Shown in pieces: positions 1-64,000 of a stretch of 64,000 nucleotides of DNA. Position 1 is the stretch's first letter. The number at the start of each line of letters is the position of its first letter. Made by a program: the position numbers and the translations under genes. The DNA comes from Balneola sp. (lineage in GTDB: Bacteria; Bacteroidota; Rhodothermia; Balneolales; Balneolaceae): contig JAEPPZ010000004.1 of assembly GCA_017640785.1 (NCBI GenBank), forward strand, positions 68,314-132,313. The letters run 5' to 3'. The notes beneath the pieces were generated by a model that had not been told where the DNA came from, searched no databases, and saw nothing but the letters and a program-made list of their open reading frames with translations.

Positions 1-1939
1 TAAAAGGATTTGGATAGTTTTGTTTGAGTGAAAATTCATCTACAGTAACTATACCTTCATCAGAAATAGATGTTGCTTCAGATCCCATAAAAGTCATGAT
101 ACGATTCATTACTTCTTTTCTTACTGAATCTGGATAAATGGTTTCGAATGGAAAACCGAGATAAACAACTTTTCCTGGAATATTTCCATCTTCAAACATT
201 CCTTTAAACTGAATTGCAGCTACTTGTTGAGAACTAACACTTGAATAAATTAGAGATGCATCACTACCATTGGTGGGTGTTAAAACATCAGGATATTGCA
301 CATTATAACTTCCATTTGTGCCATTATCGAAAGTGATAGAGGAAATTCCATCAAAAATTGAGCCTGCAGTGGGTTCAGTGGTATAAAAGGTAGCAGTTTG
401 ATTATTTGGAGTATCTAACTGATAAGTAGCCTTTAAATAATTATGGAAAAATGCTTTGTCGCTAGTACTACCACGGTTATCCAAATCCCATGCAATTTCA
501 GCTCCAGAAACAAATAATGAGCCACCATTCTGCAAAAACGATTTCACCTTAGTTTGTTCTGTATCATTAAACGTTTCGTCAGCGGTACTTTCTGTACCTA
601 AAATCCAGAGAACAATATCATAATCCTCTAAGGAAAGCTGGTCATCAATTATTGCATCATTACTAGTAGCGTCGAACGAATATTCATTTTCGTGAAGCGC
701 TTGACCATGTTCTTTTATAAAATCAAATGTGTTTCCAGAAGTATTTCGATCGAACCCATTAATTACCAATATATTGTTTTGCAACTGATTTGGGACAACA
801 GCTAAAACTTCAGAATAATCGCTTTCTTCAGTTTCTGAAATCGCTTGAATTTTCAGATAATTAACAGTGTTAGGCTCTAATCCTGAAATTTCAAATGAAT
901 TTGTGGTAAATGTTTCGAATTCAGAAAAAAAAACTCCATTCGAACTTAAAAATACTCTGTATGAATTCACTTCAGGGTTTTCTTTTATAATCACCTGAGC
1001 TGTTGTTGAATCGCTAGATATAACACTGATGTTCTTCGGAGGGGTAAGTTCAGAATCACCGGCTAATGGATAATATGGTTTTCTGATTGAGCCTTCATCA
1101 CTGAATAGCGAAGCCATTTCAACATCAGTTAAAACTTCAGTTATGCGACGTGATTGATTATTTATGAGCACACTATCTCGGACTAGTCTAATTCCATGGC
1201 TGTAATCCGCATAAGTTTCACCATGCCCTGCATACACTGGCTGAATAGGACTTCCATTTAAATAATGCCATCCATAAATAACTACTCTGTTACTTGAATT
1301 ACCATAAATACGATTTGAAATGATTACATCTTTTTTGTGTCCGGCAACTAGCGCGCCAAGTGGTTCTTCAGAAAGCTGTTCTGCGCGTTGAGCTTTTACG
1401 GTGATGTTATGATCCCACATAACCGGAATAGTGGTCATTTCTGAGCTTGCTGCAATCGGTGAAGGCGATAATTTAGCTGTGGCTTCACTCCAAATTTGAT
1501 CAACCATTTGTTTGGTTGGAAGAGTGAAAGATAAGCTATCAGCAAGTTTTTGAGCTAAAATGGGTGTCATTGGCATTAAAAAATAATTACTATCAGAGCC
1601 AACAGCCATGTAATCGGGAGTAACGAAATAAGTTACATTGTAAACCGAATCATTAATAGTTTTAGAAATTGAAATAGGAACTAACTCGCGTAGAAAGTCG
1701 GGTACATTTCCAGCAATAATCTGATTATAGATTTCGGCTTCTCTGTTTTCAAGTGATAGATTTTCGATCTGATTTTTAAATTCACTACCTGAAAGAGCTT
1801 CTTGCGGACGAGCAGGAAGAGGAAGTGTTTGCGCAAGAAGAATTTCAGAAGTTCCCAATAAAAGGAGAGAGAGAAATACTAGCTTCAGAAAATTGAAAAT
1901 GTTTTTGGATATAGCCCGTAGCTTTGAATATGAGTTCAT
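1..1939 (-). CDS. Secreted multidomain protein with FN3-like domain and C-terminal sorting motif (3' truncated by window edge)
   Basis: An open frame of 646 codons runs off the left edge. It starts with a signal peptide (hydrophobic segment about residues 17-35, ending LLAQ). A conserved-looking region around residues 150-280 contains AGHKKDV, YGWHYLNG and YSHGIRLV. A fibronectin-III-like stretch follows, then a segment (NILVINGFDRN, VLWILGTES, GGSLFVSGAEIAWDLD) that resembles the glutaminase-like fold C-terminal of xanthan-lyase-type proteins. The last visible residues are FSLKQNYPNPF, the start of a secretion/sorting C-terminal domain common in Balneolota and Ignavibacteria. The ATG at 1939 is the only sensible start. 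Exact function is unknown; carbohydrate-polymer or envelope processing is a guess. Confidence 0.8.
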   Translation of the reverse strand, partial: MNSYSKLRAISKNIFNFLKLVFLSLLLLGTSEILLAQTLPLPARPQEALSGSEFKNQIENLSLENREAEIYNQIIAGNVPDFLRELVPISISKTINDSVYNVTYFVTPDYMAVGSDSNYFLMPMTPILAQKLADSLSFTLPTKQMVDQIWSEATAKLSPSPIAASSEMTTIPVMWDHNITVKAQRAEQLSEEPLGALVAGHKKDVIISNRIYGNSSNRVVIYGWHYLNGSPIQPVYAGHGETYADYSHGIRLVRDSVLINNQSRRITEVLTDVEMASLFSDEGSIRKPYYPLAGDSELTPPKNISVISSDSTTAQVIIKENPEVNSYRVFLSSNGVFFSEFETFTTNSFEISGLEPNTVNYLKIQAISETEESDYSEVLAVVPNQLQNNILVINGFDRNTSGNTFDFIKEHGQALHENEYSFDATSNDAIIDDQLSLEDYDIVLWILGTESTADETFNDTEQTKVKSFLQNGGSLFVSGAEIAWDLDNRGSTSDKAFFHNYLKATYQLDTPNNQTATFYTTEPTAGSIFDGISSITFDNGTNGSYNVQYPDVLTPTNGSDASLIYSSVSSQQVAAIQFKGMFEDGNIPGKVVYLGFPFETIYPDSVRKEVMNRIMTFMGSEATSISDEGIVTVDEFSLKQNYPNPF

Positions 1940-1999
1940 CGAAGTAAATAAATTTATGATGCTTATGAGGTCATAAGAAATACAAAGGAAAGGATAATG

Positions 2000-2073
2000 T
2001 GCGTCCTACTAGATTCGAACTAGTGACCTCTGCAATGTCAATGCAACGCTCTAACCAACTGAGCTAAGGACGC
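2000..2073 (-). tRNA. tRNA-Val (anticodon GAC)
   Basis: On the minus strand the seven-base acceptor arms gcgtcct and aggacgc pair perfectly, followed by discriminator A. The D-arm carries TAGCTCAGTTGGTTAGAGC, the anticodon stem is ttgca/tgcag around loop ttGACat, and the T-arm contains ttcgaat. The anticodon GAC reads valine codons. CCA is not encoded, as the genomic bases after the discriminator are CAT. It sits between the left-edge secreted protein and nusB. Confidence 0.95.
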
Positions 2074-2107
2074 TTTTGAAAGCGAACAAATATAATGAGA
2101 TTTATGC

Positions 2108-2137
2108 TTTAGGTAAAAGTTAGTTTTCGTATCTTTA
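2108..2137 (+). promoter_or_regulatory. Possible Bacteroidetes-type promoter of nusB
   Basis: TTTA, 18 bases, then TATCTTTA lies 26 bases upstream of the nusB ATG. This fits the -33/-7 pattern (TTTG ... TAnnTTTG) of the primary sigma factor in the Bacteroidota lineage, with two deviations. The clearer example near 61842 has the same 18-base spacer. Confidence 0.45.
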
Positions 2138-2162
2138 CAGCTCATTAAAATTGTTATTTGGC

Positions 2163-2624
2163 ATGATCAACCGCAGACACGTTCGGGAAACTGTACTTCA
2201 GGCACTTTACGCACTCAAACAGAGTGGCGATTCAGTTCAATATATAACTGATTCTGTTATAAAAGATGCACTTGGAACCGAAAAAGAAGCTAGGCGTTTC
2301 GCAGAAAAGCTCTTTTTCAGAACTTTAGAAAATGAGCCTGAATTAGATGAGGTGATCATTAAGCATATCAAAAACTGGGAAATTCAACGATTGGCATTGA
2401 TAGATCGTCTGATCCTTAAAATGGCTTTATGTGAATTTCTTTATTTCGATGAAATCCCTACTAAAGTAACTATTAATGAAGCTATCGAGATCGCAAAAAA
2501 ATTCTCTACAGGAAAGTCAGGACGTTTTGTGAATGGAATTCTGGACGCTTCATTAGAAGACCTGTCAAAATCTGACAGAATTAATAAAAAGGGCAGGGGC
2601 TTAATCGATCATACTGTCAAATAA
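2163..2624 (+). CDS. nusB: Transcription antitermination factor NusB
   Basis: A 153-residue all-helical protein starting MINRRHVRETVLQALYAL, the typical NusB N-terminus (arginine-rich RNA-binding helix). Conserved family segments include DRLILKMALCEF and VTINEAIEIAKKFS followed by GRFVNGILD near the C-terminus. NusB binds boxA RNA with S10 (NusE) and supports rRNA antitermination. The frame can be extended four codons upstream to a TTG, but the ATG at 2163 matches the family start. ychF follows after 37 bases and may be co-transcribed. Confidence 0.95.
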   Translation: MINRRHVRETVLQALYALKQSGDSVQYITDSVIKDALGTEKEARRFAEKLFFRTLENEPELDEVIIKHIKNWEIQRLALIDRLILKMALCEFLYFDEIPTKVTINEAIEIAKKFSTGKSGRFVNGILDASLEDLSKSDRINKKGRGLIDHTVK

Positions 2625-2661
2625 CCCTTCTATCAAGATCTAACTTACACAAGTAAATACT

Positions 2662-3756
2662 ATGAGTTTAAAATGTGGCATAGTTGGTTTGCCAAATGTT
2701 GGAAAATCAACGCTTTTTAATGCACTAAGTAATGCAGGAGCCGAGTCCGCTAATTTTCCGTTTTGTACAATCGATCCAAACGTTGGATTAGTGCCAGTCC
2801 CGGATGCTAGGTTAACTAAATTGGCAACTCTTGCAAGTTCTGCAAATGTAATTCCTACCACTATTGAGTTTGTTGATATAGCCGGTTTGGTAAAAGGGGC
2901 TTCCGAAGGAAAAGGAAAAGGAAATGCATTTCTGTCTCATATTCGAGAAGTGGATCTGATAATTCATGTAGTACGTTGTTTTGATGACGATGATATCATT
3001 CATGTGGAAGGTGGGATTGATCCCGACAGAGATATCACCATTATTGAAGAGGAACTGATTCTCAAAGATCTTGAAAGCATTGAAAAGAGAGTTGAGAATC
3101 TAAAGAAACAATCCAAAAGTGGAGACAAAGCAATGAAGGCTCAGCTTGAAGTTGCGGAACGTCTCAGGGAACACTTAGAAAATGGTAAATCAGCACGCTT
3201 GTTCGAAGTGACTCCTGAAGAAAAAGTGGCATATAATGATTTGATGCTGCTTTCAAGTAAACAAGTGTTATATGCTTGCAATGTTTCAGAGACTGATCTG
3301 GATAGCGGAAACGAATATGTAGATACAGTGAAGTCTATTGCTGCAAAGCACGATGATGAGATCGTTATGTTCTGTGCTAAAATTGAAGCCGAGATCGCAG
3401 AATTAGATCCTGATGAAAAGGAAATGTTTCTTGAGGAACTTGGATTAAAAAGTGCTGGCCTAGACCGTTTGATAAATTCTGCTTATAAGGAACTTGGATT
3501 AATAACCTATTTCACTGTCGGACCAAAGGAAGCAAGAGCATGGACGATTAAGAAAGGAACAAAAGCTCCACAAGCCGCCGGTGTTATTCACACAGATTTT
3601 GAAAGAGGTTTTATCAGAGCTGAGACCATTTCATATGATGATTATGAAAAATATGAAACTGAGAAAGCTGCTAAAGAAGCCGGAAGAATGAGACAGGAAG
3701 GAAAGGAATATGTAGTAAGTGACGGAGATGTAATGTTATTTAGATTTAATGTTTAG
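2662..3756 (+). CDS. ychF: Redox-regulated ATPase / ribosome-binding GTPase-like YchF (OBG family)
   Basis: 364 residues, the normal YchF length. Walker A GLPNVGKST lies at residues 9-17, with the family signature NFPFCTIDPNVG just after it and DIAGLVKGASEGKGKGNAFL as switch II. The C-terminal TGS domain begins near residue 280 (LITYFTVGPKEARAWTI) and ends with the conserved GKEYVVSDGDVMLFRFNV-type tail. YchF is a universally conserved ribosome-associated P-loop NTPase that prefers ATP and is linked to stress responses and translation. Confidence 0.97.
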   Translation: MSLKCGIVGLPNVGKSTLFNALSNAGAESANFPFCTIDPNVGLVPVPDARLTKLATLASSANVIPTTIEFVDIAGLVKGASEGKGKGNAFLSHIREVDLIIHVVRCFDDDDIIHVEGGIDPDRDITIIEEELILKDLESIEKRVENLKKQSKSGDKAMKAQLEVAERLREHLENGKSARLFEVTPEEKVAYNDLMLLSSKQVLYACNVSETDLDSGNEYVDTVKSIAAKHDDEIVMFCAKIEAEIAELDPDEKEMFLEELGLKSAGLDRLINSAYKELGLITYFTVGPKEARAWTIKKGTKAPQAAGVIHTDFERGFIRAETISYDDYEKYETEKAAKEAGRMRQEGKEYVVSDGDVMLFRFNV

Positions 3757-3799
3757 AAACCAGATATACATTATTTTTATATGGAATTAATTTAAATAC

Positions 3800-4816
3800 A
3801 TGACAAAAAAGCTTAGCTATTTACTCTTATTATTTTTGGTCGTTGGTTGCGAACCGACCAAGGACGATACAATAATAATCGATCTTGGAAAGGTCTTTGT
3901 ATCAAGTAATACACAATCCAGAATCGGTATATTTAACTTTTCAGATCTGGATAATAAAGTTCTTGTTCAGTATGAAATAACTACTGATGATGCTGAAGGA
4001 ATCTATTATGACAATACCAGAGATATTGTATATCAAGCGGATAGGGAAAATAACAGGATTAACGCCTACAATCGATTGTCTACAAATGAAGCAAGCTCAG
4101 GGATACTGCCCAGTGCAATAAGCACTTCAGATTTTAGTAACCCAAGAGGTCTCACATCTGACAAGAATATTGCTATTGTAGCACAAGACGCCTCCGATGA
4201 TAACGGGCAACAGAACGCCTTACTTATGTATGACATAAGTGCTAATGAGATCATTCTAAGAAATCAATTTACTGTTGATTTTGCATTATGGGATATCCAA
4301 TTAGTAGGTAATACGCTATATGCTGTCGAAGATGGAACAGACAGTTTAGCTGTGTTTAATAATTTTTTTGGAAACTCGGATGGGCAAGTTACTCCCGATT
4401 TTAAGATAAGTATTGAGGGGATTGTAAGAACTCATGGATTATATTATTCACTTTCGGAAGATCTGATGGTTATGACTGATATTGGAGATGAGGCTTCCGG
4501 AATCGGGGACGGTCAAATTGTAATAATAGAAGACTTTAATCTGAAACTCTCAGCTGCACTTCAAGAACCGGAAAAGACCATTTCCAGAAATGACATGATT
4601 TTTATTAATGGAGAAAACACAACTCTTCAAAATCCTGTAGACGTTGTATATCATTCAACAGCAAATAGAATTATAGTGGCAGAACGTACCACAAATGGAG
4701 GTATGCTTCTTGCCTTCGAATATCCGGATCAAGTTGAATCTTCAAATGCGTTCAATATAACTCCTTCTTATTCAGTTAGTTACAACGGGATTTCTAGCTT
4801 ATACATCAATCAATAA
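3800..4816 (+). CDS. Propeller-like lipoprotein, first tandem paralogue
   Basis: 338 residues with a lipoprotein signal peptide (lipobox LVVGC, Cys at about residue 17). The body has repeated beta-rich units such as FVSSNTQSRIGIFNFSD, GIYYDNTRDIVYQADRENNRI and DVVYHSTANRIIVAERTTNGG, which look like blades of a six- or seven-bladed beta-propeller of the NHL/YVTN type. The next gene is clearly a paralogue, sharing FVSSNT, LWDIQ, DTLAV/DSLAV-NNF, GIVRTH and SDIGD. No enzymatic motif is visible; envelope location is inferred from the lipobox. Confidence 0.85.
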   Translation: MTKKLSYLLLLFLVVGCEPTKDDTIIIDLGKVFVSSNTQSRIGIFNFSDLDNKVLVQYEITTDDAEGIYYDNTRDIVYQADRENNRINAYNRLSTNEASSGILPSAISTSDFSNPRGLTSDKNIAIVAQDASDDNGQQNALLMYDISANEIILRNQFTVDFALWDIQLVGNTLYAVEDGTDSLAVFNNFFGNSDGQVTPDFKISIEGIVRTHGLYYSLSEDLMVMTDIGDEASGIGDGQIVIIEDFNLKLSAALQEPEKTISRNDMIFINGENTTLQNPVDVVYHSTANRIIVAERTTNGGMLLAFEYPDQVESSNAFNITPSYSVSYNGISSLYINQ

Positions 4817-4888
4817 GATTATAAATCTAAAATATCTTCTAATACGTATGTTAAAGAAGATTGATAAACAAAAAATAACTGGGACACT

Positions 4889-5893
4889 ATGAAAACAAAT
4901 AAACTAACAACTTTAATCATTTTATTTTTTGGGGTTTCTTTTCTTTCATGTGGAAGTGGGGATGATAACGGAGATTTAACTACAGAGTTTGGAGCTGTAT
5001 TTGTATCAAGTAACACAACTCCGGTGGTAGGGATATATGATTTCTCATCATCATCAGTAAGTTCTGTACAGTTTGGGTTGAGTTCTACAGATTCTGATGG
5101 AATTATATACAGTTCTGATTCCGATGAATTGTACATTGCATCAAGATCTAATAACAGAGTTGAAGTATATACCAATTTAAAAGAAACAGAAGCATCATTA
5201 AATCTTAATCTGGCATTTAGCAGCAGTCAGGATTTTGTAAATGCGAGAAAAATGGCTTCATCAGGAAACAAACTTGTAGTGTCGCAGGATGCTTCTGATG
5301 GAAACAATCAAACAAACGCTTTTTATGTATATGAAGTAGGAGGTAACGCAGCTACTTTATCAAATACATATACTACTGATATTCATCTTTGGGACATTCA
5401 ATTTTCAGGAAACAGTTTGTATGCCATCCAGGATAATTCAGATACTCTTGCTGTGTATAATAATTTTCTCAGTAACTCAGATGGTTTAGTATCTCCAAGC
5501 ATCAAAGTACAAATTGAAGGTATTGTTCGAACACATGCATTATACTATTCAGCTTCTACGGATATAATGTTTTTAAGTGATATCGGTGACGCAGCAAGCG
5601 ATAGTGATGGAGCTATTCACGTAATAAATAATTTTAGTTCTAAGTTTAGCGCTGCAGGAAATAACGGAACGATTTCATTATCAGATCAAATTGTTATCGA
5701 AGGAAGTAGTACCGAATTAGGGAATCCTGTTGGATTGGCTTATGATAACGAAGCGCAAAAGATCTATGTAGCAGAAAGAGCTGTTGATGGAGGAAAGCTT
5801 CTTGAATTTGATCTTCCTTCAACTAACGGAAACGCTTCTCCAACGTTCTCTCAAAACTTTGCAGGAGCTGCAGCTGTTTATTTAGCTAACTAA
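4889..5893 (+). CDS. Propeller-like lipoprotein, second tandem paralogue
   Basis: 334 residues, with lipobox SFLSC after a short hydrophobic segment and a Gly/Asp-rich linker. Blade-like repeats match the upstream gene through the full length (GIVRTHALYYSAS, SNNRVEVYTNL, IYVAERAVDGGKLLEFD), so the pair arose by tandem duplication. The spacing of 72 bases and common orientation suggest one transcript, which ends at the strong hairpin at 5928-5957. Function unknown; surface or periplasmic binding protein is a reasonable guess. Confidence 0.85.
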   Translation: MKTNKLTTLIILFFGVSFLSCGSGDDNGDLTTEFGAVFVSSNTTPVVGIYDFSSSSVSSVQFGLSSTDSDGIIYSSDSDELYIASRSNNRVEVYTNLKETEASLNLNLAFSSSQDFVNARKMASSGNKLVVSQDASDGNNQTNAFYVYEVGGNAATLSNTYTTDIHLWDIQFSGNSLYAIQDNSDTLAVYNNFLSNSDGLVSPSIKVQIEGIVRTHALYYSASTDIMFLSDIGDAASDSDGAIHVINNFSSKFSAAGNNGTISLSDQIVIEGSSTELGNPVGLAYDNEAQKIYVAERAVDGGKLLEFDLPSTNGNASPTFSQNFAGAAAVYLAN

Positions 5894-5927
5894 CGGATAA
5901 GGGGCAATAATAAAATTATATTGTAAT

Positions 5928-5957
5928 AAAGGGATGCTTTAAAGCGTCCCTTTTTTT
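5928..5957. terminator. Bidirectional intrinsic terminator
   Basis: The arms gggatgcttt (5931-5940) and aaagcgtccc (5941-5950) pair over ten positions with one G-U, and are flanked by an A-run on the left and a T-run on the right. It lies between the forward lipoprotein pair and the converging reverse barrel gene, so it can end both transcripts. Confidence 0.9.
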
Positions 5958-5959
5958 GT

Positions 5960-7210
5960 TTAGAAGAATGAGGCTAGCTGAATTCTTAAGGCATATTCGG
6001 ATAGGTCAAAATCACCCTGATCTGAAAAAGAAGCTTTCAGTAATATATTTGGAGCTAGTTTATAGCCAAAAACAGCTGTCAGTCTGGATACATCTTCATC
6101 CCAATTTCTGAAAATATATTCAGGTTCATCATCAGGTTGGTTTTCGTCATAATTGGGGTTATCAAATGCGACATCATCCAAAAAGGCAAGATGTTCAGCT
6201 CGCAAAGCAATGTAGCTTCCGGTAACACCTGGTAGTTCGTATTTGAAATCAATATTCCCTGAAATATTACTCAGATTATAATCACATAAGTTACCGCCAC
6301 AACTTTCATCAAACTGGTTGGAAATAAATCCGGTGGTTTTCCATTTTGAGTAAATGATCTCACCAATTATTTCGAAGTAAGTAAAAGCTATCTTTGTGTC
6401 GGTACCAAGTAGCAACTGATAGTATTTTTGAAAGCTTTCGTCGGTTCTTACAGAATTATTGAGAGGGTCAGCTTGCATAAAATTTCCAAAACTGAAAGAG
6501 AAGCCTTGCTCCCAAAAAATTGAAGTTCTGTAAAACAGCCGTGATGTTAAAGCCAAATTTGGCAGGGTAGAGCGGTCACGAATCGTCATTGGAGTGCCAT
6601 TTGTAATCGCTGCATCCAGAAACATTTTATCTTTTTTGATTTCCCATGAGGCGCCAATACCATTTGTATATCCCGCAAAATAGAGGGTAGGAAGCCCCAC
6701 ATCACCTTCTTCGTATTCGGCATTTGTATTATTACCGGCTTCAGGCCAAAATCCTCTGATATCCGAAATATTAGTAAAGTAACTATAAGCCAAAGGATGT
6801 TGAACAAAAACTCTATCTGTAGACAACTGTCTTTTTGTATAGAATCCGAATGGAGATATAAATCTACCAACTCTGATCACATAAGGATTATCCGGGTTAT
6901 CCCAGGTCAGACTCGCCAGGGAAATTCGGGGTGGATTAAGTTTTCCACTTCCCCATGTATCTAATTGAATTCTGCTTTCAAAGAAAATTTGATCAGTAAT
7001 GGGAGCGAAAAGAAAAGCATTCAGTTGTGTTACAGAGAAATTATAGTTTTGAAACTTCTTGGGAATTCCATTAGCAATGAATTTTGAATGTTCTCCACCA
7101 CCTGATAACTCCAGATCTAAGGCCCCATTCAATTGAATCTGTGCAAAACTCGGTACTGATAAAAAGTAGAGTAAAAGAAATGTACCAATAAAGATTTTGA
7201 TTGAATTCAT
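5960..7210 (-). CDS. Outer-membrane beta-barrel (porin-like), third gene of cupredoxin/cyclase module copy 1
   Basis: 416 residues from ATG 7210. The frame is open further upstream, but MNSIKIFIGTFLLLYFLSVPSFAQ is a clean signal peptide starting there. The mature part is a string of alternating beta strands ending in Phe-Phe (QLASFF), as expected for BAM-assembled barrels. A conserved stretch RVGRFISPFGFYTKR is matched by AGRFITPYGSYSNK in the module-2 barrel at 21197-22429. The gene lies 34 bases behind the cyclase stop and ends at the terminator at 5928-5957. Solute specificity cannot be read from sequence. Confidence 0.85.
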   Translation of the reverse strand: MNSIKIFIGTFLLLYFLSVPSFAQIQLNGALDLELSGGGEHSKFIANGIPKKFQNYNFSVTQLNAFLFAPITDQIFFESRIQLDTWGSGKLNPPRISLASLTWDNPDNPYVIRVGRFISPFGFYTKRQLSTDRVFVQHPLAYSYFTNISDIRGFWPEAGNNTNAEYEEGDVGLPTLYFAGYTNGIGASWEIKKDKMFLDAAITNGTPMTIRDRSTLPNLALTSRLFYRTSIFWEQGFSFSFGNFMQADPLNNSVRTDESFQKYYQLLLGTDTKIAFTYFEIIGEIIYSKWKTTGFISNQFDESCGGNLCDYNLSNISGNIDFKYELPGVTGSYIALRAEHLAFLDDVAFDNPNYDENQPDDEPEYIFRNWDEDVSRLTAVFGYKLAPNILLKASFSDQGDFDLSEYALRIQLASFF

Positions 7211-7244
7211 AATAGAAAAGTTTTTATCTAAAATTTTAGTATAA

Positions 7245-8954
7245 CTATAGAGAGTGTTGTTGTAAATGATAAAGAACCTCTGAAACTTCAACGGAATCCT
7301 TAAATCCTTTTAGTTCCTGTGTTCCAATCCCTCTAAAACTTAGCCCTTCTATTTCATGGCTATATTGGCTTATCAAATTTTTAGGAATTAAAATTTGACC
7401 GTCTTTAGCAGAAGAACATAAACGGGCACATAAGTTTACTTCAGACCCAATTACTGTATAATCCATACGTTCCTTGGCTCCCATATTCCCAAGAATCACT
7501 TTACCATAATTTATGCCTATTCCAATACCATCAAAGAACTCGTTGAGTTCATTATCGGACTTAAAATCTTTTTGAATTTCAATCGCTGCATTAATTGCAG
7601 CTTTTAATGAGTCGACACCTGCAAATAAGGCGATCAAAGAATCTCCGACATATTTATCAATTGACCCTTTATGCAAAAGTACAGTATCAGCTTGTTTTCC
7701 GAGGGTTTTGTTCAGTTTTTCAAGAAACTCCTCAGGTGTAGAAGTTGAAATTTTAGAAGTAGAACCTCTAATATCAGTAAAAAGAATTGCGAGTTCCTGG
7801 AAGGAAGCTTTTTCGTCCAGATCTACGGTTTGTTTTTCCTGTATCATTTTTAAAGTATGATCACCCACATATTTAGTAAGTGCAAAACGTTCACGTAATC
7901 CCTGTATCATCTCATTAAACGTTTTTGTAAGAATACCTACTTCATCTTGAGAATTTGATTGAACTTCAACATCCAGGTCACCTTCTCTTACTTTAAGCAT
8001 AGCTTTGGTAAGTCTCTGAATGGGTCCTGAAAAAGCTCCTGCAATGATAAAAGCAATGGGAACGATAACCAGAAAACTAGAAGCTGCAATCAGTAAAATA
8101 TTTTGCTGAATGGTACCTAGAATTTCAAATTGTACATCAACCGGAACATAAGCGAGATAATACGCTCTCTCTTCAGTTCCTAAAGGACTTATAAATGCTA
8201 GCACTTCCTTATCATTTAAGTTTGCTCTGAAAGGTGTACTTATTTCTAAATTTGAAGTCAGCGAATCAACTAATTCTTTTTTCGAATTAACAAATTGACT
8301 GTAGATAGTCATGTTCTCGTCTACATTGGAATAAGCAATGGGATTTTCATCCAAAAACATGATCACATCAAGTGGAGTATTTTGCTTAAGTAAACGAGCC
8401 TCAGAATCTTGAAATTTAGTGCCTAATGTAGTTGTTCCAATAATTGTGTTACCGGCATAAATTGGAATTGTTACAATCTGAAAGAGCTCTCCATCCACAG
8501 CCCACAGTCGGGGCCATTCAATATTTATAGGAGGTTCAATTCCATTTAATGCATTTTGAACACTTCTCCTAGATGAGATATTTGAACCGGCTCGTTCTTG
8601 ATTATTCAGCCATGCAAGAACATCACCATCACTATTTGTTACTACAAAAAGATCTGTTTTAATGAAGAGAGCAAATTCATTAACGGTAAAATTTACTGAA
8701 GCTGGATCATTCAGTTCAACATTAGCTTTATAAGTCGAGTTTTCGCTTATAAGATAAGATGATTCAACTAAACGGTCGTACTGTAGAGTTTGCTGTTGTT
8801 TAAAAAATCCCTGAAGCTGGCTAAAATCCAGGACAATATCTTCATTCAGCGTTTTGGAAAATGTGTTGTTTACAGCAGTTAAAACCGTGACAAGAACGAT
8901 CAGTGTTAAACCGATCAGGAGAATGATTAATTTAGTGCTTATTCTTAAACTCAA
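7245..8954 (-). CDS. Receptor-type class III adenylate/guanylate cyclase with extracytoplasmic sensor and HAMP, module copy 1
   Basis: 569 residues. TM1 is at about 8-30, a periplasmic region of about 250 residues resembling a Cache-type sensor follows, TM2 is at about 283-308, HAMP at about 308-360, and the catalytic domain at about 385-560. The catalytic set is complete: metal-binding D394 (FTDIRG) and D438 (KYVGD), substrate-selecting K434, D498 and T500 (MDYT), and N507/R511. K plus D/T is the adenylyl cyclase pattern, so the product is probably cAMP. The start codon is TTG (8954), directly behind the cupredoxin stop, which suggests translational coupling. A second copy lies at 22431-24224. 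Confidence 0.93.
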   Translation of the reverse strand: MSLRISTKLIILLIGLTLIVLVTVLTAVNNTFSKTLNEDIVLDFSQLQGFFKQQQTLQYDRLVESSYLISENSTYKANVELNDPASVNFTVNEFALFIKTDLFVVTNSDGDVLAWLNNQERAGSNISSRRSVQNALNGIEPPINIEWPRLWAVDGELFQIVTIPIYAGNTIIGTTTLGTKFQDSEARLLKQNTPLDVIMFLDENPIAYSNVDENMTIYSQFVNSKKELVDSLTSNLEISTPFRANLNDKEVLAFISPLGTEERAYYLAYVPVDVQFEILGTIQQNILLIAASSFLVIVPIAFIIAGAFSGPIQRLTKAMLKVREGDLDVEVQSNSQDEVGILTKTFNEMIQGLRERFALTKYVGDHTLKMIQEKQTVDLDEKASFQELAILFTDIRGSTSKISTSTPEEFLEKLNKTLGKQADTVLLHKGSIDKYVGDSLIALFAGVDSLKAAINAAIEIQKDFKSDNELNEFFDGIGIGINYGKVILGNMGAKERMDYTVIGSEVNLCARLCSSAKDGQILIPKNLISQYSHEIEGLSFRGIGTQELKGFKDSVEVSEVLYHLQQHSL

Positions 8955-8956
8955 AA

Positions 8957-9715
8957 TCAGTTAGCTAAGTTGAAATTTGTTTCAGTGGAATTATCAGACT
9001 GTATTGAGATTGATTTAGAAATGATTTCAAAAGAAGGATTATATACTCTGATTTCATAATCTCCTTCGGGTAAGTTAGAAAGTTGGTATGTGCCATCCTC
9101 ATTTAGCCTTGTAAAATAAGGTGTGTCTAAACTCAATATTGTTGCTTTCATTTGTGAATGAATATCACAAAAAAGAGTAATGGGTCCGATTCCGGTTACT
9201 TTCCATTTTGGTGCTTCTATCTGCTTGGAATAAACATAACCTGTTGGTCTGCGGCCTATATCGAATTTAGACCCGGGTGTGAGCGAAAAAACATTATGGA
9301 AAAAGGGATCGTTGTTAACAAATTGTACAATAGTTCCAACTGTTACTGGTGTTACATTAGGAAAGAAAGTAGCATCTTTTTGACCAATTATTACCGGCTC
9401 TCCACTCATGTCATCCGGAACTGAAAATGACAATGGATGAGCGCTTATAATTGTATTTCTATACTTAGAATCTTCTTCAGTGTTAGAATCCGATGTTGAA
9501 GGTGAAGCTGATGTTCCTCTGCTTCGGTAGCTGGATCCACGAAATTGTCTTCTTCCAGTGGATTGTTCAGGCACTATAACAGTACCTGTTACTGTACCGG
9601 TAATATTATCAATTGTATGAGTGAAAGAAATTTGAGTATTAGTTCCATCTGTTTTGATAGATGAAAAACCTGCTATACAAAACACCACCGAAAAAGCTAG
9701 TATATATTTTCCCAT
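8957..9715 (-). CDS. Exported amicyanin-like cupredoxin with C-terminal regulatory-like beta domain, module copy 1
   Basis: 252 residues with an N-terminal signal peptide. A Ser/Arg/Thr/Glu-rich low-complexity insert spans about 50-85. The cupredoxin domain spans about 115-195, with predicted copper ligands H140 (FFHNVFSLT), C183, H186 and M189 (FCDIHSQM). The Cys-x2-His-x2-Met spacing is that of amicyanin rather than plastocyanin. A carboxypeptidase-regulatory-like beta domain (NLPEGDYEIRVYNP) closes the protein. It is the first gene of the module, directly upstream of the cyclase. Periplasmic electron carrier or copper sensor is inferred; the partner is unknown. Confidence 0.88.
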   Translation of the reverse strand: MGKYILAFSVVFCIAGFSSIKTDGTNTQISFTHTIDNITGTVTGTVIVPEQSTGRRQFRGSSYRSRGTSASPSTSDSNTEEDSKYRNTIISAHPLSFSVPDDMSGEPVIIGQKDATFFPNVTPVTVGTIVQFVNNDPFFHNVFSLTPGSKFDIGRRPTGYVYSKQIEAPKWKVTGIGPITLFCDIHSQMKATILSLDTPYFTRLNEDGTYQLSNLPEGDYEIRVYNPSFEIISKSISIQSDNSTETNFNLAN

Positions 9716-9792
9716 TTTTTATATCTGAATACGTAAACTATTAAGCTCAGGATTGGTAAGTAATATAGTAAATCAGTTCAGCTTTTCTAATG

Positions 9793-10347
9793 CTACTGAA
9801 ATCTGATTCGAACTGTATCGGCAGGTACCAAATATGGATCAACGGTATCATAAACAACCCAGGCATCTCTGAATAATCGTTTAACAAGTTTCGAGAATTC
9901 CAAAGCTTTATCCCTGTCATGAAAATCACCCACATGGACTCTGTAGTAAGGCGTTTTGAAGAAAGTATATGTTTCGGCCTGATAACCGACAATAGTTGTG
10001 TCTGACCAAGCTCTGAATCTGGAAGCAATTGTATCTGCTTCAAATACATCCTGGCCGGAATATACTTGTATTCGATAGCCCTTTGTGAGGTCTACTTCAA
10101 CTTCTGTTTCTTTTTTTATCCGAGCAAATTCTTCCGGAATATCATTATTATTCGCCGAATAAGTATCTGATAAGCGGCTTATTAAAGCAGATTCACTATC
10201 TGAGATCTCAGAATCAACCGATGCAGACTCACTAGTTTCTGATTCTTCATACTCTGAATCAGAAGTAGTTGAACGTGAAGATGTACATGCAAAAAACAGC
10301 GTTCCGATAACTAGTATATTTAATGATATTTTTAAAAAGTAAGTCAT
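9793..10347 (-). CDS. SPOR-domain lipoprotein
   Basis: 184 residues from ATG 10347, which overlaps the upstream stop as TAATG; a longer frame exists but MTYFLKISLNILVIGTLFFAC is a proper lipoprotein signal (lipobox LFFAC). A Ser/Glu/Asp-rich linker follows. The C-terminal 80 residues have SPOR features (GYRIQVYSG, ADTIASRF, YYRVHVGDFHDRDKALEFSKLVKR). SPOR domains bind denuded peptidoglycan at division sites. Its coupling to the ALDH operon may simply reflect shared transcription. Confidence 0.85.
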   Translation of the reverse strand: MTYFLKISLNILVIGTLFFACTSSRSTTSDSEYEESETSESASVDSEISDSESALISRLSDTYSANNNDIPEEFARIKKETEVEVDLTKGYRIQVYSGQDVFEADTIASRFRAWSDTTIVGYQAETYTFFKTPYYRVHVGDFHDRDKALEFSKLVKRLFRDAWVVYDTVDPYLVPADTVRIRFQ

Positions 10348-11213
10348 TAAAATCCAACGGGATGCCATGTTGTTTTGGTCTCTTGAAAATCAACAATGAA
10401 ATACGGACTGGCCGAATCTGCTTCATACCAATCAGTAATAATTTTCTTTACAACTCTTTTGATATTATTGGAAGATAATTCATCAATTTTCACTTTTGTT
10501 TCTCTATCCATCTTATCCGTATAAAGAATGGAATTAACATCCATATGTGAACTGAAGTGCTCAACTAATTCAGATCGTATTCCTGTAAGGATATTAACAA
10601 CACCGCCAGGAACATCAGAAGAGTTTAAAACCTCAGCAAAACTTATGGAAGGAAGAGGGTACTGCTCAGATGCGTGAACTATACAAGTATTTCCTCCGGC
10701 TATAACTGGAGCAATTACGGATACCAAACCTAGCAAAGGACTGTTTTCAGGAGCCAAAACAGACACAACACCTGTTGGTTCCAGAATACTGAAATTGAAA
10801 TGTGCACTTGCTACGGGGTTTACAGAACCGAAAACCTGTTGGTATTTATCAGTCCATCCTGCATAATAAATAAGACGATCAATGGAGGCATTGATATCTG
10901 CATTCGCTTCTTCTTTTGTAAAACCGATTTGTCCTAATTCCTTAACAAACTGATCTCTTCGGTTCTCCATCATCTCACCGATTCTGTAAAGAATCTGACC
11001 TTTGTTGTATGATGTTCTTGAACTCCATCCCTTAAATGCAGCACGGGCAGCTAAAACGGCATCTCTGAAATCTTTTCGGGTACATCGACATGCATTAGCT
11101 AAGAAATCACCCTCGCTGTCAAATACTTTATAATAATGACCTGACTCACTACGTGGAAAAGATCCGCCAACGTAGGTTTTATAGGTTTTTTGAACTTCTA
11201 TTCTATCACTCAT
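10347..11213 (-). CDS. Truncated aldehyde dehydrogenase homologue lacking the catalytic cysteine (ALDH16-like second domain)
   Basis: 288 residues, against about 500 for a normal ALDH. The N-terminal and cofactor-domain segments are recognisable (YVGGSFPRSESG, AARAAFKGWSSRTSYNKGQILYRIGEMM, IYYAGWTDKYQQV, GVVSVLAPENSPLLG, PGGVVNILTG), but the catalytic-cysteine half is absent. A full ALDH lies just upstream with a 9-base gap. Together they total 789 residues, close to ALDH16, which fuses a complete ALDH to a C-terminal truncated pseudo-ALDH. It is probably a non-catalytic structural partner of the upstream enzyme (inference). It is not an obvious pseudogene, as the frame is intact and tightly packed. 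Confidence 0.85.
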   Translation of the reverse strand: MSDRIEVQKTYKTYVGGSFPRSESGHYYKVFDSEGDFLANACRCTRKDFRDAVLAARAAFKGWSSRTSYNKGQILYRIGEMMENRRDQFVKELGQIGFTKEEANADINASIDRLIYYAGWTDKYQQVFGSVNPVASAHFNFSILEPTGVVSVLAPENSPLLGLVSVIAPVIAGGNTCIVHASEQYPLPSISFAEVLNSSDVPGGVVNILTGIRSELVEHFSSHMDVNSILYTDKMDRETKVKIDELSSNNIKRVVKKIITDWYEADSASPYFIVDFQETKTTWHPVGF

Positions 11214-11222
11214 AATAATTCC

Positions 11223-12728
11223 TTATTTCAAATTCAGGTATGCAGATAATCCATGTAATCCACCTTCACGACCAACACCACTTTCTTTATAACCGCCAAA
11301 AGGGGAGGTAGGATCGAATTTGTTGTATGTATTCGCCCACACAACTCCGGATCTTAAAGCGCTACCCACTTTAAAGATTTTTGAACCCTTGTCTGTCCAT
11401 ACTCCACCGGCTAAACCAAAAGGTGTGTTATTGGCTTTTTCAATAGCTTCATCAGCAGTACGGAACGATTGAACAGTGAGAACAGGACCAAATATTTCTT
11501 CCTGAACAACTCGGTTTGATTGAGACACATTAGTGAATAAAGTAGGTCGAATAAAATATCCGTTTTCAGGAACAGAACATTTACTTTGATAAATTTCAGC
11601 ACCTTCTTCTACACCTAATTCCAAGTAACTGTTTACACGGTCAAATTGTTCTTTAGAATTGATAGCACCAATGTCTGTGTTTTTATCCAGTGGATCACCA
11701 ACTATTAAAGTTTCCAACCTGTCTTTCAACTTCATAATCACTTTATCAGCTATGTTTTCCTGAACTAATAATCGTGATCCGGCACAGCAAACGTGTCCCT
11801 GATTGAAATAGATAGCATTAATAATTCCTTCCACAGCCTGATCAATCGGAGCATCTTCAAATAAGATTAAAGCGCCTTTACCACCAAGTTCCAACGTATA
11901 TTTCTTGTCGGTTCCTGCAAGTGATTTTTGAATGATCTTTCCAACATTAGTGGAGCCTGTAAACGCTATTTTATCAATATCTTTGTGGTTTACGATTTCA
12001 GCACCGGTTTGACCTGCTCCGGTTACGATATTTACAACTCCATCAGGTAAGCCTGCATCTTTAACAAGCTCGGCAAACATCATAGCAGTGAGAGAAGTGG
12101 TTTCTGCTGGTTTAAGAACCACTGTATTTCCACAAGCGAGGGCAGGGGCAATTTTCCACGCTAACATTAATAAAGGAAAATTCCATGGAATGATCTGGCC
12201 GCAAACTCCTAGAGGCTCCGGTTTTTTTCCGGGAAAAGCATATTCAAGTTTATCTGCCCAACCTGCATAGTAGAAGAAATAAGCAGCGGCTAATGGAATA
12301 TCCACATCTCTGGATTCACGAATTGGTTTCCCTCCATCAATCGATTCAGCTATAGCAAATTCTCTGGCTCTTTCCTGTAACATTCGGGCTATTCTGTAGA
12401 TGTACTTTCCACGAGAACTCGGATTCAAGTCAGACCATTCGCCTTTGAAAGCCTTTCGGGCAGCTTTAACTGCTTTATCAATATCTTTTTGAGTAGCTTC
12501 TGCGAACTGGCTTACTTCTTCGTTACTGGATGGATTAACACTTTTGAAGTACCGATCCTTGGATGGTTTTACAAATTTTCCTCCAATAAAAAGTTCATAT
12601 TTCACTTTGATCTCCAGATTAGCAGAACTTTCAGGAGCTGCAGAATACTCCCACAAAGAAGCAAAGTCTAACTTTGAATTAGGAGAAGTTGGTTTGTAAG
12701 TGGTCTCTTTTGTTTTTGTTTCAGACAT
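11223..12728 (-). CDS. NAD(P)-dependent aldehyde dehydrogenase
   Basis: 501 residues with the full ALDH fold. An oxyanion-hole/cofactor motif lies at PWNFPL (about 181-186), FTGS at about 256, the general base E280 sits in LELGGKG, and catalytic C314 in NQGHVCCAGSR. C-terminal EIFGPVLTVQSF and SPFGGYKESGVGREGG are intact. Downstream of deoC in the same operon, it most likely oxidises the acetaldehyde released by deoxyribose-5-phosphate cleavage. The first 30 residues are an extra N-terminal extension. Confidence 0.93.
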   Translation of the reverse strand: MSETKTKETTYKPTSPNSKLDFASLWEYSAAPESSANLEIKVKYELFIGGKFVKPSKDRYFKSVNPSSNEEVSQFAEATQKDIDKAVKAARKAFKGEWSDLNPSSRGKYIYRIARMLQERAREFAIAESIDGGKPIRESRDVDIPLAAAYFFYYAGWADKLEYAFPGKKPEPLGVCGQIIPWNFPLLMLAWKIAPALACGNTVVLKPAETTSLTAMMFAELVKDAGLPDGVVNIVTGAGQTGAEIVNHKDIDKIAFTGSTNVGKIIQKSLAGTDKKYTLELGGKGALILFEDAPIDQAVEGIINAIYFNQGHVCCAGSRLLVQENIADKVIMKLKDRLETLIVGDPLDKNTDIGAINSKEQFDRVNSYLELGVEEGAEIYQSKCSVPENGYFIRPTLFTNVSQSNRVVQEEIFGPVLTVQSFRTADEAIEKANNTPFGLAGGVWTDKGSKIFKVGSALRSGVVWANTYNKFDPTSPFGGYKESGVGREGGLHGLSAYLNLK

Positions 12729-12739
12729 AATGATTGACC

Positions 12740-13312
12740 TTAGGTATTCGAAAATTGTTGAACATACCTGGCTGGATTTGAAATAATATAGTTTTCAATA
12801 TTTATCAATTCTTTTTGATTTCGTACAATTCTATCATGAAAACTTTTATGCCAGGCAAAGTTTGGGTTTACTTGAGAACGTATTTTACTGGTACATGTAG
12901 CTTTAAAACTTCTAACTAAAGCAGATAAATTTCTGGATTGAGGTCCAAATGTATTTTTATAAGCAATAGATTTCACGTCCTGTAAAAGCGCATGGCCATG
13001 CGCTTTTACAGAAGTAAGGTTTCTATTTTGTTCTTCTTTTGATTTAAAAGCAATCAAAGCATGAAAATGGTCAGGCATTACTACCCAGCTACCAAGAACA
13101 GCTTCCTTTCTGATTTCTTCAGTTTTTTTCCATTCATTTTCTACAATCTTACCGGCATCAGAAAGTTTCATTTCTTTATTCACAACCTCACCAAAATGAC
13201 AAATTCTATTTTTTGTAAGGATGGTGATAAAGTAAACTCCTTCAGCAGAGTAATCATAACCCTGAAGTCTCAATGAGCTTTTAGATTGATATTTGTTTTT
13301 ACTTTTAATCAA
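12740..13312 (-). CDS. REP-associated tyrosine transposase (RAYT, Y1_Tnp/IS200-like)
   Basis: 190 residues. The N-terminus SLRLQGYDYSAEGVYFITIL and histidine motif VMPDHFHALI (HUH) are typical of RAYTs, and FAWHKSFHDRIVRNQKELINIENYI carries the C-terminal signature. The Tyr of NIENYI, followed by ISNPARY, is a candidate catalytic residue. The probable start is a TTG immediately after the deoC stop, so translation may be coupled. It sits between deoC and the ALDH gene without breaking either. The coding sequence contains a perfect 32-base palindrome (12980-13011). RAYTs are domesticated single-copy nucleases acting on REP palindromes. Confidence 0.88.
   Translation of the reverse strand: MIKSKNKYQSKSSLRLQGYDYSAEGVYFITILTKNRICHFGEVVNKEMKLSDAGKIVENEWKKTEEIRKEAVLGSWVVMPDHFHALIAFKSKEEQNRNLTSVKAHGHALLQDVKSIAYKNTFGPQSRNLSALVRSFKATCTSKIRSQVNPNFAWHKSFHDRIVRNQKELINIENYIISNPARYVQQFSNT
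12980..13011. repeat. Perfect 32-bp palindrome inside the RAYT gene
   Basis: Each 16-base arm is the exact reverse complement of the other with no loop; the centre is gcgcatggccatgcgc. It lies in the middle of the RAYT coding region and encodes VKAHGHALLQ in the variable segment between the HUH motif and the C-terminal helix. Such a perfect palindrome in coding DNA suggests a REP element that is, or was, a substrate of the encoded protein. Confidence 0.9.
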
Positions 13313-14212
13313 TTAATCAATGGAAAAATAATCGGGACCCTGATAGTGACCCGTTTGTTGTTTTACAATTTGCATCAGCAGATCGTTTGCTAAAGAACTA
13401 GCACCAAATCTGAAATATTCGTTGTTTAGCCATGCAGCACCTAAAGTTTCTTTTACCAGCACCAAATACTGAATAGCTTGTTTAGCTGTTCTGATGCCAC
13501 CGGCAGGTTTCATTCCCACCATTTTATCTGTTTTGTAATAAAAATCTCTGATCGCTTCTAGCATAACCAATGTTACAGGTTGAGTTGCAGCCGGAGAAAT
13601 CTTTCCGGTAGAAGTTTTAATAAAATCAGCACCGGCCTCCATAGCTATATCGCTAGCTAATCTTACATTCTCATAAGTGTGAAGTTCCCCGGTTTCAAGA
13701 ATTACTTTTAAGTGAGCATCACCACAAGCTTCTTTTATAGCTGCAATCTCATCAAACACAAAATTATATTCACCTTCCAGAAAAGCTCCACGTGTTATCA
13801 CCATGTCTACTTCGTCAGCACCTTCTTCAACAGCGTACTTTGTGTCTTCGATTCGGATAGGAAGAGGAGCCATTCCACTTGGAAATGCACTGGCTACGCT
13901 TGCAACATTGATCTTAGTACCACGCAAGCTTTCTTTAGCAATTCGTACCATATTCGGATATACACAAACTGCAGCAACACTTGGGATATCAGGTAAGCTT
14001 GGATGCGGGCTTTTTGCCTTTTGACATAATTGTCGGACTTTGCCTTCGGAATCTTTTCCTTCTAAAGTGGTTAAGTCAACCATGCTAAGTGCAAGCTTAA
14101 GAGCCTGTACTTTCGATTCGTTTTTAATACTTCGTTTATTAAGTCTTCCAACACGTTCTTCAACCGCTACACGGTCTATTGGAACTACTTCAAATGTGTT
14201 ATTCTGGATCAT
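13313..14212 (-). CDS. deoC: Deoxyribose-phosphate aldolase
   Basis: 299 residues, longer than E. coli DeoC but normal for the DeoC/LacD family. The Schiff-base lysine is K199 in GADFIKTSTGK, with the second active-site lysine K235 in VGMKPAGGI. Further family motifs are DEVDMVI and LKVILETGEL. It converts 2-deoxyribose-5-phosphate to glyceraldehyde-3-phosphate plus acetaldehyde. It is the first gene of a reverse operon continuing through the RAYT gene into the ALDH pair, which fits acetaldehyde oxidation. Confidence 0.95.
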   Translation of the reverse strand: MIQNNTFEVVPIDRVAVEERVGRLNKRSIKNESKVQALKLALSMVDLTTLEGKDSEGKVRQLCQKAKSPHPSLPDIPSVAAVCVYPNMVRIAKESLRGTKINVASVASAFPSGMAPLPIRIEDTKYAVEEGADEVDMVITRGAFLEGEYNFVFDEIAAIKEACGDAHLKVILETGELHTYENVRLASDIAMEAGADFIKTSTGKISPAATQPVTLVMLEAIRDFYYKTDKMVGMKPAGGIRTAKQAIQYLVLVKETLGAAWLNNEYFRFGASSLANDLLMQIVKQQTGHYQGPDYFSID

Positions 14213-14282
14213 AAATCTGTTTTAATGTAGAACGTTAAGGTAAAGAAGATTTTCCTAATAATTAACCTAAACTAGGTAATCA

Positions 14283-17200
14283 TTAGAAGTTGCTGTGCGA
14301 CCCTGAAAGTATCTCTTTAAATGAAAATTCGATGTGATAACCTGATTCTGTTTCTATGCTAAAATCAGCTTCAAGTTGCTGTAATAAAGTATCTATAAGA
14401 AGAGACCCTAAAGAGGATAAGTTATTTAATTTAGCTTTATCAAAACCGGCTCCTGAATCATAATACTTTGCATAGTATGTATCATCTTTAAAAATTAAAG
14501 AGAAGTGAATTAGATTGTTTTTGCTAGTTGAATCGAATGCGTATTTAAATGAGTTAGTGATCAATTCATTCAGTAAAAGTCCTAATGGAATGGCTTGATT
14601 GATATTGATTTCAAGGTTTTTATCAATATCTAAATTTATCACTCCATTTTTACTATCTAAAGTCTGGCTTATCGAACTTGTTAACGTATGTAGATATTTA
14701 TCAAAAGGGATATTAGTAAAACTATCCGTGTTATAAAGTAATTCATGAACCTGGGCAATAGACTTGATTCTTTGAGCTGTTTCACTCAAAACAGTTTTCA
14801 GTTTTTCGTCATCAGAACCAAGATGTTGTAGGGATAATAAACCGGTAACTATGGCCAAATTATTTTTTACCCTATGATGAATTTCTGAGAGAAGTAATGT
14901 TTTTTCTTGAAGTGAATTTTCAATTTTAATTCTTAATTCTTCCTGTTCAGTTATATCCAGATGTGTTCCAATCATCCGAATTAAGCGCCCTTCATCGTCA
15001 TATTCTAAAGCTGTACCTTTGTCTAAAATAGTTCGGTACTCTCCACATTTACACTTAACCCGGATAATAATTTCAAAATTATCTTTCTCTCCGGCTTCAA
15101 TTAAACCGATCTCATTTAATATCAGGTCTGAATCTTCAGGATGTATCCTTGTAAAAAAGAAACCGTATGGGTCATCTATCTCTTGAGGATCATATCCAAG
15201 CATTTCATACCAACGGTCATTCATTATACTTGTTTGGTCTCTGATGTTGGCATCCCAAACTCCCAAATTTGCTCCTTTAATCGCCGTGTCCAAAGTGAAC
15301 TGACTATTTTGTACTTTCTTTTGAAGCTCTAAACGACGAGTTATATCTTGGGCTAGTCCAGTATACCTGATAACTTCTCCGGTATTATTCTTTTCTGGTG
15401 ATCCTATTGCCCGGATGTATTTAGACACCCCTTGTTTCGTAATTAATTTTAAATCGACATCGTAGGGTTGACCCGATTGTATGGATTTAATAAGGTTCTC
15501 CATATTGGAATCAGTTAAATCGTGATAATCCAAAAATCCTTCAAAATCAGGAGGTCCTTGTTCATTATCTCGGTCATAAATATCATAAAGCTGTTCAGAC
15601 CAATCAATTTTATTAGTTTTTAAATCCAAAGACCAATTACCAAGTTCTCCAACTTTATGTGCTTTTTTTAAACTATTATTGGTTTCAGTTAATTGTATTT
15701 CGGTCTCTTTTTGGTTAGTTATATCCAGAATCACGGTATCCCAGATCATTTTGTTTTCTGAATGAATTCTTTGAGGAGTTCCATTACCCTGAAGGTATTT
15801 AACTTTGCCACTTTTTGTTTTAATTCGGTAGGTGAAGTTCCAATCAGCCATTTCTCTGGCAGACTTTTCAATCGTAGGCGCCATGGCTTCAAGATCTTCC
15901 GGGTAGATGATTTCTTTCAGCTTAGAATTATCTTTTAAAATTTCATCCCGGGATATTTCATAAATTTCCAGACATCCTTCACTTATAAACTCAATAGATG
16001 GGTTTTCTATTCCTTCTGTAATAGAATGCCTGATAATAACACCGGGAATATTATTAGTAAGCGAGCGCAACAGCGATTCATTTTCTTCAATTTTTTTAGA
16101 GGCTAATACTCTGTCTGTAATATCTTTATTTAAAGTATCTGAAATAACACTACCATTTTCTAATTTCGTGATGCTACCGGCTGTTTCAATCCATTTTAGT
16201 TTGCCAGAAGGGGTAATGATTCTAAATTCTAAATTAAAATTAGCTTCAGCTTCTATCGCTTCACAATATACTCTGCTAACCCAATCTTTATCTTTTTCAT
16301 GGATGAGATTCCATATTAAACTATCATCCTCTAAAGCATCACTTGCAGTAACTTCAAAAATTTCTTCAGTTTTGGTGCTTACAAATAGAAATTTTCCTTC
16401 GCCTTCAGGGTTTATGGTATACCTAAAAACTGCAGTTTCTATATTTTCACTTATTTGTCTTAGTTGCATTTCGCTTTGCTTGAGCTTAAGTGCAGCTTTT
16501 TGTGATTTTTCGAGTTCCAATCCTGCTTTAAATTTTGTAGCTATTACTCCTGCTACAGTCTGCAAATCCTGAAGATGTTGTTGTGTATAAAATCCTTTTT
16601 CTTCATGCTCAGAATCAATAATTCCTATTAATTCATCATTCAGTAAGATGGGAACGGTAATCTCTGAGTTATTTGATTCGATATCTACAACATACCTGGA
16701 GTCATTACTCAGATCATTTACAATCTCCGGTTGAAGTGTTTTTGCAACGCTACCAACAATTCCTTCTCCAAGTTTTAAAGTAATTGCATTGTTAATGCTG
16801 GAATCAGGATTTTTTTTCGGACCTATTGCGGCAATCTGTTTTAAAAGATTGGTTTGATCATCAAAACTATAGATCACACAATCTTCGAAATCAAAATGCG
16901 TCATTATTTTTTCAGTAATCGTATTCGAAATTTCTGAAAGAGAATCAGTATTTAAGAGAGAGGTTGTTATATCATTTATAGCTTTTAGAAGCATTAATGA
17001 ACGCTCATGTTCCAATCTGTTCTTTTTAAGCTCTCTCCGAGCTTTCAAATTTTCCAATTCTCTAGCTATGGAATGTGATAATCTGCTAAGATTATTCTTT
17101 GAAATGTAATCAGTAGCTCCATTCTCTACTATAAGTTCAACTGCTTGATCTTCGCCAATAAACCCGGAAACTATAAAAAAGGGAATATCTTCAATGTTGG

Positions 17201-17408
17201 CGCGTGCTATTTTAAGTGCTTGAATGCAATTGAATGAAGGAAGATTATAGTCGCAGATAATAAAATCAAACTGCTCTTTTTTTAACAGTTCTTTGAACTC
17301 TTTTTCGTTATCACAATGCTCATAAGACCATGCAAAAGAGCATTTTTTTAGCCTATTCAGAATGAGTTCTAAGTCATGAAGATTGTCTTCTACTATAAGA
17401 ATTTTCAA
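14283..17408 (-). CDS. Hybrid sensor histidine kinase: receiver, GAF, multiple PAS, HisKA_2/HATPase
   Basis: 1041 residues, no signal peptide or TM segments, so cytoplasmic. Domain order: receiver domain (about 1-120; phosphoacceptor D53 in IICDYNLPS, K104), coiled linker, GAF (about 140-300), four PAS/PAC units (about 310-830), then a HisKA_2 dimerisation domain with phospho-His in LLSEIHHRVKNN (about residue 844) and an HATPase domain (LNELITNSFKYAF; DSGAGF). This is the family typical of light, redox or stress input kinases. No cognate regulator is adjacent, so it is an orphan. An N-terminal rather than C-terminal receiver suggests it is itself controlled by another kinase. Confidence 0.93.
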   Translation of the reverse strand: MKILIVEDNLHDLELILNRLKKCSFAWSYEHCDNEKEFKELLKKEQFDFIICDYNLPSFNCIQALKIARANIEDIPFFIVSGFIGEDQAVELIVENGATDYISKNNLSRLSHSIARELENLKARRELKKNRLEHERSLMLLKAINDITTSLLNTDSLSEISNTITEKIMTHFDFEDCVIYSFDDQTNLLKQIAAIGPKKNPDSSINNAITLKLGEGIVGSVAKTLQPEIVNDLSNDSRYVVDIESNNSEITVPILLNDELIGIIDSEHEEKGFYTQQHLQDLQTVAGVIATKFKAGLELEKSQKAALKLKQSEMQLRQISENIETAVFRYTINPEGEGKFLFVSTKTEEIFEVTASDALEDDSLIWNLIHEKDKDWVSRVYCEAIEAEANFNLEFRIITPSGKLKWIETAGSITKLENGSVISDTLNKDITDRVLASKKIEENESLLRSLTNNIPGVIIRHSITEGIENPSIEFISEGCLEIYEISRDEILKDNSKLKEIIYPEDLEAMAPTIEKSAREMADWNFTYRIKTKSGKVKYLQGNGTPQRIHSENKMIWDTVILDITNQKETEIQLTETNNSLKKAHKVGELGNWSLDLKTNKIDWSEQLYDIYDRDNEQGPPDFEGFLDYHDLTDSNMENLIKSIQSGQPYDVDLKLITKQGVSKYIRAIGSPEKNNTGEVIRYTGLAQDITRRLELQKKVQNSQFTLDTAIKGANLGVWDANIRDQTSIMNDRWYEMLGYDPQEIDDPYGFFFTRIHPEDSDLILNEIGLIEAGEKDNFEIIIRVKCKCGEYRTILDKGTALEYDDEGRLIRMIGTHLDITEQEELRIKIENSLQEKTLLLSEIHHRVKNNLAIVTGLLSLQHLGSDDEKLKTVLSETAQRIKSIAQVHELLYNTDSFTNIPFDKYLHTLTSSISQTLDSKNGVINLDIDKNLEININQAIPLGLLLNELITNSFKYAFDSTSKNNLIHFSLIFKDDTYYAKYYDSGAGFDKAKLNNLSSLGSLLIDTLLQQLEADFSIETESGYHIEFSFKEILSGSHSNF

Positions 17409-17573
17409 ATGTACCCTTTATAATCTTTTTTTTGAAACCGGAAAAGCTAATACGTACTTATCGGATTGTTTCACTCAAAATTAAATTAAAATTGCTGCGT
17501 ATTGGATTATTCCGTTAATTCGTTGCAGTACACTGATTAGTGTAGAGTTATTAAAACTAAATAGGAGACAATT

Positions 17574-17975
17574 ATGGAAGATGTTATGATTAACTGGTTA
17601 GCCGTGGGTGCCGCTACACTGGTAGGGTTTGCAATTGGGTTTGTTTGGTATGGACCTCTTTTCGGGAAAGCATGGATGAAAGAAGCAGGTTTATCGGAAG
17701 AGGATGTTGAAAACGGTAACATGGCTAAGATCTTTGGATTAACTGCTGTATTTCAGTTTATTATGGCTTATTGTTTAGCTATGTTTTTCGGAAACGAAGT
17801 AGATGCTGCTTCGGGAGCTATGTATGGCTTTTTAACCGGCTTTGCTTGGGTGGCATTAGCAATGGGAGTTTCCGGATTGTATGAACAGAAATCATTTAAA
17901 TATATGCTCATTAATGGTGGGTTCTGGACAGTGGTATTTACCCTGATGGGATTGATCATCGGAGCATGGAGGTAA
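17574..17975 (+). CDS. DUF1761 membrane protein
   Basis: 133 residues with four predicted TM helices. The N-terminal NWLAVGAATLVGFAIGFVWYGPLFGKAWMKEAG is the DUF1761 hallmark, with FGLTAVFQFIMAYCLA following. Function is unknown. Its stop overlaps the ATG of the TolB-like lipoprotein by 10 bases, so the two are translated from one message. A purine-rich ATAGGAGACA upstream is a possible ribosome binding site. Confidence 0.9.
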   Translation: MEDVMINWLAVGAATLVGFAIGFVWYGPLFGKAWMKEAGLSEEDVENGNMAKIFGLTAVFQFIMAYCLAMFFGNEVDAASGAMYGFLTGFAWVALAMGVSGLYEQKSFKYMLINGGFWTVVFTLMGLIIGAWR

Positions 17976-18961
17976 AAATTAAAACATATTTACTGGCTTT
18001 AACAATGGGAGCAAGTCTTTTGGCTTGCTCTTCTTATGTTGAAAAGAAGAACGATAAAAAAGAACTTAAATCAGAACCTGAAGATTCAGCGGATTTCAAG
18101 ATAGCCTATAATGTGGCATACGATCTTGATGCCGATAACTACGAGATCTTTGTAATGAATGCAGATGGTTCTGAACAACGAAATCTTTCGAACAGACCGG
18201 GAGTAGACTGGGTGTATTATGCCTATAAAGACCGACTTTATTTTGTCTCAGACAGAGATTCTACATCCCGAAAGTATTTTCTCTACGAAATGAAATGGGA
18301 TGGAACTGAAGTTCGTAGAATTACCGATTTTTTAGTTCATGATTCTTGGATGAGTTCTCGTAAAGATGGAACTGAGTTTGTGGTGGCCATAAATAAAGAC
18401 GATGATTATGATACACGTGATTTGTATATCATAAATATAGAAGGGGAGATCATTACACAATTAACTGATGATGACTTTCAAAATACAGACGCTCATTTTT
18501 CTCCGGATGGGTCACAAATTGTCTTTCGATCTAACCGTTCGGAATTCGATGAGTTATATATCATGAATGATGATGGTAGCGGAATCAGACAGTTAACAGA
18601 TTTTCCTGAAGATGATGAATCAGCACTTGAATGGGAGTATCATGCAGGTCCTCCACAATGGGTTGATTCTACCCGCATCAGTTACATATCTAAACAAAAT
18701 TATAACTACAGTATTTTTTCTATTTCACCAAGAGGAACGAACGTTAAACAATTGACACCTGATTCAACCTCAAATGGATATTATTCTAATGAGGGTTGGC
18801 ATTCATGGTCAAGAGACAAAAAATATATAGCGTTCAACGCCACGAATATGGTCGGTAACTACGACATTTATATTATGAAATCAGATATTACAGAATTGAA
18901 GAGATTAACACGAACACAATGGTTTGATCAGGCTCCGGTTTTCGTATATCCTGAAGACTAA
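17966..18961 (+). CDS. TolB/PD40-type beta-propeller lipoprotein
   Basis: 331 residues. The start ATG lies within the end of the DUF1761 gene. Lipobox SLLAC gives a lipidated N-terminus. Repeated PD40 units include YEIFVMNADGSEQRNLS, DAHFSPDGSQIVFRSNRSEFDELYIMNDDGSGIRQLT and YDIYIMKSDITELKRLT, the pattern of TolB C-terminal propellers. Probably a periplasmic binding scaffold; substrate unknown. It converges on and overlaps the 3' end of the next reverse gene by 4 bases. Confidence 0.88.
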   Translation: MEVKIKTYLLALTMGASLLACSSYVEKKNDKKELKSEPEDSADFKIAYNVAYDLDADNYEIFVMNADGSEQRNLSNRPGVDWVYYAYKDRLYFVSDRDSTSRKYFLYEMKWDGTEVRRITDFLVHDSWMSSRKDGTEFVVAINKDDDYDTRDLYIINIEGEIITQLTDDDFQNTDAHFSPDGSQIVFRSNRSEFDELYIMNDDGSGIRQLTDFPEDDESALEWEYHAGPPQWVDSTRISYISKQNYNYSIFSISPRGTNVKQLTPDSTSNGYYSNEGWHSWSRDKKYIAFNATNMVGNYDIYIMKSDITELKRLTRTQWFDQAPVFVYPED

Positions 18962-19569
18962 AGTTTCAGATCAAGATCAACATATTTTGTTCGTTGAGAA
19001 TTAAATAGAGGTAACAGAATTCCTGAAATCAAGATCAGAAAGCCAATGGAGAACATAACCCAAGCCACTGTCAAGTAATGATTTAAAATATTCAGATCAG
19101 AAAGGATATTAAGAAAATCATGTGAGGATTTTGGTAAATTTCCGATCAACGGAAGATCTTGAGTGTAAGCATCCGCGCAGTAGGCTGCACTATCAAGCCA
19201 TGCAAAACCCAACCAGTATAATGAAGCCTGAGATGCAAATATCTTTCGGCTTTTCCAGCTAAAAATGAATAGCACAAAGGGAATCAACATCTGTAAGAGG
19301 GTTCCACCAAATACTGTTAGAAATCGCCATCCGAATATTCCAAAGATGGTATGGCCGGCTTCATGTATAATCAGGGTTAGGTTATCCATCACAAAGTAGA
19401 TCATCGAAAACCCGAAAACGTGCTTATAGCTTACTGCAAGCAGAATGTTATATTCGAGAGTCATGTAAAACTGTTTAACAATGAACCAGCTCCAGAAAAT
19501 CAAAATAATGGAAAACCAATACGTTTTAAGAAAGGGGAGAGCTTTTTCTTTTAACGCGTTAATATCCAT
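18958..19569 (-). CDS. Membrane protein with HEAGH zinc-metalloprotease-like motif
   Basis: 203 residues with about five hydrophobic segments. HEAGH at residues 69-73 lies at the end of a TM helix, as in M50 site-2 proteases, but the usual second motif (NPDG/LDG) is not evident. It may be an M50-like protease or a non-catalytic relative. It starts 1 base from the end of the glycosyltransferase gene upstream on the same strand, so the two are co-transcribed. Confidence 0.75.
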   Translation of the reverse strand: MDINALKEKALPFLKTYWFSIILIFWSWFIVKQFYMTLEYNILLAVSYKHVFGFSMIYFVMDNLTLIIHEAGHTIFGIFGWRFLTVFGGTLLQMLIPFVLFIFSWKSRKIFASQASLYWLGFAWLDSAAYCADAYTQDLPLIGNLPKSSHDFLNILSDLNILNHYLTVAWVMFSIGFLILISGILLPLFNSQRTKYVDLDLKL

Positions 19570-19570
19570 A

Positions 19571-20584
19571 TCAGAGAAGTTGATTGAATTTTTTATTTCC
19601 TTTCAGAAAGTAATTCCAGATTATAGAAATAGGAAACTTGCCGGATAAAGACTTTACTTTTGGACTGGAATTAGCTTTTCTTTTTCGTTGAACTTTAGCC
19701 CAATTCAGAAAGAAGTGAAGATGGGCTTTCGCTATGGCTACAAACTCTTTAGGTTTACCACTTAATAGTGATATATAAGCTGCTACCACATCCAAAAATA
19801 ATCTTATAGGGAATCTCAGAATCAATTCGGAAGTAGAATAATTCTTCCAGATCATAAACAGATTGTTACGGAAATTATAGTACACTTTTCTTGGAGAACC
19901 CATAGCCAATGATCCTCCACCTAAGTGGTAAACCGTGCTTTCAGGTGTATACATTACTTTTTGGCCGGATCGTTTAACTCTCCAACAAAGATCAATTTCT
20001 TCCATATGGAATTCGAAATCTTCGTCGAAGCCACCCAGTTCTTCAAAAAGATCTTTTTTGATAGCTAATGCCGCACCACTTGCCCAGAAGACCTCTGAGA
20101 TCTCATCATATTGACCTTCATCTTTTTCAACCGTTTCGAAAAGACGTCCTCTGCAAAAAGGATAACCGTATTTGTCAATGAAACCACCGGCAGCTCCCGC
20201 GTACTCGAAATACTCGGGCTCTTTATAAGACAATAATTTGGGCTGTACGGCTCCAATAGTTTCATTCGACTCAAAGCATTCGTTAATACCATGAAGCCAT
20301 TTAGCATCAACTTTTACATCGTTATTGAGGAATAGAAGAATTTCTTTGGATGCTGTTGCAACTGCTCTGTTGTTTCCGCCACAATACCCATAATTGTCAT
20401 CAAAAGTGGAGATGATAACCTTAGGAAAATGTTCACGGACCCACTCAACGGTTTCGTCCTTTGAGGCGTTATCAGCAAGTATGATCTCGAAATCAGGGTA
20501 ATCCGTATCACAAACCGAAGGAAGAAAGGTTTTCAGGTGATGAAGTCCGTTCCAGGTGACGATAATGATGCTGAATCCTTTCAA
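19571..20584 (-). CDS. GT2-family glycosyltransferase (rhamnosyltransferase-like)
   Basis: 337 residues. GT-A nucleotide-sugar motifs are visible: SIIIVTWNGLHHLKTFL, ADNASKDETVEWV, NDVKVDAKW (acidic metal-binding pair) and FMHEE-like FHMEEIDLCWR, with a C-terminal hydrophobic/basic tail. This is the WbbL-like group that adds sugars to cell-surface glycans. No polysaccharide cluster surrounds it. Divergent from the phosphodiesterase gene across about 100 bases. Confidence 0.9.
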   Translation of the reverse strand: MKGFSIIIVTWNGLHHLKTFLPSVCDTDYPDFEIILADNASKDETVEWVREHFPKVIISTFDDNYGYCGGNNRAVATASKEILLFLNNDVKVDAKWLHGINECFESNETIGAVQPKLLSYKEPEYFEYAGAAGGFIDKYGYPFCRGRLFETVEKDEGQYDEISEVFWASGAALAIKKDLFEELGGFDEDFEFHMEEIDLCWRVKRSGQKVMYTPESTVYHLGGGSLAMGSPRKVYYNFRNNLFMIWKNYSTSELILRFPIRLFLDVVAAYISLLSGKPKEFVAIAKAHLHFFLNWAKVQRKRKANSSPKVKSLSGKFPISIIWNYFLKGNKKFNQLL

Positions 20585-20691
20585 AGAATGAAGTTTATTT
20601 AGAAAGTGTTGAGTTTATATAGGAGAATTTAAGAAAAAGTGGTTTCTTTGATTCCATTGTTTTTGAATAAAGATGATACCAAAAAAGAATG

Positions 20692-21192
20692 ATGAAAATC
20701 GGGCTTATTTCGGATACACATAATTATCTGGATCCACAAACACTGGATTATTTCGCAGATTGTGATGAGATCTGGCACGCTGGTGATTTCGGGACTATTA
20801 AAATAGCTGATCAGCTTAAAGAAGTAGCTCCGCTTGTTGGAGTGTATGGAAATATTGATGGACAGGATATACGCGCTGAATATCCGCTTCACCAACGGTT
20901 TGATTGTGAAGGTGTGGATGTTTGGATGACGCACATTGGAGGTATTCCGGGTAGATATTGTATTCCTATTCGGCAGGAGATGGAGAGCAACACTCCTGAA
21001 CTCTTTATATGTGGACATTCTCATATTCTGAAAGTTGCCCGGGATCAACAAATGGACAAAATGTTGTATATGAATCCGGGTGCAGCAGGTCGTCACGGCT
21101 TTCAAACGGAACGAACCATCATGCGTTTTACTATTCATGCCGGTAAGATCGAAAACGTTGAAGTTATCAACTTAGGATCCAGAGTAGGGTAG
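20692..21192 (+). CDS. YfcE/MJ0936-type metallophosphoesterase
   Basis: 166 residues from the second of two adjacent ATGs (the first, at 20689, would add one Met). All metal-binding motifs are present: D-x-H in ISDTHN, GD in HAGDFG, GNID, H in WMTHIGG, and GHSH. Family members hydrolyse cyclic nucleotides or other phosphodiesters in vitro with Mn or Ni. It converges on the second cyclase module with only 4 bases between stop codons. A role in cAMP turnover is conceivable but unsupported. Confidence 0.93.
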   Translation: MKIGLISDTHNYLDPQTLDYFADCDEIWHAGDFGTIKIADQLKEVAPLVGVYGNIDGQDIRAEYPLHQRFDCEGVDVWMTHIGGIPGRYCIPIRQEMESNTPELFICGHSHILKVARDQQMDKMLYMNPGAAGRHGFQTERTIMRFTIHAGKIENVEVINLGSRVG

Positions 21193-21196
21193 TTGA

Positions 21197-22429
21197 TTAG
21201 AACAGCACACTGAGTTGAATAGATAATACATTATCATCCAGCTTAGGACCATCGTCATCAGAAATTAGATATGAGCCTTTAAGCGTTATATTTCTTTGAA
21301 GTTTATACCCGGTTACGAATTCAATTCGGGTTCGTGAATATGTCCAATCGCGGAATATTTGGTTGATACGATTTCCGGAACTATCCTTTTCATAAATTTC
21401 GATTTCCCCATTTGAAATATGTTCATATCTCGAGGCTATATATGCTCCTACCAAAAAGGGTAGATCGTATACAAACTCAGCTGAATAATGACCGGTTTCA
21501 GCCAACCCTGTTTGTGGAGAATCTGAATCAGAAGTTTGTGGATCATAAAACGGAGCTTTCCAAAAGCTATTATTCCATTCCAGCATTAAGGTATAGTATC
21601 TGTAATTTAAAGTAAGATCTGCACCTTTGCTTTTTTGTTTGTAGGAAGTAATGTCGTAGATAAGCAAGGAGTCATTGGCTGCGTTTTCCTGAAGGAATGT
21701 GCCATTACTAATAGATAATCCAAGTTTAGCCCAGATCACAGGTTGTAAAGTAATTCTGGCCACCTTGGCAGGAGAATTATATTGTCCATAATCTAAATGT
21801 GTTGATACGGGAGCTAAAGTTGCGGCTGCATTGATCTCTAGCCATTTAGAATCTCCTAAGGCATATGAAAATCTTATCCCTTGTGAATACATTCTTGAAT
21901 AAATCATTGTAGCTCCTTTTTCATCTTCTCCATACAAACGGGAGATATCTTCAGGATTGGAAATCCCAGTTCCTAAATGCCCGAAAGTTGTACTTACTGG
22001 TAGTCCTGAAGAATGAGACATTGGCAAATGAACAAATGGGTTTTCAGAAGAGATAAATTTGTTTGAATAGGAGCCATAGGGAGTAATAAACCTTCCTGCT
22101 GTAACAAGGAGGTTAGAATTAAGGTCAGGTGTCCAGTTTATATTGAGTAAGGAAAAAAAGGGATCACTTAACTCTTCTCCATCATAATAATCTGCTTGGA
22201 GGGCAGAATTTATAAACCATTGATCAGAAATATTCCCTGATATAAAAAGTCGAAGATTAGGAGTGTAAATAGAAAGGTTTTCTCCCGGAGTTTGATTGAC
22301 ATAAGGGGATGAATCTTCACCGGCTTGTCTTAGCTCAAAATCAGCTAATCCGGAAATAATTATCTGAGCATATGCTCCGGTTTGTATGAAAGCACAAAAA
22401 GCGAAAATTAAAGTCGATCGTTTAAACAT
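21197..22429 (-). CDS. Outer-membrane beta-barrel (porin-like), third gene of module copy 2
   Basis: 410 residues with signal peptide MFKRSTLIFAFCAFIQTGAYAQ. Alternating beta strands fill the mature part, and the terminal strand ends in Phe (IQLSVLF). AGRFITPYGSYSNK followed by ENPFVHLPMS matches the module-1 barrel region RVGRFISPFGFYTKR/VFVQHPLAYS. The start ATG is one base after the cyclase stop, indicating tight translational coupling. Same relative position as the barrel in copy 1. Confidence 0.85.
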   Translation of the reverse strand: MFKRSTLIFAFCAFIQTGAYAQIIISGLADFELRQAGEDSSPYVNQTPGENLSIYTPNLRLFISGNISDQWFINSALQADYYDGEELSDPFFSLLNINWTPDLNSNLLVTAGRFITPYGSYSNKFISSENPFVHLPMSHSSGLPVSTTFGHLGTGISNPEDISRLYGEDEKGATMIYSRMYSQGIRFSYALGDSKWLEINAAATLAPVSTHLDYGQYNSPAKVARITLQPVIWAKLGLSISNGTFLQENAANDSLLIYDITSYKQKSKGADLTLNYRYYTLMLEWNNSFWKAPFYDPQTSDSDSPQTGLAETGHYSAEFVYDLPFLVGAYIASRYEHISNGEIEIYEKDSSGNRINQIFRDWTYSRTRIEFVTGYKLQRNITLKGSYLISDDDGPKLDDNVLSIQLSVLF

Positions 22430-22430
22430 G

Positions 22431-24224
22431 TCAATTCCCCAATTTTATTACTCTTTCTTTAGATTTTTCCTTCCAGACTATCTCATATATCTGAATTTCG
22501 TTCTCTATTCCTTTTACCTTAATACTGTCGAGTTCTTTAGTAGGTATTTTGCGTTCAAGATTTAAATACACTTCATTTGAAATCAGAATTTGATGTTTTT
22601 TAGCCGCTGAACATAAACGAGCACCCAAGTTTACTGTACTTCCCAATACCGTGTAATCCATTCTGTTTTCACTACCCATTGCACCCATAACAACTTCGCC
22701 GCTGTTAATGCCAATTCCTACAGCCAAGTTTCCTTCCTCATCACTCAAAACACCCGGAAGTCTTTGTTGAATTCGTATTGCTGCCTGTACAGCCAACTGA
22801 TCTTTCTTGGAACCTTGAAACACTGCTACCAATTCATCACCAACAAATTTATCTACATCACCGCCCATTTCTTTTACGATCTCAGCCTGGAAACTCAATA
22901 GATTATTCAACATATCAATGACTTGCTCAGGAGTGTGTTTTTCACTCCATGCGGTAAACCCTCTTATATCTGAAAAGAAAACAGTTACATCCCGGCGTTC
23001 ACCACCCGGCTGGATTCTGGTCAGGTCTTTCTTGATGGCATCAAGTGTAGCTTCCGATACAAATTTGAGCATTAACAAACGCTCCTGTAATCCTTCAATA
23101 AGCTGGTTGAAAGCACTTGTTAACTTTCCTATTTCATCATGGGTAGTTATAGGAACTTTTTGACTAAAATCCTGATTTTCAACCCGTTGAACACCTTCAA
23201 CTAATTGATCAATTGGACGTGTAATTCTTCGAGTTAAAATTATACTTATGAAAACAGAAGCTGCTATCGCAAAAACTCCAATGCCGAATATTAAGAGTTG
23301 TAGTTTTTTAAGAGGGATAAGAGCACTTGTCAGGGATTTAGCTACTCCGTAGTATCCTTTTATTCCCTGAGTCTTATCGTTTATTTGAAACATCGGAGCT
23401 AGATACATTAACCAGTTTTCATTATCTAAAATCATTTCAGATGTTGAAGCTTGCTTACTTGATAGCACTTCATAAGTAGCATCATGAAACTTCTTGTTCA
23501 ACCAGTTTTTATCGTCCGAAGATACATCTCTGAATGTTTCAGCAACTATTTTATCATCAACATAGAAAATGACATCCATTCCTATATCTCTTGACAATTG
23601 CTCCGCTTCTAATTGTCGAATCGGAAGTCCATAGGTCAGTGAACCTATCAGATTATAACCCGTCCAGATTGGAATCGATATTACGTTAAAATAGCGTTCA
23701 TTCTCTTTCCATATATATGTTTGAGTAGGCATTTCGCCATTCAGTGCTTCTCGCACTCCGGCTCGGTCTGCAATAGAAAATCCGGGTAATTTTTTTGAAG
23801 ATAATTGGCCGAGAGGAACACCTTTGTTATCCGACACCATTAAAAGACCAGCTGAATCAGGGTTTTTAAAATATGATTCGGGTATTAAAGAATCCGGGAT
23901 CAAAGGGTCAAAATCCAATAAAAAACGTAATTCCTCTCGAATTTTCTGATTTACAGTGTTTGTGTCAGAAGTAGAAATAGCCGCTTTAAGCGAAGGTATA
24001 TCAGCAAGAAGGATAGCGGTTTGTCGTAGTTGTCGAAATCGAATGTCCTGAATTCTCTCAAAGATTCTGCCGGCTTCAGTAAAATTTTGATTTATATCAT
24101 CTCTGATTCTTAATTCAACTAATTGGCCTAAACTATATAAAAGGCTCAAAACGATAACTAAAACCAGTCCAACAAATCCTGATAAAAGCTTCCATCGCAA
24201 ACTTAAGAACCTAAGTTTCATCAT
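22431..24224 (-). CDS. Receptor-type class III adenylate/guanylate cyclase with extracytoplasmic sensor and HAMP, module copy 2
   Basis: 597 residues. TM1 is at about 12-34, an extracytoplasmic sensor of about 270 residues follows, TM2 is at about 309-331, HAMP at about 331-385 and the cyclase domain at about 412-590. Catalytic residues are complete: D419 (FFSDIRG), K459 and D463 (DKFVGD), D523/T525 (MDYT) and N532/R536, again the adenylyl pattern. Start ATG overlaps the cupredoxin stop as TAATG. The sensor region is alignable with copy 1 (GLLMVSDNKG against LFVVTNSDGD; IPIWTGYNLIGSLTYG against IPIYAGNTIIGTTTLG), so both probably sense related signals. Confidence 0.93.
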   Translation of the reverse strand: MMKLRFLSLRWKLLSGFVGLVLVIVLSLLYSLGQLVELRIRDDINQNFTEAGRIFERIQDIRFRQLRQTAILLADIPSLKAAISTSDTNTVNQKIREELRFLLDFDPLIPDSLIPESYFKNPDSAGLLMVSDNKGVPLGQLSSKKLPGFSIADRAGVREALNGEMPTQTYIWKENERYFNVISIPIWTGYNLIGSLTYGLPIRQLEAEQLSRDIGMDVIFYVDDKIVAETFRDVSSDDKNWLNKKFHDATYEVLSSKQASTSEMILDNENWLMYLAPMFQINDKTQGIKGYYGVAKSLTSALIPLKKLQLLIFGIGVFAIAASVFISIILTRRITRPIDQLVEGVQRVENQDFSQKVPITTHDEIGKLTSAFNQLIEGLQERLLMLKFVSEATLDAIKKDLTRIQPGGERRDVTVFFSDIRGFTAWSEKHTPEQVIDMLNNLLSFQAEIVKEMGGDVDKFVGDELVAVFQGSKKDQLAVQAAIRIQQRLPGVLSDEEGNLAVGIGINSGEVVMGAMGSENRMDYTVLGSTVNLGARLCSAAKKHQILISNEVYLNLERKIPTKELDSIKVKGIENEIQIYEIVWKEKSKERVIKLGN

Positions 24225-24925
24225 TAGGGATTTAATGTGATTGTTCCCAGTTGAACTGTATTTCCTGTGGTTACTGAAACCGTTTGTGAAAATTCGCTGT
24301 AACCCAATGCAACTACACGGATCTCATAATTTCCTTCAGGTATATCAGAAAATATAAATTTCTCGTTGCTTTGAATTTTTGAAACCGAAATAATATTTGA
24401 AGGCAAAACATAGATCATTGCATACATATTGGAATGTATATCACAAAAAACATCAACTACACCGGGCTTTTCAAACGTTACATCAAAATGTTCTCCTTTG
24501 GGACGTCTTCCAACATCAAATTTATGTGGACTGGTGAGGCTGAATACATTATGATAAACAGGATCAGAGTTTTGTATTCGAACTGTTTGTCCCTGCTTTA
24601 AAGGGAGGATACCTGGCTGGAATTGTTGGTTTAATTGATTGAGATATGCAAGTTCAGCTTCATCTCTAATGTTATTAGAATTACCTGTAAGGATCACTAA
24701 AACAGAATCAGTAGCAGCAGCAGATGATGAAGATTTAGCAGGTCTTCCATATAAACCGCCCCCGAAACGAACATTAGTGTTTTTTGGGGTTAGAATAATG
24801 TGCCCCTCAATTGATCCGGAGATAGGGGACTCAGTAATAGAATAACTATAGGGATTTAGTTTGTCTTTTGTCTCCCCGTAGATGAAAAGAATAGAAACCA
24901 GAAAAAAAGAAAGAAATAACTTCAT
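24224..24925 (-). CDS. Exported amicyanin-like cupredoxin with C-terminal regulatory-like beta domain, module copy 2
   Basis: 233 residues, signal peptide at the N-terminus. Predicted copper ligands are H125 (VYHNVFSLT), C161, H164 and M167 (FCDIHSNM). A Ser/Ala-rich low-complexity stretch lies at about 64-72. The HNVFSLT, KFDVGRRPKG and FCDIHS blocks are shared with copy 1, and the C-terminal DIPEGNYEIRV unit is again a carboxypeptidase-regulatory-like domain. First gene of the second module; its stop overlaps the cyclase start. Confidence 0.88.
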   Translation of the reverse strand: MKLFLSFFLVSILFIYGETKDKLNPYSYSITESPISGSIEGHIILTPKNTNVRFGGGLYGRPAKSSSSAAATDSVLVILTGNSNNIRDEAELAYLNQLNQQFQPGILPLKQGQTVRIQNSDPVYHNVFSLTSPHKFDVGRRPKGEHFDVTFEKPGVVDVFCDIHSNMYAMIYVLPSNIISVSKIQSNEKFIFSDIPEGNYEIRVVALGYSEFSQTVSVTTGNTVQLGTITLNP

Positions 24926-25126
24926 CTTTTATTTTTTTATTAATTACGCTATAAAAATTGAAAACGGCAAGAGTATAAAAACTCTGGATATGGACGTGTA
25001 CAATAATTAGAAAGCGAAAGTTATTTTTTGATGAATACTATTTTCTATCAAAGCCAGTTTTTAGTATCCTTGTCAAGGATTTTTAAATAAAACTGAAACT
25101 GTATTTATGACCAAAACACCCCTCCA

Positions 25127-26332
25127 GTGATCCGATTCTTTTCATTATTTCTTATATACGTGATCACTATCGCAACTTTTCAGGCTTGCACGGAGATCAA
25201 ATCGGAACCTAAAGCTGTTTTGACCGAACCCGAAAAGTGGGTAATGGATGATTCAACTGCTTTGTTTTTGGATAAATTCAGTGCTGATTTCGAAGAAGGT
25301 CTCAAAAATCAACGAATTCCCGGTGGTGCAGTGGTAATCGTAAAAGAAGGTCGGGTAATTTTTCAACAAGGTTTTGGGGTGAAAGAAAGTGGGAAAACTG
25401 AACAAGTAGATGAACATACTGTATTCCGCTTAGGAAGTGTTTCCAAAGGCTTTGCTTCAGTTTTGACAGGTGTATTGGTAGATGAAGGACTGATAAGTTG
25501 GGATAAACCTGTTTCCGGTTATCTGGTGGATTTTAAGCTAAACGACCCAGAACAAACCGATCGAGTTCAGGTTAAACATATTTTATCTCATACTTCTGGA
25601 TTGCCCCGTCACGCTTATACAAATTTAGTAGAAGATGGACTTTCTTTAGATCGAATTATTCCGAGATTAGAACGAGTGCCTTTGATCGCTAAAGAAGGAG
25701 AACAACTTGCTTATCAAAATGCGGCGTATTCTGTGATCGAAAAAGTTCTGGAAGCACAAACAGAACTGGATTTCGACTCACTGCTCCAACAGAAATTATT
25801 TGAACCTTTGGGGATGATTAATTCTTCTGCAAACTACGACAGCATCAGATATTCAGAAAACAAAGCCTCTCCGCATGTGTGGTACTCCCGCGCTAAAGGA
25901 CGAGTTCCAGTTAAAATTTCCAAAAAGTATTACAATGCAATTTCTTCAGGTGGAATCAATGCTTCTGCTTCTGATATGGGGCAATGGTTGCGCTTGTTGA
26001 CTGGTTATTACCCCGAAATTATTTCTGAAGAGACTCTCAATGAGATTTTTGAACCAATCGCTACTATTAATAACAAGAGATTCAGTAGGTATTGGGATGG
26101 AGTAAATAAATCACATTACGGAATGGGATGGAGGATACTGGACAACGAAGGGCAAAAGATCGTTTATCATGGTGGATATGTGAATGGATACAGAAGTGAA
26201 ATAGCTTTTGATCCTGATAATGGAATAGGAATCTGTGTTTTGATCAATGCTAATTCGAGCTACCCATTACAAGTGATTCCGGGTTTATTTGAGCATTTCA
26301 GATCTGATTCTACTGAACTAATATATGAATAA
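25127..26332 (+). CDS. Serine hydrolase of the beta-lactamase/class C PBP family, lipoprotein
   Basis: 401 residues from a GTG start; the nearest upstream ATG is out of frame. The signal peptide ends with lipobox TFQAC. Active-site motifs are SVSK (S104-K107), YQN (in LAYQNAAYSVI) and HGG (YHGGYVNGYRSEI). These are the SxxK, YxN and HxG boxes of the AmpC/EstB/D-aminopeptidase group. Likely a periplasmic esterase, peptidase or penicillin-binding protein; whether it degrades beta-lactams cannot be told. Confidence 0.9.
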   Translation: MIRFFSLFLIYVITIATFQACTEIKSEPKAVLTEPEKWVMDDSTALFLDKFSADFEEGLKNQRIPGGAVVIVKEGRVIFQQGFGVKESGKTEQVDEHTVFRLGSVSKGFASVLTGVLVDEGLISWDKPVSGYLVDFKLNDPEQTDRVQVKHILSHTSGLPRHAYTNLVEDGLSLDRIIPRLERVPLIAKEGEQLAYQNAAYSVIEKVLEAQTELDFDSLLQQKLFEPLGMINSSANYDSIRYSENKASPHVWYSRAKGRVPVKISKKYYNAISSGGINASASDMGQWLRLLTGYYPEIISEETLNEIFEPIATINNKRFSRYWDGVNKSHYGMGWRILDNEGQKIVYHGGYVNGYRSEIAFDPDNGIGICVLINANSSYPLQVIPGLFEHFRSDSTELIYE

Positions 26333-26482
26333 CTTTTGCTTGATTAATTCAAACGTTGGATTATCATTTAGCCACGAAAGCATAAATCTCTAATAATAGT
26401 AATTGCAGTCAAACCTAGCTGTGTTAAAATGACTAGGTAGAATCCGGGTTGTTTTGAAAATTTTGAAATCTAAAAACTATAA

Positions 26483-27133
26483 TTAATTACCTGTCACGTT
26501 CATCTCGGCATTAAAATCATCAATTGCATTAACGATAGCTACAACTGTATTATAAGCTGAGTTTGATGAACAAGCCGGGTAGTTTCCACTGCCTTCAGCA
26601 TTTGTAATAACCGGACATTTTAAAACGAATGAAAAATCATGCCGAACATGTGCTTCTGCTATATCTTCTTTAAATTTAAGCTGACAACTAGTTTCGCTAT
26701 CACTTCTAAGATCGAATAAAAATTCTTGTGAAAATCTTCTGTTGTAAAGGAATTCGAATAACCTGTTTACTTCTTCTTCTGATCGCTCGCCAAGCATAAA
26801 TTTATCGTGTATATAACGTGCTTTATCGACAACATCTTTTTCTTTGCTTTCCCAATAACCTTCATTCAGGCCTAATTGGTCAAAGATTTCTTTCTTGGAT
26901 AAGCTTTTAGTCTGTTCAGAATTCTTTTCATTTTCTATCAAAGTTGCCATTTTAGCGAACTCAGAATTAGACTGATTATGAAGGGCAACAAAAACCGGGT
27001 CTTCATAAAGTGCATTTGATAATTCAACCACCGTCATACGGCTGTAATCAATTTTTCCTGTATCGAGAACAACTTCCTGACATCCAACAAAGAGCAGGAC
27101 AAAACACACTGTAAGAGATAGTAATGATTTCAT
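26483..27133 (-). CDS. Hypothetical lipoprotein
   Basis: 216 residues with lipobox LFVGC after a short hydrophobic segment. The body is helical and charged up to about residue 150, with four cysteines in the C-terminal third (SCQLKF, LKCPV, PACSSN). I recognise no family. It is followed downstream by the start of the accessory patch and is preceded by a 150-base spacer from the serine hydrolase. Confidence 0.7.
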   Translation of the reverse strand: MKSLLSLTVCFVLLFVGCQEVVLDTGKIDYSRMTVVELSNALYEDPVFVALHNQSNSEFAKMATLIENEKNSEQTKSLSKKEIFDQLGLNEGYWESKEKDVVDKARYIHDKFMLGERSEEEVNRLFEFLYNRRFSQEFLFDLRSDSETSCQLKFKEDIAEAHVRHDFSFVLKCPVITNAEGSGNYPACSSNSAYNTVVAIVNAIDDFNAEMNVTGN

Positions 27134-27531
27134 AATAAAAGCATTTGTAGTTCAAATTTTAAATAGAAAAGCTCCGGAAAACCAATCTAACAACCCGTAG
27201 AAGAAACTTATCACTTGTAACGAGACCAATACAGGGATTACCTATTAATAAACAATGATTTGTGAAAAAATGCAAGAAGTATAAATAAAAGGAATACCCG
27301 GGATTCAGTTTATTTTTCTTTGATCATTTCTTTTAACCTTTTGTCATTTCGACCGGTGGGAGAAATCTGAAGATCGTTAACAAAGCCGCTAGTATTTAAA
27401 CTGCAGTAGAGCTTTGAAACAATCTTCAAGTAAACAAGCAAAGACTTCAGTCCGCAGTGCCTGAAGTTAGTTAAGCTATAGGGAGCAGGAGCTCCTGCTA
27501 TGCCTTCCCAAGCAGGAACTTGGGACGGAGG
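27134..27531. other. Intergenic stretch with REP-like hairpins, no gene seen
   Basis: About 400 bases without a credible frame. The left part (27134-27420) is AT-rich with nothing recognisable. The right part holds three adjacent inverted repeats (described at 27444-27525). I looked here for a second attC site that would close the cassette array and did not see one. Confidence 0.6.
27444..27525. repeat. Cluster of three REP-like inverted repeats
   Basis: acttcag/ctgaagt arms at 27444-27450 and 27461-27467; a perfect 16-base palindrome agcaggagctcctgct at 27484-27499; and tcccaag/cttggga arms at 27506-27512 and 27519-27525. The spacing and GC-rich arms in AT-rich surroundings resemble REP/BIME units. 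A RAYT gene is present at 12740, giving a plausible source of mobilisation. Confidence 0.7.
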
Positions 27532-27699
27532 TTAAGCTTCAGTAAATTTCACTTTATGTTCATTCATGAAGTCCTTTATTTTATCAATATGTATACAATG
27601 ACCAACATGAAGAATAGCACTTTCCTTAATTTTCTTTTTTTGGCCATCACGTATGACTTCTAAATCTACATCAAAATTGAGGTCTAGATGTTTAGTCAT
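27532..27699 (-). CDS. Small 55-residue protein, last gene of the accessory operon
   Basis: Starts at ATG 27699 overlapping the stop of the preceding gene (ATGA). The sequence begins MTKHLDLNFDVDLEVIRDG and continues with a lysine-rich turn and ILHVGHCIHIDKIKDFM, ending KFTEA. No signal peptide or TM segment is present and no family is recognised. The one-base overlap with the upstream gene is the main reason to believe it is translated. Confidence 0.65.
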   Translation of the reverse strand: MTKHLDLNFDVDLEVIRDGQKKKIKESAILHVGHCIHIDKIKDFMNEHKVKFTEA

Positions 27700-28469
27700 T
27701 GATTGCACACCCTTGCTTTAAATATTGAAATTTCATTTGGTTTGAAACCAGATATGCTATTATAAATATCCATTTGCAATATTTTTTCATTGAGCCCCCC
27801 GATTGATAACAATGCGCTATCTAATATGTGATATTCAGTTGCTTTGTCAATATCTAGCAACTCCTTTAAATTACTTTCATGCTTAAAAAGGTCATCAGTA
27901 GTTAAATGTGTATTAACTTCAATTTGGCTAGCATCAATTTCAATATTTAATAGGTTCTTAGTCTTAATACAAATTGCTTCTCTGAGGCTATTACTGTTAG
28001 GTGTAACATCGCTTCTAAAATCATTTTTTAAATTATCTATGCATTCTTCAGGATATGATGTGACTATTGAGTTAAGTTGATTTTCCAAAAGGTTAAATTG
28101 ACGTTTAGATATATCACAATCCTCTTTTATTTCTTTAATGTTAGTTTTAAAAAGGTGGGAAGGATCTGTTCCAAATGCTTTTAATTCAGAGAAGCCAACC
28201 AAGTGTAATAAGTCTTTATTCTTGGAACCAATAGCTATTTTATCATTATGAATCTGAATAACCCCAGACTTAAGTAGATTCATAGTTGATTCAAACCCAA
28301 TAGTGTTTAGAAGAATGGGTATTTCCTTTAACCTGCTTGATTCGATAACCAAGTTTTCAAAAAGAATTAGTTTTTCAACAAGCTCTGGCAAAGAAAGAGT
28401 TAGATTACCTTTGTCATCTTCATCGATGAGTTTAGCAAAATTTCTAAGTCGAATATCTCCATTTCCCAT
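27696..28469 (-). CDS. Hypothetical 257-residue protein of the accessory operon
   Basis: A soluble, mostly helical protein with a leucine-rich N-terminal half (SLPELVEKLILFENLVIESSRLKEIP) and no recognised catalytic motif. It lies 12 bases behind the 96-residue gene and overlaps the 55-residue gene. The base composition is more AT-rich than the flanking core genes. The context behind an integron cassette suggests an acquired accessory function, possibly defence, but nothing in the sequence proves it. Confidence 0.75.
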   Translation of the reverse strand: MGNGDIRLRNFAKLIDEDDKGNLTLSLPELVEKLILFENLVIESSRLKEIPILLNTIGFESTMNLLKSGVIQIHNDKIAIGSKNKDLLHLVGFSELKAFGTDPSHLFKTNIKEIKEDCDISKRQFNLLENQLNSIVTSYPEECIDNLKNDFRSDVTPNSNSLREAICIKTKNLLNIEIDASQIEVNTHLTTDDLFKHESNLKELLDIDKATEYHILDSALLSIGGLNEKILQMDIYNSISGFKPNEISIFKARVCNQ

Positions 28470-28481
28470 TGAACAAAGTTT

Positions 28482-28772
28482 TTAATAGTCTTCTAACAAC
28501 TCAGATAATTGTTTTAGCTTGGCATGAATTTCTATCCAGCTAGTACTGGTCATTAAGCCTAGCAGCTCATAATCGGAAAAACTAACATTTGAAGGAATGA
28601 AATCTTTAATATCTGGATTAGTTTCTCTAGCTTTTTCAAGTATGGCATTAATATTTTTACCATAATCCTCCGACGGCAACTTTGATTTTTCTTTTTCGGA
28701 CATTGACTCAATTGAGGATATGAGTCCAGAAGTTTTCTTTAATAAAATTTTGTTTACTTCAATTTCAGACAT
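28482..28772 (-). CDS. Small helical protein of the accessory operon
   Basis: 96 residues starting at ATG 28772, 8 bases inside the end of the upstream membrane-protein gene. The composition is charged and helical (Ser/Lys/Glu-rich), with a C-terminal amphipathic stretch WIEIHAKLKQLSELLEDY. No known domain is recognised. Its position between the membrane coiled-coil protein and the 257-residue protein suggests it bridges or regulates them (inference). Confidence 0.75.
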   Translation of the reverse strand: MSEIEVNKILLKKTSGLISSIESMSEKEKSKLPSEDYGKNINAILEKARETNPDIKDFIPSNVSFSDYELLGLMTSTSWIEIHAKLKQLSELLEDY

Positions 28773-29241
28773 GTTTTTCTAAATTTTTCGTCAAGTTTTC
28801 GAGTTTTGTGGATAGCGTGTCAATCTCATTTTCCAGTTGACCGATTTGGGTTCGATTTTGATGGGTTAAGTTTTTCTTGAGTGTCGTTATTTCATTCTTT
28901 TTATGTTGAATCAGCAAATTGAAAGATTGGATTAGGTTAGACTGTAATTGAAGTGATGTATTTTTGTCTAAAATTTCTACAGATTCCTTATGCACATCTC
29001 TTGTAAGTTCAAGTTCTTTTCTTTGTGCAATAAGCTCTTGTCTTTGTAACAGGATAGTAACTATTACACCTAGAAATGCTAAACCACCAAATAATGAGCT
29101 AACGGGATTAAAAAGCTCCGCAATATTTTGAACATCATTCGGGTATACTGACTTCAATATATATGGACTCACAATCCAAATTGCAGTTATTATTATAACT
29201 CCAATAATTGTGATTGTTGCTAATTTGGAATTATCCTTCAT
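28765..29241 (-). CDS. Two-TM, coiled-coil protein, first gene of the accessory operon
   Basis: 158 residues. TM1 spans about 8-30 and TM2 about 43-66 (NPVSSLFGGLAFLGVIVTILL), followed by the charged QRQELIAQRKELELTRD and a long coiled coil to the C-terminus. The second TM plus QRQEL/RKEL heptads is a pattern often seen in small membrane proteins of gene cassettes and putative phage abortive-infection proteins; I cannot assign it more closely. The ATG lies about 33 bases after the integron crossover point at 29274/29275. Confidence 0.8.
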   Translation of the reverse strand: MKDNSKLATITIIGVIIITAIWIVSPYILKSVYPNDVQNIAELFNPVSSLFGGLAFLGVIVTILLQRQELIAQRKELELTRDVHKESVEILDKNTSLQLQSNLIQSFNLLIQHKKNEITTLKKNLTHQNRTQIGQLENEIDTLSTKLENLTKNLEKHV

Positions 29242-29268
29242 ATCTGTTGAGGTTCATTCTAGAAAGAC

Positions 29269-29396
29269 ACATAACGACCCTGCGTTTAAGCGGCGAGGGT
29301 TTTCGGTTTTTCTGAAAGTAACAGAATTAATCAGTTACCTGAAAATTAAATTATGCGGAGCCACTACCCGAGTCCGACTTGAAACGCTTGTTATAT
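29269..29396 (-). mobile_element. Integron attC recombination site
   Basis: On the minus strand, R'' core ATATAAC (29396-29390) and R' core GTTATGT (29275-29269) bound 128 bases. The inner arms AAGCGTTTcAAGtCGG and CCGCTTAAACGC fold together, leaving an unpaired C and T, the extrahelical bases that direct integrase to the bottom strand. Further arms and a terminal gtaac/gttac stem lie between. This architecture is diagnostic of attC sites. No integrase is visible in the window. Confidence 0.88.
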
Positions 29397-29693
29397 GGCG
29401 CACTGATTTAGCTATTGGCAACATTCCAAGAAAAAGACTCTTTGAAATCGTTGAAGCAATTTTCGCAAACCCAATGATTTCCATCTTCAGTTACAAAACC
29501 TTCATGAAGCGCATCTGGAATAGAATCTTTTTCCGCGAACTTATTCCAACAAAACTCACAATGATCGTGGTCCCAATCTTCATTTGGTTGAGAATACTTT
29601 TTTTTAGAAAGAGTAACTCCTTTTAAGTATTTCTCTTGGTTGAATATTCGTGGATCAGTTTGCATTGGTACAAATTTAAGCTAAGCCATATAA
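29275..29693 (-). mobile_element. Single complete integron gene cassette
   Basis: The segment from the G/TTATAT junction at 29694/29693 to the crossover in the attC R' core at 29275/29274 is a 419-base cassette containing one 85-codon gene followed by attC. The upstream junction has the GTTATAT core but no attC arms before it. The cassette therefore looks inserted at a secondary site or left over from a larger array. Confidence 0.75.
29408..29665 (-). CDS. Cassette-borne small zinc-ribbon-like protein
   Basis: 85 residues. Two CxxC knuckles, CEFC (in DHDHCEFCWNKF) and CENC (in HWVCENCFNDF), could bind one zinc ion. Similar small proteins with DHDHCEFCW and EGYTTED-like segments are common in integron cassettes, where their role is unknown. 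It ends 12 bases before the attC site, the standard cassette arrangement. Confidence 0.85.
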   Translation of the reverse strand: MQTDPRIFNQEKYLKGVTLSKKKYSQPNEDWDHDHCEFCWNKFAEKDSIPDALHEGFVTEDGNHWVCENCFNDFKESFSWNVANS

Positions 29694-29832
29694 CATAATA
29701 TTATCCAAACAAGGATTTTCCCAGTTTGTCCCGATAAAATCTAAAAATTGACTCTAAAATACTAGTAAACAAGGAAGTTAGGATTTTATCATGATAAAAA
29801 TGGTTTCTAAAATTCCCGAATAAATCTCAAAT

Positions 29833-31299
29833 TCAATCAAACCTACCAATCAAATCTACTGCATTAACAGCACTTTGTATCACCAAGGGAATGCCACCAC
29901 CGGGATGAGTAGAGCCACCTACAAAGTACAAACCTTCAATTTCGCGGGATTTGTTTCTGGGTCGGAGGAAGGCTGAGAATTTGTCGTTGGAAGAAGTTCC
30001 GTAAATACTGCCTTTGTTGGACAAGTATTTATGGTAGAAATCTTTTGGGGTGATTTCAGATCGATACTTTATATGTTTCGTAAGATCGGTCAACCCACGA
30101 CTTTCTAATTCCCTTATTACCTTATCTCCATAATCACTTTTATCCCAACTAAAGGATTCACTCAAATACGGAGCATTCACCAACACAAATAAATTGGAAC
30201 CATCTTCAGGAGCGTGATCTTTATCAGTGAAAGAAGTATTAGCGATGTAAATGGTCGGATCGTCGGGCATGATCTTATCATCAAAGATCTGTTTGAATTC
30301 CAGTTCATAATCAGCGGAAAAGAAAATGTTGTGATGAATAAGCTGCTCGTATTGTTTGTCGATGCCTAATAACATCACAAATCCCGAACAGGAGGGTTCT
30401 AATTCTTTTTGTTTTTCTTTTCGTTTGGCTGAAATACTGAAATCATCAATCAAATTTAGTATGGTTTCCGAAGCATCACTGTTGGCAACCACAAGATCGC
30501 ACTCTAACAACTCTCCGGATTCAGTTTCCACTCCTTTAATTTTGCCTTCCAAAACATGAATACGGTCTACTTTTGCATTGTATTCAATAGAAGCACCCAA
30601 AGAGATCGCCAGATCACGTAAACATTCTGCAACTCTGTATAATCCGCCTTTGATGTAATAGCCGCCTTCATTCAGTTCAATATGCGGAACCACATTCAGC
30701 GTAGCCGGAGCCTGATAGGGAGAAGATCCGTTGTAGGTAGTAAAGCGTTTAAAGAACTGTTGCAGGTGTGGAGATTCAAAATAGGAGTCGACACGTTTAC
30801 TGACCGTTGTAAAGGCGTCGATCCCTAAAAAAGAAAACAGATTGAGATCTTTCAGATCCGAAAAATTGTATAGTGGATTCAATACAAATGCATTCCGGGT
30901 CTTTTTGTCCAGAGACTCAGCATATTCCAAAAATTTGATGTAGGATTTCTCATCATCAGGAGCCATTCTGCGGATCTCTCTCAACATCTGCGCACGATCG
31001 CTGTAATTATCAAACTGCATTCCATCCTGAAAGAAATACCGACAGTTTATATCCAGTGGAACCATTTCAAGCTCTTTAGAAAGAGATGTTCCACAATCCT
31101 GCAGTAATCCGTCCAGAATATAAGGCATGGTAAACAGGGAAGGACCGGTATCGAAACGAAATCCGTCCGCTTCGATCTCATTCATCTTGCCGCCCGCACT
31201 GTCATTCTTTTCCAGAATGGTTACTGAATGACCTTGTTTGGCAAGCAAGCACCCTGCGGATAATCCTCCGATTCCTGCTCCGATTATGATTATATTCAT
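29833..31299 (-). CDS. Phytoene desaturase/carotenoid dehydrogenase-type FAD oxidoreductase
   Basis: 488 residues. The N-terminus is a dinucleotide-binding motif GAGIGGLSAG with E30 after strand 2 and NDSAGGKMNE. FRFDTGPSLFTMP is a CrtI-family signature, and the C-terminus has the second signature GLYFVGGSTHPGGGIPLVIQSA. Members desaturate phytoene or hydroxylated carotenoids (CrtI/CrtD). No crtB or other carotenoid gene is in the window, so the exact step is uncertain. Confidence 0.92.
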   Translation of the reverse strand: MNIIIIGAGIGGLSAGCLLAKQGHSVTILEKNDSAGGKMNEIEADGFRFDTGPSLFTMPYILDGLLQDCGTSLSKELEMVPLDINCRYFFQDGMQFDNYSDRAQMLREIRRMAPDDEKSYIKFLEYAESLDKKTRNAFVLNPLYNFSDLKDLNLFSFLGIDAFTTVSKRVDSYFESPHLQQFFKRFTTYNGSSPYQAPATLNVVPHIELNEGGYYIKGGLYRVAECLRDLAISLGASIEYNAKVDRIHVLEGKIKGVETESGELLECDLVVANSDASETILNLIDDFSISAKRKEKQKELEPSCSGFVMLLGIDKQYEQLIHHNIFFSADYELEFKQIFDDKIMPDDPTIYIANTSFTDKDHAPEDGSNLFVLVNAPYLSESFSWDKSDYGDKVIRELESRGLTDLTKHIKYRSEITPKDFYHKYLSNKGSIYGTSSNDKFSAFLRPRNKSREIEGLYFVGGSTHPGGGIPLVIQSAVNAVDLIGRFD

Positions 31300-31387
31300 G
31301 CGATTAAAATTTTATTTGGCGTATTTCAATTTGCCCGTACAAATGGTGTTGTGGATCTTTGTGCCGTTCGAAAAACCGTAGACGGTA

Positions 31388-31411
31388 GCGGGCGGATGGC
31401 TATCCGCCCGC
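31388..31411. repeat. GC-rich hairpin, REP-like
   Basis: Ten-base arms gcgggcggat and atccgcccgc pair perfectly around the loop ggct, in the divergent spacer between the carotenoid desaturase and the THUMP-like methyltransferase. It resembles a REP element rather than a terminator, since no T-run follows and both genes point away. Confidence 0.75.
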
Positions 31412-31448
31412 CCTTGAATAAGAAACACATTTATATTTCAAAATAGGA

Positions 31449-32630
31449 ATGAAAAATAAATTCTCTGAAGAAAGTATTGATTTCATAAAAGATCATATCA
31501 ATGATGATCCTGCTGAAATTATGCTTCAGTCCCGGAAGTTTCCGGAGCTGCCGATGAGAGATATTGTGGTACAGATCGCATCACGACAAAAAGCGAAGAA
31601 TAAATTACCGGAATGGTTCGGTAATTATGAACTGATATTACCTCCTAAACAAAATCTGGAACAGGCTTCTTCAGAGATCACGGCAAAGTTTAAAGCTCGT
31701 TTTGTGGAAGGGGATTCGCTTGTTGATCTGACAGGAGGAACCGGAGTCGATACTTGTTATTTGTCACAAAAAATGAGATCAACCATTTACGTAGAGCCCA
31801 ATGAAGAACTTTGTGCAGTGTCAAAACATAATTTTGAGGTTCTTGGAGCTAATATTGAAATTCAAAACTCTACAGCGGAAAATGTACTAAAGCAAAGTTC
31901 TGATCACTTTGATTGGATATTTATAGATCCTTCCAGACGCGATGATGCGGAAAACAGAGTGTATGCTCTGGAAGACTGTATACCAAATGTGATTGTGTTA
32001 GAAGAACAGTTGTTGAATTCAGCGAAAAATGTGTTGATCAAAGCGTCGCCAATGCTTGATATCAAAAAAACCTTAGAACAGTTTAGTTCCTGCTATAAAG
32101 TACAGATTGTCGCCGTAGACAATGAAGTGAAGGAGTTATTACTATATCTTCGCAAAGGCAATGATGAAGAAGCTGTCATTGAAGCTTGGAATATTTCAGA
32201 TAAAAGGGAAGAGGAACAATTCTCTTTCAAATATTCACAGGAAGAATCTTGTGGTTTTGATATAGGTGGACCACAAAAGTATCTCTATGAACCAAATGCT
32301 ACACTAATGAAAGCAGGAGCTTATAAATTGATCGCTTCAAAATTCGGAGTTCAGAAACTTCATTCGAATACCCATTTATATACTTCTGATGAACTTATAG
32401 AAAGCTTTCCGGGAAAGAAATTAGTGATCAAAGAAGTATTTAGTCCGGCAAAAAAGGAAATCAAGAAAAGAGTTAAGAACGGCACAGTAAATGTGATCGT
32501 CAGGAATTATCCCATGGGGGCAAATGAGATCAAAAAGAAATTCGGCTTAAAAGATGGGGGAGATCACTTCCTGATCTTTTGTGAGACCGAAGCAGTTGGT
32601 TTAAGAGCAATTTGGTGTGAGAGGGTTTAG
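31449..32630 (+). CDS. THUMP-like class I SAM-dependent methyltransferase
   Basis: 393 residues. A Rossmann methyltransferase core lies at about 90-190, with SAM motif I DLTGGTGVDTCYLS and catalytic-type motif IFIDPSRRD. The C-terminal part (GFDIGGPQKYLYEPNATLMKAG, then VIVRNYPMGANEIKKKFGLKDGG) matches the PG_1098 ferredoxin-like/THUMP-like family of Bacteroidota. Probable RNA methyltransferase; the target is unknown. Confidence 0.9.
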   Translation: MKNKFSEESIDFIKDHINDDPAEIMLQSRKFPELPMRDIVVQIASRQKAKNKLPEWFGNYELILPPKQNLEQASSEITAKFKARFVEGDSLVDLTGGTGVDTCYLSQKMRSTIYVEPNEELCAVSKHNFEVLGANIEIQNSTAENVLKQSSDHFDWIFIDPSRRDDAENRVYALEDCIPNVIVLEEQLLNSAKNVLIKASPMLDIKKTLEQFSSCYKVQIVAVDNEVKELLLYLRKGNDEEAVIEAWNISDKREEEQFSFKYSQEESCGFDIGGPQKYLYEPNATLMKAGAYKLIASKFGVQKLHSNTHLYTSDELIESFPGKKLVIKEVFSPAKKEIKKRVKNGTVNVIVRNYPMGANEIKKKFGLKDGGDHFLIFCETEAVGLRAIWCERV

Positions 32631-32678
32631 TTCGCCCAAGCGAAACGCCTGAACTAGAATGGGTTTCTATTTAACGTC

Positions 32679-32827
32679 TTGTAGATGTTAGCTAATTCGT
32701 TGACAGAATTTCTTTATACCAACCTCAATATTGCAAGCAGGTCATCCCGATCCGCCAGCTGGCGGACGGTATGACCCTATATATTTTACTGTTCAAAAAC
32801 TGTCAACGAATTACATGACATCTACAA
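32679..32827. repeat. 149-bp fold-back (MITE-like) element
   Basis: 28-base arms (32679-32706 and 32800-32827) are inverted copies with about four mismatches; the common part includes taattcgttgacag. Nested inside are ggtcat/atgacc and a perfect 16-base palindrome tccgccagctggcgga (32751-32766). The whole segment can fold into one long hairpin. No coding potential is present and no clear target-site duplication was seen. Confidence 0.75.
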
Positions 32828-33297
32828 TTCTGATCCCGAAGTTTCGGGACGAAGAATCCCGGTTACGAAGCAGATTCTTTGTTTCTGAGTAGTTCGCCCT
32901 TCCTTGCATAAGGAGGGGAATTCTAGAGTTGATTCATACTTTTATCAACGAGTCCTCCTCCTGTTGTAGGAGGAGACAGAGGAGGTCTTTCTTTAGGATC
33001 GTGAGTACATTTAATTGGTAATATACTTTTGTACCGATACTGAGCTTCCTCAGCACAGGCTCCAGTACCAAAAACTCCCGACAAGAATTATTGGCGCGAA
33101 CTCCATTGCATCGACTAATCATTACAAAAGGTCTTCGGACGTATGATACACATTAACGAATCAGCCTGAATGTAATGATTGCTCCTTCGGAGCCGTCAAT
33201 TTCATTACGTTCTTGTTTCGCCAATAATTCTAAGGGTCGGTGTAGTTGGAGGCTTTATCTGAAATTGTCAGCATTATAAGCAAGACAGTATTTGTAA

Positions 33298-33327
33298 GTG
33301 AATCATCTAACATCTACAGGGATGACC
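33298..33327. repeat. Decayed partial copy of the fold-back element arm
   Basis: The reverse complement of this stretch reads ggtcatccctgtagatgtta, then gatgattcac. This matches both the ggtcatccc block and the gtagatgttag arm start of the 32679-32827 element, with the pieces rearranged. It supports repeated insertion or rearrangement of this repeat family in the desert. Confidence 0.5.
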
Positions 33328-33549
33328 AATCAGGAGGCGGGTTCCAAATACTACTACTTCATGAACTCAATTCAGGTTTTATAACCTAAAAGTTAGTAAA
33401 TCATCCTGTGGATACTTCCGAAGGATCTTCAAAGTCTGAAAAGAAGTAGATACTTATTTCCGGGAAAGCGCTCGTCCAAATTATACTTTTGAACTAGAAA
33501 GGTGCTGGTCCAAGCGAGACGGTAGAACTAGAATGGTTCTCAGCAATGA

Positions 33550-34152
33550 TCACTCATAGTTACGAATGATCTCGCCGTTTCCTTGGCCTTTTACGCTGCG
33601 TTCGTACGCTTTAACTACCTTAGCCATAGGAACGGGATTATGTCCGGGGAAATAACCTTTATACTTTTCATAGGCGTCTTCAACCATGCCTAAAGATACT
33701 GCGTTTACTCTGGGAAAGCCTTTCAATTCCAAAGCAACGGCTTGTACAAAACTATGTATTGCTCCATTAACCATTGCAGCACTTGTTGTTTTGATGACGG
33801 GGTCATCTGCCAAAATACCCGTAGATAGCGTTATGGAGCCATTATCGTTAATGTAATCTTGACCGATCCGGACCAGGTTTACTTGTCCCATTAACTTACT
33901 TCTAATACCGATATAGTAATCCTGCTCTGATAAGTTTTGGAAATCGTCCCATTTAGCTTCACCGGCTATACAAACGATCGCATCTACCTTTCCAGTTTGC
34001 TCTAAAGCTTTTTTAATGGAGCTAGTATCTGCGATATCAAGCTTAATATCACCACTATTACGTCCGGCTATGATCACTTCATCAGTTTCTCCAAAATGAC
34101 TTACTACCGGTTTACCAATAGTTCCGTTTCCGCCTATAACTAATATCTTCAT
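33550..34152 (-). CDS. Short-chain dehydrogenase/reductase family protein
   Basis: 200 residues with a short Rossmann fold: GGNGTIGKPV nucleotide motif and DAIVCIAGEAKW (replacing NNAG). The usual catalytic YxxxK is replaced by SAAMVNGAIHSF, a pattern typical of one small SDR subfamily rather than a defect of this gene. Substrate unknown. It follows the rRNA methyltransferase gene on the same strand. Confidence 0.85.
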   Translation of the reverse strand: MKILVIGGNGTIGKPVVSHFGETDEVIIAGRNSGDIKLDIADTSSIKKALEQTGKVDAIVCIAGEAKWDDFQNLSEQDYYIGIRSKLMGQVNLVRIGQDYINDNGSITLSTGILADDPVIKTTSAAMVNGAIHSFVQAVALELKGFPRVNAVSLGMVEDAYEKYKGYFPGHNPVPMAKVVKAYERSVKGQGNGEIIRNYE

Positions 34153-34178
34153 TTTGTAATTATTTTAAAATCCTTGGA

Positions 34179-35585
34179 TTATTTTAACCTAAGCTTAGCC
34201 ACGGCTTCTACATGGTACGTTTGAGGAAACATATCAACAGGCTGAACTTCTAAAACATCATAGACTTCAGTGAGTTCTTTCAGATCGCGTGCCATGGTAG
34301 AACTGTCGCAACTCACATAAACCAATTTAGGTACTTTCAGTTCTTTTAACCTTTTAACTACATCAGGATGCATTCCCGCTCTTGGGGGGTCAGTGATCAA
34401 CACATCCGGGGCTCCGAATTTATCAACTATTTCCTGCGTAAATACATCTTTCATATCGCCTTTGATAAAGGAAACATTTCCGATATTATTTTCTTTTGCA
34501 TTGAACTTGGCATTTTGAACGGCTACATCCACAAGTTCAATTCCCAACACTTTTTCAGCTTTTTGGCTCATGAATAAACTCAAAGTTCCTACTCCACAAT
34601 ACAGATCATAAACGATCTCTCCATCTTTCAGATCAGCAAATTCTCTCGCAGTTTCATATAGTCGTTCTGCCTGAGCCGTGTTGGTTTGGAAGAAGGCATT
34701 GGGATGAATCTTGAACGTATGATCGCCGATTTTATCGACTATATAGCCCGGACCGTGAATCACTTTTTTAATTCTACCTATGGAAGTAGGGCTTTTTGTG
34801 TCGTTGATGTTATTGACAATTGTTGTGATGACCGGAAATTTCTCAAGTAACTCATCGGATAGCTTCTTAATTAGTTCCTGATCATCCTGATAAGTAACTA
34901 AATTAACCATGAAGTCATCAGTATGGAATGAATTCCGGATCATCAGATGCCGCATAAAACCCTCGTGTTTCATAGCATCAAAAGGAGGGATATCATGCTG
35001 AATACAGTAGTTTCTCACAAAGTCCAGGATTTCAAACGATTCTTCCCTTTGAAGATGGCATTCATTTAAATTGAGGATCTTATCAAACCTACCGGGTGCG
35101 TGCATTCCTGCTGCAAAACCTGAATCATCAACAAATTCATCTCTGTTGATCTCCTCACGTGTAAGCCATCTTCGGTTACTGAAACTGTATTCCATTTTAT
35201 TTCGGTAATAGAATTCAGATTCACTACCCATTGCAGGGTGGATGATGGTATCTGATAAACCGCCAAGTCTTGTAATATGATCAGCTACTTGTTGTCCTTT
35301 ATATTCAAGTTGTTTAGCATAGGGAACATGCTGCCAGCTACATCCACCACATACATTTGCATGCTGGCATTTTGGTTCGATACGGTCTTTACTGGGTTCT
35401 AAAACTTCTAAAAGTTTAGCCTCTCTGTAATTCTTCTTCTTTTTGATGATGCGGGCTTTTACAACATCGCCGGGTGCTGTTCCATAAACGAAAACAGCTA
35501 GCCCATCAACTTTGGCCACACCTTTTCCTCTAAAAGCCGCACTTTCAATTTCTAATGTGACTTCTTCGCCTTTCTTTAATGCCAT
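34179..35585 (-). CDS. rlmD: 23S rRNA (uracil-C5)-methyltransferase, RlmD/RumA type
   Basis: 468 residues. An N-terminal TRAM domain (about 1-60) is followed by the [4Fe-4S] cysteine cluster CQHANVCGGCSW. The C-terminal methyltransferase has DLYCGVGTLSLF (SAM motif), ITDPPRAGMHPDVV and the catalytic Cys motif YVSCDSSTMARDL. Methylates a uridine in 23S rRNA; RlmD versus RlmC/TrmA specificity is not certain. Starts 2 bases after the cNMP-binding gene ends. Confidence 0.9.
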   Translation of the reverse strand: MALKKGEEVTLEIESAAFRGKGVAKVDGLAVFVYGTAPGDVVKARIIKKKKNYREAKLLEVLEPSKDRIEPKCQHANVCGGCSWQHVPYAKQLEYKGQQVADHITRLGGLSDTIIHPAMGSESEFYYRNKMEYSFSNRRWLTREEINRDEFVDDSGFAAGMHAPGRFDKILNLNECHLQREESFEILDFVRNYCIQHDIPPFDAMKHEGFMRHLMIRNSFHTDDFMVNLVTYQDDQELIKKLSDELLEKFPVITTIVNNINDTKSPTSIGRIKKVIHGPGYIVDKIGDHTFKIHPNAFFQTNTAQAERLYETAREFADLKDGEIVYDLYCGVGTLSLFMSQKAEKVLGIELVDVAVQNAKFNAKENNIGNVSFIKGDMKDVFTQEIVDKFGAPDVLITDPPRAGMHPDVVKRLKELKVPKLVYVSCDSSTMARDLKELTEVYDVLEVQPVDMFPQTYHVEAVAKLRLK

Positions 35586-35587
35586 TA

Positions 35588-36127
35588 TTAATCTTCAGAA
35601 TTTTCGTAGTAAGTATCAAATTGTATTTGAAGAGCCTTTTCCTGTCCGGCAACCTCTTCAATTATATAAGTCGCTCGTTCCAGTTGCCGAAGAGCAATGT
35701 TGGTTAGTGACTGAAGGAATTTAACAGCTATTTGTGGATGACGGTCTCTTAGAACTTCAAAGTCGGGTTGAAAGAAACCAAGAAGCTGACAATCAGTAAC
35801 ACATTGTGCAGTTGCTTTTCTTCGTAGATTATATCCTATGGAAAGTGCTCCAAAACTATCAGGAGCTTCTAAAATAAACTTATTAGAATCGTCGGGATGT
35901 TCAGTATCTTCATTATTAGCATTCAGCATAAGCTCAATTTTCCCATCCTGAATAAAATACATTCCTGTACCGGGATCATTTCTGTAAAACACATATTCGC
36001 CCTCTTTATAGTTGCGCTTATGGCAAAGTTGCAGAAACTCATAACGCTCAGCAGTTGAGAGATTCTTTAAGAATTTAGAGCCGAACACAATGCTCAATTG
36101 CTGTTTTATATTTGTGAATTTTCCCAT
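35588..36127 (-). CDS. Cyclic nucleotide-binding domain protein
   Basis: 179 residues with a CRP/PKA-type cNMP-binding beta-roll (about 20-135): KEGEYVFYRNDPGTGMYFIQDGKIEL, then SFGALSIGYNLRRKATAQCVTD in the phosphate-binding cassette position. The usual RxA-type cassette appears as RRKATA. There is no DNA-binding helix-turn-helix; the C-terminus is helical. It is a possible intracellular cAMP effector for the two cyclases elsewhere in the window, which is inference only. Confidence 0.88.
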   Translation of the reverse strand: MGKFTNIKQQLSIVFGSKFLKNLSTAERYEFLQLCHKRNYKEGEYVFYRNDPGTGMYFIQDGKIELMLNANNEDTEHPDDSNKFILEAPDSFGALSIGYNLRRKATAQCVTDCQLLGFFQPDFEVLRDRHPQIAVKFLQSLTNIALRQLERATYIIEEVAGQEKALQIQFDTYYENSED

Positions 36128-36139
36128 GACTAAATAACG

Positions 36140-38542
36140 TTAAAAAGAATGACCTATACCAAAACTAAAGTATAATTTTTTATTGTTGAACCAGCCTGTT
36201 TCTAAATCGTGAGCTCTGAAAGTAAAATCAAAACGAGCAACTATATATTCCCAATCCAGCCGTAATCCCAATCCTGTTCCAACTGCAATCTGATTATAGA
36301 AATCATCGATGTAAAACCGTCCCTTTTCAAGTTCTTCGTCACGGGCTGCATCATTTTTAGGTCCATACCAAACGTTTCCGGCATCAGTATACCAAGCAGC
36401 ATGCCAATTGGCACCTAAAAGATCGCGAATAAAGATCTGACGTGCTTCAGTGAATGCTGCTAATTTTATTTCTCCACCGTTAATTCTTACGTCATCTGAT
36501 TTTATTGTACCCGGACCTAACTGAAATGGCCCCCAACCTCGAATATCGTTGCTTCCTCCGGCAAAAAAGCGTCGGTTCAATGGAATTGTTGTACTGTTTC
36601 CATAAGGCTGTGCAATCCCGGCATACAATCTCCAGGCAAATACCGCTGAATTAGAAATAGGAATGTACTTTCGATAATCAGCGGTAGCTTTAATATACCT
36701 GCTGTAGCTCAATTCATTTTCACTAACTCTGAATAGTGATGGAAGACTTTGTTCTAATGTATCAGGTGTAATAACATGTTTATCTAATAAATATGGGATG
36801 TTTCCGCCGGTAGATATAGAATATTCACTGAAATAACCTCTGTTTCTTTTTATGAGGTCGGTATTTTGATTTCGAAATGTATACCTGATCACGGATGAGA
36901 TCTGCGGTCTGAAATCTTCTAAAATTCTTGTGAGTTCAATCGGATCTACTATAGTCCCATCATTTAGAGTATCTGATCCGAAATCATTTCTAAGGTTATT
37001 AATAAATTCATCAGTAGGGGAAGGGTCAACTATATCAAATTCAATAAGGTCAAGAAAGCTCGAAAATCTTGGGTTATGCTGTACTTCATACCTCAGATTG
37101 AACTGCACATCGCTATTGATATCAAAAAACAGCTGATCAGATCTGCTGTAAGAAAGCGAATATCGTGTTAAACCACTTGTAAAGAAGCGAGTGTTATCAA
37201 GGAATGCGAATGGGAAATTTAAACGTGGAACGGTGTAATCGCCTCTCAATTCATAACTTCTGAAAATAGAAGATTGAGTAGAGGTGTCTGCTATTTCTTC
37301 GAGTACGCTTTCACTTACAAATTCGAAACTTACATTGGCAGATAGCGAGAAATTTTCAGCTTTTCCGAAAACGTTATTATTAGTGTAATCAACTCCTAAT
37401 CCGGTACCGAATCCATATCTCTTCATTCCAAAGATCTCCGCTCCAACGCTATGCTTAGTAATGGATTGCAAGTCTAAATATGTTGGAATATAATCGTTGG
37501 AAAAGTCCGGCAAAGTTCCGCTTTGGTTTTGCCCAAATCTGCGAATAAAAAGCATTCCCAAGTTTTGATATTCACGGATGGTATTCAGATACAGCTCATG
37601 ATTATAGATGTCACCTGGCTTAAAAAGGATCTGATCAGTAAGTAATGAGAATTTTGTCTGTGTAGCCGGTTCTTTTTTGAGATAGATCTTAGATGAATCT
37701 AAAACGGATTCATTATTTGCCAAAGTATCTTGCTCAGTATAGTCATCAGGAGGTGTGCCGTCTGCAAGATCTACATGAACATCACCAAAACGATACACTT
37801 TTCCTGACTTTATTCTGAATTGAATGTCCAGTTTAGTTGGATCAGGTTTCTGAGTTTTTACTAATGCTATAACAGAATCTTTTTGAATTGCTGCATATCC
37901 ATTATTTTTCAAAAAAGTAATGATCCGTTGCTGTTCTGTACCAAGTTCCTGAGTATTGTATTGACGGTTTACAGTGTATGTTGAATCGTCGATCCTGTTT
38001 TTTGTTAAAGGACTGCTCCTCAAGAAGTCGACGCGCTTTTCCTGATCTGCAAAAAAGGGAAGTCCACGATAGGAAATGGTTTCAACTCTTGATGGAGTAC
38101 CTTCATTTACAATAAAGGAAACCTCTACTTTATCTGTCTTATATTCAACGATGGTAGTGTCTACCTGAACTCTCAAATACCCCAGAGACTCGTAATAAAG
38201 ACGTATTCGCTCCATATCATTGGCTACTACTGCACGATCAAGATAGATTGGGTCTTCACCAAAGCGCCCGTTACTTAGCTCCCAGAAATAATACCAGGGG
38301 GTGAATCGGGGAATACCCAGAAACTCCCGGTTAGTTTTAGTTCTGATAAGCGTTTCAAGCGTTCTGTCTTTGACATTTTTATTCCCTGAAAACCTGATTC
38401 TTCTTATTACATTGTCAGAAGTACTGTCAATTAGTGAAGAAGAATTCTGAGCCACAGCCTTATCCTGTGTGAAGCCCGTCAAAAGCATCACAAATAGGAA
38501 GGATGTTATAATAAATGATATTGTGGATAAGGTATTTCTCAA
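36140..38542 (-). CDS. Omp85/BamA-TamA family outer-membrane assembly protein
   Basis: 800 residues with a signal peptide. POTRA-like repeats occupy about 40-300 (VIRRIRFSGNKNVKDRTLETLIRTK, then SRVETISYRGLP), and the C-terminal half is a 16-strand barrel ending FGIGHSF. The barrel carries RRFFAGGSNDIRGWGPFQLGP, the VRGF/Y-like Omp85 loop. The start is TTG at 38542, preceded by an in-frame TAA. BamA itself or TamA-like is unresolved; the divergent POTRA set and lack of skp/lpx neighbours favour a secondary Omp85. Confidence 0.9.
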   Translation of the reverse strand: MRNTLSTISFIITSFLFVMLLTGFTQDKAVAQNSSSLIDSTSDNVIRRIRFSGNKNVKDRTLETLIRTKTNREFLGIPRFTPWYYFWELSNGRFGEDPIYLDRAVVANDMERIRLYYESLGYLRVQVDTTIVEYKTDKVEVSFIVNEGTPSRVETISYRGLPFFADQEKRVDFLRSSPLTKNRIDDSTYTVNRQYNTQELGTEQQRIITFLKNNGYAAIQKDSVIALVKTQKPDPTKLDIQFRIKSGKVYRFGDVHVDLADGTPPDDYTEQDTLANNESVLDSSKIYLKKEPATQTKFSLLTDQILFKPGDIYNHELYLNTIREYQNLGMLFIRRFGQNQSGTLPDFSNDYIPTYLDLQSITKHSVGAEIFGMKRYGFGTGLGVDYTNNNVFGKAENFSLSANVSFEFVSESVLEEIADTSTQSSIFRSYELRGDYTVPRLNFPFAFLDNTRFFTSGLTRYSLSYSRSDQLFFDINSDVQFNLRYEVQHNPRFSSFLDLIEFDIVDPSPTDEFINNLRNDFGSDTLNDGTIVDPIELTRILEDFRPQISSVIRYTFRNQNTDLIKRNRGYFSEYSISTGGNIPYLLDKHVITPDTLEQSLPSLFRVSENELSYSRYIKATADYRKYIPISNSAVFAWRLYAGIAQPYGNSTTIPLNRRFFAGGSNDIRGWGPFQLGPGTIKSDDVRINGGEIKLAAFTEARQIFIRDLLGANWHAAWYTDAGNVWYGPKNDAARDEELEKGRFYIDDFYNQIAVGTGLGLRLDWEYIVARFDFTFRAHDLETGWFNNKKLYFSFGIGHSF

Positions 38543-38585
38543 TGGGGGAGGTTACGACCAAGTACGTAACCAATCTTTTTTTAGA

Positions 38586-38840
38586 CTAAACGTCGTCATA
38601 ATCAAAACCTTCATCTTCTTCGTTATGGAAGAAGTCTTCTTTCTGGATGTAATCAGGCCAAATATCTTCTATGCTTTCATAAATAGTATTTTCCCCTTCA
38701 TCCAGTTCTTCCAACTCTTCAAGATTAGTGATAACCTGAGTTGGTAGTCCATTTCGTTCTGCCCATTCTATGAGTTCTTCTCTGTTTGCAGGAAATGGTG
38801 CTTCATCTAATGCCGCGGCTAACTCTACTGTCCAAATCAT
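38586..38840 (-). CDS. DUF2795 family small acidic protein
   Basis: 84 residues, strongly acidic at the C-terminus. The DUF2795 pattern is clear: AALDEAPFPANREELIEWAERNGLPTQVITNLEELEE, then YESIEDIWPDYI. Function is unknown. It lies 43 bases upstream of the Omp85 gene on the same strand. Confidence 0.85.
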   Translation of the reverse strand: MIWTVELAAALDEAPFPANREELIEWAERNGLPTQVITNLEELEELDEGENTIYESIEDIWPDYIQKEDFFHNEEDEGFDYDDV

Positions 38841-38994
38841 ATATAATTTTTTGTGTTAATTAAGTGAGTGAATGATACAATTCTACTTGAATTTTCCAAG
38901 TATCGTTCCAAATAATTTTTGATCTTAAATCGTGCCGAAAATATTGTTATCTTAGCACAATTACATCAACTAAATCCAAAGAGGATTAATTTTT

Positions 38995-39210
38995 ATGGGA
39001 AGTTTTGGAACAACCGAAATTATTATCATCGCTATTCTTGTTTTAGTGCTTTTTGGTGCTAAAAGAATTCCCGAGTTAGCAAAAGGATTGGGTCAAGGAA
39101 TTAAAGAATTCAGAAAAGCATCAAGTGATATCAAAAAAGAAATTGAAGACAGTTCTCGGGATATTGACGACGCTGTAAATTCAAAAGAAACAAAGTCTAA
39201 CTCAAAATAA
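38995..39210 (+). CDS. tatA: Sec-independent translocase subunit TatA/E
   Basis: 71 residues: a single N-terminal TM helix (TEIIIIAILVLVLFG), the FG motif at its end, then the amphipathic helix AKRIPELAKGLGQGIKEFRKA and a charged tail. It forms the protein-conducting part of the Tat pathway for folded proteins. It begins a forward cluster; gatA follows after 7 bases. Confidence 0.95.
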   Translation: MGSFGTTEIIIIAILVLVLFGAKRIPELAKGLGQGIKEFRKASSDIKKEIEDSSRDIDDAVNSKETKSNSK

Positions 39211-39217
39211 TAGAAGA

Positions 39218-40741
39218 TTGTCTACATACAGTATCGCTGAGATAAGAGAACAAATTCTCAACGAAAACCTCTCCCTGAAAGACATTGTTACTGACTATAT
39301 AGCAACGATTGAAGATCAAGATTCGGAAATCAATGCATTTGTCTCAACTTATTTCGAAGAGGCTCTTTCTGAAGCAGAAAAAATTGAAAAAAAGATAAAA
39401 AACGGAACCGCGGGCTCTCTCGCGGGTGCTGTTCTGGGTATAAAAGATCTGATTTGTGAGCGAGGACGCCAAGCTACTTGTGCGTCTGAAATTCTGGGTG
39501 ACTTTGAGAGTGTATATGATGCCACAGTCATCGAACGCTTAAAAACAGAAGATGCAATTTTGATCGGAAGAACCAATATGGATGAATTTGCCATGGGTTC
39601 AGCAAACCAGTTCAGTAGATATGGAGCTGTAAAAAATCCGGTTGATACATCTAAAGTATCCGGAGGTTCATCAGGTGGTAGTGCTGCTGCAGTGGCATCA
39701 AACATGGTGAGTGCATCTCTGGGATCAGATACCGGTGGTTCAATTCGGCAACCTGCAGCATTTTGCGGAGTTGTTGGTGTAAAACCTACCTACGGTCGTG
39801 TATCTCGCTGGGGACTGATCGCATACGCTTCATCATTTGATTGTATTGGTCCTTTTGCCAATAATGTTGAAGATGCAGCAAGAGTGCTTCAGGCTATTTC
39901 AGGATTCGATGAAAAAGATAATACCTCTGCGAATATTCCGGTTCAGAATTTTACAGAAGAGCTTAAGCAACCAAAAAAGAATATCAGAATTGGTGTTCCC
40001 GAAGAATTTTTTGGTGAAGGATTGGATCCGGAAATTGCTACTAACATTAATGAAACTCTTAAGAAGCTTGAATCAGAAGGTGCTGAGTTAGTTCCTATCA
40101 GTTTACCTCATACTAAATATGGAATTGCTACTTATTATATACTTGCCACAGCAGAAGCTTCCAGTAATTTAGCGCGGTTTGATGGGATTAGATACGGACA
40201 CAGGGCTGAAAAATCATCCGTAGTTGATGAGCTAAAAGAAGAAGAAAGCCGTTTAAGGGAAGAATTTAAAGATGATCAGGTTCAATTAGATCTGGAATTA
40301 TCTAAAATGGACAGTGCATTAATAAAACTGTACAAAAAATCCCGAACAGAAGGCTTTGGTACTGAAGTAAAGCGAAGAATTATGTTAGGTACCTATGTGC
40401 TCAGTTCAGGTTATTACGATGCTTATTATGCAAAAGCACAAAAAGTTCGACGCCTTATTCAGGAAGATTTTAAAAAGGCTTTTGAAAAAGTCGATGTGAT
40501 AGCCGGTCCTACCACTCCAACTACTGCTTTTGAACAGGGAGCGAAGCTGGATGATCCTGTACAAATGTATCTGAACGATATTTATACTACTTCAGCGAAT
40601 TTAGCTGGGATTTGCGGAATAAGTGTACCATCAGGTTCTCATTCGAACGGTCTGCCAATCGGAATTCAATTTTTGGCAGATTCATTTCAGGAATCTAAAA
40701 TTCTTAACGCCGGAAGATTAGTTGAACTTCAGGATAAATAG
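39218..40741 (+). CDS. gatA: Glutamyl-tRNA(Gln)/aspartyl-tRNA(Asn) amidotransferase subunit A
   Basis: 507 residues with a TTG start, 7 bases after tatA. Amidase-signature catalytic triad: K76 (GIKDLI), cis-Ser S151 in GGSSGGSAAAVAS and nucleophile S175 in GSDTGGSIRQPAAFCG. The C-terminal GLPIGIQFLADSFQE motif is present. With GatB and GatC it converts mischarged Glu-tRNA(Gln) to Gln-tRNA(Gln); gatB and gatC are not in the window. Confidence 0.96.
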   Translation: MSTYSIAEIREQILNENLSLKDIVTDYIATIEDQDSEINAFVSTYFEEALSEAEKIEKKIKNGTAGSLAGAVLGIKDLICERGRQATCASEILGDFESVYDATVIERLKTEDAILIGRTNMDEFAMGSANQFSRYGAVKNPVDTSKVSGGSSGGSAAAVASNMVSASLGSDTGGSIRQPAAFCGVVGVKPTYGRVSRWGLIAYASSFDCIGPFANNVEDAARVLQAISGFDEKDNTSANIPVQNFTEELKQPKKNIRIGVPEEFFGEGLDPEIATNINETLKKLESEGAELVPISLPHTKYGIATYYILATAEASSNLARFDGIRYGHRAEKSSVVDELKEEESRLREEFKDDQVQLDLELSKMDSALIKLYKKSRTEGFGTEVKRRIMLGTYVLSSGYYDAYYAKAQKVRRLIQEDFKKAFEKVDVIAGPTTPTTAFEQGAKLDDPVQMYLNDIYTTSANLAGICGISVPSGSHSNGLPIGIQFLADSFQESKILNAGRLVELQDK

Positions 40742-40768
40742 AAAAGTTTAGTTCTGAAAACCGGATAA

Positions 40769-41536
40769 ATGAATCGACTAATTGGAAAAAATATTATCAT
40801 AACAGGTGCTACGTCAGGAATTGGTAAAGCTGCTGCTTATCAGTTTGGCGAACTTGGAGCTAATTTGTTTCTTACCGGTAGAAGGGATGAACGATTAAAA
40901 GAAATAAAAAGCGATCTATCAAAAGCATATCCTGATTTAAAGATCAATACATTTACTTTTGATATAGCAGATCGTAGTGCTTGTGATCATTTCGTCGAAT
41001 CAATTGATTTTGATGTAGATGTCTTAATAAATAATGCAGGATTGGCTTTAGGTAAGGATGCTGTTTATGAATTAGATCGATGTGATATTGATCAAATGTT
41101 TGCTGTAAATGTTCAGGGTCTGTTGGAACTAACCAGACTTATTTCGCCGCAAATGAAAGTGAGAAATGCTGGACATATTATAAACGTTGGTTCTACAGCA
41201 GGACACGAGGCTTATGCAGGCGGAGTGGTGTATTGTGCTACAAAGCATGCAGTTAAAGCAATCACCGAATCAACAAAGAAAGATCTTCACGGAACTAAAG
41301 TACGCGTAAGTATGGTGTCACCCGGCATGGTTGAAACAGAATTTAGCAATGTTCGATTCAAAGGTGATACTGAAAAAGCAGAATCAGTTTACAAAGGTTT
41401 TAAGCCTTTAACAGCAGATGATATTGCCGAAATAATGGTATTTATTGCAAACAGACCGGAGCATGTAAATATAATGGATACTATTATCTATCCGGTTTCA
41501 CAGTCATCCCCAACAATGGTACACAGAGATGAATAA
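40769..41536 (+). CDS. SDR family NAD(P)-dependent oxidoreductase (YdfG-like)
   Basis: 255 residues. TGATSGIGKA cofactor motif, NNAGLALG, and catalytic Ser plus YCATK (GSTAGHEAYAGGVVYCATKHA) are all in place. The C-terminal segment VSPGMVETEFSNVRFKGD resembles the serine/3-hydroxy acid dehydrogenase YdfG group. Its stop overlaps the start of the peptidase-family lipoprotein by 8 bases. Confidence 0.92.
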   Translation: MNRLIGKNIIITGATSGIGKAAAYQFGELGANLFLTGRRDERLKEIKSDLSKAYPDLKINTFTFDIADRSACDHFVESIDFDVDVLINNAGLALGKDAVYELDRCDIDQMFAVNVQGLLELTRLISPQMKVRNAGHIINVGSTAGHEAYAGGVVYCATKHAVKAITESTKKDLHGTKVRVSMVSPGMVETEFSNVRFKGDTEKAESVYKGFKPLTADDIAEIMVFIANRPEHVNIMDTIIYPVSQSSPTMVHRDE

Positions 41537-42488
41537 AATTTTACTTTTACTTTTCGTTTTTATAGCTGTCTTAGCTTGCAACAAAGGAGCAGGACTGCAA
41601 TTTTCAGAAAAGGGAAGAGAAGTCCCTGAGTTCTCATCGGATTCAGCTTACAAGTATATAGAAACTCAGGTTAACTTTGGCCCGAGGGTTCCAAATACTT
41701 ACGGTCATGTTAAGACCAGAGAGTTCTTGGAAGGAAAACTTAAGGATTACGCAGGAGCAAACGCTGTATTCTCTCAGGAATTTACTGAAGAAGGATATGG
41801 GGAAACTCTTGAAATGGCGAATATAATTGCGGCATTTAATACATCTTCCAGCGACAGAATAATGTTATGTGCTCATTGGGATACACGACCAAGGGCAGAT
41901 CAGGATACAAGCAGAACCGGTGAATACATTGCCGGAGCAGATGATGGCGGGAGTGGAGTAGGAGTGCTGATTGAACTGGCAAGGATTTTTTCTGAAAACC
42001 CACCTCCGATAGGTGTTGATATCGTTTTATTTGACGGTGAAGATTATGGTACGTCAGGGGATCTTGCAAAGTACTTTTTAGGATCACGGTACTGGGCCCA
42101 AAATCCTCCGGTTCCGGGATATAATCCCAGATTTGGCATTTTATTGGATATGGTTGGTGCTGAACGTGCTGTTTTCCCTAAAGAAACTTACTCTTTAAGC
42201 TATGCTCCGAATCTTGTGGACGAAATTTGGGGAATAGCTGACGATAAAGGTTATTCAGATATTTTTCCTGATCAGAGGGGAGCCGGTGTATTGGATGATC
42301 ATTATATCATTTATGAAAACACTGAAATCCCGGTTATTGATATCATAAATCATTCTGTAGGAGCGGATGGAAATATTAAGTTTGCTCCACACTGGCATAC
42401 ACATCAGGATGATCTTCCAATTATAGATAAGAATACTCTTCAGGCAGTTGGAAATGTACTACTTGAACTAATCTATAATCGTATTTAA
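41529..42488 (+). CDS. M28-family lipoprotein, probable glutaminyl-peptide cyclotransferase
   Basis: 319 residues, lipobox AVLAC. Zinc-binding elements are CAHWDTRP (His/Asp), GADDGGSGVG, FDGEDYG and a C-terminal HWHTHQDD. The segments NFGPRVPNT, SRYWA and LLDMVGAERAVFPKE favour the glutaminyl cyclase branch over aminopeptidases. It would cyclise N-terminal Gln of exported proteins to pyroglutamate. The stop abuts the prmA start (1-base overlap). Confidence 0.88.
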   Translation: MNKILLLLFVFIAVLACNKGAGLQFSEKGREVPEFSSDSAYKYIETQVNFGPRVPNTYGHVKTREFLEGKLKDYAGANAVFSQEFTEEGYGETLEMANIIAAFNTSSSDRIMLCAHWDTRPRADQDTSRTGEYIAGADDGGSGVGVLIELARIFSENPPPIGVDIVLFDGEDYGTSGDLAKYFLGSRYWAQNPPVPGYNPRFGILLDMVGAERAVFPKETYSLSYAPNLVDEIWGIADDKGYSDIFPDQRGAGVLDDHYIIYENTEIPVIDIINHSVGADGNIKFAPHWHTHQDDLPIIDKNTLQAVGNVLLELIYNRI

Positions 42489-43321
42489 TGGATTACATCC
42501 GATTACATATTGAGCTGGCTGACGATCTACATGAGTTAGTGATAGCTGAACTTTTTGAGTTGGATTTTGAAGGGTTTGAACAAGAAAATAATCTCTTAAT
42601 TGCTTCCGTACCATCATCAAGATTCGATGATGTTAAAAGAGAAGAGATCACTAAAATCTTGTATTCCTTTGATGATGCAGAGTTAATAAAAGAAGAGTTA
42701 GTATCTCCCCAGAACTGGAATGAAAAATGGGAAAACTCTATTGAACCTCAGACTATTGGAAACTTTTATGTAAGGCCTACATGGGCAAAAGAGCTGCCTT
42801 CGGATTCGGATTTGACTGAACTACTGATAGATCCTAAGATGGCATTTGGTACAGGTTACCATGCAACAACCCGTTTAATCTTGGGTTGGCTTTCGGAAAT
42901 TATTAATAAAGGGGATAAAGTTCTTGACGCAGGAACCGGAACCGGAATTCTGGGCATCGCAACTTTAAAGCTTGGGGCAGATTCAGTTTTCGGCTTTGAT
43001 ATAGATGAATGGAGCGAAGACAATTCAAAAGAGAATATCGCTTTAAATGAGGTTGAAGGATTTGAGGTCAAACTCGGATCAACAGAAGTTATTCCTTCAG
43101 ATAGTGTTTTTGATGTGATTCTGGCAAATATAAACAGAAACGCATTGATAGAATTAATTCCTGAATTACTTTCTTTTTTAAAGAAAGAAGGCACTTTATT
43201 ACTTTCAGGCTTACTGGAAGGTGATGAACAAACCATATTGAATTTAGAATCTGTTAAGAAATTAACGCACCTGGAAACCAGACAAAACGGAGAGTGGATC
43301 GCAATTCTACTGAGAAAATGA
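42488..43321 (+). CDS. prmA: Ribosomal protein L11 methyltransferase
   Basis: 277 residues. An N-terminal substrate-recognition domain with NWNEKWENSIEP, then DPKMAFGTGYHATTRL and SAM motif LDAGTGTGILGIA, LANINRNALIELIPELL. It trimethylates lysines and the N-terminus of L11. The stop codon overlaps the ppx start as ATGA. Confidence 0.95.
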   Translation: MDYIRLHIELADDLHELVIAELFELDFEGFEQENNLLIASVPSSRFDDVKREEITKILYSFDDAELIKEELVSPQNWNEKWENSIEPQTIGNFYVRPTWAKELPSDSDLTELLIDPKMAFGTGYHATTRLILGWLSEIINKGDKVLDAGTGTGILGIATLKLGADSVFGFDIDEWSEDNSKENIALNEVEGFEVKLGSTEVIPSDSVFDVILANINRNALIELIPELLSFLKKEGTLLLSGLLEGDEQTILNLESVKKLTHLETRQNGEWIAILLRK

Positions 43322-44241
43322 AAGCAGCTATAGATATAGGAACAAATACAGTTTTATTGCTTATTGCCCAAGAAAATGAAGACGGATTAAAGATACTTCA
43401 TGAAGAACAAAGAATGCCTCGACTTGGAAAAGGAGTGGACGTTAATAAAACTCTTTCAGAGGAAAGCATCGGAAGAGTGATCTCTTCCATAAAAGACTAT
43501 AAAGATATACTGAGTACTCAGTTTACTAAAGTATCTGATGTAATTGTTACCGCAACAAGTGCGGTTCGGGACGCTTCTAACAGAAATGAACTAATTAATC
43601 TGGTAAAAAAAGAAACAGGTTTTGATGTTCAATTGCTTTCAGGAAAAGAGGAAGCTGAATATACTTACAAAGGTGCTTTAACTGTGTTTGATGAACAGGT
43701 TACGGGCGATGTCTTTGTTTTGGATATCGGAGGAGGAAGCACAGAAATAGCACTGGGAAGAGATGGAAAACTTATAGACGCTCATTCTTTTGATATGGGT
43801 TGTGTTCGGTTTACTGAAAGATTTTTGGTGCAAGACCCGCCTTTTCAGGAGCAAATAAGAGAGTGCAGACAAGCTGTAAAAAGTATGTTGGAGACTAAGA
43901 AATTCAAACCCAAAAAGAATGCAAAAGCAGTTGGCGTTGCAGGAACTCTTACTTCTTTGGCCGCTATAGATCTGCAGATTGATGAGTATGACCCGGAACA
44001 GATGAACGGGCATTTGATAGTGAGGGATAAACTTAAAAAAGGAATCGAAATATTTAGTTTACATACTCATCAGCAACTACTTGAGTTGAGCCCTAAAGTT
44101 TTGAAGGGAAGAGAAGATATATTTCTAGCGGGTTTGCTTATTCTGGAAGGTTTTCTAAATTATTTTGATTTGGAAGGGATCAGAGTTTCAACCGGAGGAA
44201 TTCGTCACGGAGCATTAATGAATGAGCTAAATAAAATTTAG
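43318..44241 (+). CDS. Ppx/GppA exopolyphosphatase-guanosine pentaphosphatase family protein
   Basis: 307 residues from ATG 43318, overlapping prmA by 4 bases; a longer frame begins at 43294 but the family start is MKAAIDIGTNT. ASKHA fold motifs: DIGTNTVLLLI (phosphate 1), ATSAVRDASN, VLDIGGGSTEIA (phosphate 2) and VAGTLTSLAAI. It hydrolyses polyphosphate and/or pppGpp. Confidence 0.92.
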   Translation: MKAAIDIGTNTVLLLIAQENEDGLKILHEEQRMPRLGKGVDVNKTLSEESIGRVISSIKDYKDILSTQFTKVSDVIVTATSAVRDASNRNELINLVKKETGFDVQLLSGKEEAEYTYKGALTVFDEQVTGDVFVLDIGGGSTEIALGRDGKLIDAHSFDMGCVRFTERFLVQDPPFQEQIRECRQAVKSMLETKKFKPKKNAKAVGVAGTLTSLAAIDLQIDEYDPEQMNGHLIVRDKLKKGIEIFSLHTHQQLLELSPKVLKGREDIFLAGLLILEGFLNYFDLEGIRVSTGGIRHGALMNELNKI

Positions 44242-44311
44242 TCATTTTTTCAAAAAAACCGATTTTCATTTACGCTAAGCTTTGTATTTTAGCTCAGCAC
44301 AAAATCAGATA

Positions 44312-44941
44312 ATGTCAGATATCAGTACAGAAAAAAATTCATCACCCAGAGAAAATGCCTCAGCAAGTAGTATTGAGGATGACGGCTTTGTTGTAAGAGC
44401 TTTAAAAGGGGATGAAAGTGCTTATAAAGATCTGATGAACAAATACGATCGGCCGATATATTTTCATGTTCGGAAAATGATCAAAGAGAAAGAACTCGTT
44501 GAAGATCTGGTTCAGGAAGTGTTTATGAAAGCTTTTAAGAATCTTTCTACTTACAGCAATGAGTACGCTTTTTCAACCTGGTTATACCGTATTGCAACTA
44601 ATCATACCATAGATTATCTGAGAAAGAAAAAGCTTCAGACGCTGTCTATTAATGATCCGTACAAAACCAAAGACGGTGAACTGGAGATCCAGCTTCCTGA
44701 TGAAACCTATGCTACCGACAAGGCTGTTATTCGAAAAGAGAGAAAGCAGATAGTTCAGGATGCGATCGAAAATCTCCCTGAAAAATACAGAGCGGTTATT
44801 CAGCTGCGTCACATGGATGAACTTTCGTATGATGAAATAGCAGACGAATTGGATCTGCCATTAGGAACGGTTAAAGCACATATTTTTAGAGCCAGAGAGC
44901 TTTTATATAAAGCATTGATCGATAAGCGCGGTAGTTTTTAG
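44312..44941 (+). CDS. ECF-type RNA polymerase sigma-70 factor
   Basis: 209 residues from ATG 44312 (a TTG ten codons upstream is less likely). Sigma region 2 carries KYDRPIYFHVRKMI, LVEDLVQEVFMKAFKNL and STWLYRIATNHTIDYLRKKK; region 4 carries LPEKYRAVIQLRHMDELSYDEIADELDLPLGTVKAHIFRARELL. No anti-sigma gene follows, so control may be transcriptional or through an unlinked partner. Confidence 0.93.
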   Translation: MSDISTEKNSSPRENASASSIEDDGFVVRALKGDESAYKDLMNKYDRPIYFHVRKMIKEKELVEDLVQEVFMKAFKNLSTYSNEYAFSTWLYRIATNHTIDYLRKKKLQTLSINDPYKTKDGELEIQLPDETYATDKAVIRKERKQIVQDAIENLPEKYRAVIQLRHMDELSYDEIADELDLPLGTVKAHIFRARELLYKALIDKRGSF

Positions 44942-45044
44942 ATCCTATTCACTCATTTCAGACTTCGTTTTGCTAACTATCAGTGTGAAAATCTGTTCTT
45001 TTGAGTATTTTCTAACAAATTGTTAATTAACAAAGAACTTGATT

Positions 45045-45869
45045 ATGAAGCTCCTTAAATACTCAGCCGTTTTTACATTCTTGGTAATTCTACCTGTTGA
45101 AAGCTCAAATGCTCAAATCTGGAAGAAAATTAAAAATAAGACCAAGCAAAAGGTCGAAAATAGAGTCGCAGATAAAGTATCCGAAAAGTTAGCAGATGCT
45201 ATTTTGGGTAAAATGAGTAAGAAATTTGAGTTGGATTCTAATCCGTATCGGGGCGGAACAAAAATATCGAAGCCGGAAAATTTACCTGAAGAATATTCCT
45301 TTGATTGGAAGTATCAAATGAAGATAACAAACGGGAATTCTTCTGAGGATATGAACTTGAATTACTGGCTGTCATCAGAGAATTCTTATATAGCGTATTC
45401 AAATCCGGAGTCTCCAGAAATGATTTCTGTTGTTGATGCAGAAAATCAGGCAATTGTATCCTATACTGAAGAAGAAGGAAAGTCTTTTGCCATGTCGTAT
45501 TCTTATCCCATCAACTCAGTGGCTGAAAATAACGGTGTTGTTGGAACAAATGATGCTGTTAATGTAACAGAACTACCTGATAAAGAGTTTTTAGGATATA
45601 CAGCAAAAGGTTATGAGATTGATACTCCTGAGTCTACAATGATCATTTATGTAACATCAGATATTGATGTAAATTTTACAGGGAATGCAGCTATACCGGG
45701 GCAGAGTATAGCTTATGTCTTTTCAAATACTTCGGAGATTAAGGATTCTTTAACTATGTATATGAAATTCGTTGATAAATCTGATCCCGATAATACTATG
45801 GAAATGGAATGTGTATCAATACAAAAAGACAAACTTGTGAAAAAGAACAGCGAATATAATTTCTTGTAG
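45045..45869 (+). CDS. Secreted protein with DUF4412-like beta domain
   Basis: 274 residues, ATG 45045 chosen over a TTG two codons upstream. A signal peptide ends SSNAQ. A basic amphipathic helix (WKKIKNKTKQKVENRVADK) is followed by a beta-rich domain with EYSFDWKYQMKI and TAKGYEIDTPESTMIIYVT, resembling DUF4412. Probably periplasmic or outer-membrane associated, function unknown. Confidence 0.75.
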   Translation: MKLLKYSAVFTFLVILPVESSNAQIWKKIKNKTKQKVENRVADKVSEKLADAILGKMSKKFELDSNPYRGGTKISKPENLPEEYSFDWKYQMKITNGNSSEDMNLNYWLSSENSYIAYSNPESPEMISVVDAENQAIVSYTEEEGKSFAMSYSYPINSVAENNGVVGTNDAVNVTELPDKEFLGYTAKGYEIDTPESTMIIYVTSDIDVNFTGNAAIPGQSIAYVFSNTSEIKDSLTMYMKFVDKSDPDNTMEMECVSIQKDKLVKKNSEYNFL

Positions 45870-45877
45870 ATGGGATA

Positions 45878-46813
45878 TTATTTCAGATTATTGTAAACGA
45901 TCCCGACATTCATTTTAAATTTCTCAAATTTTGCCCTGCGGATCGCACTTCCTTCAAAAAGTGCATCATATTGTGGATTATCTATCTCGTTCCAGAAATC
46001 AATATTCTTATTCAATAATTTTGTTCTGGGCTTCAGGTCTGCCATTTGAGTTATAGAAGGGTCTTTATTCCAGGGACATACATCCTGACAGATATCACAA
46101 CCATACATCCATTCTCCCAACGAGGATTGAAGTTCTTGCGGAATCTGCTCTTTAAGCTCGATCGTCAGGTAAGAGATGCATTTGTTCGAATCAACACGGT
46201 AAGGCTCATAAATGGCATCTGTGGGGCAAGCATCGATGCATCTTGTGCAAGTGCCACAATGATCGGTCGTTTGTGTAGAATAATTGAACTCCACATCTAA
46301 TATCATTTCTCCAATAAAGAAGAAAGATCCGATATCCTTGTTCAAAATATTTGAATTCTTACCCATCCAACCTAGTCCTGAACGAACAGCCCATGCTTTG
46401 TCCAAAACAGGAGCTGAATCAACAAAAAACCTGCCTTCAATATTTCCAACCAAAGATTCCGTATAGTTAAAGAGGTCTTTCAGTTTTTTCTTAAAAACTT
46501 TGTGATAGTCTCTTCCTAAAGCATACTTGGCAATTTTAGGATTTCCAGATGATTTATGATCATGATCCGGGGAGTAATAACTTCCAATAACTGAAACCAC
46601 TGATTTTGCACCCGGAACAAGTTTTGTGGGGTCAACTCTTTTGTCAAAGTTGTTCTCCATCCAACTCATTGTTCCATTACGCTGCTGAACTAACCATTCT
46701 TCCAAACGACGAGCTTCAGTTTCAAGGAATTCAGCTTTTGAAAATCCACAGGCATCGAATCCTAACTGTAAGGCGTAATTTTTAACAGCTTCAGTCAGAT
46801 TCTTAGAATCCAT
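45878..46813 (-). CDS. queG: Epoxyqueuosine reductase
   Basis: 311 residues. The N-terminal cobalamin-binding region carries FDACGFSKAEFL; two [4Fe-4S] clusters are set by CGTCTRCIDACPTDAI and CDICQDVCPWNK. The catalytic Asp region FVDSAPVLDKAWA is conserved. It reduces epoxyqueuosine to queuosine in tRNA, the last step of Q biosynthesis. Last gene of a reverse operon behind ftsE. Confidence 0.95.
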   Translation of the reverse strand: MDSKNLTEAVKNYALQLGFDACGFSKAEFLETEARRLEEWLVQQRNGTMSWMENNFDKRVDPTKLVPGAKSVVSVIGSYYSPDHDHKSSGNPKIAKYALGRDYHKVFKKKLKDLFNYTESLVGNIEGRFFVDSAPVLDKAWAVRSGLGWMGKNSNILNKDIGSFFFIGEMILDVEFNYSTQTTDHCGTCTRCIDACPTDAIYEPYRVDSNKCISYLTIELKEQIPQELQSSLGEWMYGCDICQDVCPWNKDPSITQMADLKPRTKLLNKNIDFWNEIDNPQYDALFEGSAIRRAKFEKFKMNVGIVYNNLK

Positions 46814-46820
46814 AATGAGT

Positions 46821-47522
46821 TTATTTTACAGGAACCAATTTATCGCCTTTCCATTGAAGCTCTTGTAATGAGCCTTCGATCATACGAACAGTGCGGAAAG
46901 GATATTTTTTCACCAATGCATAATCGTGAGTAACCATAAGTACGGCCATTCCACGATTGTTGATTTGCTTTAGTAGATCCATGATGCTTTTGCTTGCACC
47001 CGGATCAAGATTACCGGTGGGCTCATCGGCAAGCAGTATTCTGGGCTCATTTGCTAAAGCCCGGGCAATCACCACTCTTTGTTGCTCTCCACCTGAAAGA
47101 TCTTTAGGCATGTGTTTTCTTCTGTGACTTAAACCAACCATAGTCAGAACTTCTAAAACTCTTTGTTTAACAAATTTAGGTTTTTCACCGGTAACCTGAA
47201 GTGCGAAGGCAACATTGTCAAATACATTCCGGTCCTGAAGAAGTTGGAAATCCTGAAATACAATACCTAAACGGCGTCGAAGCATAGGAACTTCTTTCAT
47301 ACTGATCTTATTTACAGGATAATCTGTAACCCGAACAGTTCCGGTATCCGGCACAATATCTCTGTACAGAAGTTTTAAGAAAGAACTTTTACCAATTCCT
47401 GTAGCTCCGATAAGGTAGGTGAATTCACCATTGTGAAGCTTGAAATCGATGTTGTTGAGAACTCTTCGGTTTTCGAAGCTTAAACTTACATTTCTTAATT
47501 CAATTACAGATGTTTCTGACAT
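46821..47522 (-). CDS. ftsE: Cell-division ABC transporter ATP-binding protein FtsE
   Basis: 233 residues. Walker [11 protein letters not shown]-loop [21 protein letters not shown], signature [15 protein letters not shown] and Walker [12 protein letters not shown]. The sequence VFDNVAFAL is close to the FtsE subfamily. ftsX is not adjacent, which is unusual against the common ftsEX pair, but fits several Bacteroidota genomes where they are separated. Starts 19 bases inside the upstream methyltransferase gene. Confidence 0.85.
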
Positions 47523-48280
47523 TTAAGTACTAAGGTTATACGTGCGCTGTTTTCGTCGGCATCAATAAGATCAAAATCGCCATATTTTGCAACTAAATGA
47601 TAGGGCGTTTGTTTCAAAATTGATAACATTTCTTCTAAAGTATAAATACGTTGCTTGTGAACTTCTTTGAACGTAGATAATATTTCTTTTTTGTCTTCTG
47701 ATAATTGTTCAATCTCAAAAGTGTTGGTGTGTATTTTGTTGATGGCATCATACTCACTTGTTCTGAAAAATCTTAGATCTTTTACTTCAGCTTCTTCATT
47801 ATTCAGATAATCTACCGCTTGCAGGGAATTCAATGGGGTTGAGAAATCGTAAATAAATAGCCCATTCGGTTTTAGAACCTTTTCGCATTCTTCGAGCATT
47901 GCAATAATTTCTGAACCAGTCTGTAAGTAATTTACACTATCAAAAACTGAGAAGATCACATCAAATTTTTCTTCGATATTAATATTCAAAAAATTAAGTG
48001 TCTGAAATCGAACATCTGCATTTTGTTCCAGTGCTTTTTGCTTAGCCACTTCAATCATTTGGGGGGAGAGGTCACTGGCAAGTATATCATAATAGCCTAA
48101 TTCATCGAGAGAAATAGCAACTGATCCTGTTCCGCAAGCTAACTCCAGTACTTTTTCACATTCAGGATGATGAACCTGAATAATTTCATCGATATAGTCA
48201 GCCCAGGATTCGTAATCAACATTTTCCATCAACTTATCATAGAGAGGAGCGAGGTTTGAATAATTATCCGTTTCTTTCAT
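47504..48280 (-). CDS. Class I SAM-dependent methyltransferase
   Basis: 258 residues from ATG 48280; a longer open frame extends upstream but overlaps pdxA and lacks homology-like sequence. SAM motif LELACGTGSVAISLDELGY, motif II SDLSPQMIEVA, and FDVIFSVFDSVNYL. Similar to small-molecule methyltransferases such as YqeM. Substrate unknown. It sits 4 bases behind pdxA. Confidence 0.85.
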   Translation of the reverse strand: MKETDNYSNLAPLYDKLMENVDYESWADYIDEIIQVHHPECEKVLELACGTGSVAISLDELGYYDILASDLSPQMIEVAKQKALEQNADVRFQTLNFLNINIEEKFDVIFSVFDSVNYLQTGSEIIAMLEECEKVLKPNGLFIYDFSTPLNSLQAVDYLNNEEAEVKDLRFFRTSEYDAINKIHTNTFEIEQLSEDKKEILSTFKEVHKQRIYTLEEMLSILKQTPYHLVAKYGDFDLIDADENSARITLVLKCQKHL

Positions 48281-48284
48281 TCCA

Positions 48285-49265
48285 TTAATTCTTTTGTGCG
48301 AGTTCAACTGCAAGTTTGTATGCCTGAATAAAAGATGAAGTATCTGCAATTCCTTTTCCTGCAATATCAAAGGCTGTACCATGGTCTGGTGAAGTTCTGA
48401 TGATCGGAAGCCCAGCCGTAAAATTAACTCCTTTTCCAAAGGATAAAAGCTTGAAAGGAGCGAGCCCCTGATCGTGATACATAGCCAGAATTGCATCGTA
48501 CTGCTGATGTTTTTTCTGTCCGAAAAATCCATCTGCAGGGAATGGACCGTCAACATTAATACCGGATTCTTTTAATTTAACGATAGCCGGAGTTATGATC
48601 TCATTTTCCTCAGATCCTAAAACCCCTCCATCACCGGCATGTGGATTCAATCCAAAGACAGCAATTTTTGGGTTGGAAATTCCGAAATCCTGCTTCAGGC
48701 TTTTACTCAGAATTGTGGCTTTACTTATAATCAGATCCTGATTTATAGAAGATGCAACCTTACTGACAGGAATATGACCTGTCGTAAGAGCTACTCTCAG
48801 AGCTCCGTTGACAAGCATCATCAAAACTTGATCGGTATTTGTTTGATTAGCTAAAAATTCAGTATGTCCCGGAATATCATATCCTGCGAGCTGTATAGAC
48901 TCTTTAGAGATAGGAAGAGTCACCATAGCTTTGAGCTCTTTAGCTATACAAAGGCTTATTGCTGACTCTATGGATTTCATAGAAGCAAGTCCTGCTTGTT
49001 TGGTGATCTTACCCGTTTCAATCTCCGGAGAGGATTTGTTTGTATCAAGAACATTTAGAATTCCATCTTTTGCTTCAGATACAGAAGTGATCTTATGAAA
49101 CGATTTATTCAGTCCAAGTTCAGAATTGTAGAAATCAATTACGGAGGCAGAGGATATAAGAATAGGGACAGAAGCAGAATAATCGATCTCTGAGACTGCT
49201 TTTAAAGCGATCTCAGGTCCTATTCCGTTTATATCACCAATCGTTATTCCAATTTTGGGTAGCAT
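48285..49265 (-). CDS. pdxA: 4-hydroxythreonine-4-phosphate dehydrogenase
   Basis: 326 residues. Family N-terminus KIGITIGDINGIGPEIALKA, metal-binding histidines in YDIPGHTEFLA and MYHDQGLAPFKLLSF, and the C-terminal TSPDHGTAFDIAGKG. Oxidises 4-phosphohydroxy-L-threonine in pyridoxal phosphate synthesis. Downstream of the GWxTD gene by 39 bases. Confidence 0.95.
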   Translation of the reverse strand: MLPKIGITIGDINGIGPEIALKAVSEIDYSASVPILISSASVIDFYNSELGLNKSFHKITSVSEAKDGILNVLDTNKSSPEIETGKITKQAGLASMKSIESAISLCIAKELKAMVTLPISKESIQLAGYDIPGHTEFLANQTNTDQVLMMLVNGALRVALTTGHIPVSKVASSINQDLIISKATILSKSLKQDFGISNPKIAVFGLNPHAGDGGVLGSEENEIITPAIVKLKESGINVDGPFPADGFFGQKKHQQYDAILAMYHDQGLAPFKLLSFGKGVNFTAGLPIIRTSPDHGTAFDIAGKGIADTSSFIQAYKLAVELAQKN

Positions 49266-49304
49266 AAGCGAAAGTTAACACTTAGGCTATTGAAACGCAG
49301 AGGA

Positions 49305-50684
49305 TTATTTGCCCACAAGTAAGAATTCTGAGAAGCCCGATCCTTTCTCAAATACGAAAGTGCGGTTCTTATATTTCCATGTTTCTATAACTTGTCCTTT
49401 TTTAGGAAATGATCGGTCACGGGAATTTGGTGGTCCGTATTTTATATAAACTTCACCACGATCTGTATCTTGCCCATTCGGTGTTTCAGGAGTTCTGTAT
49501 TCAACGAAAGCATAATGTACTCTTCTAAAATATTCTGTCATTAACTCATTGAATTCTGTATCCGGAGTTGGATCTCTTTTATCCCAAAATGCGCGAAATT
49601 TACTTTCCTTTTCTTCTGGATTCCCTTTTTTCAGGTTATCGAGTTGATCCTCAGATACAATGTACTTCATCATATCTATAGCAATATCCAGATTTAAGAG
49701 TGCAGGAGGGATGTCAGGCCAGTAAGAGCGAACTATTTTTTTAGCTTGTACTTCTTTACCGGAACTGCTTTTTAATTCAATTGAGTAAATGGAGTTTTCA
49801 AATTCTGAGTTCGGTACTTGAACAAGAGCGTATGTATAATTGCCATCACTCTTTACAATAGAAAAGGAAGTCTCTTTTTGGTCGAGTAGTTTTAGAGAAG
49901 AATTCGTATAAATTTGTTCAGAGTTGATATCAATGGTTTTAACCAATTTTGTATTGGTAGTATCTTTCCTGTTAATTTTTGCTTCACTAATGTTTAATTG
50001 GTACGATTCAGAAGGGGAGAAGTCGGGAATTCGGATCAAAGCCTGATAATCTTCTCCATATAAAACATTACTACCCATGTTGATTAGCTCTAGGCTAGAT
50101 TCTGATCTATTGGCTTTTATCAGATATATTTCTCCTTCTTTACTTTTGGCAAAATTTTTGATCTTGATATTTCGTCTTTGAGAATTACGATCATTAGTTT
50201 CTTCCATCAAACTCAGTTGTAAAACATAGTTATACATTCCTGGTTTTAGTTCTGTAACTAACCTTCCCGAAGCGAACTTCTTTTTTGATTTTGTGTCGTC
50301 ATAAGTTTCAACAAAAAGAGTGTCTTGCCATAGATCTCGGGACACCGGACTAATATTTTTAAGTTGTTTTTTGGAGACCTTTCCTTCAAAAATCTCAGTA
50401 TTAAGTCTTGCCATGCTATAGAATTCAGCATTCTCCGGAGCTTGAATTTCATCATCAATTGAGAGTTTTTTAAATGGCAAAAAGCTATTGTCCATTCTGA
50501 AAATGAAAAAGAGTTTTCCTAGTTCCGGGTTATCACCGGGAATCACAATTGCATCTAAGAAGAAGTTGGGAGTAGCAGCTCTGTTGGCTAAATTTGTATA
50601 GGTAACATCTCCTCTTCTTTGAGCAAACATCAACGAGGTAGAGATGAGCACAAAAAGGATGGAAGAAAGAGTAAATTTTTTCAT
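49305..50684 (-). CDS. GWxTD domain-containing secreted protein
   Basis: 459 residues from ATG 50684, with signal peptide ending LMFAQ. The C-terminal domain (about 340-459) has FWDKRDPTPDTEFNELMTEYFRRVHYAFVEY and GEVYIKYGPPNSRD, the GWxTD-domain pattern. The N-terminal two-thirds is beta-rich. Function unknown; widespread in the Bacteroidota/Rhodothermota/Ignavibacteria lineage, which supports the taxonomic guess. Confidence 0.87.
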   Translation of the reverse strand: MKKFTLSSILFVLISTSLMFAQRRGDVTYTNLANRAATPNFFLDAIVIPGDNPELGKLFFIFRMDNSFLPFKKLSIDDEIQAPENAEFYSMARLNTEIFEGKVSKKQLKNISPVSRDLWQDTLFVETYDDTKSKKKFASGRLVTELKPGMYNYVLQLSLMEETNDRNSQRRNIKIKNFAKSKEGEIYLIKANRSESSLELINMGSNVLYGEDYQALIRIPDFSPSESYQLNISEAKINRKDTTNTKLVKTIDINSEQIYTNSSLKLLDQKETSFSIVKSDGNYTYALVQVPNSEFENSIYSIELKSSSGKEVQAKKIVRSYWPDIPPALLNLDIAIDMMKYIVSEDQLDNLKKGNPEEKESKFRAFWDKRDPTPDTEFNELMTEYFRRVHYAFVEYRTPETPNGQDTDRGEVYIKYGPPNSRDRSFPKKGQVIETWKYKNRTFVFEKGSGFSEFLLVGK

Positions 50685-50795
50685 TACAAAGGTTTTTAAA
50701 TTCAATTACATCTAAATCACGTTATGAATCATTAAAATTCCTATAATCAACGCAATAGTAATCACTAGTATTATAATAAAAGATTTCTGACAAAC

Positions 50796-52427
50796 ATGGC
50801 GAATTCAAACGCATCTAATAAAGAAAATTGGTTAAATGAATTGCTCGATAATCTAAGAGCCCAGGAACATGAGATCATGTTAGGGGGAGGGCAAAAAAGA
50901 ATAGAAAAAGAACATGCAAAAGGTAAACTAACTGCACGTGAACGTATAGAGAAATTATTAGATGAGGATTCAGAATTTTATGAACTAGGTTTATGGGCAG
51001 GTTATGAAATGTACGATGAAGTTGGTGGCTGTCCCGGTGGAGGAGTAGTTACAGGTGTAGGAAAAGTAGAAGGCAGAGATTGTATGATCGTTGCAAATGA
51101 CGCCACAGTTAAAGCAGGGGCCTGGTTTCCTATCACGGCTAAAAAGAATTTAAGGGCACAGGAAATTGCTATCGAAAACCATATTCCTTTGATCTATTTA
51201 GTTGATTCTGCGGGTGTGTTTTTACCAATGCAGGACGAAATTTTTCCGGATAAAGATCATTTCGGACGAATGTTCAGGAATAATGCTGTTATTTCAGCAA
51301 AAGGAATTCCTCAAATAGCAGCTATTATGGGAAGTTGTGTTGCGGGTGGTGCGTATTTACCTATCATGAGCGATGAAGCTTTGATTGTGGATGGAACCGG
51401 AAGCGTTTTCTTAGCCGGAAGTTATTTAGTTAAAGCGGCAATTGGGGAAACTGTAGATAATGAGACTTTAGGAGGGGCCACTACACACACTGAAATCAGT
51501 GGTGTAACTGATTATAAAATGAAAGATGACGAAGAGTGTTTAGAAACCATTCGTGATCTTGTAGGAAAATTAGGACCTCATAAAACTGCAGGGTTTAACA
51601 GAAAAGAAGCAAAACTTCCTTCAAGGTCTTCAGCTGAAATATTTGATATCCTGCCGGAATCACGCACCTCTCCATATGACATGAATGAGCTGCTGGAGTG
51701 TATTATTGATGAAGATAGTTTTACAGAATTCAAAAAGGGATATGGCCAATCTTTGATTACCGGATACGCAAGAATTGATGGATGGAGCGTTGGCATTGTG
51801 GCAAATCAAAGATCAATTTCCAGAACCAAAAAAGGAGAGATGCAGATTGGTGGGGTTATTTATTCTGATTCTGCTGATAAAGCCGCTCGTTTTATCATGA
51901 ACTGTAATCAAAAGAAAATTCCATTGATCTTTTTTCAGGATGTAACAGGATTTATGATCGGAAAGCGAAGCGAACATGGTGGGATAATAAAGGACGGAGC
52001 GAAAATGGTGAATGCTATGAGTAATTCCACCGTCCCAAAGATCACTGTGGTAGTAGGGAATAGCTACGGAGCTGGAAATTATGCTATGTGCGGTAGAGCA
52101 TATGATCCAAGATTTATGTTTGCATGGCCAACCGCAAATATTGCTGTGATGAGTGGCGCTTCAGCTGCTAAAACCCTTACTCAGATCAAAATTGCTACCA
52201 TGAAGAAAAAAGGGGAAGAAGTAAGCGAAGAAAAACAAAACGAGCTTATGGAAGAAATTACAGATCGTTATAACAAACAAACAGATGTTCGCTATGCAGC
52301 TTCAAGGCTTTGGGTTGATGCTATTATCCATCCGGCAGAAACCAGAGACAGAATTTCTAATGCTCTGGAATGTGCTAACCTGAATCCTGATATAGAAGAG
52401 TTTAAGACAGGAGTTATTCAAACATAG
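50796..52427 (+). CDS. Acyl-CoA carboxylase carboxyltransferase subunit (propionyl/methylcrotonyl-CoA type)
   Basis: 543 residues. N-terminal GGGQKRIEKEHAKGKLTARERIEKLLD is typical of carboxyltransferase beta chains. Acyl-CoA-binding GSCVAGGAYLPIMSDEALIV and carboxybiotin-side FFQDVTGFMIGKRSEHGGIIKDGAKMVNAM plus GNSYGAGNYAMCGRAYDPRFMFAWP point to methylcrotonyl/geranyl-CoA-type enzymes. The biotin carboxylase subunit is not adjacent. Confidence 0.92.
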   Translation: MANSNASNKENWLNELLDNLRAQEHEIMLGGGQKRIEKEHAKGKLTARERIEKLLDEDSEFYELGLWAGYEMYDEVGGCPGGGVVTGVGKVEGRDCMIVANDATVKAGAWFPITAKKNLRAQEIAIENHIPLIYLVDSAGVFLPMQDEIFPDKDHFGRMFRNNAVISAKGIPQIAAIMGSCVAGGAYLPIMSDEALIVDGTGSVFLAGSYLVKAAIGETVDNETLGGATTHTEISGVTDYKMKDDEECLETIRDLVGKLGPHKTAGFNRKEAKLPSRSSAEIFDILPESRTSPYDMNELLECIIDEDSFTEFKKGYGQSLITGYARIDGWSVGIVANQRSISRTKKGEMQIGGVIYSDSADKAARFIMNCNQKKIPLIFFQDVTGFMIGKRSEHGGIIKDGAKMVNAMSNSTVPKITVVVGNSYGAGNYAMCGRAYDPRFMFAWPTANIAVMSGASAAKTLTQIKIATMKKKGEEVSEEKQNELMEEITDRYNKQTDVRYAASRLWVDAIIHPAETRDRISNALECANLNPDIEEFKTGVIQT

Positions 52428-52518
52428 TTCATTAAGATATTCTATATAATATAAAGGAACATTGTAGCACGGTCTTGGTTTACATGGTTTGTAATCAAAT
52501 AAACAACTCATCAAGACC

Positions 52519-53217
52519 ATGAAAAACTATCTAAATAAATTGTCATTAGCAGTAATGTTATTAACAAGTTCTCTACTGTTGAGCGCTTGTTCCGATACTA
52601 CACAGTCTAGTGTAAAACTTAATGCTAAAGCATCTAACAGCCAGAACTATCAAAAACTAAACAGTGCAGCCGATACAGTAATTATCACTGAAGCGAAATT
52701 CAGATTCAGCGAAATTGAATTTGAAAGCGCCACAGATGATGACAGCACTGATATTGAGCAAGGACCTATTATTCTTAGTTTAAATTTAAACGGAGGTTTA
52801 ACTGAAGTAGGGATAGCCGATGTTCCTGCAGGATTTTATGAAGAACTAGAGTTCGAAATCGAAGCGAGAGATGAAGATGATGCTTTGGTAAACGATCCTG
52901 ATTTTGAAGGAGAAAACGGTCAAAATTACTCTATGGTTATCTCAGGTACTATAAATGGGGAGCCATTTACGTTCCGTTCCGAAAAAGATTTTGAAGTAGA
53001 ATTGGAATTTGAACCTGCTTTTGAAGTAAATGACGAAGAACAGGTTAGTATCACTCTTAATTTTGATACTTCGTTGTGGTTCTTAGATCAGGATGGTAAC
53101 GCTCTTAACCCAGCTGATTCTAATAACATTCTCCTCATCGAAAGTAATATTGAAAATTCAATTGAAGCTTTTGAAGATGATGATGAAGACGGAGAGGACG
53201 ACGAAGACGAAGATTAA
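52519..53217 (+). CDS. DUF4382-like lipoprotein with acidic tail
   Basis: 232 residues with lipobox LLSAC. A beta-sandwich-like body (AADTVIITEAKFRFSEIEFES, NLNGGLTEVGIADVPAGFYEELEFEIEA) resembles the DUF4382 domain. The last 18 residues are almost all Asp/Glu with Gly, suggesting divalent metal binding. Ends before a good intrinsic terminator at 53243. Confidence 0.78.
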   Translation: MKNYLNKLSLAVMLLTSSLLLSACSDTTQSSVKLNAKASNSQNYQKLNSAADTVIITEAKFRFSEIEFESATDDDSTDIEQGPIILSLNLNGGLTEVGIADVPAGFYEELEFEIEARDEDDALVNDPDFEGENGQNYSMVISGTINGEPFTFRSEKDFEVELEFEPAFEVNDEEQVSITLNFDTSLWFLDQDGNALNPADSNNILLIESNIENSIEAFEDDDEDGEDDEDED

Positions 53218-53242
53218 CCTAATAATCAGTTTTCAAAAAATT

Positions 53243-53278
53243 AAGCCTTGTTTACAACAGTAAGCGAGGCTTTTTTTT
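53243..53278 (+). terminator. Intrinsic terminator after the DUF4382-like gene
   Basis: Arms aagccttg (53243-53250) and cgaggc plus tt (53265-53272) pair with one G-T, loop of 14 bases, followed by an eight-T run. Lies 26 bases after the stop codon. Confidence 0.85.
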
Positions 53279-53302
53279 GATATTGTTTTAATATCTTAGA
53301 AT

Positions 53303-53821
53303 ATGAAATACAATTTAGATTCTAGGGAGCCAATTTTAAAACTAAATGTAGAAGCTACTTTTACTCTTATAGATTTTACGGCGTTAATCGTTTGTTTTAT
53401 TCTGGGGTTTATATTCGCAGTGTTCTTTTGGATCTTTTTTATAGCCGTTTTCATTAAGGTTTTCGCAAGTTATGAGTTCATTTTTAACACGGATACTTAT
53501 TCAGTAACTCAAAATATTCGCTGGTTTAGTTATTTAAAAATTAAAAGAAGAGAGTTCTCTTTTGGTGAAGTAAAATGCATTCGTTTTTCGAATGAAGAAT
53601 CAGGTAATGTTCTTCAGGAGACCATGAAGCTTAAAGAATGGTTTACTATTGATATTATTCTCAAAAGTAACTTTTCAAGAATAGTGAAGGTGCCTGAAGA
53701 CGAGCTCCTTCATGCAGATGAACTCTATTTAGTTCTTAAAGAAAGAATAGGTGAGTACTTTAAATTTGAAACGGATATAGTTTATATAGAAAAGCCCGAA
53801 TCAGAAGAAACGGGCTTTTAA
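53303..53821 (+). CDS. Hypothetical membrane protein
   Basis: 172 residues. One long hydrophobic segment (about 22-55, LIVCFILGFIFAVFFWIFFIAVFI, possibly two helices), followed by a cytoplasmic PH-like beta domain (YEFIFNTDTYSVTQNIRWF). No family recognised. Its final codons form the hairpin of its own terminator, and its last 22 codons recur as a fragment at 55681-55749. Confidence 0.75.
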   Translation: MKYNLDSREPILKLNVEATFTLIDFTALIVCFILGFIFAVFFWIFFIAVFIKVFASYEFIFNTDTYSVTQNIRWFSYLKIKRREFSFGEVKCIRFSNEESGNVLQETMKLKEWFTIDIILKSNFSRIVKVPEDELLHADELYLVLKERIGEYFKFETDIVYIEKPESEETGF

Positions 53822-53822
53822 G
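53790..53822. terminator. Intrinsic terminator embedded in the 3' coding end
   Basis: Nine-base arms aaaagcccg (53790-53798) and cgggctttt (53811-53819) are perfect, with the stop codon overlapping the right arm end. The symmetry (A-run left, T-run right) can also serve the converging reverse gene ending at 53847. Confidence 0.75.
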
Positions 53823-53846
53823 AATCTGTCTTATTTAGTTATAGGT

Positions 53847-55157
53847 TTAATCAGGGAGTAAGAGACTCCAGTTTGCACTTATACTAAAAACAGGACTTAT
53901 TTCTCCAAAAACCGGAACACCAAGATTTAAGGAAATTTTATTAGTAGATGTAAACGGAACACTAAGTGAACTTCTTAACATCATATAATTAGTTTGAAAA
54001 ACTTCATCCATATCGTCTGGTATATCCCTTGCCAGACGGAGTTCAAGTCCGGTAGAAAATGATACAGTCTGATTTTCAACTGACTTAGAGAACTCTAAAC
54101 CAAAGGCTGAATCTAAAGAGAAATTCGTTCTCCCCAAGACCATTGTGGTATCCATTACAGGCATATTCATAACAGTATCTGTTGAAATACTCTGATAATC
54201 TTCCTGATCAAAATAATCCACACCAATCCTGAAATGATATTTCATAGTCTGTTCTTTTTTATCTTCCAGTGTTCTTCCGCGTGCTAATCCACCAAATAAA
54301 CGCGTTCCCGCAGCACCTGGTTTACTTCCCAATGTTGGATCGCCTGAATCAAAGCGAAGATCAAGTCCAAAGTACTTTGAATCTGCTTTCATCCTTGCTT
54401 CTCGTAATTTTGATTCCAATTCATCCTTTTGTTTTTGAGTGAAAACCGGAAATTCAATATTGCTGTAACAGGAATTAGTAGATTCCTCTTTGTTTTTAAT
54501 TTGATCGTAACAAGCTTGCTTATCAGTGGCTTCATTAAGCAATTTATTGATGCTTAGAGCAACTTTATTTTGATCTATAGTTAACCGGGAATAGATGCTT
54601 TGTACATTCTGAAGTAATTCATCTCCTGTAGAGATTCCAGTTATATTTAACCGCGCACGAATCCCAAAATATTCCAATTCCGAAGTATTTTCTTCAACGG
54701 CATTGGTTGGGAAAAAAACTGTAATATCCCCCAATCGGCTTGATTTTGCAGTTTCATTAGGATTAGAAATATCCGTATAGAATATTGATGGATTCAAAGT
54801 AAGAGCAAAAATGGTAGAAGCACCATCGTCGGTTCCACCGGTGGCAAAACTACCACCTGCAAGAGCAATAGGTTGAACAGAAGTAACTGCGCCACTTTGA
54901 TTTAATAAACCGGCTCCGGATGGCTCTGCATTTCTGTTTTGCAATACTCTGGGCTTGAGATTCGGATTTTGACTGCTTGTAATGAAATTATTATCAGTTA
55001 ATTCACTAGACAAGTAGACAGAAAGAGACATACAATAATCTGCAGGTAAACTGCCGACAATATTTAATGAGTCGTAAATCTCTTTACAAGCATCCTGAGC
55101 TAATAAAGCCGTAGAAAACATAGAAAACATAGAAAAGAAAATGATTCTGAATTTCAT
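53847..55157 (-). CDS. Hypothetical outer-membrane protein
   Basis: 436 residues, signal peptide ending ALLAQ. Cysteines at DACKEIYDS, DYCMSLS, QACYDQIK and NSCYSN could form disulfides in the plug/periplasmic part. The C-terminal half is amphipathic beta strands (FSLDSAFGLEFSKSV, VSFSTGLELRLAR, ISANWSLLL), so a barrel is likely. No family recognised. It begins 11 bases after a small beta-rich gene on the same strand. Confidence 0.75.
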   Translation of the reverse strand: MKFRIIFFSMFSMFSTALLAQDACKEIYDSLNIVGSLPADYCMSLSVYLSSELTDNNFITSSQNPNLKPRVLQNRNAEPSGAGLLNQSGAVTSVQPIALAGGSFATGGTDDGASTIFALTLNPSIFYTDISNPNETAKSSRLGDITVFFPTNAVEENTSELEYFGIRARLNITGISTGDELLQNVQSIYSRLTIDQNKVALSINKLLNEATDKQACYDQIKNKEESTNSCYSNIEFPVFTQKQKDELESKLREARMKADSKYFGLDLRFDSGDPTLGSKPGAAGTRLFGGLARGRTLEDKKEQTMKYHFRIGVDYFDQEDYQSISTDTVMNMPVMDTTMVLGRTNFSLDSAFGLEFSKSVENQTVSFSTGLELRLARDIPDDMDEVFQTNYMMLRSSLSVPFTSTNKISLNLGVPVFGEISPVFSISANWSLLLPD

Positions 55158-55168
55158 AATACTGAATG

Positions 55169-55480
55169 TTAATTAACTGAATAGCTCCATCTAAGATCGC
55201 CCTGTACATTCTCGGTGCTTCCGGGAATATTACTTCCGTTTTCCTTTACGGTAAGAACTCCGCTATCTATATTTGAACCAAAATCTACTATAACATTTAG
55301 AATCCCGGATTCTGTAGGAGTAATGGATACAGAATCTGCTCCTCCGGGTGCCACTGCTTTCGAGTCACCATTTCCATCTGAACTTGTAATAAATAAAAGT
55401 GCAGATCCGCTATTAGAACTTGAACATGAAAGTTCAGCAGTAATTGTACTATTCTTGCTTACGTTTCCTTTATAAGGCAT
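55169..55480 (-). CDS. Small beta-rich protein upstream of the outer-membrane protein
   Basis: 103 residues, Ser/Gly/Asn-rich, predicted to be all beta (SITPTESGILNVIVDFGSNIDSGVLTVKENG). No signal peptide is seen at the ATG 55480, despite an extracellular-like composition and two-gene operon with a barrel. No family recognised. Confidence 0.7.
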   Translation of the reverse strand: MPYKGNVSKNSTITAELSCSSSNSGSALLFITSSDGNGDSKAVAPGGADSVSITPTESGILNVIVDFGSNIDSGVLTVKENGSNIPGSTENVQGDLRWSYSVN

Positions 55481-55808
55481 AATAATTGAATTAATTCATG
55501 TTAGTACTATTTAATTAGCAAAAATTATTGCTAACTACATAATTAATTATCTGTTAAAGTTAAATTCTAATATTATTTATCTATTTATACCTACCAGATG
55601 GCGTTTTTTAAGGATTCAAAAAAAGCCAAAAAAATTGTTATTTAATGTAGATGAGATCTATCCGATGTAAAAAAGGGGGTAAATACTTTAAATTTGAAAC
55701 GGATATCGATTACATAGAAAAGCCCGAATCAGAAGAAACGGGCTTTTAATGTTTTTAAGAATCTGAAGTATTTACAGATCCTGAATCAAGTTCAGAATGA
55801 CAATGAGT
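55481..55808. other. 328-base intergenic stretch with a gene-end fragment
   Basis: AT-rich DNA without a gene; the left half contains no recognisable element. The right half includes a copied 3' end of the 53303-53821 gene (55681-55749) with its hairpin, which may also terminate icd from the other side. Confidence 0.6.
55681..55749 (+). pseudogene. 3'-end fragment, duplicate of the membrane protein gene at 53303
   Basis: Reads K-YFKFETDIDYIEK-PESEETGF-stop, identical to the C-terminus of the 53303-53821 protein except two residues (E to K at the edge, V to D inside), plus synonymous changes (tat to tac, ata to atc). The rest of the gene is missing. The terminator hairpin (55718-55726 with 55739-55747) is preserved exactly. 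Confidence 0.85.
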
Positions 55809-58052
<2,244 letters not shown>

Positions 58053-58196
58053 TTAAATTTAGTTAAGATCGTTTCCCGCCGGAAAGTCACCCGAAGTTAA
58101 AAATTAATAGGCTCGGAGTTTACGAAAAAAGGAAGAGAATTAGGAATGTTTCAATTAAGAATTAGGAATAGATTGAATTGTATTAGTAGTGCTTAC

Positions 58197-58913
58197 TTAT
58201 CTTTTTGATGAAGGATCATCACCACCAAGACCATTACCGTCAATCCAATCAATTTGCACCCATTTGTAGAAAAGCCAGATTAGTTTTTCTTCTCTTTCCC
58301 AATAGACATGAGAGTCATTTAGCCAAAAACTTAAAAGCTGATGTGAGTAAAATGGCTTGATGTTTTTGATTTCTTCAACAAGCCCAAAAATATAATTTCC
58401 GATTACTAAACACTCAAATTGATTTAAATATAAATCATAATTGCATCTCCCATCGAACCGTGGACTTTTATTTGAAAATGGTATAGAGTCCATTGAAGCT
58501 TTTACCAACTCCCGAAAGATAAAATCATATGTAGAAGGATCTTTGGGTAGAGAATCAGATGTATAAATGGAATCCAGATTTAAACTTATTATTGATTCTG
58601 CTAATGCCATATCTACGGTAAATTCTACCCATAAATCCAGCGAATCTGCATATTTTCTTTTTTCAATATCGTCTTCAGTATTTATAAGAAAAGTTGGATA
58701 TGATTCTCCATTAAAGATGAAGCTGGAAGTATCTTTCAATTCACTCATTAAATAGTATTCAACATCAACATTATGTTCATTGGAAAATTCAGTTTTCATC
58801 ATCTCCGAAACATTCCTTTCCCTTAAACTTTGTTTCCCGAACAAGAAGTAGGAGAGTAAGTTTATAAGAAATAAACAGAGTAAAATTAAAAGAGTATATC
58901 GAGCAATCTTCAT
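58197..58913 (-). CDS. Hypothetical membrane-anchored protein
   Basis: 238 residues with one N-terminal TM helix (about 8-26) and a soluble extracytoplasmic part with two possible disulfide cysteines (GRCNYD, FECLV). No family recognised. Divergent from the small membrane gene at 58968 with 54 bases between. AT-rich and without core-gene neighbours, so possibly accessory. Confidence 0.65.
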   Translation of the reverse strand: MKIARYTLLILLCLFLINLLSYFLFGKQSLRERNVSEMMKTEFSNEHNVDVEYYLMSELKDTSSFIFNGESYPTFLINTEDDIEKRKYADSLDLWVEFTVDMALAESIISLNLDSIYTSDSLPKDPSTYDFIFRELVKASMDSIPFSNKSPRFDGRCNYDLYLNQFECLVIGNYIFGLVEEIKNIKPFYSHQLLSFWLNDSHVYWEREEKLIWLFYKWVQIDWIDGNGLGGDDPSSKR

Positions 58914-58967
58914 TATAAATTATACCACTTTATAGATATACTTATCAACTTAATACAAAACCGACTA

Positions 58968-59393
58968 ATGTCTCCAATAAACATTCCATATCATTTGTTT
59001 CTTCCATTTGCTCTTGGATTTGGTTTGCTTATCATTGCTTTTTTAAAAAGAAAGAAGATTCTTAAAAAAAGTTACAAAAAATGTTTTTGGCTTAGTTTTA
59101 TAGTCTTTCTAGTTGTTTATTTATTTTTTGTTGGCTCATCCCTTTTTGATGACATTTATTATCAATGGGATTTGAATAGATATGATTTAGATCAAGATGG
59201 AATTTTTAGCGGTAATGAGCTTACACCAGATCAAGATAAAGCTATGTTTAGATTAACAAACGATGTTGGTAGAAATTTCTCTTTCATTACAAGTTTAACT
59301 CCAGCATTCATTGTTTCATCAATATTTTTAGCTTTAGGAGCTCTAAGAGTAAAATTTAAAAAGAAGGTTTATAACTCTGATTTACCTAATTAG
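58968..59393 (+). CDS. Three-TM protein with a canonical EF-hand loop
   Basis: 141 residues. TM segments at about 8-26, 40-60 and 104-125. Between the second and third lies DLDQDGIFSGNE (residues 73-84), a textbook EF-hand calcium loop with acidic residues at positions 1, 3, 5 and 12 and Gly at 6. No family recognised. Calcium binding in the periplasm or cytoplasm is inferred. Confidence 0.7.
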   Translation: MSPINIPYHLFLPFALGFGLLIIAFLKRKKILKKSYKKCFWLSFIVFLVVYLFFVGSSLFDDIYYQWDLNRYDLDQDGIFSGNELTPDQDKAMFRLTNDVGRNFSFITSLTPAFIVSSIFLALGALRVKFKKKVYNSDLPN

Positions 59394-59552
59394 ACATAAT
59401 ATAGTATTCTGCAATAAAATATATTTATGACTTATATCGGGACTTATTTCCGAGTTTATTCATTCTTAATTCTGAATTGATATTCATATATTGGCAATGA
59501 TTAGCGGAGGTACTCCGTTGGTTTCAAAAAGGGTAATTTAACTTCCAGAGCC

Positions 59553-59768
59553 ATGATCAGACCCATGTTCGGTTTCCGTCCGAAGCCAAAAAAATTCGAT
59601 TTACCATTCAGATACCACGATCCTGAAAAGGAACAGCGTGAAGACGAAAGAAGAAAACGTCGTATCAAATTTCAAACACACAACAGAGTTAAGCCAAAGC
59701 AAAATGTTAAAGTTCTGGCCTTAGCTTTACTGCTGTCATTAGTGGTTTACATCATTACACTTTTATAG
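59553..59768 (+). CDS. Small basic protein with one C-terminal TM helix
   Basis: 71 residues, very Arg/Lys-rich from 8 to 50 (KKFDLPFRYHDPEKEQREDERRKRR split by acidic spots) and ending in a TM helix (VLALALLLSLVVYIITLL). A tail-anchored or stop-transfer protein. It lies 11 bases before mutL and is probably co-transcribed. No function known. Confidence 0.75.
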   Translation: MIRPMFGFRPKPKKFDLPFRYHDPEKEQREDERRKRRIKFQTHNRVKPKQNVKVLALALLLSLVVYIITLL

Positions 59769-59779
59769 GATTTATTTAG

Positions 59780-61609
59780 TTGAACGAAACGAAGGAAAGC
59801 ACTTCAGTTATACATCAGTTACCACCGGAAATCAGCAACAAGATTGCTGCAGGTGAAGTTATACAAAGACCGGCTTCCGTAGTTAAGGAGCTATTGGATA
59901 ATGCCGTTGATGCCGGATCGGATGAAATTAAAATAATTATTGAACAAGCAGGAAGAACGCTCATTCAAGTGATCGATAACGGTTGTGGAATGAGTGAAGA
60001 AGATCTTCCGCTTTGTTTTGAACGTCATGCCACCTCAAAGATAAATACGGTTGATGACCTTTTTAAGATCAGAACGCTGGGATTCCGGGGCGAGGCAATG
60101 GCTTCCATCGCTTCCGTTTCTCATGTTACTGTCAGATCAAAAAGAGCAGAGGACGATAACGGCTGGGAGTTTGAAGTTGATGGCGGAACTGAGAAAGAAA
60201 TAAAACCGGTGGCTACTCCAGATGGAACTTCTTTTTCAGTCAGAAATCTGTTTTTTAACGTCCCTGCAAGACGTCAGTTTTTGAAAACTGATGTAACAGA
60301 GCTTCGTCATATTCTCAGAACGGTTCAATATGCGGCTCTTGCAAATACGAATGTAGCATTTCAGGTTGTGGCTGATGGTGAAGAGATCTACAATCTTCCG
60401 GTTCAATCACTCAAAGAAAGAGTGTCAGCTATATTCGGAGCTCCTTATAAAGCAAGTTTGATCGAGTTTGGCGAAGAAACCAGTTATGTAAAGATCTTTG
60501 GTTTTGCTTCTGATCCGAAACTGGCAAAAAAAAGCAGGGGAGAGCAATTTCTCTTTGTAAATGGTAGACCATTTCAGCATCGCTATCTTACTCATGTGCT
60601 GCTCAGTTTGTATGATGCCTGGACCAAGAATAATGAGTATCCATTTTATGCTTTATTCTTTGAGATAGATCCTTCTAAAGTTGATGTGAACGTTCATCCG
60701 TCTAAAATGGAAGTTAAGTTTGAAGATGAAAGAAGTGTAATTCAGCTTGCGCGTTCAGTAGTAAATCGATCTTTGAATGAACATTTCATGGTTCCGAATA
60801 TCCAAAGAGAAGAAAGTACCTTTCTCGGTGATAACGAAAGCAAAGGATTTGATTCCGGCTTTAGTTTTAATCAGAAGAAGGATGTTCGTCAAAGTGAGTC
60901 CGGATTTCACATTCCATCCAGAATTAACCGAAATCCTGCAAAGGGCAGAGGAGATGAATTTGGCGAGATGTTGTATGGACAATCTTCATCTTCAGAACAA
61001 TCTTTCAGTTCCGGAGACTTCAGATCAGAGGATAGTAAGCCAAGTGATAATCATGGATTTTTCCAACTCCACAACGCTTATATCATTACTCAGACACGTA
61101 CAGGAGTTTGTGTTATTGATCAGCATTTGGCTCATAAGCGCATCATCTTTGAAAAAGCGATAACTGCCACGGAATCTGCTCTTCCAAGTACTCAACAGCT
61201 TTTATTTGCTCAAACGATGGAGCTATCAGCCAGCGATTATACTTTGTTGAAAGAATTGCATCCGATACTACAAAGAATGGGATTTTCTGTTCAAATGTTG
61301 AGTGGAAATACGGCTATGATCAACGGTGTTCCGGCCGACATTGAGATCGGAAATGAACAGGAAGTATTGATCTCTATGTTGCATCAATATCAGGATCTAG
61401 GAAAGAAAATGAATCTGGAAGCAAGAGATAAATTAGCTATTTCATTTGCATCCAAAGCGGCAATTCCAAGAGGTAAAAAGCTGGATATCAAAGAAATGGA
61501 AGCGCTTGTAGATCAATTGTTTGCATGCGATCAACCTTATCTGGATCCTTTGAAAAAGCCCACAATCGTTTATCTTTCGCTGGATGAAATACAGTCGCGG
61601 TTCCGTTGA
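59780..61609 (+). CDS. mutL: DNA mismatch repair protein MutL
   Basis: 609 residues with a TTG start. GHKL ATPase motifs: ELLDNAVDAGSDEI, DNGCGM, TLGFRGEAMASI and GTSFSVRNLFFNVPARRQFLK. The C-terminal dimerisation domain keeps GFFQLHNAYIITQ and LFACDQPYLDP, but the endonuclease motif DQHA-x2-E-x4-E reads DQHLAHKRIIFE, with Lys for the first Glu, and the ACR motif reads ASKAA. It is therefore probably nicking-deficient, as in other Bacteroidota MutL proteins. Confidence 0.95.
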   Translation: MNETKESTSVIHQLPPEISNKIAAGEVIQRPASVVKELLDNAVDAGSDEIKIIIEQAGRTLIQVIDNGCGMSEEDLPLCFERHATSKINTVDDLFKIRTLGFRGEAMASIASVSHVTVRSKRAEDDNGWEFEVDGGTEKEIKPVATPDGTSFSVRNLFFNVPARRQFLKTDVTELRHILRTVQYAALANTNVAFQVVADGEEIYNLPVQSLKERVSAIFGAPYKASLIEFGEETSYVKIFGFASDPKLAKKSRGEQFLFVNGRPFQHRYLTHVLLSLYDAWTKNNEYPFYALFFEIDPSKVDVNVHPSKMEVKFEDERSVIQLARSVVNRSLNEHFMVPNIQREESTFLGDNESKGFDSGFSFNQKKDVRQSESGFHIPSRINRNPAKGRGDEFGEMLYGQSSSSEQSFSSGDFRSEDSKPSDNHGFFQLHNAYIITQTRTGVCVIDQHLAHKRIIFEKAITATESALPSTQQLLFAQTMELSASDYTLLKELHPILQRMGFSVQMLSGNTAMINGVPADIEIGNEQEVLISMLHQYQDLGKKMNLEARDKLAISFASKAAIPRGKKLDIKEMEALVDQLFACDQPYLDPLKKPTIVYLSLDEIQSRFR

Positions 61610-61666
61610 TTGGTTAATAGTTAATGGTTAATAGTTTTGAAACTCTTACTATTAACTGTTAACCAA
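61610..61666. repeat. Long inverted repeat after mutL
   Basis: Arms ttggttaatagttaat (61610-61625) and attaactgttaaccaa (61651-61666) pair in 15 of 16 positions around a 25-base loop; the unit ttaatagttaatggttaata is also internally repetitive. It may end mutL transcription, although no T-run follows. Confidence 0.7.
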
Positions 61667-61721
61667 TAACTTTTCGTAATTATAAAAAGCAAGTAGACTT
61701 CGATTCAATGCCTGTCATATC

Positions 61722-61789
61722 GCAAGCCCTGAAGGACTTGCTGGCTTAAACGTTTATCCAAACTTTATGCTAGCAGGACGTTTACGTCC
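61722..61789. repeat. Pair of REP-like hairpins
   Basis: gcaag/cttgc arms (61722-61726, 61737-61741) around ccctgaagga, and ggacgt/acgtcc (61776-61781, 61784-61789) around tt, in a 290-base gap between mutL and the glycosyltransferase. GC-rich arms in AT-rich surroundings resemble the cluster at 27444-27525. Confidence 0.6.
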
Positions 61790-61841
61790 GGTTTCCAGCA
61801 CATTAGTTTTGATTAGGGAATAATTCTAAGTTTATTAATCC

Positions 61842-61871
61842 TTTGAAGTTCTTTGTGAACCTGTATCTTTG
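61842..61871 (+). promoter_or_regulatory. Bacteroidetes-type promoter of the QTMAN-like gene
   Basis: TTTG (61842-61845), 18 bases, then TATCTTTG (61864-61871), an exact match to the TTTG/TAnnTTTG promoter pattern, 30 bases upstream of the ATG. Confidence 0.75.
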
Positions 61872-61901
61872 GAGATTATAAAATCAGAGAAAACTTGAAT
61901 A

Positions 61902-63008
61902 ATGAATATTCTTGCAATTGAACCTTTTTACAGCGGATCTCACAAAGCCTTTTTAAAAGGACTTATTGAGCATTCAAGTCATACGATCATTCCCATCAAG
62001 CTGAATTATAAAGGGTGGAAATGGCGAATGCATGGAGATTCAGTTACACTTGCAGAGCTAACCAGACAGGTAGAGGAAGATATAGATCTTTTGATGGTGA
62101 GCAGTATGACAAACTTGCCGGCTTTTATTGCATTGACGAATCCAAGATTTTCGCACACTCCGAAGATCATGTATATGCATGATAATCAGTTTACAAGACC
62201 AATTCCGGAAGGAGAAACCCGCGATCTCACTTTTTGCTATATCAATTATTTGAGCATGTTGGTTGCAGATAAGCTAGTATTTACTTCTCAGTTTCATATT
62301 GACGATCTGATGGAGGCGTTGCCCAAATTTTTAGACAATTATCCTGATGACAAACATTACAATACTGTAGAGCAGATCAGGGATAAAAGTATAGTTTTAC
62401 AGCCCGGTTTAGACCTGAAGAGCTTTAATGAACAACCAGATACCCGATCTAAAAATGAAAATCCGGTTATTGTTTGGAATCAACGTTGGCAGTTTGATAG
62501 AAATCCGGCCATGTTCTTCAGAGTACTGAACAGGTTGAATGACATTGATCTTAAATTCGATCTGATATTAGCAGGAGATACCAAACACGAAAAGCCGGAA
62601 GAGTTTGAAAAAGCCTGGCAACGCTATGGTACTCACATTACTCATTTTGGCTATGTAGACGACAAAGAAAATTACAGTAAGCTACTCCATTCGGGAGATA
62701 TCGTTGTTTCAACAGCGAGTTATGAATTTTTTTGCACGCCGATTTTAGAAGCTATTTATTGTGGATGCCATCCATTCGTTCCTAATGCTCTTCATTATCC
62801 CGAATTGATACCGGAATCGCTTCACAGTCCACTTTTACATGCCCCTGTTCTTTATAATGATGAAGATGCTTTATTCAAACATATGAAGGATCTCTTGACC
62901 GGAAAGACCAAGCCACTTCCAAAATCTTCTCTTCAGAATATTAATAAACATTTGGACTGGAGCAGAAAGATCAAAGATTATGATAAATTGTTTGAAGAAA
63001 TGATCTGA
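61902..63008 (+). CDS. QTMAN/DUF3524-family glycosyltransferase (tRNA-queuosine mannosyltransferase-like)
   Basis: 368 residues. The N-terminus LAIEPFYSGSHKAFLKGLIEHSSH, then KWRMHGDSVTLA, is the DUF3524 signature found in human GTDC1/QTMAN, which adds mannose to queuosine in tRNA-Asp. MYMHDNQFTRPIPE and NQRWQFDRNPAMFFRVLN complete the family blocks, and the C-terminal GT4-like half has SYEFFCTPILEAIYCG. Bacterial members are poorly characterised; a queuosine target is inferred and is supported by queG at 45878. Confidence 0.87.
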   Translation: MNILAIEPFYSGSHKAFLKGLIEHSSHTIIPIKLNYKGWKWRMHGDSVTLAELTRQVEEDIDLLMVSSMTNLPAFIALTNPRFSHTPKIMYMHDNQFTRPIPEGETRDLTFCYINYLSMLVADKLVFTSQFHIDDLMEALPKFLDNYPDDKHYNTVEQIRDKSIVLQPGLDLKSFNEQPDTRSKNENPVIVWNQRWQFDRNPAMFFRVLNRLNDIDLKFDLILAGDTKHEKPEEFEKAWQRYGTHITHFGYVDDKENYSKLLHSGDIVVSTASYEFFCTPILEAIYCGCHPFVPNALHYPELIPESLHSPLLHAPVLYNDEDALFKHMKDLLTGKTKPLPKSSLQNINKHLDWSRKIKDYDKLFEEMI

Positions 63009-64000
63009 TCAAAGCTGATCAATGAACTCTACGATCAGCTTAAAATAATTTTCAAACTCGGTTAGAGGTAAGGTTTCCGGTCTGTCATAAACATCATGAT
63101 AGGCTTGAATTCCGCCTAATGTATAAATGTAGAATCCGGGAACATCCTGCTGATCAAACATACAATGATCACTGTTACAAGCCGCTCCTCTTATTTTAAC
63201 ATTTGGAAGTAGATTCATTTCTTCGTTGATCTCAACGAGCGAATCAAATCTATCTTTATAAACAGACCCATTTACCACCTGTATACCTTCATCTCCGGTT
63301 CCGGCAAGATCAAAATTCATGAGAAACTTTATTTCTGAAAGAGGGAAGAGAGGATTCTCAGTGAAATATTTAGAACCGATCAATCCCAGCTCTTCGGCTC
63401 CGAAAGCTATAAATACTGTGTTATATTTCGGCTTGTTTTCTGAGTAGTGCTTAGCAAGACTCAAAAGCATAGCTGTTCCACTGGCATTGTCGTTAGCACC
63501 GTTAAAAGTTGCCTGAGGACCCAACATTCCCAAATGATCGTAATGAGCTATAAATACAATAGTGGAGTCCGTATTTTTACCTTCCACATATCCGATTACA
63601 TTCTGAGTAGTATATTTTTCAACAAAAGAACTCTTTATATCCAGTTTTAGAGACTTTAAAGAACCATCTAGCGAATCGGAATGAATAATGATGGTAGGTT
63701 TAGGATGTTGTCTAACGGAGCCTGCCCATGTCAACTTATCATTAGTCAGTATGATCGTTCCTTTGGATGGATTTTGCGAATGATACTTCAAAAAGTTGAT
63801 CACTCCATTTAACTGATCGTTTTGTTCTTTACTGAAATTAGACTTATCGAAAGGTAGAACAGCGATCAATTGTCCGGAAGAAACTCTGAGTTTGTTAACA
63901 AATTTAGCATTATCCAGAATTTCATCTGCAGTCACAGTCATAACATCGAATGAACCTTTGAGCGAAGGTGAACCGGGATCCAATAAATAATCTTTTCCGG
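63009..64000 (-). CDS. M28-family metallopeptidase (5' truncated by window edge)
   Basis: The frame stays open through 64000, so the N-terminus is outside the window; the internal TTG at 63983 is not a credible start. Zinc-binding motifs: FIAHYDHLG, GANDNASGTAM, FGAEELGLIGS, MNFDLAG and YHDVYDRPET. The N-terminal part resembles a PA-type insert. An exported aminopeptidase is likely. It converges on the QTMAN-like gene with no gap. Confidence 0.9.
   Translation of the reverse strand, partial: GKDYLLDPGSPSLKGSFDVMTVTADEILDNAKFVNKLRVSSGQLIAVLPFDKSNFSKEQNDQLNGVINFLKYHSQNPSKGTIILTNDKLTWAGSVRQHPKPTIIIHSDSLDGSLKSLKLDIKSSFVEKYTTQNVIGYVEGKNTDSTIVFIAHYDHLGMLGPQATFNGANDNASGTAMLLSLAKHYSENKPKYNTVFIAFGAEELGLIGSKYFTENPLFPLSEIKFLMNFDLAGTGDEGIQVVNGSVYKDRFDSLVEINEEMNLLPNVKIRGAACNSDHCMFDQQDVPGFYIYTLGGIQAYHDVYDRPETLPLTEFENYFKLIVEFIDQL

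Follow-up and report, generated by a model that had tools for sequence, protein, structure and literature searches.

How does an integron gene cassette come to lie, complete and with a well-formed attC, in a stretch of DNA that carries no integron integrase? The question is raised by a 64-kb stretch from a Balneola genome (64,000 nucleotides, hereafter the window), which is part of contig C13 in an assembly of 18 contigs that is 99.7% complete. An earlier note, made from the sequence of the window, had placed the cassette apparently outside an integron, and had read it as a single-cassette CALIN or as an insertion at a secondary site.

The cassette and the segment behind it

The cassette occupies window positions 29275–29693 on the minus strand and is 419 bp long, from T29693 to G29275. 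Its parts, and the segment behind it, are the following:

29275–29693, minus strand: complete integron gene cassette, TTATATGGC...attC...G, with a 5′ end perfectly complementary to its own R″ and without counterpart in the sister species
29408–29665, minus strand: cassette ORF of 85 amino acids with two CxxC pairs (DHDHCxxC ... WxCxxC), from translation and alignment of relatives
29264–29399, minus strand: attC, from a covariance model and direct reading of the arms
29399–29390, minus strand: attC R″, GCCATATAAC, by direct reading
29374–29387, minus strand: attC L″, GCGTTT-C-AAG-T-CGG, with two extrahelical bases, 29381 and 29377
29293–29282, minus strand: attC L′, CCGCTTAAACGC, by direct reading
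29268–29275, minus strand: attC R′, G^TTATGTG, with the G at 29275
27535–29274, minus strand: tail segment starting at G^TTATGTGTC, with ORFs of 158, 96, 257 and 58 amino acids and no detectable attC

The 3′ end of the ORF is followed by an attC with R″/R′ cores, L″/L′ arms and extrahelical bases, both cassette ends lie at a precise G^TT, and the circular form restores the R′/R″ pairing. GTTATATGGC, the start of the cassette counted from the G of the site, pairs with the R″ of the same cassette over 10 nt without a mismatch, as would be expected had the cassette arrived as a circle. All that the earlier note had described here, namely a complete 419-base cassette, GTT crossover points on both sides, and an attC with paired arms and two extrahelical bases, could be read at 29264–29693.

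With a covariance model trained on 24 attC sites from the genus and family, a check that the earlier note had recommended, the window attC scores 140 bits, but the sequence is itself a member of the training set; independent support comes from an attC of the genome's main cassette array (C18:72042–72167), which is 94% identical to it over 126 bp (E 6e-51). Thermodynamic single-strand folding did not separate the window attC from shuffles (z about −1.1 to −1.2), and its identification therefore rests on sequence and covariance. Neither intI nor a second attC was found within the 64-kb window by the covariance model and family search, in agreement with the earlier note; both are present elsewhere in the genome.

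The single ORF of the cassette encodes the 85-residue CxxC protein that the note had reported, and this protein is probably zinc-binding. The residues invariant among its relatives include DHDHC, CxxC and W.C..C. One relative was found among 96 related genomes (G068, 51%), where it lies between two weak attC matches, and five more occur in MAGs named Phycisphaerae, Acidobacteriaceae, Holophagales, Acholeplasmataceae and Actinomycetota. Pfam, NCBIfam and PADLOC yielded no family above cut-off. An AlphaFold model (pLDDT 83) suggests a small zinc-binding fold, with weak RING/C1-like matches, and a fold search with this model returned no PDB match below E 0.1. The human zinc-finger and bromodomain proteins that appeared as PDB sequence matches look like chance.

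Behind the cassette, homology to the sister species G007 picks up again at window position 27535. In the intervening 27535–29274, a second attC was found neither by the covariance model nor by a structural R″/R′ scan. This segment is probably cassette-derived, a further cassette or an array remnant, because a 30% relative of its 257-residue protein sits between two attC matches in the genome's own C11 array. Its 158-residue protein (28765–29241) has membrane segments and a coiled coil, gives a weak PADLOC match (PDC-M09A, E 0.004), and is reminiscent of phage abortive-infection proteins. Further on, the counterpart of window positions 27313–27528 is present twice in G007 (L065:1752–1971 and 2001–3081), adjoining a lipoprotein-like gene that bounds the array.

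The attI-like site behind crtI

On its other side, the cassette adjoins a short intergenic unit and a conserved gene:

29691–29714, minus strand: core of the attI-like site, CCTTGTTTGGATAATATTATG^TTA, with the G at 29694, from a 24-nt pattern search
29694–29832, minus strand: orphan attI unit, from the crtI stop codon to the crossover point, 139 bp, with gap-free conservation
29833–31299, minus strand: crtI-like phytoene desaturase/FAD amine oxidoreductase gene (PF01593, E 1e-31)

The crtI gene is co-directional with the site and upstream of it, and is orthologous in all seven of the other genomes of the genus. At G^TTA the cassette meets CCTTGTTTGGATAATATTATG, which lies 139 bp past the stop codon of crtI; the sequence directly in front of the cassette reads AATCCTTGTTTGGATAATATTATG^TTA. 

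A search for intI elsewhere in the genome, also proposed in the earlier note, found a single integron integrase above the curated cut-off, at C18:74583–75524 (432 bits, cut-off 265), with domains PF00589 and PF13495. A main array of more than 10 attC sites (C18:59.9–72.8 kb) is divergent from it. The linked attI has GCTGTACGGATAATATTATG^TTA at its core, and direct reading gives ...AAGCTGTACGGATAATATTATG^TTATAGTGC. A complete integron, with intI, attI and attC array in cis, is thus present on C18 and not at the window locus. Inside the main array, on the strand opposite to the cassettes, are genes for a MerT-like transporter with an HMA domain and a mercuric-reductase-like protein (HMA and Pyr_redox; L059:11947–14215).

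The window site and this intI-linked attI have the core GGATAATATTATG^TTA in common, and agree in each of the 13 nt up to and including the crossover G. The outer part of the window site (CTTGTTTGG...) is closer to the attI of another IntI clade (G010, G037) than to the resident one. The site shares sequence with an intI-adjoining site that receives a first cassette, but not its position in cis, intI being on another contig. Positions −92 to 0 of the unit are found again, at 86%, at a site behind a PDZ gene in G001. The unit shows no special RNA fold (z −0.2), and may also carry the terminator or regulatory signals of crtI. Elsewhere in the window, 33064–33435 contains stretches that recur at 88–92% in other contigs and species (L061, L063, L064, L068), as a dispersed repeat.

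The window genome (G000) was compared with seven sister species, each represented by one genome, and at this sampling no polymorphism within a species was seen. Cassettes are found at the same base behind crtI in five species (G000, G001, G002, G003 and G007), and in each of them the first cassette complements its own R″ by 10–12 nt. None of the seven sister species has the window cassette; four of them hold other cassettes at the same G, and the five crtI arrays have no cassette ORF in common. The segment is thus not fixed in a lineage without integrase and without cassette-free species, the pattern that the earlier note had set against its own reading. In place of the secondary site of that note, the comparison shows an attI-like target that sister species have conserved at the corresponding position. 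Homologues of some of these cassettes occur in other arrays: for a G002 cassette, at a different G007 locus (80%), and for G007 cassettes, in the main array of G003 (68%) and in that of G000 (66%).

Among the four closest species (G001, G002 and G007 against the window), the 139-bp unit is 92–99% identical with zero gaps, crtI coding identity is 87–92%, and a neighbouring intergenic region taken as control shows 77–85% identity with 26–78 gap columns. Past the G, identity drops to about 42–56%. Judged from sequence, non-coding DNA that equals or exceeds the adjoining gene in conservation, up to a recombination point, would be expected of a dock that is being maintained.

The remaining sister species differ. 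G005 has TATAATAGTATGAATTA at the crtI position, a decayed form without GTT, and no intI above cut-off and no attC were found anywhere in its genome. In G004 the crtI intergenic region is replaced, leaving a TAATAATATG^TTA remnant with no attC in the region, and no attC was found at the crtI locus of G006. G007 has lost its integron integrase and kept its attC arrays, including the cassettes at the crtI site; present integrase activity is therefore not needed for cassettes to be there. Its former attI (L066:4225) retains about 78 bp of upstream similarity.

attI-headed arrays in the genome and the family

In the window genome, the covariance model detected attC sites on C18, C13 (the window), C16, C11 and C1. 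Five of the attC-bearing loci have no adjoining intI, namely C13, C16, C11, C1 and a second part of C18. An intact attI-like site stands at the head of four of these five, and the C1 site is partly deleted and degenerate. The description of the cassette as lying outside an integron is correct in that no intI is nearby, but incomplete, given the integron on C18 and the four further intI-less loci. Likewise, the term single-cassette CALIN fits the one attC and the distant intI, and falls short of the default of two attC sites. On C1, the partly deleted unit (L062:1250–1307) is followed by an attC at 649–760, near the contig start, and is preceded by a gene that agrees at its 3′ end with the PDZ-like gene of the G001 site. 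On C18, the two arrays are separated by a beta-lactamase-fold gene (L059:5995–7986), encoding a 663-residue serine beta-lactamase-fold protein (PF00144) and divergent from the attI-headed second array; a nearly identical sequence is found upstream of the site in G007 (L066).

The 24-nt pattern, with up to 3 mismatches allowed, gave 42 matches in 19 of 97 genomes, and a reversed control pattern none. Some matches adjoin intI (G037, G010, and a truncated intI in G024), and most do not; orphan sites of this kind are present in further genera of the family, and the host gene upstream of most orphan sites is co-directional. Aligned at the G, the consensus of linked sites (TgTTCGgATAATATTATG^TTAT, a set that takes in the attI of G007, whose intI is gone) and that of orphan sites (CTTGTTCGGATAATATTATG^TTA) are nearly equal. 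Similarity upstream of the sites extends over 90–146 bp in many pairs, and in G037 an orphan site has 97% identity to the intI-linked attI over 131 nt. The attI core differs by IntI clade, with TGTCGCATATTAATATG and ATTCCAAATAATTATATG types besides that of the window, and since each clade has its own core, the orphan sequences are probably attI rather than a generic motif. Orphan arrays that start with a core of the TGTCGCATATTAATATG type are found as well (C11 and C16 of the window genome, G001 C19 and G002 C8), the ATTCCAAATAATTATATG type is confined to a few sites in G049, and looser matches to the attI patterns of other clades were near control level.

A same-strand attC was found for 28 of 40 orphan sites within the fetched stretch, usually about 6 kb. 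Over 35 site–attC pairs from the whole family, the contiguous complementarity between a site and its own first attC had a median of 11 nt; at least 7 nt were complementary at 21 of the 26 testable orphan sites, against 8% of mismatched pairs. As far as such sequence matches can tell, the attI-like sites are true crossover points.

A blind test was also performed, in which clusters in other genomes were picked by the attC model alone and their upstream regions scanned with a weight matrix. A strong attI-like site was located upstream of 7 of 16 usable clusters, with none of 200 shuffles as good and the opposite strand never comparable; it was missing at the other nine. One more cluster of this test, on G001 C9, resembles by eye the attI of G056. 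attI-headed arrays are thus frequent, but not universal.

In G024, four orphan attI sites are like the truncated intI–attI region of that genome, and some reach the intI 5′ end. At its loci (L163, L164, L165, L166, L075), attI is present in several almost identical copies, of which some retain 5′ remnants of intI, next to the truncated intI, and a complete intI of a different clade is present on its contig C54. The genus covariance model found no attC downstream of these copies.

Origin of the cassette and comparison with known systems

I regard it as probable that the window cassette was inserted by attC x attI recombination into an orphan, or "satellite", attI, with the integron integrase acting in trans. 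The orphan attI would be a copy of the attI platform, downstream of the co-directional crtI and without an integrase gene beside it. An IntI acting in trans, plausibly the one encoded on C18 of the same genome, would have opened the circular 419-bp cassette at its attC and joined it at the G^TTA of the site, and read-through from crtI may express it. I infer both the action in trans and that the crtI site is still usable. The different cassettes at the same spot in sister species suggest that one integrase is able to serve several chromosomal docks. It is plausible that the satellites arose by duplication of an intI–attI region followed by trimming, since orphan sites of G024 include the intI 5′ end, and G007 kept an attI without intI. 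No intI trace was found at the crtI site.

Alternatively, a full integron may once have stood downstream of crtI, its intI since deleted and its array now decaying without further exchange. CALINs have been proposed to be degraded integrons (PMC9024848), and such decay would match the G024 sites with their intI 5′ ends, the 78 nt of upstream similarity kept by the G007 attI after intI loss, and the many orphan sites whose match is to the attI of an IntI clade not resident in the genome. For the origin of the satellites, this account may hold in part. At the crtI locus it is unlikely: there is neither room nor remnant for an intI between the crtI stop codon and the site, the spacing from stop codon to G is 141–152 nt at four loci (crtI, the PDZ gene, C16 and C11), the 139-bp unit is at least as conserved as coding DNA, and the wholly different cassette content in five of five species suggests activity after speciation.

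An ordinary attG insertion, in which IntI placed one cassette at an arbitrary non-classical GTT site, would suit a solitary cassette outside an integron, and such insertions are established for IntI; Loot et al. reportedly described in 2024 the insertion of cassettes by IntI at attG, non-classical GTT sites outside the integron. It is nevertheless very improbable here, as five species use one and the same base, the flank has extended attI-like sequence in common with intI-linked sites, and the motif recurs at array heads, with no match for the control pattern. In E. coli, attG insertions are described as scattered over many loci (PMC12444791). That a piece of the main array was spread by homologous recombination or transposition, with the attI-like unit as hitch-hiker, appears extremely improbable: orphan and linked attI are alike over 90–290 bp in some genomes, and a dispersed unit is common to the crtI and PDZ sites, but the first cassettes are precisely joined and differ between sites, and no transposase was seen at the junction.

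Recombination into a satellite attI can tentatively be extended to a distributed integron, a generalization that I hold with slightly less than even confidence. In this family, one integrase would serve several attI docks scattered over the chromosome, most of them just downstream of a host gene in the same orientation, and each dock would collect and exchange cassettes of its own; selection would maintain the docks, and many CALINs would be live satellites, not ruins. CALINs are common, and are usually explained as integrons in decay or as attG insertions by chance. Should they often prove to be attI-headed and filled in trans, an integron would consist of several platforms instead of a single locus, its cassettes could draw on more than one host operon for expression, and programs that leave attI out of account would miss this structure. 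The crtI site, which in sister species is differently filled, decayed or missing, offers an ordered test series.

In itself, the window cassette shows nothing unusual when set beside IntI-type integron cassettes: the attC anatomy, the G^TT crossover, the single ORF and the complementarity of 5′ end and R″ in the circular form are the same. The locus resembles the CALINs of IntegronFinder (PMC9024848), described as probably degraded integrons, in that attC occurs without intI nearby, as at five loci of this genome; it differs in having one recognisable attC instead of the default two, and the loci of this genome start with an attI-like site. Since IntegronFinder searches attI in class 1 only (PMC9024848), it is blind to such orphan heads. 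Xanthomonas CALINs occupy conserved loci at a distance from intI, and are set apart from the scattered attG insertions (PMC12444791). The resemblance lies in clusters of cassettes that are remote from intI and hold the same positions in different species; the account, in the part available, reports no attI at those clusters, whereas here the attI-like unit is conserved and the cassettes turn over. attG sites are likewise places outside the integron where IntI puts cassettes, but are reportedly neither attI nor attC, whereas the window site is attI-like and conserved.

attI-like sequences are known as integrase off-targets (PMC10127599), and the open-licence literature on multiple, duplicated and orphan attI yielded no report of attI copies heading CALINs or separate arrays. 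Partial attI copies are known from class 1 and 2 integrons as Delta-attI-type gene cassettes (PMC12901181), in which, too, part of an attI up to the crossover G is displaced from its usual position; the class 2 core, AATAAAATG^TTRRRY, resembles ATTATG^TTA. In those cassettes, the partial attI stands in for the 3′-terminal attC and lies within an array, whereas the attI-like unit of the window follows a host gene and heads the array.
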